NCBI GenBank assembly: GCA_944323955.1
Contig: CALUUK010000014.1
Span: 1-35,410, forward strand
DNA length: 35,410 bases
From: Candidatus Gastranaerophilales bacterium
Lineage (GTDB): Bacteria > Cyanobacteriota > Vampirovibrionia > Gastranaerophilales > Gastranaerophilaceae
Direction: 5' to 3'
This document shows, piece after piece, positions 1 to 35,410 of this stretch (position 1 is the first letter of the stretch; every line of letters begins with the position of its first letter). The translations under genes and the position numbers were made by a program. The notes under the pieces are model-generated. The model had not been told where the DNA came from. It saw nothing but the letters and a program-made list of their open reading frames with translations, and did not search any database.

Positions 1-767
1 GCGCTGCCGATAGCGATATCGCAGTAGCCCGAGAAATCGAAATAAGCCTGCAGGAGTTTTACTATGCTGTATAGCCATGAAATATAAAAATTTCCGAATG
101 CCCCGTCTTCAAGCACTCTGTCCGAAAAATTAACAAACCCGTCAGAGAGAACAGTTTTCTTTAATAAACCAATCGTAATAATAAAGAGAGCAAAGAAAAT
201 ATTTTTATGATTGATAAATCTGTTATCAGGGTTGTTAAATTGAGGAATCATTTCCTGATGACGGACAACGGGGCCTGCAACGAATTGAGGGAAGAAGCAG
301 ACAAAAAGGGCGAAATCAAGGATATTGTAATTTTTCAAATCACCTCTGTAACAGTCAATAAGATAAGATATTTCCTGAAGTGTAAAGAAGCTGATACCCA
401 GAGGCATGACGATATTGAAGGCAGAAAATGTATCAATACCTATAGACCCGAGAGCCTGAGCTAAAAACGAGAAATATTTAAAGAAAAATAAGACAGCGAT
501 GTTGCCAAAGATTCCAAAAGCCAGAAGTAATTTATTTTTAATTGGAGAGAAATTTTTCTTGAAAAGGAAACTGATAAAGAAGTTAAAGAGAATAGAAGAG
601 GCGATAATCCAGACATAATCAATTTTATAGCAGCCGTAAAAGAATAAAGAAGCAAGAAGCAGGAAGAATTTAGCTGATTTGAACAGAGAGAATTTGTTAA
701 GAAGGAAATAAACAATAAAAACAAACGGAAGAAATAAGAATAAATATTCAATTGAGTTAAACAGCAT
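1..767 (-). CDS. MBOAT family O-acyltransferase (AlgI-like), 3' end outside window
   Basis: Membrane-bound O-acyltransferase of the AlgI/DltB type, which moves an acyl (usually acetyl) group across or within the inner membrane onto a cell-surface polymer. The frame opens at the ATG at 767, preceded by GAGAGAGGAAAAACA, and stays open to position 1, giving the first 255 residues of a protein usually near 470. It starts MLFNSIEYLFLFLPF and is almost entirely hydrophobic with many membrane segments. The motif FFPQFVAGPVVR and, at the window edge, FDFSGYCDIAIGS are family hallmarks. The catalytic histidine normally lies further on and is not visible. It lies 66 nt after two SGNH-fold genes on the same strand, the usual MBOAT/SGNH pairing for exopolysaccharide or wall O-acetylation. 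The acceptor polymer cannot be told from sequence. Confidence 0.9.
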   Translation of the reverse strand, partial: MLFNSIEYLFLFLPFVFIVYFLLNKFSLFKSAKFFLLLASLFFYGCYKIDYVWIIASSILFNFFISFLFKKNFSPIKNKLLLAFGIFGNIAVLFFFKYFSFLAQALGSIGIDTFSAFNIVMPLGISFFTLQEISYLIDCYRGDLKNYNILDFALFVCFFPQFVAGPVVRHQEMIPQFNNPDNRFINHKNIFFALFIITIGLLKKTVLSDGFVNFSDRVLEDGAFGNFYISWLYSIVKLLQAYFDFSGYCDIAIGS

Positions 768-833
768 TGTTTTTCCTCTCTCAGATTGTTAATTAATTTT
801 TATTTTTAATATAACTGAATCTTATTTTGTTGT

Positions 834-1997
834 CTATAAATCTTTATTAATGTAATATTCGCAAGTTTCAGGCATGGAAAATATTTTCCTTATATTGGTA
901 TCTCTATATTCTGACGGATAGTTTATAAATGTATTAATGTAGTTATCATTTAATTTTATATATTTTTCCAATCTTGCTTTCTGCCATTTTAATTTTGTTT
1001 CAATGTTGTCCGGGGTCAATTGTATAAAGATATCCCGGTTTTTAAATGCTTCCGGATATTTCAAAGCGCAGTAAAATAAATATCCGGGCTCGCCTACGGG
1101 GTGAACGATGTCTCTGTAATTATTTGTGTCTTCCAATGGCTCTTCGGTATATTTATTAATAAAAGCCATATCAATGATTTTTGAGTTTGGAAAATTTTTA
1201 ACGATATATCTTTTTATATTTTCCGTTTCATCATTTTTATTAATTTTATATAAATATGCCTGTGTAAGTGCATGATATGGCGGAAAGATAAAAATTATGT
1301 TCTTGTTTTTTGTTTGTATTATTTGTTTGAGTTTTTCAATTGAGTCATATTTGTTTTTTTGAAAACTTTTTGTTAAGCAATCTGAATAATTTCTTTTTGT
1401 AAAAACAGATATTTCATTTGTTCCGCCAAAAATTTCTTCTTTTATATTTCCGTTGTCTGCGGGAGGGATATTGTGACCTCTCTGACTTAGAAAATTTTCA
1501 ATAATTTCTGATACCTTTTTTATACTTTTTGATGTTGTTTCATATGAAAATAGTAATCTTGATATATCTTCTGCTGTTATTGTCCTTTTGTTGACCGATG
1601 GGGTTCTTTGTGTATCGTTAATACTGTAAAAAGCATATTCTACGGGGAAAATTATGGTGTTTATTTCAGGATGTATATCCAGTATGAAATCAAGATATTC
1701 AACTTGGGTTATTACGTCAAATTGAGTTGTAATCATGTATATTGCTTTTTTATTTTCTACGAGTTTTTTATGAATAAGCCCGTGAGTAGTTGAACTTCCC
1801 AGTACCAAATAATCAAACTTTATTTTTTTTGATAAGTTTAATATTGTTTCATACATATCTTTGTTATGTTTTGACATATAAAGAAAATTATTATGATTAA
1901 AGAAAATATTGTATGGGTCTGTTAAATAATTGAATAAACTTATGACGCAAAATATTAAGATAAATAAGATAACAAATAAAAGATTCTTTTTAAACAT
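834..1997 (-). CDS. Membrane-anchored SGNH-fold protein, copy 1 (MBOAT partner)
   Basis: 387-residue protein with one N-terminal membrane anchor (residues 5-25) and a soluble, presumably extracytoplasmic domain. An SGNH/GDSL-like fold is suggested by the nucleophile motif LGSSTTHG (S68 or S69) after a beta strand and by a C-terminal D-x-x-H pair (D296, H299 in YRDIVHPVG). A conserved FPPYHA lies at 238-243. Such proteins (AlgJ, AlgX, DltD type) work with MBOAT acyltransferases in polymer O-acylation. It sits between a paralog and the MBOAT gene on the same strand, with gaps of 65 and 66 nt. The exact family name and the acyl acceptor are not certain; the MBOAT partnership is inferred from neighbourhood. 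Confidence 0.75.
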   Translation of the reverse strand: MFKKNLLFVILFILIFCVISLFNYLTDPYNIFFNHNNFLYMSKHNKDMYETILNLSKKIKFDYLVLGSSTTHGLIHKKLVENKKAIYMITTQFDVITQVEYLDFILDIHPEINTIIFPVEYAFYSINDTQRTPSVNKRTITAEDISRLLFSYETTSKSIKKVSEIIENFLSQRGHNIPPADNGNIKEEIFGGTNEISVFTKRNYSDCLTKSFQKNKYDSIEKLKQIIQTKNKNIIFIFPPYHALTQAYLYKINKNDETENIKRYIVKNFPNSKIIDMAFINKYTEEPLEDTNNYRDIVHPVGEPGYLFYCALKYPEAFKNRDIFIQLTPDNIETKLKWQKARLEKYIKLNDNYINTFINYPSEYRDTNIRKIFSMPETCEYYINKDL

Positions 1998-2062
1998 TTA
2001 AATACCCATATTTTACAGATAAGATTTAATTTTACTTTAAATGAAATAATCAATATTGTCTA

Positions 2063-3202
2063 TTAATTATTTCTCAGATAATAATTACAAGTGGCGGGTA
2101 CAAATGCGTTTTTTGTAACAAAATCTATTCCGTCTTTGTGCTTATAATTCTTAAATTTTTTAATATATTCCCGATTATTATTTGAATATTGTTTTAATTT
2201 TTCATTTTGGATATTTATAATTTCATCAATATTATCTTTTGACAATTCTGTAAAAATGTTTTTATTTTGAAATTTGTCAGGATATTTTAATGCGCAATAA
2301 AATATATAGTTAGTGTGTCCGTTTGGATGTGCAATATCCGTATAGTTTATAGAATTTTCTATGGGTTCTGCCGTGTAATTGTTTATATAGGCAAAGTCAA
2401 TAATTTTAGAATCAGGGAAATTATTGACCACCCATTGTTTTAAGTTTTGAGCTTTGCCCGGTAACTTTTCTTCCATTATAGTCTGGATTAAAGCATGGTA
2501 TGGCGGAAAAATTATAGTGATTTTTTTATTCTTTTCTTCTATGAGGTTTTTTAATTCCTCTAATTCAGAATCATTGGGATGAGGAAAAGTTACTTTTTCG
2601 TATGCTCCTATGAAATTTTTTTTGTTGAAAATAACATGTTCTTCATATCTTGCATCGCATTGAATTTGTTCATTATTTTTATTTGATATATTTTTTGAAC
2701 CTGAAACGATAGTCTTTATACTGTTCAATGTTGTATCTAGAGAGAAGAATAATTTTATTATATCGTTTGTTGTTATAAATTTGTTCCCGGGTTTTTCTAG
2801 CGGACGTTTTTCTTCCGGACTGTAATAGAATGCATATTCTATGGGAAATATTATGTTTTTTATTTCAGGATGCAGACTTAAAATGAATTTCAGATATTTA
2901 ATCTGAACAGAAAGATTAAATCTGTCGGTCATCATGTATATAGTGTTTTTATTATTGAATAAACTCCTGTTTATAAAACGTTTTGTGGCAGAACTTCCAA
3001 TTATTAAATATTCATATTTGTGTTTTTTTGATAATTTTAAAACCGTAGGATACATATTTCGCGGATAGTCACTAATACAGAGTAAATTCGGAAATGAATG
3101 AATTATTCCGTACGGGTCAACAAGATAATTAAAAAAACCTATTGAACCAAATATGAATATACCCAATATGATAATTATTATATTTCTTTTCTTATATATC
3201 AT
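2063..3202 (-). CDS. Membrane-anchored SGNH-fold protein, copy 2 (tandem paralog)
   Basis: 379 residues, alignable by eye with the downstream neighbour along its whole length. Both have an N-terminal anchor, NYL(T/V)DPY near residue 25-30, IIGSSATK (S70/S71), IIFP(V/I)EYAFY, IFPPYHAL, and INYTDIAHPNG carrying D289 and H292. The shared plan suggests tandem duplication followed by divergence, most strongly in the middle third. The start overlaps the end of folC by 11 nt, so it is translationally linked to the mur cluster. By family knowledge it is probably an acyl-transfer or esterase partner of the MBOAT protein. Two copies may mean different acceptors or successive steps; this is inference. 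Confidence 0.75.
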   Translation of the reverse strand: MIYKKRNIIIIILGIFIFGSIGFFNYLVDPYGIIHSFPNLLCISDYPRNMYPTVLKLSKKHKYEYLIIGSSATKRFINRSLFNNKNTIYMMTDRFNLSVQIKYLKFILSLHPEIKNIIFPIEYAFYYSPEEKRPLEKPGNKFITTNDIIKLFFSLDTTLNSIKTIVSGSKNISNKNNEQIQCDARYEEHVIFNKKNFIGAYEKVTFPHPNDSELEELKNLIEEKNKKITIIFPPYHALIQTIMEEKLPGKAQNLKQWVVNNFPDSKIIDFAYINNYTAEPIENSINYTDIAHPNGHTNYIFYCALKYPDKFQNKNIFTELSKDNIDEIINIQNEKLKQYSNNNREYIKKFKNYKHKDGIDFVTKNAFVPATCNYYLRNN

Positions 3203-4433
3203 TATTGTTGGTTAAAGAGTTATAAAATTGACCTATCATATATAGACTGCCGCATACAATCTTAAGGGATTGCTCTTTTAATATATCATTAATTTTTGTA
3301 TTATCAATTTTCTTTACATTAATCCAATTTACTTTTTTTACATATTCTTCAAATTTAACGGCATTTTTATGCTCAAATTCAATATAGTAAACAATATCGT
3401 TTTCTCTAAACAGTGTTTTCGCAATGGCTGTATAGTTTTTAGTATCTAATGTTGAATATATGTATGTTCGTTTTTGACCCGGGAAATAATAATCAAGACT
3501 TTTCTTAAGCTCAAAAGCGGCATCGGGATTATGAGCTCCGTCTATAATCAAATTTTTTCCTTTAATAAATTGAAGTCTTGCACCCCACTTTAATGTTTTT
3601 AATCCGTTTTTTATACCTGCGGATTTTATTTTAAATCCGTTTTCTTGCAGAAATTCCACGGCAGCAAAGACAAGCGCCATATTTTTATTTTGATATGTTC
3701 CAAGCAGTGAAAATTCATATTCGTCATCTCTATAAAGAATATAATTTTTGCCGTCTTTAAATACTGTCTTTATGTTTTCCGGCGTTTGTGTTATTTTCGA
3801 GTTTTGTCTTAGGGCAAAGTTTTTTATGACTTCAAATCCTTTATTATCTTTTGCAATTATGACATTGGAATTTGGTTTTATTATTCCGGCTTTTTCAAAC
3901 GCTATTTTTTCGATTGTGTCTCCAAGCCTGTCGGTATGATCAAAAGAAATGGAGGTAATTATTGAAATAATAGGATTTTCTTCGGTATTTGTTGCGTCAA
4001 ATCTCCCGCCCATACCTGTTTCAATGATTGCTATATCGACTTTCTCATCATAGAAATATTTAAAAGCTGCTGCCGTTAAAATTTCAAATTCCGTTAAATC
4101 AATTTGATTTTTGTCGGCTATATTACAAATTTGTTCAGTATAATTTGCAAAAGAATCTTTTGTTATATCTTCTGAATTGATTTTTATTCTTTCCGTGTAT
4201 TCAATTAAGTGCGGACTAGTGTATAATCCTGTTTTATAGCCCGAGCATTTTAATATGTTTGCAAGTGCGGAGCAAACCGATCCTTTTCCGTTTGTGCCGG
4301 CTATATGTATTATTTTGATTTTATTTTGAGGATTGTCTAAAAGTTTTAAAACTTGACCAATCCGCTCAAGCCCCGGTTTGATTTGAAATTTTGCTTGAGA
4401 TGTTAAAAGTTCTATTGCTTTTTCGTATTTCAT
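3192..4433 (-). CDS. folC: Bifunctional folylpolyglutamate synthase / dihydrofolate synthase
   Basis: 413-residue Mur-ligase-superfamily enzyme that adds glutamate to dihydropteroate or folates with ATP in the cytoplasm. The P-loop GTNGKGS lies at residues 46-52 after the leader typical of FolC (LERIGQVLKLL). The middle domain has IIETGMGGRFDATN, a FolC signature, followed by the SFDHTDRLG motif. The C-terminal domain has IDGAHNPDA, also diagnostic. Length is normal for FolC. Its ATG overlaps the murG stop codon as TAATG, so it belongs to the mur operon; a folate gene in this place is not unusual because FolC and Mur ligases are related but act in different pathways. Confidence 0.93.
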   Translation of the reverse strand: MKYEKAIELLTSQAKFQIKPGLERIGQVLKLLDNPQNKIKIIHIAGTNGKGSVCSALANILKCSGYKTGLYTSPHLIEYTERIKINSEDITKDSFANYTEQICNIADKNQIDLTEFEILTAAAFKYFYDEKVDIAIIETGMGGRFDATNTEENPIISIITSISFDHTDRLGDTIEKIAFEKAGIIKPNSNVIIAKDNKGFEVIKNFALRQNSKITQTPENIKTVFKDGKNYILYRDDEYEFSLLGTYQNKNMALVFAAVEFLQENGFKIKSAGIKNGLKTLKWGARLQFIKGKNLIIDGAHNPDAAFELKKSLDYYFPGQKRTYIYSTLDTKNYTAIAKTLFRENDIVYYIEFEHKNAVKFEEYVKKVNWINVKKIDNTKINDILKEQSLKIVCGSLYMIGQFYNSLTNNNDI

Positions 4434-5551
4434 TTTATTATGCTTTTTAATTGATTAACTATTTGTTTTGTGGGATTTATTCTGGCAAAGTTTCCGGCGG
4501 CTTCTTTCATTTTTTTCAGAGTTGTTTCATTTGATAAGAGATTATTGATTGTCTCAAAAAGTGTTGTATCAGAACACTGAGAATCTTCAATGTATACTGA
4601 AGTTCCCCGCTCTACCATTTCTTTTGCATTCTTTCTCTGGTGATCCTGCGCGGCATACGGATACGGTATTAGTATTGAAGGTGCTTCGCATTGGAGGATT
4701 TCACTTAAACTAACCGAACCTGCTCTTGATATAACTATGTCACACGCTTTTAGGGGGTATACCATATCGTCAAAATAGGGACGAACAAGAACATTATTTT
4801 TATTTTTGTAATCCGGATATATGTTTTCAAGTTCTTTTGTTACTTCTTCAAACTTATTTTTTCCTGTTTGAAGAATAATATAATTGTTTTCGTTTTGAAC
4901 CAGTGATTTTATAATATTAATCATTGCTTCATTTATTGTTTTTGCACCTTGAGAACCGCCCATAGCAAAAATAACATGTTTTTCGGCATCTATATTTAAG
5001 ATTTTGCGTGCTTGTTCTTTTGTTACGGTAAAAAAGGCTTCTCTTACGGGATTTCCGTTGAGAATTATATTGTTTGATTTAAGAATATTTTTTGAATTTT
5101 CAAACGCAACCGAAACAACTTTTGCTTTTGGCGCTGCCATTTTTGATACAAGTCCCGGAACAGAGTCGCAATCGTGTATCATATAGGGTATTTTTTTTGT
5201 CATTGAAGCAAGCAGTATCGGTGCAGAAACATATCCTCCCGTTGTAAAAACGGCATCCGGTTTGTATTTATTTATATATGATAATGCCTTAAAATATGCA
5301 AACAGAAGCTGAAAGCCCCATCTTATAAATGAAAAACTTAGTTTTCTGGGCATTCCGGTGATATTTACGGGAAGAAATGTGATATTTTCATAACGTTTTG
5401 CAATATCATATTCGAGATTTTTCGGATTGCCTATGAAATATATTTTATCGGTTTCACCATCTTTTAAAAGTTCTTCAACAACTGTAAAGGCGGGATATAT
5501 ATGTCCGCCTGTTCCGCCGCCTGATATGAAATATGTTTTCTTATTGTTCAT
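4430..5551 (-). CDS. murG: UDP-GlcNAc:undecaprenyl-PP-MurNAc-pentapeptide GlcNAc transferase
   Basis: Glycosyltransferase that converts lipid I to lipid II on the cytoplasmic face of the membrane. It begins MNNKKTYFISGGGTGGHIYPA, with the GGTGGH loop of GT28 enzymes at residues 11-17. Further signatures are NPVREAF, MGGSQGAKTINEA and, in the C-terminal UDP-sugar domain, SRAGSVSLSEILQ and PYPYAAQDHQRKNA. About 373 residues, a normal length. A TTG four codons upstream (5563) is an alternative start, but the ATG at 5551 fits other MurG N-termini better. It overlaps the end of ftsW by 11 nt and folC by a TAATG junction, and so is in the middle of a single mur operon. Confidence 0.95.
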   Translation of the reverse strand: MNNKKTYFISGGGTGGHIYPAFTVVEELLKDGETDKIYFIGNPKNLEYDIAKRYENITFLPVNITGMPRKLSFSFIRWGFQLLFAYFKALSYINKYKPDAVFTTGGYVSAPILLASMTKKIPYMIHDCDSVPGLVSKMAAPKAKVVSVAFENSKNILKSNNIILNGNPVREAFFTVTKEQARKILNIDAEKHVIFAMGGSQGAKTINEAMINIIKSLVQNENNYIILQTGKNKFEEVTKELENIYPDYKNKNNVLVRPYFDDMVYPLKACDIVISRAGSVSLSEILQCEAPSILIPYPYAAQDHQRKNAKEMVERGTSVYIEDSQCSDTTLFETINNLLSNETTLKKMKEAAGNFARINPTKQIVNQLKSIIK

Positions 5552-6683
5552 TAAATTGTGCAATCTTTCTTATTCTCTTTTTTGAAATATTTAATAAAAT
5601 CCCTACCATACACATCGTTATAAATAAAGAGGTGCCCCCATAGCTTATAAACGGCATCGGAACACCTGTTGCGGGAAGCATTGAGCTTGCAACCGAAATA
5701 TTTATAAAGGCTTGAATACAAATTGAAACGGTTATACCGCCTGCTAAAAGTTTTCCGAAAATATCTTCACATTTATTTGAAATTAAAAGACCTCTTTGCA
5801 AAAATGCGAGAAATAAACCGATTATTATGAGGCAGCCTAAAAATCCGAATTCTTCACCGAGTACGGCATAAATAAAGTCAGTATGCCCCTCGGGAAGCCA
5901 GCCCAGTTTCTGCCTTGAGTTTCCGTAGCCTTCTCCGAAAAATCCTCCCGCAACAAATGCAAGCATAGATTGTATTATATTATATCCCGCTCCGTATGGA
6001 TCCGCATCGGGGTTTAACCATATCATAATTCTTTGTTTTTGGAATGACCTTATAAGTGTACTTCCGCCCAGAAAAGCAAGTCCGGTCATTGTCAATATAA
6101 GTTTAACGCTGCCTCCTGCCGCAAAATACATAAATATTGATGACAGTCCTAAAATTATTACCATACTTAAATTTGGCTGCTTAAATATCAGTCCGGCCAT
6201 TATTATTATCGGAATGTAATATTTGAATTGGGACATATCAAAAATTCTGATATTCTTTGAAAAACAACTTGCCAGCAGCATTATAACCGCAAGTTTTGAT
6301 GCTTCTGAAGGTTGAAATTGCACCGGCCCGATGCTCAGCCACCTTTGAGCCCCGTTAACTGTTGTTCCGAAAAAATGTACACATATTAAAAGTAATATAA
6401 CAAACCATGCAAAAGGAATTGCGATTCGTTCATAAAATCTGTAATTTATATGACTTATAAAAAACATTGCAAATAACCCGAGAAGAAACCATACAAATTG
6501 TCTTGCAACGAAAAAAGTTGAACTTGTTCCCTGCATAATACATTTTGGGGCGCCTGCTGAGAAAATTGCTAAAAGTCCTATAATTATAAGGAAAAGAACT
6601 ATAAAAACCAGTGTGCCGTCATGAGGGGACAGCATTATGGAATGATTCATATCTGATTTTGATTTATATCTTGGATTTGACAT
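5541..6683 (-). CDS. ftsW: SEDS-family peptidoglycan polymerase (FtsW/RodA type)
   Basis: Polytopic inner-membrane protein (about ten hydrophobic segments) of the SEDS family, which polymerises lipid II during division. Family features are INGAQRWLSIGPVQFQPSEASKLA in the middle (the RW and QPSE motifs), GYGNSRQKLGWLPEGHTDFIYAVLGEE, and near the C-terminus ATGVPMPFISYGGTS. Position between murD and murG is the classical place of ftsW, so FtsW is preferred to RodA. The start is uncertain. ATG 6683 (MSNPRYKSK) overlaps murD by 20 nt and has AAGGATT close to it. ATG 6650 (MNHSIMLSP) would start 13 nt after murD ends. About 369-380 residues either way. Confidence 0.93.
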   Translation of the reverse strand: MSNPRYKSKSDMNHSIMLSPHDGTLVFIVLFLIIIGLLAIFSAGAPKCIMQGTSSTFFVARQFVWFLLGLFAMFFISHINYRFYERIAIPFAWFVILLLICVHFFGTTVNGAQRWLSIGPVQFQPSEASKLAVIMLLASCFSKNIRIFDMSQFKYYIPIIIMAGLIFKQPNLSMVIILGLSSIFMYFAAGGSVKLILTMTGLAFLGGSTLIRSFQKQRIMIWLNPDADPYGAGYNIIQSMLAFVAGGFFGEGYGNSRQKLGWLPEGHTDFIYAVLGEEFGFLGCLIIIGLFLAFLQRGLLISNKCEDIFGKLLAGGITVSICIQAFINISVASSMLPATGVPMPFISYGGTSLFITMCMVGILLNISKKRIRKIAQFNEQ

Positions 6684-8025
6684 AATCCTTAAATACTTCT
6701 CCTCTGTGTTCGTAGCTGTTGAACATATCATAACTTGCACACGCAGGTGATAACAATACAACCTGTGTATCAAGGGTTAGAGATATATCTATCGCTTCTT
6801 GCAATGAATTTGCTAATATTATATTATGGAATCCGTTTTTTTCCATATTATCTTTAAATCTTTGAGTTGCTTCGCCGATAAGAATAACCGTTGAAACATA
6901 TTTATTTATATACTGTGTACAAAATTCGGTTAAATCGGTATTTTTATCTCTTCCTCCCGCAATTAATGTGAGGTTTTTTCCTTCAAAAGATTTTACCGCA
7001 ACAAATGATGCTTCCGGATTTGTTGCTTTTGAATCATTATAAAATGCTTTGCCGTTAATATCCGTAACATATTCAATTCTGTGTTCCACGGCTTTAAAAG
7101 ACATTATTCTTTCACGTATATTTTCGTTTGAAATACCCGTAAGTTTTGCAATTACTATTGCACACATTGTATTTTGCCAGTTGTGCTCTCCTACAAGCGG
7201 AATTTCATTTAACTTGATTATTTCTTCTTCTTTGATGCGTTTGAAATATATAGCATTATTTTTTATGTAACAACAATTTTTTTCAAGTTCTTTTGCATAG
7301 ATAAATTTTTCACCGGAATAAGTCTTTGAAAAATTGTAAATTGTTTCATCAGCACCTGAAAAGACAGCGCAGAAAGGTTGTTTTTCATTTTTAAATAAAC
7401 TGATTTTTGCTTCAAAATATTTCTCAAGTCCACCGTGCCAGTCTATGTGATCGGGTGTAAATGTTAAGAAACAAGCTATTTGAGGCCTGAATGTCGGTGC
7501 TGTTGCAAGCTGAAAAGAACTTACTTCGCAGACAAAATAATCCGGATTTTTATCAAGCAAAGAAGTCGGAGGAACTCCGATATTACCGCAAACGGGTGCA
7601 TTAAATTCACTGCTTAATATGTGAGATGCTAAATATGTCGTTGTTGTTTTTCCGTTTGTACCCGTTATAGCTATAAAAGGGGCGGTTGCTTCCAAATATG
7701 CCAGTTCTACTTCTCCTATTACGGGGATATTTTTTTCTTTTAAACGGATAAAAATCTCACTTTTAGGCGGAATCCCCGGGCTTGTAATTGCAATATATGA
7801 GTCATTTATAAATTCATCACTGTGCTTGCCCGTTTCAACTTTTATTCCTGCAGCTTCAAGTGCTTTTACTGTTTCGATATCTTTATCCTGAAGCGGTTTG
7901 AATTCCGTTATATAACAATCAGCGCCTTTTGAAGATAAATATTTTGCCGCCGATATGCCGCTTTTGGATAAACCTAATATTAATACTTTTTTATCTGTCC
8001 ATTTTCTTTTCATAATACTTACCAT
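6664..8025 (-). CDS. murD: UDP-N-acetylmuramoyl-L-alanine--D-glutamate ligase
   Basis: Cytoplasmic Mur ligase adding D-glutamate to UDP-MurNAc-L-Ala. The N-terminal Rossmann-like domain has LGLSKSGISAAKYL, followed by SPGIPP. The ATP-binding P-loop is ITGTNGKTTTTY, followed by GNIGVPP and FLTFTPDHIDWHG. The C-terminal ligase domain has HRIEYV, NDSKATNPEAS and LIAGGRDKNTD, all MurD-specific rather than MurE or MurF. About 453 residues, normal. ATG 8025 overlaps the mraY end by 7 nt; ATG 8013 (MKRKWTDKK) is an equally possible start. It is co-transcribed with mraY and ftsW. Confidence 0.95.
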   Translation of the reverse strand: MVSIMKRKWTDKKVLILGLSKSGISAAKYLSSKGADCYITEFKPLQDKDIETVKALEAAGIKVETGKHSDEFINDSYIAITSPGIPPKSEIFIRLKEKNIPVIGEVELAYLEATAPFIAITGTNGKTTTTYLASHILSSEFNAPVCGNIGVPPTSLLDKNPDYFVCEVSSFQLATAPTFRPQIACFLTFTPDHIDWHGGLEKYFEAKISLFKNEKQPFCAVFSGADETIYNFSKTYSGEKFIYAKELEKNCCYIKNNAIYFKRIKEEEIIKLNEIPLVGEHNWQNTMCAIVIAKLTGISNENIRERIMSFKAVEHRIEYVTDINGKAFYNDSKATNPEASFVAVKSFEGKNLTLIAGGRDKNTDLTEFCTQYINKYVSTVILIGEATQRFKDNMEKNGFHNIILANSLQEAIDISLTLDTQVVLLSPACASYDMFNSYEHRGEVFKDYVKSKI

Positions 8026-8993
8026 AATAGATTAAATAATATCACTGCAATTGCTCCGAAAATTAAACTTATGAGTGAAAATACAATGACAATTTTGTTT
8101 TCGCTCCAGCCCGAAAGTTCAAAATGATGATGAATAGGACTCATCTTAAATACCCGTTTGCCGGTTAATTTAAAACTTGTAACCTGAATAATGACGGACA
8201 TTGTTTCACAAAAAAAGACAAAACCTATAAATAAAACCCAGAGTTCAAATTTCCCTATGACGGCAAGTGTGGCTAAAAGTCCTCCAAGCGCCAGAGAACC
8301 CGTATCTCCCATGAATACTTTTGCCGGATGACGGTTAAAATATAAAAATCCGATTACACTTCCCATTGTGGCAGCCGAGATAATTGCAAGGTCTATATTT
8401 CCGTTGATTGTACAAATTATGGCACATGCAAGCATTGCAACCGCAGTATTGGAAGCGGCAAGTCCGTCTAATCCGTCCGTTAAATTAACGGCATTTGATA
8501 CTCCTGTCATAAAAAATATTACAAATAACGGATATAAATAGTGAAGTTCCAGGTTAAAATCACCGATATTTAAATATGTTTGACCTGAAAATGTCATATA
8601 CAAAGCGGGTAACAGGGCAATTGCTATTTGAAAAAACAGTTTGTTTCTCGGAGTAAGACCGCCTTTATTCTGCTTTTCTTTAATTTTTCCTAAATCGTCT
8701 TTTAACCCTGCAAGCATAAAGAATACAAAAGTTATTAATACAATTATGGATTGTGTTGTAAGGGTTTGATTCATTGTAAGCCCCGCAACGGAAGCAAGAA
8801 TTGTTGAAATAATAATAAATATTCCGCCGGTTGTAGGTGTTCCCGCTTTTTTTGCATGATTTTCAGGTGCATCTTCAAGTATATATTGTGTCATCATTTT
8901 CTTTTTAAGAAAATCAATGTATACAACACCCAGAAGAAGTGTTAATACGAATGCAACAAGCATTGAAACAATTATAAGAACGTTAAATCCCAT
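8019..8993 (-). CDS. mraY: Phospho-N-acetylmuramoyl-pentapeptide transferase
   Basis: Integral membrane enzyme that forms lipid I from UDP-MurNAc-pentapeptide and undecaprenyl phosphate. 324 residues with about ten membrane segments. Diagnostic motifs are KKAGTPTTGGI near residue 50, the aspartate pair GLKDDLGK, NLTDGLDGLAA, FMGDTGSLALGG and the histidine motif SPIHHHFEL. It starts 2 nt after the murF stop and overlaps murD by 7 nt. Order murF-mraY-murD-ftsW-murG matches the standard dcw cluster, but murE is not before murF and murC, murB and ftsQ do not follow murG in this window. Confidence 0.96.
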   Translation of the reverse strand: MGFNVLIIVSMLVAFVLTLLLGVVYIDFLKKKMMTQYILEDAPENHAKKAGTPTTGGIFIIISTILASVAGLTMNQTLTTQSIIVLITFVFFMLAGLKDDLGKIKEKQNKGGLTPRNKLFFQIAIALLPALYMTFSGQTYLNIGDFNLELHYLYPLFVIFFMTGVSNAVNLTDGLDGLAASNTAVAMLACAIICTINGNIDLAIISAATMGSVIGFLYFNRHPAKVFMGDTGSLALGGLLATLAVIGKFELWVLFIGFVFFCETMSVIIQVTSFKLTGKRVFKMSPIHHHFELSGWSENKIVIVFSLISLIFGAIAVILFNLLW

Positions 8994-8995
8994 CT

Positions 8996-10333
8996 TTATC
9001 TTTTCAGCTCCTCAATAATTTCTTCGAATCTCATAAATCTGGATGCTTTTAAAAGTATATTTGAGTTTTTCGGCAAAGCAGTTTTTATGAAATCTGCCAG
9101 TTCTTGTTTATTATCAAAATGTTTTGTTTTAATTTTCTCGGGATTAATATGTTTTGCAAGTTCTCCTATGGTTAAAACATAATCACAGTTAAAATTATCA
9201 AGAAATTCACCTGTTTGAATGTGATATTCTTCTTCGTTTAATCCGAGTTCCCCCATATCACCGAGAACTACCGTCTTAGGATTCGGAGTTAAATCAAGAA
9301 ACGTTTTTAATGCCGCTTTGACTGATTCGGGGTTTGAATTATAGCTGTCATTAATAATTTTAAATCCGTTAATTTCCTGTATGTCCCATCTTTTTTCAAT
9401 AGGCGAAAACTCTTCCAGTCCCCGTGCTATTAAAGACGGCTCAAGTTTTGCATAAAGTCCCGCTTCTATAACTGCGAGTGCATTTTGAATGTTATGCTCG
9501 CCCGAAACATTAAGTTTATAATCATAATTTTTATATCTGAATTTGCAATAAGCAGTTGTCATTTCTGTTATTTCAAGGTTCTTATCTTCAAGCGAAAAAT
9601 ATATTGTTTTATGCGTTTTATTGTTAATTTGTCTGATTAAAGGATTATCATGGGAAATTAAAATACCTTCGGGATTTAGATATTTCACTATTTCATATTT
9701 TGCTTTTGCTATGTTTAAAAGAGAACCCAATCTTCCTATATGGGCGCTTCCCGTATTGACAATTACTGCGATATCGGGCTGAGCGTATTTTGACAGAAGT
9801 TCTATTTCTCCTAATCCTCTCATTCCCATTTCTGCAATAAGATATTTAGTATTTCCCTTTAGAGATGAAATTGTTTGGCATAAACCTATTTCATTGTTGT
9901 GATTTAAATTTGATTTAACCGTCTCTCCGGCATTCTTAAATACGGAATACATCATTTCTTTTACGGTGGTTTTTCCGCTGGAACCTGTTATTGCAATTGT
10001 ATATGGCTTTATCTTGTTTTTATAAAAGTTTGCGAGTTTAAGATATGCTTCTTTTGTATCAGGGACATAGAAAATATGCCGCGCTTGTTTAAAAATAACG
10101 TTTTTATCCGATGTAAAATATGCTTTGACGCCTTTTTTCAGAGCATCCGAAATAAAGTTATGTCCGTCGAAATTCTCACCTTTTAAAGGTATATATATAT
10201 CATCGGGGGTTATTGTTCTTGTATCTGTTGAAAAACCGTACAGAAAATCTGCAGATTTATCAGAGATATCCTCACTTCCTGACATCTCATCCGCTTTGGT
10301 TGCCTTTAAAATCTCGTCTAAACTAAGTTTCAT
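8996..10333 (-). CDS. murF: UDP-N-acetylmuramoyl-tripeptide--D-alanyl-D-alanine ligase
   Basis: Mur ligase that adds D-Ala-D-Ala to the UDP-MurNAc tripeptide, completing the cytoplasmic pentapeptide precursor. MKLSLDEILKAT opens the protein. FSTDTRTITPDDIYIPLKGENFDGHNF is typical of the MurF/MurE N-terminal substrate domain. The P-loop ITGSSGKTTVKEM is followed by NHNNEIGLCQT, and the C-terminal ligase domain has NDSYNSNPESVKAAL and VLGDMGELG, which mark MurF. About 445 residues. The start was set at 10333 rather than the upstream ATG at 10363 because TTGGGGATAATA gives it a ribosome site at normal spacing, and an extended -10 lies just before. It is first in the operon. Confidence 0.95.
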   Translation of the reverse strand: MKLSLDEILKATKADEMSGSEDISDKSADFLYGFSTDTRTITPDDIYIPLKGENFDGHNFISDALKKGVKAYFTSDKNVIFKQARHIFYVPDTKEAYLKLANFYKNKIKPYTIAITGSSGKTTVKEMMYSVFKNAGETVKSNLNHNNEIGLCQTISSLKGNTKYLIAEMGMRGLGEIELLSKYAQPDIAVIVNTGSAHIGRLGSLLNIAKAKYEIVKYLNPEGILISHDNPLIRQINNKTHKTIYFSLEDKNLEITEMTTAYCKFRYKNYDYKLNVSGEHNIQNALAVIEAGLYAKLEPSLIARGLEEFSPIEKRWDIQEINGFKIINDSYNSNPESVKAALKTFLDLTPNPKTVVLGDMGELGLNEEEYHIQTGEFLDNFNCDYVLTIGELAKHINPEKIKTKHFDNKQELADFIKTALPKNSNILLKASRFMRFEEIIEELKR

Positions 10334-10353
10334 TATTATCCCCAATTGATTTA

Positions 10354-10362
10354 ATTCTAACA
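10354..10362 (-). promoter_or_regulatory. Extended -10 promoter of the murF operon
   Basis: On the minus strand TGTTAGAAT matches the extended -10 form TGnTAnnAT, with no good -35 at 17 nt. Transcription would start near 10347 and leave about 14 nt before the chosen murF ATG, just enough for the GGGG ribosome site. The element overlaps the suggested -35 of the divergent rarA promoter. Confidence 0.55.
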
Positions 10363-10386
10363 TAAAAAACCTTATTGGGTTATAAT
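10357..10386 (+). promoter_or_regulatory. rarA promoter, leaderless type
   Basis: TATAAT at 10381-10386 ends six nucleotides before the rarA ATG at 10393, with CTAACA (10357-10362) 18 nt upstream as a weak -35. A start about 7 nt after the -10 falls on the ATG itself, so the mRNA would have no leader. No ribosome site is visible, which agrees. Confidence 0.55.
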
Positions 10387-10392
10387 AATTTT

Positions 10393-11718
10393 ATGGAACA
10401 ATATTCACTTTTTGATGATAATAAAAATCAGCCTTTAGCCTCTCGTCTGCGTCCGAGAAATCTTGATGAATTTGTCGGACAAACTCATTTAATAGGGGAG
10501 GGTAAAATACTCAGAAGATTAATTGACGGCGATAATATAACTTCTTTAATTTTCTGGGGGCCTCCCGGTGTGGGGAAAACGACACTTGCCAAAATAATTG
10601 CCAATAAAACCCATTCGGCTTTTATTGAATTTTCTGCGGTCACCAGCGGTATAAAAGATATCAAAACAGTTATGCAGCAGGCAGAAGATAATCGTAAACT
10701 GGGTGAAAAAACGATAGTTTTTGTTGATGAAATTCACAGGTTTAATAAAGCCCAGCAAGATGCTTTTCTTCCGTTTGTGGAAAAAGGAAGCATTATTTTA
10801 ATAGGTGCCACAACCGAAAATCCTTCTTTTGAGGTTAATAATGCTTTGTTATCACGCTGTAAAGTTTTTGTTCTGCAATCACTTAGAACCGAAGATTTAA
10901 CTGCTCTTTTAAAACGTGCAATAAAAGATGAGCGCGGATTTGGCAATAATAAAGTCAATATTCCCGAAGAGATGATTACAATGATTGCCGAGTTTGCAAA
11001 CGGTGATGCAAGAAGCGCACTTTCAACTCTTGAAATGGTTATTTTAAATGCGGATGTTGATAAATCAGGGACAATAACCGTTACAAAAGAAACGATGGAA
11101 CAGTGCATAACAAAAAAATCACTGCTCTATGATAAAAACGGAGAAGAGCATTATAATATTATTTCAGCTTTACATAAATCAATGAGAAACTCTGACCCTG
11201 ATGCCGCGGTGTATTGGCTTGCACGTATGCTTGAAGCCGGAGAGGACCCGTTATATGTTGCGAGAAGAGTAGTACGTTTTGCTTCGGAAGATGTCGGACT
11301 TGCAGATCCGAGAGCTCTTGAAATTGCAGTTGCAGCTTATCAGGCATGTCATTTTATCGGTATGCCCGAATGCAGTGTTCATTTGACTCAGGCTGTAATA
11401 TATATGGCACTTGCGCCTAAATCCAATTCAATTGAAGTTGCATATTTAAAAGCAAGACAAGATGCAATAGCTCAATTGGCAGAACCCGTACCTCTTCAAA
11501 TAAGAAACGCCCCGACAAAATTAATGAAAGAACTGAATTACGGCAAAGGCTATCAGTATGCACATGACAGTGAAGATAAACTTACAAATATGCAGTGCCT
11601 TCCGGATTCTCTTTTGGGGCGTGAATACTACACTCCCACAGAGCAAGGAGTTGAAGTTAAATGTAAAGCCCGTCTGGAGCAGATAAAAGCATGGAAAGAA
11701 CAGCATAAAAATGATTAA
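10393..11718 (+). CDS. rarA: Replication-associated recombination AAA+ ATPase RarA (MgsA)
   Basis: AAA+ ATPase of the clamp-loader clade that acts at stalled replication forks. From ATG 10393 the protein is 441 residues and begins MEQYSLFDDN. PLASRLRPRNLDEFVGQ is the family N-terminus. Walker A is WGPPGVGKTTLAK, Walker B is IVFVDEIHRFNKAQQD, sensor 1 is IGATTENPSFEVN, and the arginine finger region is LLSRCKVF. The C-terminal MgsA domain shows SMRNSDPDAAVYWLARMLEAGEDP and RRVVRFASEDVGLADP. A TTG six codons upstream is open but overlaps the -10 box, so the ATG is preferred. Its stop is separated from the convergent flavodoxin stop by a single base. Confidence 0.95.
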   Translation: MEQYSLFDDNKNQPLASRLRPRNLDEFVGQTHLIGEGKILRRLIDGDNITSLIFWGPPGVGKTTLAKIIANKTHSAFIEFSAVTSGIKDIKTVMQQAEDNRKLGEKTIVFVDEIHRFNKAQQDAFLPFVEKGSIILIGATTENPSFEVNNALLSRCKVFVLQSLRTEDLTALLKRAIKDERGFGNNKVNIPEEMITMIAEFANGDARSALSTLEMVILNADVDKSGTITVTKETMEQCITKKSLLYDKNGEEHYNIISALHKSMRNSDPDAAVYWLARMLEAGEDPLYVARRVVRFASEDVGLADPRALEIAVAAYQACHFIGMPECSVHLTQAVIYMALAPKSNSIEVAYLKARQDAIAQLAEPVPLQIRNAPTKLMKELNYGKGYQYAHDSEDKLTNMQCLPDSLLGREYYTPTEQGVEVKCKARLEQIKAWKEQHKND

Positions 11719-11719
11719 T

Positions 11720-12199
11720 TTATAAAACCGTTTTTATCCATTCTTTTAATTCTCCGACCGTGACATTGCGGCTTAGAATTTTACCTTCCGTTATTTTTGC
11801 GGAACTTGAAACACTTGATTTTAGATTATCTATGGTTTTTCCGAATCCGCTGCCGCCTGATGTTGCAAAAATAATGATATTTTTATTTGAAAAATCATAT
11901 TTTTCAAGAAAAGTATTTACAATTGTGGGTGCCAGATACCACCAGATAGGAAAGCCGAGAAATATTGTATCATATTGTTCAATTTGTGCATTATCTTCGA
12001 TTATTTCGGGTCTTGAAGTATAATTTTGCATTTCAATTGTGCTTCTGGAATTTTTATCAAGCCAATTTAAGTCGGCAGCGGTGTATGCAACGGCAGGTTT
12101 TATTTCGTATACATCAGCATTTGCCGCTTCCGCTAAAGTTTTTGCTGCTCTTTCGGTGATACCGCTTGCAGAAAAATAAGCTACCAATATTTTTGTCAT
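11720..12199 (-). CDS. Flavodoxin
   Basis: Small FMN electron carrier, 159 residues from ATG 12199 (MTKILVAYFSASG). The phosphate-binding loop FSASGITERAAKTLAE follows the first beta strand. IFLGFPIWWYLAPTIVNTFLEKY supplies the tryptophan/tyrosine-rich FMN loop, and IIIFATSGGSGFGKT the last nucleotide-facing loop, as in long-chain flavodoxin-like quinone or electron-transfer proteins of anaerobes. It lies downstream of the hydrogenase operon on the same strand but has its own near-consensus promoter and an inverted repeat. An upstream in-frame start at 12280 lies within the promoter and is rejected. A partner role in hydrogenase or pyruvate-linked electron flow is inference. Confidence 0.9.
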   Translation of the reverse strand: MTKILVAYFSASGITERAAKTLAEAANADVYEIKPAVAYTAADLNWLDKNSRSTIEMQNYTSRPEIIEDNAQIEQYDTIFLGFPIWWYLAPTIVNTFLEKYDFSNKNIIIFATSGGSGFGKTIDNLKSSVSSSAKITEGKILSRNVTVGELKEWIKTVL

Positions 12200-12251
12200 A
12201 TAACAAACTCTCCAATTTTTACTTGCAGGGTAAAAAGCTCCTCTTTTAATT

Positions 12252-12306
12252 ATTATAGCCTTATACCCGGGCGTTGTCAATGTTATGAGACGGAACCCGG
12301 GTATAA
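12252..12306 (-). promoter_or_regulatory. Consensus sigma-70 promoter with paired inverted-repeat operator
   Basis: On the minus strand TTGACA (12280-12275), a 17-nt spacer and TATAAT (12257-12252) match the sigma-70 consensus exactly. Two perfect 11-bp arms, TTATACCCGGG (12261-12271 on plus) and CCCGGGTATAA (12296-12306), form an inverted repeat with a 24-nt centre. One arm lies in the promoter spacer, the other upstream of -35. This is an arrangement expected for a dimeric or looping repressor controlling the flavodoxin gene. The GC-rich CCCGGG cores stand out in AT-rich surroundings. The regulator is unknown and not in the window by context. Confidence 0.7.
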
Positions 12307-12337
12307 ATAGTGTTAAAAGATAATATTTATATGGTAA

Positions 12338-13780
12338 TTATAAATCTTTACTTTCGCTTAGTAAGGCATCAATACTCTTTTTGGCACCGCGTTCCGTATT
12401 TATTGTTGCATTACCGCCTATGCAGCCGCCATAGCATGCCATTACTTCAATTATATTGCAGTCCGGACAACAAGCTGTTTTTGCGAATTTTTTTAGATCT
12501 TTAATTGTATCTTTATTTAATCCGTTAACGACATAGGGTTTCATTATTTCGGGATTTTTCATTGCATGTTTTACGGCACCTGCAACTCCTCCTGTTATTG
12601 CATAGTTTCTTCCCTGTTTTGAAGGCGGATTTTCGATTGCACGTTCTTCACAGTCAAGAATTTCTATTTTTCTTCCGATAAATAATGCACCTATTTCTTC
12701 CGAGTTTAAAACATAATCAATGTTTGGATTATCTGCTACTTCTTTTCGTTTCGCAACGCATGGACTTATAAATACCAGTTTTGCATCCGGATATTTTTCT
12801 CTTGCTATTTCCGCTGTGTAATATAACGGAGTTTTTGTTGTAGAAACGAATGGTTTTAGTTCCGATAAATGTTTTTTTACAAGCTCGTTATAACCCGCAC
12901 AGCAGCTTGTTGTCATAAAAGGTTCACCTTTTTCCATTCTTTCTTCAAACTCTTTTGCTTCCGTTTTTGTTGTGATATCCGCGCCTTGCGCCACTTCATA
13001 TACATCATCAAAACCTGCTTTTAAAAGTGCGGTTTCAAGCTGTTTTATATTTCCCGGGAATTGTCCTGCAATTGCAGGGGCAAACATTGCAACCACCTTT
13101 GTATCTGATTTTATATGTTTTAATACATCTATAATCTGACTTTTTTCATGAATTGCACCGAACGGACAATTTGCCACGCATTTTCCGCAGGAAATGCATT
13201 CGTCATAATTTATTACGGCAAGACCTTTGTCATTTTTTGCAATTGCGTTAACCGGACAAGCATCTTCACATGGTACTGCCAGTTTTACTATTGCATTATA
13301 CGGGCATGCGGAAATACACATTTTGCAGCCTTTGCATTTTGTTCCGTCTATATGAGAACGTCCGTCTTTTACGGTTATTGCTCCAAATTTGCATGTTTGT
13401 TCACATGGTCTTGCAACGCAGCCCTTACATAAATCCGTTACATATATTTTACTCGGCACACAACCTTTGCATGCATCTTCTAATACGGTAAGAGGTTTTT
13501 CATCCGGTTGTTCTCTTTTTAAGGCCTCAGCGGCATAACTTGCAAGTGATTTTACTTCATCGTCATTCTCCATTGAAAATCCCAAATCCGCTATGGCTCT
13601 GTCTCTTATGATTGCACGTTCTTTGTGTATGCAGCATCTGTACGGAACTTCAAAGCCTTTCGGTCTCATCTCAACAGGTATTCTGTTAACGGAATTTTCA
13701 AAATCATCCGAGAAAAATGCCTCTACTATTCTTGCAAGAATATCTTTTTTTATGTGTATTGATTGAGCATTATTTGTCAT
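12338..13780 (-). CDS. [FeFe] hydrogenase with ferredoxin domains and variant H-cluster motifs
   Basis: 480-residue iron-only hydrogenase. After about 105 N-terminal residues come cysteine-rich ferredoxin segments (about residues 104-208, including CKGCKMCISACP and CISCGKCVANCP) for several [4Fe-4S] clusters. The H-cluster domain follows. L1 is TTSCCAGY (C293, C294), L2 is ISPCVAKRKE (C341), L3 is EVMACYGGCIGG (C449, C453). The four cluster ligands and the proton-relay cysteine C293 are kept. PxW of L1, the methionine of L2 and the GGGQP tail of L3, usual in group A enzymes, are not, which points to group B or a related clade. It starts 2 nt after a [2Fe-2S] gene and ends the operon. H2 evolution or uptake is probable; the electron partner is unknown. 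Confidence 0.88.
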   Translation of the reverse strand: MTNNAQSIHIKKDILARIVEAFFSDDFENSVNRIPVEMRPKGFEVPYRCCIHKERAIIRDRAIADLGFSMENDDEVKSLASYAAEALKREQPDEKPLTVLEDACKGCVPSKIYVTDLCKGCVARPCEQTCKFGAITVKDGRSHIDGTKCKGCKMCISACPYNAIVKLAVPCEDACPVNAIAKNDKGLAVINYDECISCGKCVANCPFGAIHEKSQIIDVLKHIKSDTKVVAMFAPAIAGQFPGNIKQLETALLKAGFDDVYEVAQGADITTKTEAKEFEERMEKGEPFMTTSCCAGYNELVKKHLSELKPFVSTTKTPLYYTAEIAREKYPDAKLVFISPCVAKRKEVADNPNIDYVLNSEEIGALFIGRKIEILDCEERAIENPPSKQGRNYAITGGVAGAVKHAMKNPEIMKPYVVNGLNKDTIKDLKKFAKTACCPDCNIIEVMACYGGCIGGNATINTERGAKKSIDALLSESKDL

Positions 13781-13782
13781 GA

Positions 13783-14031
13783 TTATTTTATCCTTTTCTC
13801 AATTTCTGTTATTAGTTTTTCAGGTGTAACTTCAGATATAATACAATCGTCTATTTGAACATACGGTGCTTTTGAATGTCCGTTTGAGCATTCTCCAAGA
13901 CAATTGCAGCCTGTTACTTCGACTTTATCTCCGTATTGGGCTTTAATCATTTCAACCAGATCATTGAGACGATTGCCGCTCATGATAAAACAGGTTGTTC
14001 CCGAACAAATTTTTACAGTAACTTTTGCCAT
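13783..14031 (-). CDS. Thioredoxin-like [2Fe-2S] ferredoxin (NuoE/HydC C-terminal type)
   Basis: 82 residues, an isolated thioredoxin-fold [2Fe-2S] domain like the C-terminal part of NuoE or HydC. Cluster cysteines are visible as KICSGTTC (C9, C14) and CNCLGECSNG (candidates C43, C45 and C49). It is likely a one-electron carrier to the hydrogenase that follows 2 nt downstream, since such small subunits commonly accompany [FeFe] hydrogenases. GAGGT lies 8 nt before the ATG. It starts 11 nt after the phosphatase gene. It lacks the helical N-terminal part of full NuoE, so a full diaphorase module is not indicated. Confidence 0.87.
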   Translation of the reverse strand: MAKVTVKICSGTTCFIMSGNRLNDLVEMIKAQYGDKVEVTGCNCLGECSNGHSKAPYVQIDDCIISEVTPEKLITEIEKRIK

Positions 14032-14042
14032 AAATTTTTACC

Positions 14043-15203
14043 TCAAATAAATTGTAACGTAACTTTTTTTAGATATTTTTCTTCCAATACTTTTGTTATT
14101 TTTTTTACTATATTTTTTCTTATTTCTATTTCAACAGGCAGATTCGGATCATAATGAGCCTGATTTACCTGTGCACCTACCAGAAAATGAATACAATCAG
14201 AGTCTAACATAAATCTCATTAATTTGTATGCAGCATTATTTTTATTTATATTATTTCCTTCTAAATATTCTAATGTTTTTGTTAAGGTTAGAATACCCTC
14301 TGTTACCAGATCAACACCGTCCATTTTATAAATACCCGGCAGTCCTCCCACTGACAATGAAGAATCTGATTGTACCGGTATTGAAAGTTCCCTGGATATT
14401 ATATTTGCAGTTGTTCCGCCTGAGATTGCTTTTTTCCCTTTAAAATTTATAAAAGTTTCCGCATAAAACTTATCTTTTTCCTGATGATAAGGAGGCCCCG
14501 TGAAAATAAGAGCTTCTCTGGGATCTCTGCAGTATAGGGATACTATTGATGTATCATCTTTTAGTTGTCTTTTCGGTGCAATAAATTCTATTTGCCGTAC
14601 AAGATAATTGCTTAATTCTTCCGAGGAAATGCATGGCTGGGTTTCCAATTTATTTAAGATGAGTTTTATTAATCCGCTGCGCTCAAGCCCTAACGGAAAT
14701 TCTTTTGTCCCCATTGCAACCTGAGTAGCTCCGTCCGAACAGAAAATTATTCTGTCATTTTTTTCAAGTTTTATTTTATAAACTTTCATTTTTCTGTTTT
14801 TGAATGTTTTGGATTCAATGACGGTGCAATTCGGTGTCAGGACCTCATTATCTCTTATCCATATAAAATCAGGATTTCCTTCTTCAACTATTTTTGCCGT
14901 TCCGTCGTCATAACAATCAATTGCGGAAAAAGTTGAATAACTTATACCTCTTACTTTGCAAACGGGAAGAGAATTCATTATTATTTCGCAGGACTGTTCA
15001 ATATCCGCATCTTCTTCCATAAACTTTTTAAGCATTGTTGATGTCATACAGGCTAAAATATTTGCTTTTATTCCGCTGCCAAGTCCGTCTGAGAGAACTG
15101 CAACTATTCTGTTCATATCGGGAAATCTGCCCGACAGAAAGTAATCGCCGTATGCATTCTGGTTATATTTTTTCTTTTGAGAACAGGCAATATCAATAAA
15201 CAT
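14043..15203 (-). CDS. SpoIIE/PP2C-type serine/threonine phosphatase, hydrogenase-linked
   Basis: 386-residue protein with a PP2C (SpoIIE-like) metal-dependent phosphatase domain in its first ~230 residues. AVLSDGLGSGIKAN holds the first metal aspartate and glycine turn, IIFCSDGATQVA the second, and LKDDTSIVSLY the terminal pair. The C-terminal ~150 residues have no domain I recognise (KAISGGTTANIISREL, LPGIYKMDGVDLVTEG). Genes for SpoIIE-like phosphatases are known neighbours of PAS-bearing sensory [FeFe] hydrogenases. Here the start overlaps the stop of that hydrogenase gene, so tight coupling is likely. A model in which the hydrogenase senses H2 or redox state and the phosphatase relays it is inference. 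Confidence 0.85.
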   Translation of the reverse strand: MFIDIACSQKKKYNQNAYGDYFLSGRFPDMNRIVAVLSDGLGSGIKANILACMTSTMLKKFMEEDADIEQSCEIIMNSLPVCKVRGISYSTFSAIDCYDDGTAKIVEEGNPDFIWIRDNEVLTPNCTVIESKTFKNRKMKVYKIKLEKNDRIIFCSDGATQVAMGTKEFPLGLERSGLIKLILNKLETQPCISSEELSNYLVRQIEFIAPKRQLKDDTSIVSLYCRDPREALIFTGPPYHQEKDKFYAETFINFKGKKAISGGTTANIISRELSIPVQSDSSLSVGGLPGIYKMDGVDLVTEGILTLTKTLEYLEGNNINKNNAAYKLMRFMLDSDCIHFLVGAQVNQAHYDPNLPVEIEIRKNIVKKITKVLEEKYLKKVTLQFI

Positions 15204-16930
15204 TATATTTTCTTATCCTCATCCGCAGTATTATCAAAGCCTTTAGCTATTGAATTTAATAAAAGCTCTGTTTCAACCATATGCTCGCCTAATAAACTTG
15301 CTATTTCCTGTACGGTTGCTATGTTTTTTGATATAACTTCTCTTGCTTTCTTTGCTATTTTACTTCTGTCGAGTTCGGATTTTGTTACATCTGAAATGAC
15401 TGCGCCTGCTATTTCTCCCTGTTCAATAGTGAAAATACTTATATCATAAAGATTTTCATTAATGCTGTAATGTTCTTTGTGAATATCTTTACCGGACTCA
15501 AGTGATGCCCGGAATAATTCCCCAAAAGGAACAAGTCTGTCTATGGCTGCACCTTGAAGCCCGTTTTGGCTGCCTGCAAATACTTCATATATATTTGCAC
15601 AAAACATTTGCATAAAAGCATCGTTTGCTTCCATAACCTGAAGATTTGAATCTACCATTACAACTGCCTGAGGCATATATCTGAGCATCGAAGATGCTTT
15701 TCTTACGGCAATTTTTCTCATATAAGATACGCACATTGCAGGTTCCGCATCACCTGAAATCAATGCATTAACGAATTCTCTGCAATTGGAATATCCGCAG
15801 CCTGAACAGTTTAGTTCATCTTCCTGGGTATGTTTGCTTATTTTCTGCAGAGCTTTTGTTATCTGTTCCAGCGGGTATTCTTTTTGTACTATCGGATTTG
15901 GTATGTATTCTTCTTTTACGACAACCTCAGGTTCTGTCGGAACAGGATTTCTGTATTGTGTTTTATGATAAATATCCGAGGTTATCATTATTCTTGATTT
16001 ATCCGTTGACAGACAAGGTCCGTTTATGCATCCGCCCGAGCAAGCAAGTGCTTCAACGAATATTTTATTTTGAATTTTTGAAGTGTCTATACCGTTAAGT
16101 GCTTTATCAAAAGCCTCTAAAGAGCTTACGCTCACGAAAGTTACGTCTTTCACACCTACTTGCTTTATTGTTTCAATCATTCCGCCTTCAATAGGATAAA
16201 GCGCCCCTTCATAGGAATGTTCAGGAACAAATTTGCATTCGTCGTTTTCTTCAATGTTTTCAATGTCAATAAATTCTTCTTTTATCCAGTAGTTTAATTC
16301 TTCGAATGTCAATGCTGCCGATATTAAATCGGGATGTTTGTCTGATTCGTTCTTTTTTGCTATGCACGGGCCGATAAAAACCACATCAATATCATTTCCG
16401 TAATGTTCTTTTAATAATTTTGCATGAGTTAGGGCAGGAGATGCAACCGGAGTGATGTTTTTTGCAAAGTCCGGTTTATAAAGTCTTATATAATCATCAA
16501 TAACGGGACAGGCGGATGAAATAAACAAGCCTGATTCTTTGCTGTTTAAATCTCTTGCACATTCAATTGATACTTCCTGTGCTCCCAGTGCCGTTTCACT
16601 TACTCCTTTAAATCCTAATTTTTTTAAAACGGCAATCATTTTTTCGGGTTTTATGCTATATACTCCTGCCCAGCTAGGTGCAAGAGAAACATATACATTT
16701 CTTTGCTGCAAAATGAGCATTTTTACCGTGTCTATATCACTTCTGACTCTTTTTGCTCCTTGAGGGCAGACCCTTACACAGTGACCGCAGGCAATGCATT
16801 TTTCATCTATTACGGAAGCACTTCCGTTTTTTATTTTGATTGCTTTTATGTGGCATTCTCTGATACATTTATAGCAGTCGTGGCATTCATTTTTCAGAGT
16901 ATATACAGGATACGGTTTTTTATCGCTCAT
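15203..16930 (-). CDS. Sensory-type [FeFe] hydrogenase with Fe-S and PAS domains (HydS-like)
   Basis: 575 residues from ATG 16930, which has a canonical AAGGAG six bases upstream. Domains: two [4Fe-4S] ferredoxin motifs (residues ~15-60), an H-cluster domain (~75-305), a further four-cysteine Fe-S motif (NCSGCGYSNC plus a later cysteine, ~375-400) and a PAS-like domain (~415-520). H-cluster motifs are L1 ISSACPVI (C141), L2 IGPCIAKK (C189) and L3 EALACSGGCINGP (C297, C301). The proton-relay cysteine of L1 is alanine, and L3 ends NGP. These are traits of group C sensory hydrogenases rather than fast catalytic ones. It lies between a [2Fe-2S] gene and a PP2C phosphatase gene, resembling the hfs-like clusters of anaerobic Firmicutes. 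A sensing role is family-based inference. Confidence 0.88.
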   Translation of the reverse strand: MSDKKPYPVYTLKNECHDCYKCIRECHIKAIKIKNGSASVIDEKCIACGHCVRVCPQGAKRVRSDIDTVKMLILQQRNVYVSLAPSWAGVYSIKPEKMIAVLKKLGFKGVSETALGAQEVSIECARDLNSKESGLFISSACPVIDDYIRLYKPDFAKNITPVASPALTHAKLLKEHYGNDIDVVFIGPCIAKKNESDKHPDLISAALTFEELNYWIKEEFIDIENIEENDECKFVPEHSYEGALYPIEGGMIETIKQVGVKDVTFVSVSSLEAFDKALNGIDTSKIQNKIFVEALACSGGCINGPCLSTDKSRIMITSDIYHKTQYRNPVPTEPEVVVKEEYIPNPIVQKEYPLEQITKALQKISKHTQEDELNCSGCGYSNCREFVNALISGDAEPAMCVSYMRKIAVRKASSMLRYMPQAVVMVDSNLQVMEANDAFMQMFCANIYEVFAGSQNGLQGAAIDRLVPFGELFRASLESGKDIHKEHYSINENLYDISIFTIEQGEIAGAVISDVTKSELDRSKIAKKAREVISKNIATVQEIASLLGEHMVETELLLNSIAKGFDNTADEDKKI

Positions 16931-16940
16931 CAATCACTCC

Positions 16941-17174
16941 TTAAAGATTATTTCTCAGGATTTGTTCAAGTTTTTGCCGTGTTATGTTTGTGTATTCTTC
17001 TTCATCAATAATGATTCTCGGGCCTTTTTCACACTTATCGCCGCATAAATCACCCGTTAATTTTATTTTTGCTTCCAGATGATTTTCATCCAGATAATTT
17101 TTTATAAATTCCAGATTTTCTTGATTTCCTTTTGCAAAGCAGGCACTGCCCATACAAATTTTAATTTCCCGCAT
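16941..17174 (-). CDS. Thioredoxin-like [2Fe-2S] protein, first gene of hydrogenase operon
   Basis: 77 residues with the thioredoxin-like [2Fe-2S] pattern: KICMGSACFAKGN (C7, C12) and later LCGDKCEKGP (C43, C47). It is similar in size and cysteine layout to the other small iron-sulphur protein three genes on, but distinct in sequence, so the operon carries one carrier next to each hydrogenase. It starts 86 nt downstream of the malic enzyme stop and ends 10 nt before the PAS-hydrogenase start codon. The ribosome site is weak (ACGGA). Likely delivers electrons to or from the sensory hydrogenase; this is inference from neighbourhood. Confidence 0.85.
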   Translation of the reverse strand: MREIKICMGSACFAKGNQENLEFIKNYLDENHLEAKIKLTGDLCGDKCEKGPRIIIDEEEYTNITRQKLEQILRNNL

Positions 17175-17260
17175 TATTGTAATATTTCCGTTTTCTGTTA
17201 TTTAATATAAATATCCCATAAAATCTGCGGTTTTTCAATAAGTAACAGTTTATAAAAGGG

Positions 17261-18760
17261 TTATGTGCAATTGTTTGAAATTGTTACGGGAACTTGTCTG
17301 TCCAGCGCATCAGGCAAGATATAATCACGTGAAAGTTCATCTTCTTTTACCATTGAAGCTAATGCAAAAGCGCAGTTTAATTTTATTTCATTTGTAATTT
17401 TTTTGATGTTGTTTTTTATTACTCCGTTAAATAATCCGGGAAATACCAGTGAATTATTAATCTGGTTCGGAAAATCACTTCTGCCCGAGGCTGATATAAA
17501 TGCACCGTATTCTACTGCTTTATCAGGCATGATTTCAGGTGTCGGATTTGCAAGAGCAAACACTATGGGTTTATCCGCCATTGATTTTATCATATCTTCG
17601 TTTAAAATATTTGGTGCGGATAATCCTATAAACACATCCGCGCCTTTTATTTCATCTTTTAACGGTGCTTTTGAACATTTTAAATTTGTATAGTTTGAAA
17701 TCTCTTCATGCGCAAAGTTATTCCGGCTGCGTCCTTTATATATTGCGCCGTCTATATCATACATAATAATATTTTTTGCACCGACGGAAAGAATTAATTT
17801 GCATACTGCTGTAGCTGCCGCGCCTGCTCCTGAGAAAATTATTTTTACATCTTCAATTTTTTTCTCTGCGAGGTGAAGTGCATTTAATAGTGCCGCCAGA
17901 ACTACAACTGCCGTTCCGTGCTGATCATCATGAAAAATTGGAATATCCGCTTTTTCTATTAAGGTATTTTCCACTTCAAAACATCTCGGAGCTTTTATGT
18001 CTTCTAAATTTACGCCTGAAAAAGAATTTTGCAGTAGAAGTACTGTTTCAATTATTTCATCTGCATTTTGTGTTTTTAAACAAAGAGGTATTGCACTGAC
18101 ATCACCGAGTTCCTGAAACAAAACGGCTTTTCCTTCCATAACCGGAAGCCCGGCTTCGCCGCCGATATCACCCAACCCCAAAACCGCACTGCCGTCTGAT
18201 ACTATAGCAACCGGCTTTATATGCTCTTCTTCCGTAAGCTGCGTTTCAACAACTCCGCCTGCCATTTTCCTTAATTGTAATGATTTTTCGTTTGTATCTC
18301 CGGTTAGTTTATCGCAGTTAAACATAAATAGATTTTTTGAGACACAAAGGAAAAATGTCTTTAAATCAGATACGGGTTCTTTTAAAACAGGTATTTTTAC
18401 GTTAAAATCAATGTTTTTGACTGAATCACAAATTAAACTTAAATCTATAGCTCCGAAAGAAGGCTCTATAGTATCGACAATCAGTTTTATTTTTTCAGGC
18501 TGTGTTGATGAAATCTCAAACGGATATGCGTCGATACCCAATGATGTTTTTAAAAATATTGCACGCTCGAGTGACTTTTCGTAATTAAAAGAAATAACTG
18601 CAGCCGAATTTTCTCTGTTTGTATAATCAAAAGAGGTCTCGGGATTTTCTTTTATTTTTAAACAAGATGCCGCAACACCCGGTGTATATACAATTGCCAG
18701 AGTTTTTTTGTCATTGACTTCTACTTTCGAAACTATTTTTATACCTTGATATTTTGCCAT
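17261..18760 (-). CDS. NAD(P)-dependent malic enzyme with an internal half-domain duplication
   Basis: Oxidative decarboxylation of malate to pyruvate in the cytoplasm. The usual core is seen: YTPGVA (Y25, general acid), VAIVSDGSAVLGLGDIGG (184-201), MEGKAVLF (K211, general base), APRCFEVENTL with metal-ligand acids and IPIFHDDQHGTA (D278/D279), then a Rossmann domain with FSGAGAAATAVCKL. It is 499 residues, about 100 more than common bacterial short malic enzymes. The surplus lies between Y25 and residue 184. Residues ~51-126 look like a worn copy of ~184-276 (AIFLKTSLGIDAYPFEI against AVLFQELGDVSAIPLCL; IEPSFGAIDLSLI against LQNSFSGVNLEDI). The worn copy lacks the glycine loop and catalytic lysine. 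The start overlaps the plsY stop as TAATG. Confidence 0.9.
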   Translation of the reverse strand: MAKYQGIKIVSKVEVNDKKTLAIVYTPGVAASCLKIKENPETSFDYTNRENSAAVISFNYEKSLERAIFLKTSLGIDAYPFEISSTQPEKIKLIVDTIEPSFGAIDLSLICDSVKNIDFNVKIPVLKEPVSDLKTFFLCVSKNLFMFNCDKLTGDTNEKSLQLRKMAGGVVETQLTEEEHIKPVAIVSDGSAVLGLGDIGGEAGLPVMEGKAVLFQELGDVSAIPLCLKTQNADEIIETVLLLQNSFSGVNLEDIKAPRCFEVENTLIEKADIPIFHDDQHGTAVVVLAALLNALHLAEKKIEDVKIIFSGAGAAATAVCKLILSVGAKNIIMYDIDGAIYKGRSRNNFAHEEISNYTNLKCSKAPLKDEIKGADVFIGLSAPNILNEDMIKSMADKPIVFALANPTPEIMPDKAVEYGAFISASGRSDFPNQINNSLVFPGLFNGVIKNNIKKITNEIKLNCAFALASMVKEDELSRDYILPDALDRQVPVTISNNCT

Positions 18761-19395
18761 TATTCTCTTACTTTATTTTCTTTTCCTTCGACGAGTCTTT
18801 TTATGTTATCTTTATGCAAAATAATAACAACAATTGCACATATTGCCGCAAAATATATATAATAAATATTCTGGTCGAATAAATTCATTAATATAGGCGC
18901 CATTGATATTGCAATAATTGAACCTAAAGAAACATATTTTGACAGATATGTAATAATACCCCAGACCGCAGCCATAATGAGTCCTACCGGCCAGCAAAGC
19001 GCAATGATTGTCCCTATACCTGTTGCAACTGATTTTCCGCCTTTAAATTTTAAGAATAACGGTCTGCAGTGGCCTATTATTACAAATAAAGCAGCAATAA
19101 CAGGAGATAATCCTTTAAAATGAGTAAAGTTTAAATAATGAGCGGTTAACAAAACAGGTATTGCGCCTTTAAGCGCATCTAATATCATAACAATAAAAAA
19201 CCATTTTGTTCCGAGCACTCTCTTTACATTTGTTGCTCCGGTTGAACCGGAGCCGATTTCTCTTATATCAATCCCCTTTAGGGCCTTTACAATTATATAT
19301 CCCGTCGGTATTGAACCTATTAAATATGCACTTATTGCAACACCAATCAGTTTTAATACCAACAAAGCAATATCAGCTATAATATCGGGTGTCAT
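18760..19395 (-). CDS. plsY: Glycerol-3-phosphate acyltransferase PlsY
   Basis: Integral membrane enzyme that uses acyl-phosphate to acylate glycerol-3-phosphate, the first step of phospholipid synthesis. 211 residues with about five membrane segments. The three conserved blocks are present: IGSIPTGYIIVKALKGIDIREIGSGSTGATNVKR, GHCRPLFLKFKGGKSVATGIGT, and the later STL-like segment with SKYVSLGSI. AAGGAGAG lies before the ATG, and the start overlaps the der stop by 4 nt (ATGA). The der-plsY pair is a widespread bacterial arrangement. The second acylation step could be done by a PlsC-type protein such as the one at 26591-27421. Confidence 0.95.
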   Translation of the reverse strand: MTPDIIADIALLVLKLIGVAISAYLIGSIPTGYIIVKALKGIDIREIGSGSTGATNVKRVLGTKWFFIVMILDALKGAIPVLLTAHYLNFTHFKGLSPVIAALFVIIGHCRPLFLKFKGGKSVATGIGTIIALCWPVGLIMAAVWGIITYLSKYVSLGSIIAISMAPILMNLFDQNIYYIYFAAICAIVVIILHKDNIKRLVEGKENKVRE

Positions 19396-20720
19396 TTCTT
19401 CTCTCCTTTTTCTCGTGCGGAAATTTTTATCGGGCTTCCTTTAAATCCGAATGCTTCTCTGAGTTTATTTTCAAGATATTTTGAATAATTATCTTTAAGC
19501 AAATCTTCATTATTAATGAACAAAACGAATGTAGGAGGTTGAACTTTAACTTGTGTTGTATAAAACAATTTTAAACGTTTTCCTCTTATGCTTGACGGCG
19601 GATTCATTGAAATTGCATCCATTACTACCCTGTTTAAAAGACTTGTTGATACACGTTTTGTTGATTCTGAATATACTTCTTTTGAAAGTTTGTAAAGATT
19701 TACGAGTCTTTGTTTCGTTTTTGCACTTATAAATACTTTGGGAACGTAATTTAAAAACGGCATTTCACGGTCAATTTCTTTTTCAAATTTATTAATTGTG
19801 GAAGATTGTTTATCTTCAATTAAGTCCCATTTATTTATTGCAAGAATCATTCCTTTTCCCGCATCAATAATTGTTCCTGCAATTTTTTTATCCTGATCCG
19901 AAATACCTTCGGTTGCATCAACAACCAGAACCGCAATATCACAATTTCTTATTGCACGAATAGAGCGGTCAACGGCAAATTTTTCGATTCCCCAATCAAC
20001 TTTTGATTTTTTTCTTATACCGGCTGTATCAACAAGAATAAACTCTTCGCCTTCATATTTAACTTTAGAGTCTATAGCGTCGCGCGTAGTGCCTGAAACA
20101 TCCGATACAATAACACGTTCTTTGTTTAAAAGAGCATTGACAATGGAAGATTTACCTACATTAGGTTTTCCGACAATTGCGATACGTATATTTTCGCATG
20201 GTTCTTCTTTATTCCCTGCTTCAAAGTCTTTTGTTACAAGCTCCAATAAATCTCCGACTCCGCCCGAACCATGAAGTGCTGAAATTGCGATAGGTTCTCC
20301 CAGTGCAAGAGCATAAAAATCTGTTATATTCATGAATTTATCAGGTGAATCAAGTTTGTTTACGGCCAGAAATATTTCTTTTCCGCTTTTTCTCAGAATA
20401 TTTGCAATATCATAATCAACAGGATTAATTCCGTCTTTTCCGTCAACTATAAAAATTATTTTATCCGCTTCTTCACACGCAACTTTTGCCTGGGTAAAGA
20501 TGTTGAGCATAATTTCATCTTCATCTCCGGGGATAATACCTCCTGTATCAATAACGGTGAATTCTTTTTCCATCCATTCAACATCAAAATAAATCCTGTC
20601 ACGGGTAACACCTGCGCGGTCATCTACGATTGAATGCCTTGCACCGAGTAATCTGTTTACAAATGTGGATTTACCGACATTAGGACGCCCTACTATTGCT
20701 ATTATTGGTTTATATGCCAT
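19392..20720 (-). CDS. der: GTPase Der (EngA), ribosome assembly
   Basis: Tandem-GTPase protein for 50S ribosome maturation, 442 residues from ATG 20720 (MAYKPIIAIVG). First G domain: GRPNVGKST (G1), DDRAGVTRD (G2), DTGG (G3), NKLD (G4). Second G domain: GKPNVGKSS, SGTTRDAID, DTAG, NKWD. The C-terminal KH-like domain has NPPSSIRGKRLKLFYTTQVKVQPPTFVLFIN. The start was chosen over an upstream in-frame start at 20798 because of AGGAT eight bases before and because family members begin here. der leads an operon with plsY and malic enzyme. Upstream lies a 366-bp non-coding gap with a hairpin and a fold-back element. Confidence 0.96.
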   Translation of the reverse strand: MAYKPIIAIVGRPNVGKSTFVNRLLGARHSIVDDRAGVTRDRIYFDVEWMEKEFTVIDTGGIIPGDEDEIMLNIFTQAKVACEEADKIIFIVDGKDGINPVDYDIANILRKSGKEIFLAVNKLDSPDKFMNITDFYALALGEPIAISALHGSGGVGDLLELVTKDFEAGNKEEPCENIRIAIVGKPNVGKSSIVNALLNKERVIVSDVSGTTRDAIDSKVKYEGEEFILVDTAGIRKKSKVDWGIEKFAVDRSIRAIRNCDIAVLVVDATEGISDQDKKIAGTIIDAGKGMILAINKWDLIEDKQSSTINKFEKEIDREMPFLNYVPKVFISAKTKQRLVNLYKLSKEVYSESTKRVSTSLLNRVVMDAISMNPPSSIRGKRLKLFYTTQVKVQPPTFVLFINNEDLLKDNYSKYLENKLREAFGFKGSPIKISAREKGEKK

Positions 20721-20799
20721 AAATTTATCCTGATAATTTACAGATTTTATTTTATTACAAAAAAGGTATTTATTCCAGTTTGTGTTAACCTGCGGCAAA

Positions 20800-20826
20800 G
20801 TTATGAATATAATTTTTATTCATAAC
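20800..20826. repeat. 10-bp perfect inverted repeat upstream of der
   Basis: GTTATGAATA (20800-20809) and TATTCATAAC (20817-20826) are perfect inverted arms round a 7-nt AT loop. It lies about 80 bp before the der start. It could act as an operator or as a weak terminator for galE transcription from the right; the run of T after it on the minus strand is short, so an efficient terminator is doubtful. Confidence 0.5.
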
Positions 20827-20874
20827 AAAATATAAAATTTAAGTTCCGTTCAATAATAGATTTAATATTTATCC

Positions 20875-21032
20875 TTTGGAAATTAAAAACAACTCCGGAT
20901 GCTGCGCACAGATGACATCAAGCTCAGCCAAAGCTCGCAAACTCGCTTCGCTCAGACAGTGCGAGCTGTGCCGTTTCTTCGCTGAGTTGTCATTTCTGTG
21001 CTTCGCAATGGACTTTTATTTTAATTTCCAAA
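20875..21032. repeat. MITE-like fold-back element
   Basis: A ~158-bp segment between galE and der folds on itself at several levels. The outer perfect arms are TTTGGAAATTAAAA (20875-20888) and its complement (21019-21032). Inside are GCACAGATGACA (20906-20917) facing TGTCATTTCTGTGC (20988-21001) with a 2-nt bulge, CTCAGC facing GCTGAG (20923-20928, 20981-20986), and AGCTCGCA facing TGCGAGCT (20932-20939, 20960-20967). The core is richer in GC than its surroundings. No reading frame is convincing. The form matches a miniature inverted-repeat element or a REP-type palindrome; no target-site duplication is clear. Confidence 0.65.
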
Positions 21033-21086
21033 ATCAAAATCAAAATAAAAATATATTTTGTTATGCAAAATGTTTAATACTAAAAA

Positions 21087-22073
21087 TTATTGCCGTAAAA
21101 ATTTTTCCCATTCATATGCGGATTTTATACTTTCTTCAATTGTTTTATTTGCCTGCCATCCCAGTATTTTTCTTGCTTTTGAAGAATCAGCATACAATAT
21201 CGGAGTATCTCCCTGTCTTTTTGGGGCATTTTGATATTTTATTTCTTTTCCGGTAATTTTTTTTGCAGTATCAAATACTTCTTTTACACTTGTTCCTTTT
21301 TCACTTCCAAGATTAAAACAATCCGATTTGTTATTTCCTTGCAAGTACAAATATGCCAGACGATGAGCCTGTGCCAAATCTTCCACATTTACATAATCTC
21401 TTATGCAGGTTCCGTCAGGGGTGTTATAATCCGTTCCGAATATTTTAAATGTTTTATCTTCCTCAAATATTGATTTCAAAATATTAGGGATTAGATGGGT
21501 TTCCGGTGAATGTGTTTCACCCAGTCTTATTTTGGAATCTGCGCCTGCCGCATTAAAATATCTTAAACATACAGATTTTATACCATATGCCTTGTCATAG
21601 TCTTCAAGAATATTTTCTATTATCAGTTTTGTTTTACCGTATGGATTTATAGGATTAATCGGATGATTTTCATTAATGGGAGTGTATTTTGCGTCTCCGT
21701 ATATGCTGCAGGTTGATGAGAAGACTATGTATTTGACCGAGAATTCAACCATTGCATCAAAAAGATTTAATGAACCGATAATGTTGTTTCTGTAATATTT
21801 GGAAGGGTTTTGTACACTCTCTGTTACTTCAATATATCCTGCAAAATGTATTACGGCGTCTATATTATATGTCTTAAAAACATTCCTGATTTCTTCCCTG
21901 TTTTTAAGGTCACCTTTGATGAAATTAACCTTTCCTATCGTTTTTAATGTGTTTATTGTTTCAATATGACCGTTTTCAAGATTGTCAAAAACAGCAATCT
22001 CATAACCTGCGTTCAAGAAGTTAATTGCGCAATGGCTTCCAATATATCCGGCTCCTCCCGTAATCAGTATCAT
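21087..22073 (-). CDS. galE: UDP-glucose 4-epimerase
   Basis: Short-chain dehydrogenase of the extended type that interconverts UDP-glucose and UDP-galactose with bound NAD, in the cytoplasm. The N-terminus MILITGGAGYIGSHCAINFL holds the GxxGxxG nucleotide loop. VIHFAG, then SSTCSIYGD and the catalytic YGKTK (Tyr-x-x-x-Lys), follow. PINPYGKTKLIIE, YFNAAGA, and TPDGTCIRDYVNVEDLAQAH near the C-terminal half are characteristic of GalE. 328 residues, normal. Its ATG overlaps the mscS stop (ATGA) after AAAGGAAAATATTCA. It is last in the operon read from 24273. Supply of galactose for surface glycans is likely. Confidence 0.94.
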   Translation of the reverse strand: MILITGGAGYIGSHCAINFLNAGYEIAVFDNLENGHIETINTLKTIGKVNFIKGDLKNREEIRNVFKTYNIDAVIHFAGYIEVTESVQNPSKYYRNNIIGSLNLFDAMVEFSVKYIVFSSTCSIYGDAKYTPINENHPINPINPYGKTKLIIENILEDYDKAYGIKSVCLRYFNAAGADSKIRLGETHSPETHLIPNILKSIFEEDKTFKIFGTDYNTPDGTCIRDYVNVEDLAQAHRLAYLYLQGNNKSDCFNLGSEKGTSVKEVFDTAKKITGKEIKYQNAPKRQGDTPILYADSSKARKILGWQANKTIEESIKSAYEWEKFLRQ

Positions 22074-22939
22074 TGAATATTTTCCTTTTGTTCTTCCGCT
22101 TTATTTACTACAATTTGAGGGAACGGAATTTCTATTCCTTCTTTTTCAAATCTTTCTTTTATCATTTGGTTAAATTTGCGTTTAATAATCCATTGTTCCT
22201 GCGGGGTTGTTTTTATTCTTGCCAGAATTTCTATTGAGGAGTCGCCAAAAGAGTCTAAACCGCATACTTCAATGTCGGATAAAACAAATTTTGAATATTC
22301 GGGATTTTCTTTAAGTTCGCGCCCTAAATCTTTCAGGACTTCTAAAGCATGTGTAACATTTGTTTTATATGCTACTCCTATTCTGAACAGAGGAAATGAG
22401 AAATTTTTGGTTTGATTGATAATTGTATCAATTTGACCGTTTCTCATATAATGAACATCTCCGTTATATGCTCTTATTACAATCATTGTGAGTGTTATTT
22501 TCTCAACTGTGCCTGTTGAGTTGTTTACTGTGACATAGTCGCCTACTCTTAATTGTCCCGTTAAAATTATTGACAGTCCCGTGAATAAGTCTTCGACAAA
22601 CTTTTTGCCTCCAAAACCAACTGCAACACCTAATACTCCTGCCGTTGCAAGTATAGGTTTCATGTTTATACCGAAGTTCTCAAGAATGTTGGTTGCAAAA
22701 AACAATATAATCAGGGCATTTATAATATAAAGTCCCAGTTGCTTTAACGTATGATAATGTTTTTTGGTTTCATTATCTTTTATTTTTTCTATAGCTTTGT
22801 CAAAGAATATTTGTATACCTTTATTTACAAATTTCAGTACTATGAAGAAAAGTATAATTTCAATTAATGTTTTGCCAATAAGCAAAATATCTATCTTTTC
22901 CGCCTGCGTCATTATAATCTGTTTTATTATTTCTTCCAT
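22070..22939 (-). CDS. Small-conductance mechanosensitive channel (MscS family)
   Basis: Inner-membrane channel that opens on hypo-osmotic shock. 289 residues from ATG 22939, which has GGAG six bases upstream; earlier in-frame starts lack a ribosome site. Two or three N-terminal membrane helices are followed by the pore helix region ATAGVLGVAVGFGGKKFVEDLFTGLSIILTGQLRVGDYVTV, the MscS hallmark of alternating Gly/Ala. The cytoplasmic beta domain begins GTVEKITLTMIVIRAYNGD. The C-terminus (FPQIVVN) is the common MscS ending. It lies between galE and two exported-protein genes on the same strand; a functional link with them is not evident. Confidence 0.92.
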   Translation of the reverse strand: MEEIIKQIIMTQAEKIDILLIGKTLIEIILFFIVLKFVNKGIQIFFDKAIEKIKDNETKKHYHTLKQLGLYIINALIILFFATNILENFGINMKPILATAGVLGVAVGFGGKKFVEDLFTGLSIILTGQLRVGDYVTVNNSTGTVEKITLTMIVIRAYNGDVHYMRNGQIDTIINQTKNFSFPLFRIGVAYKTNVTHALEVLKDLGRELKENPEYSKFVLSDIEVCGLDSFGDSSIEILARIKTTPQEQWIIKRKFNQMIKERFEKEGIEIPFPQIVVNKAEEQKENIQ

Positions 22940-23012
22940 AATTTTCTCCGTTTTTATCTGTATAACTATTAACCGACTAAATGAAATTACAGTCAATAAT
23001 ATATGGAGTTAT

Positions 23013-23588
23013 TTATACATTCCATTCGGGATAGTAGTATAAGAGTATTGTGTTTCTCGGAGTTATTTTACAATGTCCGCCGATAATTAAATTTGTAAAA
23101 GATCCGACAAACGGAATAGGGGTTAATGCCCATTTTATGGGAAGAACCATAATTGTTAAATCAAGTCCTCTGTGAATATAGGTGCTTTTTAATTTCCTCG
23201 AATCAATATCCGGAATTTTAAAATCATCTATAATAATCTGGCTCGGAATTCCGTTTAAACCTCTTGTGGTATAGGTCTTAATTCTGGCGGTTACTAATGT
23301 ATCTTTTTTTATAATGACTTTATTGTTCAGTTTTACGTTTTGTTTAACGATAAATTCTACGGTATCTCCGTCTTGCAGTCCTTTTTTGGTAGTTATTTCT
23401 TTTTTTATCTGAAGTTTTATGACAGCTCTGTCGGTACTTTCGTAGTTATAATTTGTATTAACTTCATATTCATCAAAAACTTTATCTTTTAAGTTTTCTT
23501 CAATAAATTCATCTCTTAAAATCTCTGCACCGGCGGTATTGATACCAAAAACCAATAATAATATGAATATCAGAAACTTTTTATTCAT
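23013..23588 (-). CDS. Exported protein of unknown function
   Basis: 191 residues with a clear signal peptide (MNKKFLIFILLLVFGINTAGA, cut probably after AGA). The rest is rich in beta-type residues: GDTVEFIVKQNVKLNNKVIIKKDTLVTARIKTYTTRG suggests a small barrel-like domain around residues 70-115, reminiscent of periplasmic proteins that set barriers or couplings, but I do not recognise the family. A hydrophobic stretch LTIMVLPIKWALTPIPFVGSFTNLIIGGH lies at about 145-173. The ATG overlaps the upstream M48-like gene by 8 nt, so both are made together and may act together in the envelope. Confidence 0.75.
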   Translation of the reverse strand: MNKKFLIFILLLVFGINTAGAEILRDEFIEENLKDKVFDEYEVNTNYNYESTDRAVIKLQIKKEITTKKGLQDGDTVEFIVKQNVKLNNKVIIKKDTLVTARIKTYTTRGLNGIPSQIIIDDFKIPDIDSRKLKSTYIHRGLDLTIMVLPIKWALTPIPFVGSFTNLIIGGHCKITPRNTILLYYYPEWNV

Positions 23589-24273
23589 ATTTTATATTTT
23601 CCCTTGAACCTGTTTCGATTTTTTCCTGCAATTTTCTTCTGTTTTCAATTGAAGATAAAAGAAAATGCTGATATGATTCATTTGTTAAATATTCATTATC
23701 CTTAAGAAATGCAGGGTATTGAAAGTATATATATTCATAGATGTTAGCTAATCTTTTTGAAGTTAGATTGTGGTGCGAAAATCTGTCAATACGTTTTTGC
23801 GGATATGATTTATTTATAAAAGTAATGAGTGCCAGAGGATTGTATCCCGCTTTAACCATAAAATCAACGGCTCTTTTATCAAAAAGAATTTCATATTTCT
23901 TAGGTGCAAGTTTTATTTGTGCCGAACTTACAAAACCTTTCATTAAACCCGAGTATGATTCTGCAGTCTTGCATATTTCACGCGCCAAAAAAGCAGCTAT
24001 TTCCGCATCATCCGATGCAAATTTAATATAATCTTTGTATACTACTATTTGTCGTCTTGTAAGACTTGCTTCAATAGGTGTCTTGCTTGTTTTTTTGTCG
24101 TATACAAAGGCCATTCTTACATCAATTTTATTGGAATTTAAAAGTTTAAATCCGATATTACTTATTCTGTTTTGAATTTGCATATCGTTTAATATAGTCT
24201 CTGCTTCTGTTTCGGCAAATACAATGCCTGAAAACATCACAAAGCAAGCAAAAATGCAAAAAATCTTTTTCAT
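23581..24273 (-). CDS. Exported M48-peptidase-like protein lacking the zinc motif
   Basis: 230 residues from ATG 24273, with signal peptide MKKIFCIFACFVMFSGIVFA. The body follows the plan of periplasmic M48 peptidases (BepA/LoiP type). DDAEIAAFLAREICKT stands where active enzymes have DEAELAAVLAHEIGH, so both histidines of HExxH are replaced. KYEILFDKRAVDFMVKAGYNPLALITFI matches the EADxxGxxLMxxAGYxP segment, but the third zinc ligand position is also unclear. HHNLTSKRLANI resembles the THPPxxxR segment. The fold is therefore probably kept without proteolysis, suggesting a chaperone or scaffold role; this is inference. Starts further upstream (to 24336) would run into the promoter. Confidence 0.7.
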   Translation of the reverse strand: MKKIFCIFACFVMFSGIVFAETEAETILNDMQIQNRISNIGFKLLNSNKIDVRMAFVYDKKTSKTPIEASLTRRQIVVYKDYIKFASDDAEIAAFLAREICKTAESYSGLMKGFVSSAQIKLAPKKYEILFDKRAVDFMVKAGYNPLALITFINKSYPQKRIDRFSHHNLTSKRLANIYEYIYFQYPAFLKDNEYLTNESYQHFLLSSIENRRKLQEKIETGSRENIKYE

Positions 24274-24295
24274 ATAATTTCCGTTTCTCAAAATT

Positions 24296-24324
24296 ATTAT
24301 AATATCCCGTATTAAAATATGCAA
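24296..24324 (-). promoter_or_regulatory. Promoter of the M48-like/mscS/galE operon
   Basis: On the minus strand TTGCAT (24324-24319), 17 nt, TATAAT (24301-24296). Transcription would start near 24289, about 16 nt before the ATG at 24273. It is divergent from the tilS promoter about 55 bp away. Confidence 0.6.
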
Positions 24325-24377
24325 AATTACATGCATAAATTTTTACAATAAGTTTTAACTGACAATGAAGCTGAAAG

Positions 24378-24406
24378 TTGCGGCTCTGCGTCAGGTCTGG
24401 TATAAT
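24378..24406 (+). promoter_or_regulatory. tilS promoter, extended -10, leaderless type
   Basis: TTGCGG (24378-24383), 17-nt spacer, TATAAT (24401-24406) preceded by TGG, giving the extended -10 form TGnTATAAT. Only six bases (ATCCGT) separate the -10 from the tilS ATG at 24413, so the transcript should start at or next to the start codon. Confidence 0.65.
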
Positions 24407-24412
24407 ATCCGT

Positions 24413-25783
24413 ATGAAAGAAACCGTAAAAAATATTATTCAAAAGTATGTCAATATTTCATGTGAGAGTACTTTTATCGTTGGATTTTCCGGCGGATGGG
24501 ATTCTATGTGTCTTTTGGATATTATGAACAAACTTTCAAAAGAATACGGCTTTCTTCTTGTTGCTGCTCATTTAAATCACAACTGGCGCGGAAAAGAATC
24601 AGAACTTGAAAAACAGCGCTGTCTTGAATTTTGTGAAGAAAACGATATTACATTTATATCCGATACTTTGCAGGAAGGACTTAAAGCATCCGAATTGGTC
24701 GCCCGCGAAATGAGATATGATTTCTTTAAAAAATGTGCCGAAGAATTTGAAGCTGATGCCATTTTAACGGCTCATACAAAAAGCGATAATGCAGAAACTA
24801 TTCTTTACAGAATTATTAAAGGTACGGGACTTAACGGACTTGAAGGAATTAGAGAAGTAAGAGATCTCGGCGGTTTTAAAGTTATACGTCCCATTTTGAA
24901 TTTTTCAAGAAAATACATTGAAGAGTATTGTATAAAAAATGAGTTGTATCCTAATAATGATTCCAGCAACGGTAACACAAAATATGCCAGAAATAATATA
25001 AGACATAACATTATGCCCGCAATAAAGGTAATTAATCCCAATATTGAAAATTCTCTCATAACTCTTGCAGATATAGCATCCGGCAATAATAAAGTTATAA
25101 ATGAATTAATGGAAAATATTGAAAAACAGATTACCGTAGGCGATAAATGGCTGACGCAGAATTTTCTTATCTTAAATTCCGCCATTAAACAGCATTTTAT
25201 GTATAAACTTCTTGTGAATAACGGTCTTGAACCCAGTTTCGGCAAAATTCAGGAAGTGCTTAATTTTATAAGCGAAAATCAAAAATCCAAAACAGGTAAA
25301 ACCCTTTCGGTAAGCAATGATAAATGGCTTTTTGTTTCGCATAAATATACATATTTTGTTCACGCTCACAATTATGTAAAGATAGAGGAAGAAGCTAAAA
25401 TAAACGCTCCCGGAGAATATGATTTTGCCGGACAGTATAAGTTTAAAATACTTGAGAATAAGGAACCTGTTGAAAAATACCCTAAAGGAGCAAGTTTTTT
25501 TGCATATGCAAATTTAGATAATGTTAAATTCCCTCTTACTCTAAGAACGAGAAGAAACGGAGATATTATTCAACCGTTTGGCATGCAGGGTAAAATGAAG
25601 TTAAAAAAATACTTCATAAATAAAAATATTCCCGAACATGACAGAGATAAAATAGTTTTGTTGTGTAATGATAAAGAAATCTTATGGGCAATAGGCATAG
25701 GTGTTAGTGAAAAATTCAGACATAACGGTCTTGTTCCGCCTTACAAACTTGAATTGGAGAAAATATCAGATGAACACTCTTGA
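24413..25783 (+). CDS. tilS: tRNA(Ile)-lysidine synthetase
   Basis: Adds lysine to C34 of the tRNA(Ile) CAU anticodon, so that it reads AUA. 456 residues from ATG 24413. The PP-loop ATPase motif FSGGWDSMCLL lies at residues 25-35, followed by AAHLNHNWRGKESE (the HxNHxxR motif). LTAHTKSDNAETILYRIIKGTGLNGLEGI is the TilS-specific signature, and RPILNFSRKYIEEYCI follows. The C-terminal domain has PLTLRTRRNGDIIQPFGM and KKYFINKNIPEHDRDKIVLL, both conserved. An upstream ATG at 24365 includes the promoter and is rejected. The end overlaps hpt by 14 nt; tilS-hpt is a common bacterial pair. Confidence 0.95.
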   Translation: MKETVKNIIQKYVNISCESTFIVGFSGGWDSMCLLDIMNKLSKEYGFLLVAAHLNHNWRGKESELEKQRCLEFCEENDITFISDTLQEGLKASELVAREMRYDFFKKCAEEFEADAILTAHTKSDNAETILYRIIKGTGLNGLEGIREVRDLGGFKVIRPILNFSRKYIEEYCIKNELYPNNDSSNGNTKYARNNIRHNIMPAIKVINPNIENSLITLADIASGNNKVINELMENIEKQITVGDKWLTQNFLILNSAIKQHFMYKLLVNNGLEPSFGKIQEVLNFISENQKSKTGKTLSVSNDKWLFVSHKYTYFVHAHNYVKIEEEAKINAPGEYDFAGQYKFKILENKEPVEKYPKGASFFAYANLDNVKFPLTLRTRRNGDIIQPFGMQGKMKLKKYFINKNIPEHDRDKIVLLCNDKEILWAIGIGVSEKFRHNGLVPPYKLELEKISDEHS

Positions 25784-26315
25784 TAAAGATATAAAAGACT
25801 TGAAAGTTCTTATATCGGAAGAAGAAATACAAAAAAAACTTGTTGAGCTTGCCCTGGATATTGAAAAAGAATTTAACACGGATGAAGAAATATATGTAAT
25901 ATGTGTTTTAAAAGGTTCCGTGATGTTTTGTGCCGACCTTGTTAAACATTTTAAAAAAAATATTCAAATGGAATTTATAAGAATTTCAAGTTACGGGCAT
26001 GAGACGAAATCAACAAATAATCTTCAGGCTATAGATTTAACTCTGCCTAATTTGGAAGGCAAAAATGTTCTTATAGTTGAAGATATAATAGATACGGGTT
26101 TAACTGCAAGATTTCTGACGGATTTGTTTAAAATAAAACACTATCCTAAAAAACTCGGTTTTGTTTCACTTTTAAATAAAAAATGTGCAAGACAGGTTGA
26201 TATTGAACCCGATTTTTACGGTTTTGAAGTTGATGATAAGTTTGTTGTAGGCTACGGGCTTGATTATAAAGGATATTTCAGAAATTTGCCTTATATAGGG
26301 TATTTCCCCTGCTAA
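25770..26315 (+). CDS. hpt: Hypoxanthine phosphoribosyltransferase
   Basis: Purine salvage enzyme making IMP or GMP from hypoxanthine or guanine and PRPP. 181 residues from ATG 25770 (MNTLDKDIKDLKVLISEEEI). VICVLKGSVMFCADLVKH is the first conserved loop. The PRPP-binding motif is VLIVEDIIDTGLTARFL (VEDIIDTG), and the C-terminus FVVGYGLDYKGYFRNLPYIG is typical of bacterial HPRT. The start lies within the tilS end with GGAG about 10 bases upstream, so translation is coupled to tilS. No terminator with a T tract is evident after the stop. Confidence 0.95.
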   Translation: MNTLDKDIKDLKVLISEEEIQKKLVELALDIEKEFNTDEEIYVICVLKGSVMFCADLVKHFKKNIQMEFIRISSYGHETKSTNNLQAIDLTLPNLEGKNVLIVEDIIDTGLTARFLTDLFKIKHYPKKLGFVSLLNKKCARQVDIEPDFYGFEVDDKFVVGYGLDYKGYFRNLPYIGYFPC

Positions 26316-26497
26316 TATTTTAAATAATTGAAAAAAATGTTCCGGAATTGTATAATCACAAAATCTTTTCTTGAACTGTATTTTTTGTCAAAATCAGACA
26401 GCTTAATTTTTGTGTCATTATATAGACACGTGCATGTCGCGAAGGCATTTTTGATACACTGAATGTCAAATTCAAGTTCTAAATCTTTTTCAACCAT
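26312..26497 (-). CDS. Small hypothetical protein, doubtful
   Basis: A 61-residue frame that fills the gap between the convergent hpt and plsC-like genes and overlaps the hpt end by 4 nt. It begins MVEKDLELEFDIQCIKN and is mixed charged and hydrophobic, without a signal peptide, metal motif or known domain. TTTTGGGTCTGT before the ATG is at best a weak ribosome site, and TATATT lies upstream. It may equally be 3' untranslated sequence. The rest of the 26316-26590 gap shows nothing else that I can support. Confidence 0.2.
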   Translation of the reverse strand: MVEKDLELEFDIQCIKNAFATCTCLYNDTKIKLSDFDKKYSSRKDFVIIQFRNIFFNYLKY

Positions 26498-26590
26498 ACA
26501 GACCCAAAAATATACTTACTTATATATAAAGTATTTTCCCTCTTTTTGATTTCCTTTAAACATGATATTTGTTACAAAATTTACATGTCT

Positions 26591-27421
26591 TTATACGGGT
26601 GCATTTTTATCAAGTGCAATATGTTTTAGTTTCTTTTCAAGTTTTCTGTTCCAGGGTAGTTCTTGCCTGAAAATATATTCATAACCTGTGACATCTCCTT
26701 CAGACAAACATTTAAGTTGATTATCACAAACTCTTTCAAATTCTGTTTGAATTTTTTGTGTAAATTCATGTCTGTCAAAGTCAGCGTTTTCTTTTGTAAT
26801 AATAATAGGTTCTGAAACTACGGCAAGACATTCGGGACGGTCTTCACGAAGAAAAGTATAATTAACCGCTACCGGGATAAGATTTACGCCGCCGTGTTTT
26901 TTTGCAATGTTTTGGCCTATATATGCCAAGCCTGTTTGAAATTCAATTGGTCTGTTGTTTGGCGGTCTTACAATACCTTGCGGAAATATCCATAAACCCA
27001 TATCTGAAGCATTCATATCATCTACGATGTATTTCAATGATTTCATTGCTTCCTGTGCAGAGGCTTTATTTATCGGAAAAGCTCCCGCGAGCGAAAACAG
27101 CGGAAATCTGTTCATTTCTTCTATCATCATTCTTACGCGGCGGACTTTAAATGCGCGCCTCATAAGGTTGTATCCTACAATTCCGTCCCACCAGTTCATA
27201 TGTGTTGCATAAAATACACAGGGGTAGTCTTTATTTCTTTTTTCATATAATTCAAGATTTTGTATTCTGAGCGCATAAAATCTGTGGCTCAGCATTCTGA
27301 AAAATACTCTGTCGGCAACCCAAACCCAGAAAGGAATATTGCGTGCTTTTCTGAATTTTTCTTTTCTGTTCCTGAGTCTTGTCGGTGCAATGTCCGAATA
27401 TAGTTTTTCGCTCTTTATCAT
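26591..27421 (-). CDS. PlsC-type lysophospholipid acyltransferase family protein
   Basis: 276 residues of the LPLAT/PlsC superfamily, which transfers acyl chains to lysophosphatidate or related acceptors at the inner membrane. The catalytic HxxxxD is ATHMNWWDG (H74, D79). A second block, FPINKA, precedes LWIFPQGIVRPPNNRPIEFQTG, where the usual FPEG is FPQG. The acceptor-site segment VNLIPVAVNY follows. No clear N-terminal membrane anchor is seen; residues 28-45 are aromatic and amphipathic. The FPQG variant and the WW after the histidine separate it from housekeeping PlsC, so the acceptor may be different. GAGGGG lies before the ATG, and it has its own promoter. Confidence 0.85.
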   Translation of the reverse strand: MIKSEKLYSDIAPTRLRNRKEKFRKARNIPFWVWVADRVFFRMLSHRFYALRIQNLELYEKRNKDYPCVFYATHMNWWDGIVGYNLMRRAFKVRRVRMMIEEMNRFPLFSLAGAFPINKASAQEAMKSLKYIVDDMNASDMGLWIFPQGIVRPPNNRPIEFQTGLAYIGQNIAKKHGGVNLIPVAVNYTFLREDRPECLAVVSEPIIITKENADFDRHEFTQKIQTEFERVCDNQLKCLSEGDVTGYEYIFRQELPWNRKLEKKLKHIALDKNAPV

Positions 27422-27443
27422 ACTTACCCCTCAAAACGCTATT

Positions 27444-27472
27444 ATTCTAACATTTTTTTTTAGATTATTCAA
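27444..27472 (-). promoter_or_regulatory. Promoter of the PlsC-type acyltransferase gene
   Basis: On the minus strand TTGAAT (27472-27467), 17 nt, TAGAAT (27449-27444) preceded by TGT, so an extended -10 identical to that of murF (TGTTAGAAT). The -35 lies over the last codons of the mgtC-like gene. The start site near 27437 leaves room for GAGGGG before the ATG. Confidence 0.65.
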
Positions 27473-28178
27473 AAATTTCTTTTACGCTTAATGATTGTAA
27501 GTTTTTTATATCATCCAATTGCTTATATACTCTAAGTATGGGGTTTTTATCTTTTGAATACATTTTTGCATTTATTTTTATTTTATCAGCTTCTTCATCC
27601 GCTGTTTTATGGTTGTAGTCAATTATATCAGGGAATGTATCAAGTAGTTTTTTATATATCTCTTCATAATCTTCATATTTACAAATAAATGAAATCTTGA
27701 CTTTTCTCAGATGTTTTGAATTATGAGGCATAATTTTGAATTCAAAAAATCTTATAATAACGAGAATCCCGACCGCAAGTATTGTGGAGATTGCAGCTAT
27801 ACCCAGCTCTCCGCAGCCGCATGCCATTCCTATTGCGGCAACTATCCATAATGTTGATGCGGTTGTAAGTCCGGTTACCGTTAATCCTTGCCTTAAGACG
27901 GTACCCGCACCTATAAAACCTATCCCTGTTATTATTTGTGCTGCTACTCTGGAAGGGTCTCCTATAGGGTAAATACTTACCGCTGTTGAAAACCCGTATA
28001 TGGATAGAATTGTAAACAGGCATGAACCCAAACATACCATTATTTGTGTTCTTAAACCTGCAGATTTATTTGTTATTTCTCTTTCCAGTCCGATTGCTGA
28101 GCCTAAAACAATTGAAAATATTATTCTGAACAGGATATCATTATCCTGTATTTGAAAGTATTGCATAATTTCAGACAT
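27465..28178 (-). CDS. MgtC/SapB family membrane protein
   Basis: 237 residues from ATG 28178, chosen because AAGGAAAGATAAA precedes it and the oppC stop lies 1 nt away; a start at 28229 would overlap oppC by 50 nt. FRIIFSIVLGSAIGLEREITNKSAGLRTQIMVCLGSCLF is the MgtC family N-terminal hallmark, followed by RVAAQIITGIGFIGAGTVLRQG and GLTTASTLWIVAAIGMACG. About five membrane helices are followed by a C-terminal cytoplasmic domain of ~80 residues (VKISFICKYEDYEEIYKKLL), ACT-like in appearance. In pathogens MgtC helps survival at low Mg2+ by acting on ATP synthase; here the role is unknown. Confidence 0.9.
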   Translation of the reverse strand: MSEIMQYFQIQDNDILFRIIFSIVLGSAIGLEREITNKSAGLRTQIMVCLGSCLFTILSIYGFSTAVSIYPIGDPSRVAAQIITGIGFIGAGTVLRQGLTVTGLTTASTLWIVAAIGMACGCGELGIAAISTILAVGILVIIRFFEFKIMPHNSKHLRKVKISFICKYEDYEEIYKKLLDTFPDIIDYNHKTADEEADKIKINAKMYSKDKNPILRVYKQLDDIKNLQSLSVKEIFE

Positions 28179-28179
28179 T

Positions 28180-29253
28180 TTATCTTTCCTTACTGTTTGG
28201 GTCAACCGCATCTCTGATTGTATCACCAATCAGGTTAAAAAATAAAACTGCAACAAAAATTAAAAAACCGGGAGTCAATAACCAGGGACGTGAGACTATA
28301 TTAATAAATTCCTGAGCCTCTTTAAGCATATTTCCCCAGCTTGCGTCGGGCTGTTGAATACCTAATCCCAAAAAGCTCAAGCCTGATTCTGACAGTATAA
28401 ATGAAGGTACACTCAGTGTTATTGCAACAATCACATAGCTTAGAGTTTGCGGCAGTATGTGTTTTGTTATAACTCTTAAATCGGATGCTCCGATAGCTTC
28501 TGATGCAATAACAAATTCTCTTTTTTTGATGGATAACACCATTCCTCTTACAACGCGTGAGAATCCCGCCCAGCCGATTAGTGCAAGAATAACAACAATA
28601 AGGCTAAATCTTTGAATGCTTGTCATATTGGCGGGCAGAATTGATGCAAGAATAATTAACAGATAGAAACTTGGTATGGACATTATTGCTTCCGCTATTC
28701 TCATCATAATAAAATCGGCTTTCCCGCCGAGATAGCCTGATATTCCTCCGTAAATCATACCGAGCGGAAATGATACCAAAAGAGCTAAAAACCCTATTGT
28801 CAAAGATATTTGACCTCCGTATAAAAGTCTTGAAAAATTATCGCGGCCGTTTATATCGGTACCTAAAAGATATAATTCTCCGCCCTTTTCTACGTCATAA
28901 AAATGAATTTTACCCTGTTCATTACGGGAAAAATATTTTACTTTATACTTTTTTGTTCTGTCTTCAGTGTATTTTGTTTCAAAATTCTCTTTGTCAAAGT
29001 ATCTGATATAGTTGTATGTATAGGGTTTTGAGAGTTTTCCGTATTCATTAATTACATATATTTTGGAAGGCGGACAATATGCTTTATCACGGTTTGAGTA
29101 ATCTTTTGCATAAGGGCTTATAAATGAAGCAAGGAATACTGCAATATATAAAAATATAAGAATAAAGAAGGCCCAGCGGGCAAATTTATCTTTTAGAATT
29201 GCCTTAAAAATATTTTCTTTTTGAACTGCATTAAACTCCGGAAGTTTTGCCAT
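28180..29253 (-). CDS. ABC transporter permease, OppC/YejE type
   Basis: 357-residue peptide/nickel-family ABC permease. An N-terminal membrane helix (~28-48) is followed by an extracytoplasmic insertion of roughly 80 residues up to LLGTDINGRDNFSRLLYG, the standard OppC entry into the transport domain. Such an insertion is known in YejE-like permeases, longer than in plain OppC. Five further helices hold the ATPase-contact (EAA) loop VIASEAIGASDLRVITKHILPQ and end LSFLGLGIQQPDASWGNML, a family signature. Its ATG follows the oppB stop directly. Partner ATPases and binding protein are not in the window, so the substrate cannot be named. Confidence 0.92.
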   Translation of the reverse strand: MAKLPEFNAVQKENIFKAILKDKFARWAFFILIFLYIAVFLASFISPYAKDYSNRDKAYCPPSKIYVINEYGKLSKPYTYNYIRYFDKENFETKYTEDRTKKYKVKYFSRNEQGKIHFYDVEKGGELYLLGTDINGRDNFSRLLYGGQISLTIGFLALLVSFPLGMIYGGISGYLGGKADFIMMRIAEAIMSIPSFYLLIILASILPANMTSIQRFSLIVVILALIGWAGFSRVVRGMVLSIKKREFVIASEAIGASDLRVITKHILPQTLSYVIVAITLSVPSFILSESGLSFLGLGIQQPDASWGNMLKEAQEFINIVSRPWLLTPGFLIFVAVLFFNLIGDTIRDAVDPNSKER

Positions 29254-30222
29254 TTATGCAACCTCCACTCTCGGGTCAACAATTTTAAGCAAAATATCTG
29301 CCAGAAGATTGCCTGCTACAAGCATTATTGTTCCAATCATTAAAGAAGCCATAACAAGATTTATATCTGATTTCATAACAGCTTCAAGAATAAGCCTGCC
29401 CAGTCCCGGGTATTGAAAGACATATTCCGTAAGCGCAGCTCCGCTTAAAAGCGATGCAAACTCAAAACCTAAAAGTGTAATCATAGGATTTATTGCATTA
29501 ACAAGTGCGTGTTTATATATAACTTTATTTTCGCTCAATCCTTTTGCTCTGGCGAATTTAACGTAGTCTGATTCCAAAACATCCAGAAGGTTACCGCGCA
29601 TTTGTCTTTGTAGTCCCGATAAAGAAATAGTGAATAAAACCGTAACAGGCAAAACTAAATGATGCATTATATCTAAAAATTTACCGGTTCTTGTCAGTTC
29701 CGAATAATTATAACTTGTAAGTCCGCCTGTCGGAAACCATCCTGTTTTTACTGCAAATATAAGCAATAACAGGGCAAAAAAGAAAGACGGGATTGCCATA
29801 CCTATACTTGATAAAATTGTTAGTAATCTGTCTATCGGCTTTCGCCAATGAAGTGCTGCCACAATACCGAGCGGAATACCCGCAAGCCAGGTGAATAAAA
29901 TAACAAAACCGGTTAATAATAAGGTGTTCGGAATACGTTCCATAAGTTTATCCGCAACTTTTTCTCCTGTTGTACAATAACCTAAATCCCCTTTTACAAA
30001 ACTTTTAAGCCATAGTCCGTATTGAACGATTACGGGTTTATCAAGCCCGAGCCGCTGAACCTCATAATCCAATGTCTCCTGTGTTATTGAAGGATTTAAT
30101 TTAAGTTCCGCCAAAGGGTCAACAGGGGATAATCTTATCAAAAAGAAACTTATAACAGATACCAGAAATAATAACGGTATCGTCTGTAAAACTCTTTTAA
30201 TTATATACCCTAATAAATTCAT
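29254..30222 (-). CDS. ABC transporter permease, OppB/YejB type
   Basis: 322-residue inner-membrane permease, the usual partner of the OppC-type protein encoded next to it. MNLLGYIIKRVLQTIPLLFLVSVISFFLIRLSPVDP is the standard OppB start, followed by RLGLDKPVIVQYGLWLKSFVKGDLGYC. Six membrane helices are visible, with the ATPase-contact loop FARAKGLSENKVIYKHALVNAINPM and the ending GNLLADILLKIVDPRVEVA. There is no ribosome site at the start codon; TAAAAT six bases upstream suggests a leaderless transcript. It is divergent from the CRISPR-Cas operon. Confidence 0.93.
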   Translation of the reverse strand: MNLLGYIIKRVLQTIPLLFLVSVISFFLIRLSPVDPLAELKLNPSITQETLDYEVQRLGLDKPVIVQYGLWLKSFVKGDLGYCTTGEKVADKLMERIPNTLLLTGFVILFTWLAGIPLGIVAALHWRKPIDRLLTILSSIGMAIPSFFFALLLLIFAVKTGWFPTGGLTSYNYSELTRTGKFLDIMHHLVLPVTVLFTISLSGLQRQMRGNLLDVLESDYVKFARAKGLSENKVIYKHALVNAINPMITLLGFEFASLLSGAALTEYVFQYPGLGRLILEAVMKSDINLVMASLMIGTIMLVAGNLLADILLKIVDPRVEVA

Positions 30223-30228
30223 ACGCTA

Positions 30229-30257
30229 ATTTTAAAATATATGTGTTTTTTTGGCAA
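30229..30257 (-). promoter_or_regulatory. oppB promoter, leaderless type
   Basis: On the minus strand TTGCCA (30257-30252), a 17-nt spacer and TAAAAT (30234-30229), with TAGCGT then the ATG at 30222. Transcription should start at or beside the start codon. It is back to back with the cas9 promoter. Confidence 0.6.
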
Positions 30258-30279
30258 TTAGTCCGTTAGGGCTTTTGTA

Positions 30280-30308
30280 TTGTTTCCTTGGAAAATAACT
30301 GGTATACT
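30280..30308 (+). promoter_or_regulatory. cas9 promoter
   Basis: TTGTTT (30280-30285), 17 nt, TATACT (30303-30308) preceded by TGG, an extended -10. The start near 30315 gives a leader of about 27 nt that contains AAGAGG before the ATG at 30342. Confidence 0.6.
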
Positions 30309-30341
30309 TAAAGTTAACATCGTTTTATGAAAAGAGGCGGC

Positions 30342-33300
30342 ATGAAAAAAGTATTTGCGTTTGATATGGGAAAAGCAAGTATCGGCTATTGTGTAAGAGA
30401 AGATAATGAAATAAAAAAACTTGGTTCTGTTATTATTGAAAAAGACCATTCAACAGTTGAAGATAACCGCAGCAGAAGAAGAGCATACAGAACACTTGTG
30501 GCGCACAGAAACAGGATAAAATGGTTTGATAATCTTTGGGAAAGTAATGGACTTTTAAAGACTGATAATGAACTTCTGAAAAAAGAATTTGCTTGCCAAT
30601 CTGATGAAACAATATATAATTCAACTATTTTAAGATGTGCATTAATTCAGGGAAGAAAACTTGAACAATGGCAAATATATAAGGCTTTGCATAGTGCGAT
30701 ACAAAGAAGGGGTTATGATTGCAGCTTACCTTGGGCTAATTCATCAAATGATAAGGATGCAAAAGAGAACGAAGAAGCTGTTAAAAAATATACTTGTCTT
30801 GACGGAAATGAGATGATTAATACTGAGGATTTTAAGTATCCTTGTTTTTATGATGCAATGCTTTTAGGCTTGTGGAGTGAAACAAATCCTTATAACTTTA
30901 AGAGAAGTATAGGACTGAATCCTGAAAAAGTCAGAAAAACCGGCAGAGTTGCACCAAGAGAGCTTGTTATAAAAGAATTAACAAAACTGTGGGAGGAGGC
31001 AAAAAAACAGCTGCCTCAGCTAGAAAAGATTTCTGTTGAAGAATTTTTATACGGAGAATATCGTGAAGCATACGGTTCTTATTCAAATTCCGAATGGATT
31101 CAATACCGCGGAACTAATCGCGATTGGCAAGGAGTTTTAGGTCAAAAAATTCCGAGATTTGATAATCGTGTTATTTCTAAATGTAAATTACTGTCAAAAA
31201 GAAATGTTTGCAGCGCAGATACTATTGAAAATATTTCTTTGTCATTATTAATGCAGTTAAAGAACTTCAGATATACCAATGCATTTACTTTTGAATCCGG
31301 TAACAGACTTGGTTCTATTGAAATTAATCAGATATATGAAGATAAACTTCCTGAATGGACTTCAAAATTAACAGATTATAGACAAGGTAAAACAAAAAAT
31401 CCGGGTTTTACGATATCTAAAACAGATATTGAAAAAGTTATAGGCAAAAAAATTATAAAAGAGAAAATGGAATCTTTTAAAGTTAATATTTCCGGCCGTT
31501 CGTCATTCTGCCGCAGAGCCTGTCAGATAATGATTGATATTATTATCTCAGGATGTGATCCTTGGGAATTGGATATTGATAAGTATATTGATAAAGAAGG
31601 TGTAAAAAACGGTATAACAAAAGAAGAAGTTTCTTTAATGCTTTCAAAAATCGGAAATTGGAATAACTTATTTATTCCCGATAATCGATACGAAATGGAA
31701 GAAATATCTCAAAATGCAGATAAGGAAAGTGATATATTAATAGGTAATATTACAAATCCGGTTGTCAGAAACCGACTTCAAATATTTAAAAATCTTTTAA
31801 ACGAGTTAATCCTAAGTGAAGGAAAGCCGGATGAAATTATATTTGAATTTGTTCGGGATGGCGCTGATAATTCATTGTTTGGAAGTATAAAAGCAAATAA
31901 TGCTTTAAATTATATGAAAAATCAGGAAAAAATAAATGAACAAATCAGGAAGGATTTAGAAAATGCGCTCTGTTACAGTGAAACAAACTTCTTAAAATAT
32001 AAACTTGCACTGGCACAAGACTTTAAGTGTATATATAGCGGCGAAAAAATTGGAATAACAGATTTTGATAACTGTCAGATTGACCATATTTTTCCCAGAA
32101 CGCTAGGTGGAAATGATGCATTATATAATAAAGTACTTTGTTATAATAAAGAAAATCAGGATAAAGCAGGCAGAACTCCTTATGAGTGGTTATTCTCAGA
32201 TAAAGAACGCTGGAGTGAATATACAACAAGAGTATTAAATTTAAAGAATAAATTAGGTAAGAAAAAAGCTCAGCTTCTTGTTTTACCGCCTGATAAATGT
32301 GAAAAATTAATAGAAAGCTATAACGGACTTGCAGAAACTGCACAAGTAGCTAAAGTTGCAAGTGCTGTTGCTCATTTTGTATGCGGCTGGGGTATGCAGA
32401 CACAAGGAACACAAAGACATGTATTTGTTGAAAACGGTTCTACAACCGCTAAAATAAGAAATATTTATAAATTAAATTCTATTTTAGGTGATGATAAAAA
32501 GAAAAACAGAGAAAATCCAAAACACCATGCTTTAGATGCAATCTGTATAAGTTATGCAAGGAATTTGAAACTTGATGAGAAAAAGCATAAATATTATGTT
32601 GAAGGGCTAGATAGACCTTATATAGAACAAAAAATTGCAGAATTAATGCCGTTTCCATATACTCATAAGAAACCCTTAAAATCAAATACAAGACCATTAG
32701 AAACAATTTACGGAAAAAAGATTATAAATGATAAAGCCTATATAACATCCCGTGTTGCATTGGCAGACATGAAACAGGATTTAAAAACAATAAAAAATAT
32801 AATTGACTCTGTTATTAAAGACGATTTAACTGCAAAGCTGAATGAGCAACTAACAGCTGAAGAATGGAAAACAATGCTGCAAAATTATATTCATCCAAAG
32901 AAAAGAACACGAGTTAAAAAGGTTTTAACAATAGTTTCGGAAGGTAAACTTGAAACTGATTTAAACGGCAGAGAAAGAATAGGCGAATACTGCGACTTTG
33001 GAACAAAAGGTACTAAAGGTCAGTTTAAACATTCTAAGGGACATAAAGGGCAAATTTTATATTATGATTCAAAAGGTAATGTAAAAGTTATGCCTGTTTA
33101 TGCAAATAAATCTACAAGAGAAGTAAAGGATAATCTTTTGGATACAGGATGTAAATTATATAAAGGCGGCGAAGTATTTTATTCGGGCTGTCTGGTTGAA
33201 ATACCTGATAATTTTAAAGCAGGAGCACTTACTTATCCTAAGGGAATTTATAAATTAAGAACCATAAAATCTAGTGGTGTAGTTAAACTGGAAAATAATG

Positions 33301-33368
33301 TCGGACAAGAGCTTGATACAAGTGCAAAGAATCTAACGACAGCAGGTTTCTATAAAGTAAAAGATTGA
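30342..33368 (+). CDS. cas9: CRISPR-associated endonuclease Cas9, type II-C
   Basis: RNA-guided DNA nuclease, 1008 residues from ATG 30342, a compact II-C size. RuvC-I is FAFDMGKASIG with catalytic D8. An arginine-rich bridge helix follows (SRRRAYRTLVAHRNRIKW). RuvC-II is IIFEFVRDGAD with E502. The HNH domain is CQIDHIFPRTLGGNDALYNKV (D581, H582) with KENQDKAGRTPYEW. RuvC-III is KHHALDAICISYA with H728/H729 and D732. The remaining ~270 residues form the wedge and PAM-interacting part. All catalytic residues are present, so it should cut. ATG 30327 is also open, but AAGAGG serves 30342. cas1 and cas2 follow; no csn2 or cas4 is present. The PAM cannot be read from sequence. Confidence 0.95.
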   Translation: MKKVFAFDMGKASIGYCVREDNEIKKLGSVIIEKDHSTVEDNRSRRRAYRTLVAHRNRIKWFDNLWESNGLLKTDNELLKKEFACQSDETIYNSTILRCALIQGRKLEQWQIYKALHSAIQRRGYDCSLPWANSSNDKDAKENEEAVKKYTCLDGNEMINTEDFKYPCFYDAMLLGLWSETNPYNFKRSIGLNPEKVRKTGRVAPRELVIKELTKLWEEAKKQLPQLEKISVEEFLYGEYREAYGSYSNSEWIQYRGTNRDWQGVLGQKIPRFDNRVISKCKLLSKRNVCSADTIENISLSLLMQLKNFRYTNAFTFESGNRLGSIEINQIYEDKLPEWTSKLTDYRQGKTKNPGFTISKTDIEKVIGKKIIKEKMESFKVNISGRSSFCRRACQIMIDIIISGCDPWELDIDKYIDKEGVKNGITKEEVSLMLSKIGNWNNLFIPDNRYEMEEISQNADKESDILIGNITNPVVRNRLQIFKNLLNELILSEGKPDEIIFEFVRDGADNSLFGSIKANNALNYMKNQEKINEQIRKDLENALCYSETNFLKYKLALAQDFKCIYSGEKIGITDFDNCQIDHIFPRTLGGNDALYNKVLCYNKENQDKAGRTPYEWLFSDKERWSEYTTRVLNLKNKLGKKKAQLLVLPPDKCEKLIESYNGLAETAQVAKVASAVAHFVCGWGMQTQGTQRHVFVENGSTTAKIRNIYKLNSILGDDKKKNRENPKHHALDAICISYARNLKLDEKKHKYYVEGLDRPYIEQKIAELMPFPYTHKKPLKSNTRPLETIYGKKIINDKAYITSRVALADMKQDLKTIKNIIDSVIKDDLTAKLNEQLTAEEWKTMLQNYIHPKKRTRVKKVLTIVSEGKLETDLNGRERIGEYCDFGTKGTKGQFKHSKGHKGQILYYDSKGNVKVMPVYANKSTREVKDNLLDTGCKLYKGGEVFYSGCLVEIPDNFKAGALTYPKGIYKLRTIKSSGVVKLENNVGQELDTSAKNLTTAGFYKVKD

Positions 33369-33392
33369 CAATAACGAAAAAACCGATAGAAT
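33365..33392 (+). promoter_or_regulatory. Separate cas1-cas2 promoter, leaderless
   Basis: A consensus TTGACA (33365-33370) overlaps the cas9 stop codon. After 16 nt comes TAGAAT (33387-33392), and seven bases further the cas1 ATG (33400). The adaptation genes thus appear to have their own promoter with the transcript starting at the ATG; no ribosome site is visible. Confidence 0.65.
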
Positions 33393-33399
33393 GTAGTCT

Positions 33400-34350
33400 A
33401 TGAGTTACCATATTCTGCATCTTACAAAAAACGGAAGCTATGTATCTGTTGATAGAGGGCTTTTGTTTTGTGAAGTAAAGTCAGCGGGTGAATGCTACAA
33501 ACTTCCTATTGATGATATTAAAGCAGTAATAGTATGTACTCCGGCGGTATCATTTTCAAATAATGCCATAGCTGCGCTATTAAAAAATAATGTTGTTATT
33601 CAGCATTGTGACAGAGCTTTTCAACCTATAGGCTGGAGTGTTCCTCTCTCCAGAATTGTTAAAACGAAAGTTTTTAAAAATCAAATTGAACAAAATGATG
33701 TTTTTACTTCTCAATTGTGGAAGAAAATTGTAAAACAAAAAGCATTAAATCAAGCTGCCGTGCTTGATATTATGGGTCTTGACAGTCATAATTTGTATAA
33801 TCTTATCAATAAACCTCTGATGAATGAAGCCAATATTGCTAAGCAATACTGGAGAGATTATTTTTTTATGCTCTCGGAACCTATGAAACGGGAACACCGA
33901 AATGCACAAAAATTTGAAAATGCATGCCTTAATTATGGTTATGCAATTCTTAAGACATTAATTTATCGCTCTATACTTATACATGGTCTGTTGCCGAATT
34001 TGGGGATACATCATACGGGTAATTATAAAACTACTCCGCTTGTATATGATTTAACAGAGCCTTTCAGAGCATTTATTGACATATATCTTTATTATTTTTC
34101 TAAAAATTATCCCGATGAATTTGAAAATGAAGAGATACAGGAATGGATTAAATTTATACCAAATTGTTTGAAAGATTACAGATTAAAATATAAAGAAAAC
34201 AGTTATAAAATAATTGATATTATAGACATTTATATAGAAGAAATCGCAAGTGCTTTTTCCTTGTTTGATAGTTCTGAAATATTTTTACCGAATATAAAAG
34301 AGCAATATTTATACAAAGACACACAGAAAAATAGAGAATATGAAGAGTAA
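33400..34350 (+). CDS. cas1: CRISPR-associated integrase Cas1, type II
   Basis: Metal-dependent integrase that with Cas2 inserts new spacers. 316 residues. The N-terminal beta domain is MSYHILHLTKNGSYVSVDRGLL. The C-terminal helical domain has the metal-site residues: E143 in MNEANIAKQYW, H204/H205 in LGIHHTGNYKTTPLVYDL, and D217/E220 in YDLTEPFRAFID. It matches type II Cas1 in size and motif spacing. It begins 31 nt after the cas9 stop and overlaps cas2 by 11 nt. It seems intact, so the locus should be able to acquire spacers, unless the truncated array has lost its integration end. Confidence 0.95.
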   Translation: MSYHILHLTKNGSYVSVDRGLLFCEVKSAGECYKLPIDDIKAVIVCTPAVSFSNNAIAALLKNNVVIQHCDRAFQPIGWSVPLSRIVKTKVFKNQIEQNDVFTSQLWKKIVKQKALNQAAVLDIMGLDSHNLYNLINKPLMNEANIAKQYWRDYFFMLSEPMKREHRNAQKFENACLNYGYAILKTLIYRSILIHGLLPNLGIHHTGNYKTTPLVYDLTEPFRAFIDIYLYYFSKNYPDEFENEEIQEWIKFIPNCLKDYRLKYKENSYKIIDIIDIYIEEIASAFSLFDSSEIFLPNIKEQYLYKDTQKNREYEE

Positions 34351-34687
34351 ATATAGAATGGGCTGGTTGTTTGTGTGTTTTGATTTGCCTGTTGTTGATA
34401 AAGAAGATATGAGAATGGCAAATAATTTTAGAAAGGATTTACTGAAACTTGGTTATTTCATGCTTCAAAATTCAATATATGTACGCTCTTGTGTGACATA
34501 TGATAAAACTGAAAAATATATTAAACTGATAAAAAGACTTGCACCTGCTACGGGGCAAGTGAATATATTCTATTTAACGGACAAGCAATGGAGTAATTCT
34601 GTTTGCATTGAAAAAGCTGAATATAACCCTTCAAAATATAAAAAGAAAATGGGTGAAAATACAGAAAAACAAATGACATTCTGGTAA
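34340..34687 (+). CDS. cas2: CRISPR-associated protein Cas2, type II
   Basis: Small ferredoxin-fold protein that bridges two Cas1 dimers during spacer integration. 115 residues, starting inside the cas1 end. GWLFVCFDLPVVDKED is the first strand with the conserved aspartate (D15). FRKDLLKLGYFMLQNSIYVRSC is the helix and second strand, and GQVNIFYLTDKQW the last strand. The terminal QMTFW is frequent in type II Cas2. ATG 34358 is a possible alternative start. It ends 25 nt before the predicted 3' end of the convergent tracrRNA. Confidence 0.93.
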   Translation: MKSKYRMGWLFVCFDLPVVDKEDMRMANNFRKDLLKLGYFMLQNSIYVRSCVTYDKTEKYIKLIKRLAPATGQVNIFYLTDKQWSNSVCIEKAEYNPSKYKKKMGENTEKQMTFW

Positions 34688-34711
34688 TTTTATGTTAGAA
34701 TTACTGATGTC

Positions 34712-34821
34712 AAAAGAAATTTGAAGGTTTAGAGAATGAGGCATAGCGTATATTTACCATATAGAGGGAATGACTATTCTCTAATCAATTATGATTGGTC
34801 TCTTAATTTAAAGTATATTAT
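34712..34821 (-). ncRNA. Predicted tracrRNA
   Basis: On the minus strand 34820-34788 is a decayed copy of the array repeat, complementary to the crRNA. It would pair as a 13-bp upper stem (TTTAAATTAAGAG), a bulge (ACC on the tracr side) and a ~9-bp lower stem with one mismatch. Downstream, 34783-34779 can pair with 34766-34762 (TAGAG/CTCTA) as a short nexus-like hairpin, or 34784-34776 with 34737-34729 as a 9-bp long-range stem. It ends near a small TCAAA/TTTGA hairpin and a TTTCTTTT run (34718-34711 region). About 110 nt, the expected size for II-C. The 3' end is approximate. Confidence 0.75.
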
Positions 34822-34827
34822 GTAATT

Positions 34828-34856
34828 ATTATATATTATTTTGTGTATTTTGTATA
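34828..34856 (-). promoter_or_regulatory. tracrRNA promoter
   Basis: On the minus strand TATACA (34856-34851), 17 nt, TATAAT (34833-34828), with a start near 34821 just before the anti-repeat. The embedded promoter of the adjacent repeat (34869-34861) points the same way and could also read into the tracrRNA. Confidence 0.55.
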
Positions 34857-34860
34857 TCCT

Positions 34861-34869
34861 ATTATAACA
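34861..34869 (-). promoter_or_regulatory. Repeat-embedded extended -10 promoter (one per repeat)
   Basis: The last nine bases of each repeat on the minus strand are TGTTATAAT, a perfect extended -10 (TGnTATAAT). The same element is at 34927-34935, 34992-35000, 35058-35066, 35124-35132, 35190-35198, 35256-35264 and 35322-35330. Transcription should start about 7 nt into the following spacer, leaving ~23-24 nt of guide. The copy given here is the last one and faces the tracrRNA. Confidence 0.75.
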
Positions 34870-35340
34870 TATTTTAAATTAAGAGAAAATCAAAACCAAG
34901 ATACAAGGTTTTAAATCGTCATCAGGATTATAACATATTTTAAATTAAGAGAAAATCAAAACTATATATATGCGTAGGTGACACCTTTTGTATTATAACA
35001 TATTTTAAATTAAGAGAAAATCAAAACTTCGGTAAGTTTTTTAATTTTTCTTTTAATATTATAACATATTTTAAATTAAGAGAAAATCAAAACTCATAAT
35101 TTTTACTCCTCATTCAGTAATTTATTATAACATATTTTAAATTAAGAGAAAATCAAAACTTTAATAACATATGATGTTCGCGGCATTTAATTATAACATA
35201 TTTTAAATTAAGAGAAAATCAAAACCTCTTGAATCAACTGTTGATGAAATGGAAAATTATAACATATTTTAAATTAAGAGAAAATCAAAACGTATTCCTT
35301 TACATATTCATTTAAATATTTATTATAACATATTTTAAAT
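34861..35340 (-). CRISPR. Type II-C CRISPR array, seven full repeats plus one truncated
   Basis: Identical 36-bp repeats at 34861-34896, 34927-34962, 34992-35027, 35058-35093, 35124-35159, 35190-35225 and 35256-35291. An eighth keeps only its first 19 bp (35322-35340) before foreign sequence. Seven spacers are 30 bp, except the second (34963-34991), which is 29. On plus the repeat opens ATTATAACATATTTTAAATT and closes AAAATCAAAAC. The functional strand is minus, because the crRNA then begins GTTTTGATTTTC, as in other type II repeats, and matches the minus-strand tracrRNA. No repeat shows decay, so the array looks recently active. Spacer targets cannot be judged here. Confidence 0.97.
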
Positions 35341-35410
35341 GGCTCTGTCACAACAAATGGTTGATTTTTGACGAGAAATAGCGTATAATAATAGTAAGAA
35401 ACAGTACCAC
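35341..35410. mobile_element. Left end of an insertion sequence interrupting the array (partial)
   Basis: At 35341 the eighth repeat stops abruptly and unrelated sequence begins GGCTCTGTCACAACAAATGG. GGCTCT at the tip resembles ISL3-family terminal repeats; IS6-type ends are another possibility. An inward promoter follows. The element runs off the window, so no transposase or second end is visible. If ISL3-like, an 8-bp target duplication of TTTTAAAT or similar would be expected at the far junction. Confidence 0.6.
35361..35389 (+). promoter_or_regulatory. Probable inward transposase promoter of the IS end
   Basis: TTGATT (35361-35366), 17-nt spacer, TATAAT (35384-35389), pointing into the element about 20 bp from its tip, as usual for a transposase promoter. 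Confidence 0.5.

Follow-up and report, generated by a model that had tools for sequence, protein, structure and literature searches.

A CRISPR array in a Candidatus Gastranaerophilales genome probably carries a sigma-70 extended -10 promoter in every repeat and is read on the minus strand, together with a tracrRNA that has its own promoter. We put the probability of this whole model, which is built on sequence comparisons, at roughly 85%. Each immune RNA could then probably be made singly from its own repeat. The mechanism is already known; what is new is its presence in a deep, undescribed branch. The window, the whole stretch of DNA analysed, is 35,410 nt long, and the array occupies 34861..35340 on its minus strand.

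The array consists of seven full 36-nt repeats, one cut repeat, and seven spacers of 29-30 nt. On the plus strand the repeat reads ATTATAACATATTTTAAATTAAGAGAAAATCAAAAC, with seven full copies at 34861-35291 that start at 34861, 34927, 34992, 35058, 35124, 35190, and 35256, and a cut copy at 35322-35340. On the minus strand, which is the crRNA strand, it reads GTTTTGATTTTCTCTTAATTTAAAATATGTTATAAT. The first-pass annotation had claimed that a perfect extended -10 element ends every repeat on this strand, and this was confirmed, as TGTTATAAT was the minus-strand 3' end of 8/8 repeats in the window (seven full and the cut one). In the cas2-proximal, newest repeat, the element (34861..34869, minus strand) points into the tracrRNA region. 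The other six full repeats carry it on the minus strand at 34927..34935, 34992..35000, 35058..35066, 35124..35132, 35190..35198, and 35256..35264, with predicted starts at 34920, 34985, 35051, 35117, 35183, and 35249, respectively. A start 7 nt downstream of the -10 element would leave 24 nt of a 30-nt spacer (as at 34920) and 23 nt of a 29-nt spacer (as at 34985), and the spacer lengths therefore agree with the guides of 23-24 nt that had been proposed. Exact matches to five spacer cores, which would have given protospacers for the PAM side, were not found in viral contigs.

Exact TGNTATAAT occurred 12 times in the window, compared to a chance expectation of 4.06 and at most 10 occurrences in 100 shuffles. 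Eight of the 12 were the repeats, which count as one event because repeats are copies. A shuffled repeat of equal composition ended exactly in TGTTATAAT in 0.026% of trials and, counting all positions and both strands, contained the motif in about 1%. The extended form is informative in this lineage: in sampled DNA of this order, the interval from -65 to -15 upstream of genes had 30 sense and 11 antisense copies of TGnTAnnAT. Bare TATAAT, which is common in an AT-rich genome, showed no strand bias in the same interval and the same sample (31 vs 30) and was rejected as a promoter marker, since only the extended form is biased. No good -35 element was found in the repeat. An extended -10 promoter can work without a -35 element. 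The genome encodes both RpoD and RNase III.

The first-pass annotation had suggested aligning the repeats of relatives. Among 16 distinct repeat types from Gastranaerophilales and Termititenax, TATAAT was unchanged in 16/16 while the middle of the repeat drifts, with 30 of the 33 substitutions falling within nt 10-27. The TG of the extended element was kept in 14/16 types and lost in L057 and L062, and in L062 the lost T is compensated in the tracrRNA. Taken alone, this conservation within the group argues only weakly for a promoter because the first nine bases are as fixed as the 3' end and pairing with the tracrRNA extends to position 33; nine random positions were as conserved as the 3' end in 9% of draws.

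Convergence across families appears to be the stronger evidence. In a set of 20 type II repeats from many phyla, under about 80% alike, 75% end in TAnnnT on the crRNA strand, compared to 0% on the opposite strand and 3.8% of shuffled repeats. Their 3' ends matched TATAAT at 4.55 of 6 positions, while shuffled repeats matched at 1.82, with a maximum of 2.65 in 10,000. The last six bases of the nine repeats with at least 45% G+C have only 28% G+C. TATAAT also ends the repeats of two other systems in the same order, an unrelated second one (GTTATAGTTTCCTTTCGAAAG...) and a third one (L086). The strand, the conservation of TATAAT, and the cross-family convergence thus support by inference the reading of the repeat 3' end as a promoter, as first proposed.

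The gap between cas2 and the array, mostly 170-180 nt, is common to 27 related loci in an alignment. On the minus strand, the last repeat is followed by AGGATATACAAA, TATAAT, and then a stretch complementary to the repeat. The conserved part of the tracrRNA lies at 34726..34821 (minus strand), with a predicted start at 34821 and the anti-repeat core at 34800-34818. Its putative promoter, TATACA-N17-TATAAT, is found at 34828..34856 (minus strand), and the fixed spacing is kept in 23/27 loci. The anti-repeat covaries with the repeat: across the 16 repeat types, 290 pairs were formed with the own partner, while 20,000 permutations averaged 266 and never exceeded 282. In the Termititenax locus L118, many repeat positions differ, and the anti-repeat core pairs at 19/19 positions. 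The joint fold of repeat and tracrRNA gave z = -6.0 against shuffles, and the tracrRNA stem after the anti-repeat shows compensatory changes (e.g. GAGGAAT/ATTCCTC and GAAAAT/ATTTTC). The covariation, joint fold, and stem compensation therefore identify the minus strand, opposite to the cas genes, as the crRNA strand, in agreement with the first-pass annotation. The tracrRNA is predicted to lie between the array and cas2, and it and the array would both point against the cas genes.

Two other sources of the tracrRNA were considered. One driven only by the -10 element of the last repeat is less likely because the stretch from repeat to anti-repeat contains a separate, conserved TATACA-N17-TATAAT. 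A degenerate terminal repeat on another contig, C15, was dropped as the tracrRNA because the covarying anti-repeat was found beside cas2. An Rfam search of the window matched no family. The tracrRNA region of L065 is about 55 nt longer than those of its relatives and holds an inserted hairpin-like stretch, GAAAGAGTTGTGAAAAAAATTAGTTTTTTCACAGTC.

Array polarity was examined in 33 complete arrays. The degenerate repeat is at the transcription-upstream end, and the cas2-side repeat is almost always perfect. Changes in the oldest repeat, some of which come from indels, numbered 124 in nt 1-15, 35 in nt 16-27, and 18 in nt 28-36; this repeat mostly keeps its -10 element and decays in the 5' half. 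In the oldest repeat, the 5' half serves no crRNA, whereas the 3' half would act as promoter for the oldest spacer. Decay of this kind was also found in II-C systems and interpreted as silencing of an extra crRNA (PMC12080349). Both explanations may be true, and the retention of the inner half may partly reflect array geometry. At the acquisition end, the conserved leader start AGGATATACAAA (34849..34860, minus strand; alignment of 27 loci) adjoins the last repeat and looks like a leader anchor for spacer integration. It is kept beside the last repeat in nearly all loci, and it overlaps the -35 (TATACA) of the tracrRNA promoter.

The motif, strand, tracrRNA pairing, array polarity, and conservation observed in this analysis are consistent with the following mechanism. 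In the cell, transcription would proceed on the minus strand, towards cas2, from TGTTATAAT at each repeat 3' end, and each repeat promoter would give a short pre-crRNA that begins about 7 nt inside the next spacer. Because of this start, the predicted 5' end would leave a 23-24-nt guide that needs no 5' trimming. A tracrRNA transcribed from a promoter of its own in the gap between cas2 and the array would pair with the downstream repeat, and the crRNA 3' end would probably be formed when RNase III cuts this duplex. Spacers would enter at the cas2 end beside AGGATATACAAA, leaving the oldest repeat at the far end.

The array is split by an insertion sequence (IS). The cut repeat at 35322..35340 (minus strand) retains the 3' 19 nt, including TGTTATAAT, and begins with the 8-nt target duplication (ATTTAAAA), which lies within one repeat. 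The IS end, with the terminal repeat GGCTCTGTCACAACAAATGGTTGAT, occupies 35341..35410 (no strand assigned), and the other IS end is on contig C15. C14 and C15 end in the same IS, with terminal repeats GGCTCTGTCACAACAAATGGTTGAT and GGCTATGTCACAACAAACAGTTGAT, and we infer that they join across it; no contig spans the IS. The array resumes at the end of C15, where two further spacers lie with a repeat that is perfect but for one end base and with the degenerate terminal repeat; both repeats end in TGTTATAAT. The first-pass annotation had the leader lost to the IS. This was incorrect, as the IS lies inside the array, the leader end is the intact cas2 side, and the array and its degenerate end continue on C15.

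Its idea that the IS need not silence the array was upheld, since, along the direction of transcription, 7/9 spacers come after the IS and each of these retains its -10 element. The split repeat keeps bases 1-25 on one side and bases 18-36 on the other, so that neither adjoining unit lacks a necessary part. The 5' 25 nt would serve one unit as crRNA tail, and the 3' 19 nt would serve the other as promoter; with tail and promoter intact, all nine spacer units should in principle still be expressible. A GTGACA at 35351-35346 (minus strand) lies in the IS end, 18 nt before the TATAAT of the cut repeat. Together they form the region's best sigma-70 match (11/12 with TG), of a kind that AT-rich DNA commonly gives. 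In 35322-35351 (minus strand), the IS may strengthen the cut-repeat unit rather than silence it.

An unlikely alternative is that the repeat 3' end is conserved for the Cas1-Cas2 leader-repeat junction and for tracrRNA pairing, that its likeness to a -10 element is incidental, and that one promoter upstream of the oldest repeat serves the array. The TATAAT of the repeat abuts AGGATATACAAA, so integration could hold this end, and neither end of the repeat varies. Pairing with the tracrRNA does involve repeat positions 28-33, but the last three bases (34-36) are unpaired with it (19-41% paired) and pairing therefore cannot account for their conservation. Incidental likeness is also at odds with the convergence of unrelated repeats, some of them GC-rich, on TAnnnT on the crRNA strand only. 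A single promoter would have 7/9 spacers beyond the IS, as seen from the only possible upstream position, and the same layout uses repeat promoters by experiment in Campylobacter jejuni (PMC3656092). A II-A-like plus-strand reading of the array, starting from the leader beside cas2, is highly improbable: the leader is indeed on the cas2 side and TATAAC stands at the plus-strand repeat start, but the anti-repeat is complementary to, and covaries with, the minus-strand repeat, which begins GTTTTG like type II crRNA repeats, and the 20 dissimilar repeats never show TAnnnT at the plus-strand 3' end.

The locus with these predicted repeat promoters contains only cas9 (30327..33368, 1013 aa), cas1 (33400..34350, 316 aa, type II/NMENI model), and cas2 (34340..34687, 115 aa), all on the plus strand, without csn2 or cas4. 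No cas4 was found in the window locus, and the genome's one Cas4-domain match was a 1045-aa frame on another contig. The II-C label given at first fits this gene content, but Cas9 scored 1012.8 bits on the NCBIfam Cas9d model NF049971 (curated cut-off 375 bits) vs 249 on the general Cas9 model. For the second system found in this order, the Cas9d model gave 132 bits and the general one 790. The window clade also fell outside all sampled II-C on a long branch in the Cas9, Cas1, and IscB-rooted Cas9 trees, which contain no II-A, II-B, or II-D reference and in which long-branch attraction is possible. Cas9 identity to the sampled II-C-like proteins is about 18-23%. Structure comparison of the predicted Cas9 (pTM 0.44) did not separate II-A, II-C, and II-D, with near-tied scores (II-D 9lgi, Z 17.6; others up to 19.5). 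Plasmid records gave distant Cas9 proteins only, none useful as a II-D reference, and a genome-contig search with a single Cas9 query found no relative at first. The system would work like II-C, and the II-C label is tentative.

Several observations were made on related loci. The order has two further Cas9 systems (L074-L085 and L086), with unrelated, TATAAT-ended repeats (GTTATAGTTTCC...TTGTATAAT and GTTATAGTTGACAG...TGATATAAT, respectively); in L086, cas1 lies beyond the array on the other strand, unlike in the other systems. In L087 and L090 (genomes G371 and G174), cas9 is broken by stop codons, and loss of the system in some species looks recent on this basis. In the pair L169 and L167, the Cas9 locus of a bin named uncultured Clostridia is nearly identical to that of a Gastranaerophilales (Scatousia) genome; the bin is probably mislabelled or mixed, or else the locus was transferred very recently.

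A promoter in every repeat was shown in C. jejuni in 2013 (PMC3656092). A 2015 survey of 132 type II systems reported a -10 element at the 3' end of II-C repeats in general and described the convergent array, degenerate first repeat, and downstream, -10-led tracrRNA (PMC4607530); this element is now treated as standard (PMC12080349). N. meningitidis is also cited for repeat promoters (in PMC7038990). Thus, the earlier suggestion that the trait is general for II-C holds, but it is not new, having been published in 2013-2015 (PMC3656092, PMC4607530). The present analysis adds a Cas9/Cas1 branch outside sampled II-C to the systems whose repeats carry crRNA promoters, with exact consensus -10 boxes in both the repeat and the tracrRNA promoter. 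It also provides matched pairs of repeat and tracrRNA from over 25 related loci, and a natural case of an IS-split array in which every unit is expected still to be expressed. If the branch is truly Cas9d, the trait is not confined to II-C and might predate it. A tentative extension, which we regard as doubtful, is that repeat promoters and a downstream leader are an old Cas9-array trait, found in the Cas9d-like branch (Gastranaerophilales and Termititenax) and in II-C, and that leader-driven II-A is derived.

Compared to type II-D (Cas9d; PMC9755519, PMC12669027), the window's Cas9 matches NF049971 over its full length and far above the cut-off. Two published II-D features are absent because the window locus lacks the cas4 of the II-D adaptation module (PMC12669027) and its Cas9, at 1013 aa, is larger than the compact II-D proteins of about 600-970 aa (PMC11706934) and is not of the MG34 type. 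The II-C array of Flavobacterium psychrophilum is likewise interrupted by an IS, IS256; both array parts are transcribed there, and the same is expected here, but the IS is different and Bacteroidetes repeats use another promoter motif (PMC10309648). In Clostridium cellulolyticum II-C, the last nine repeat bases likewise resemble an extended -10 element and the array is transcribed opposite to the cas genes. Its crRNAs carry 23-26 nt of spacer, compared to a predicted guide of 23-24 nt here; that RNA was sequenced after heterologous expression, whereas the window system is described here from its sequence (PMC7038990). The closest parallels are with C. jejuni II-C and its relatives, where a 36-nt repeat also ends in an extended -10 element with a start inside the spacer, predicted in our case (PMC3656092, PMC4607530). 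The -10 element is TAAAAT in C. jejuni and exact TATAAT here. In both, the array is convergent with cas9-cas1-cas2, the tracrRNA lies downstream behind its own -10 element, and changes in the repeat are matched in the tracrRNA.
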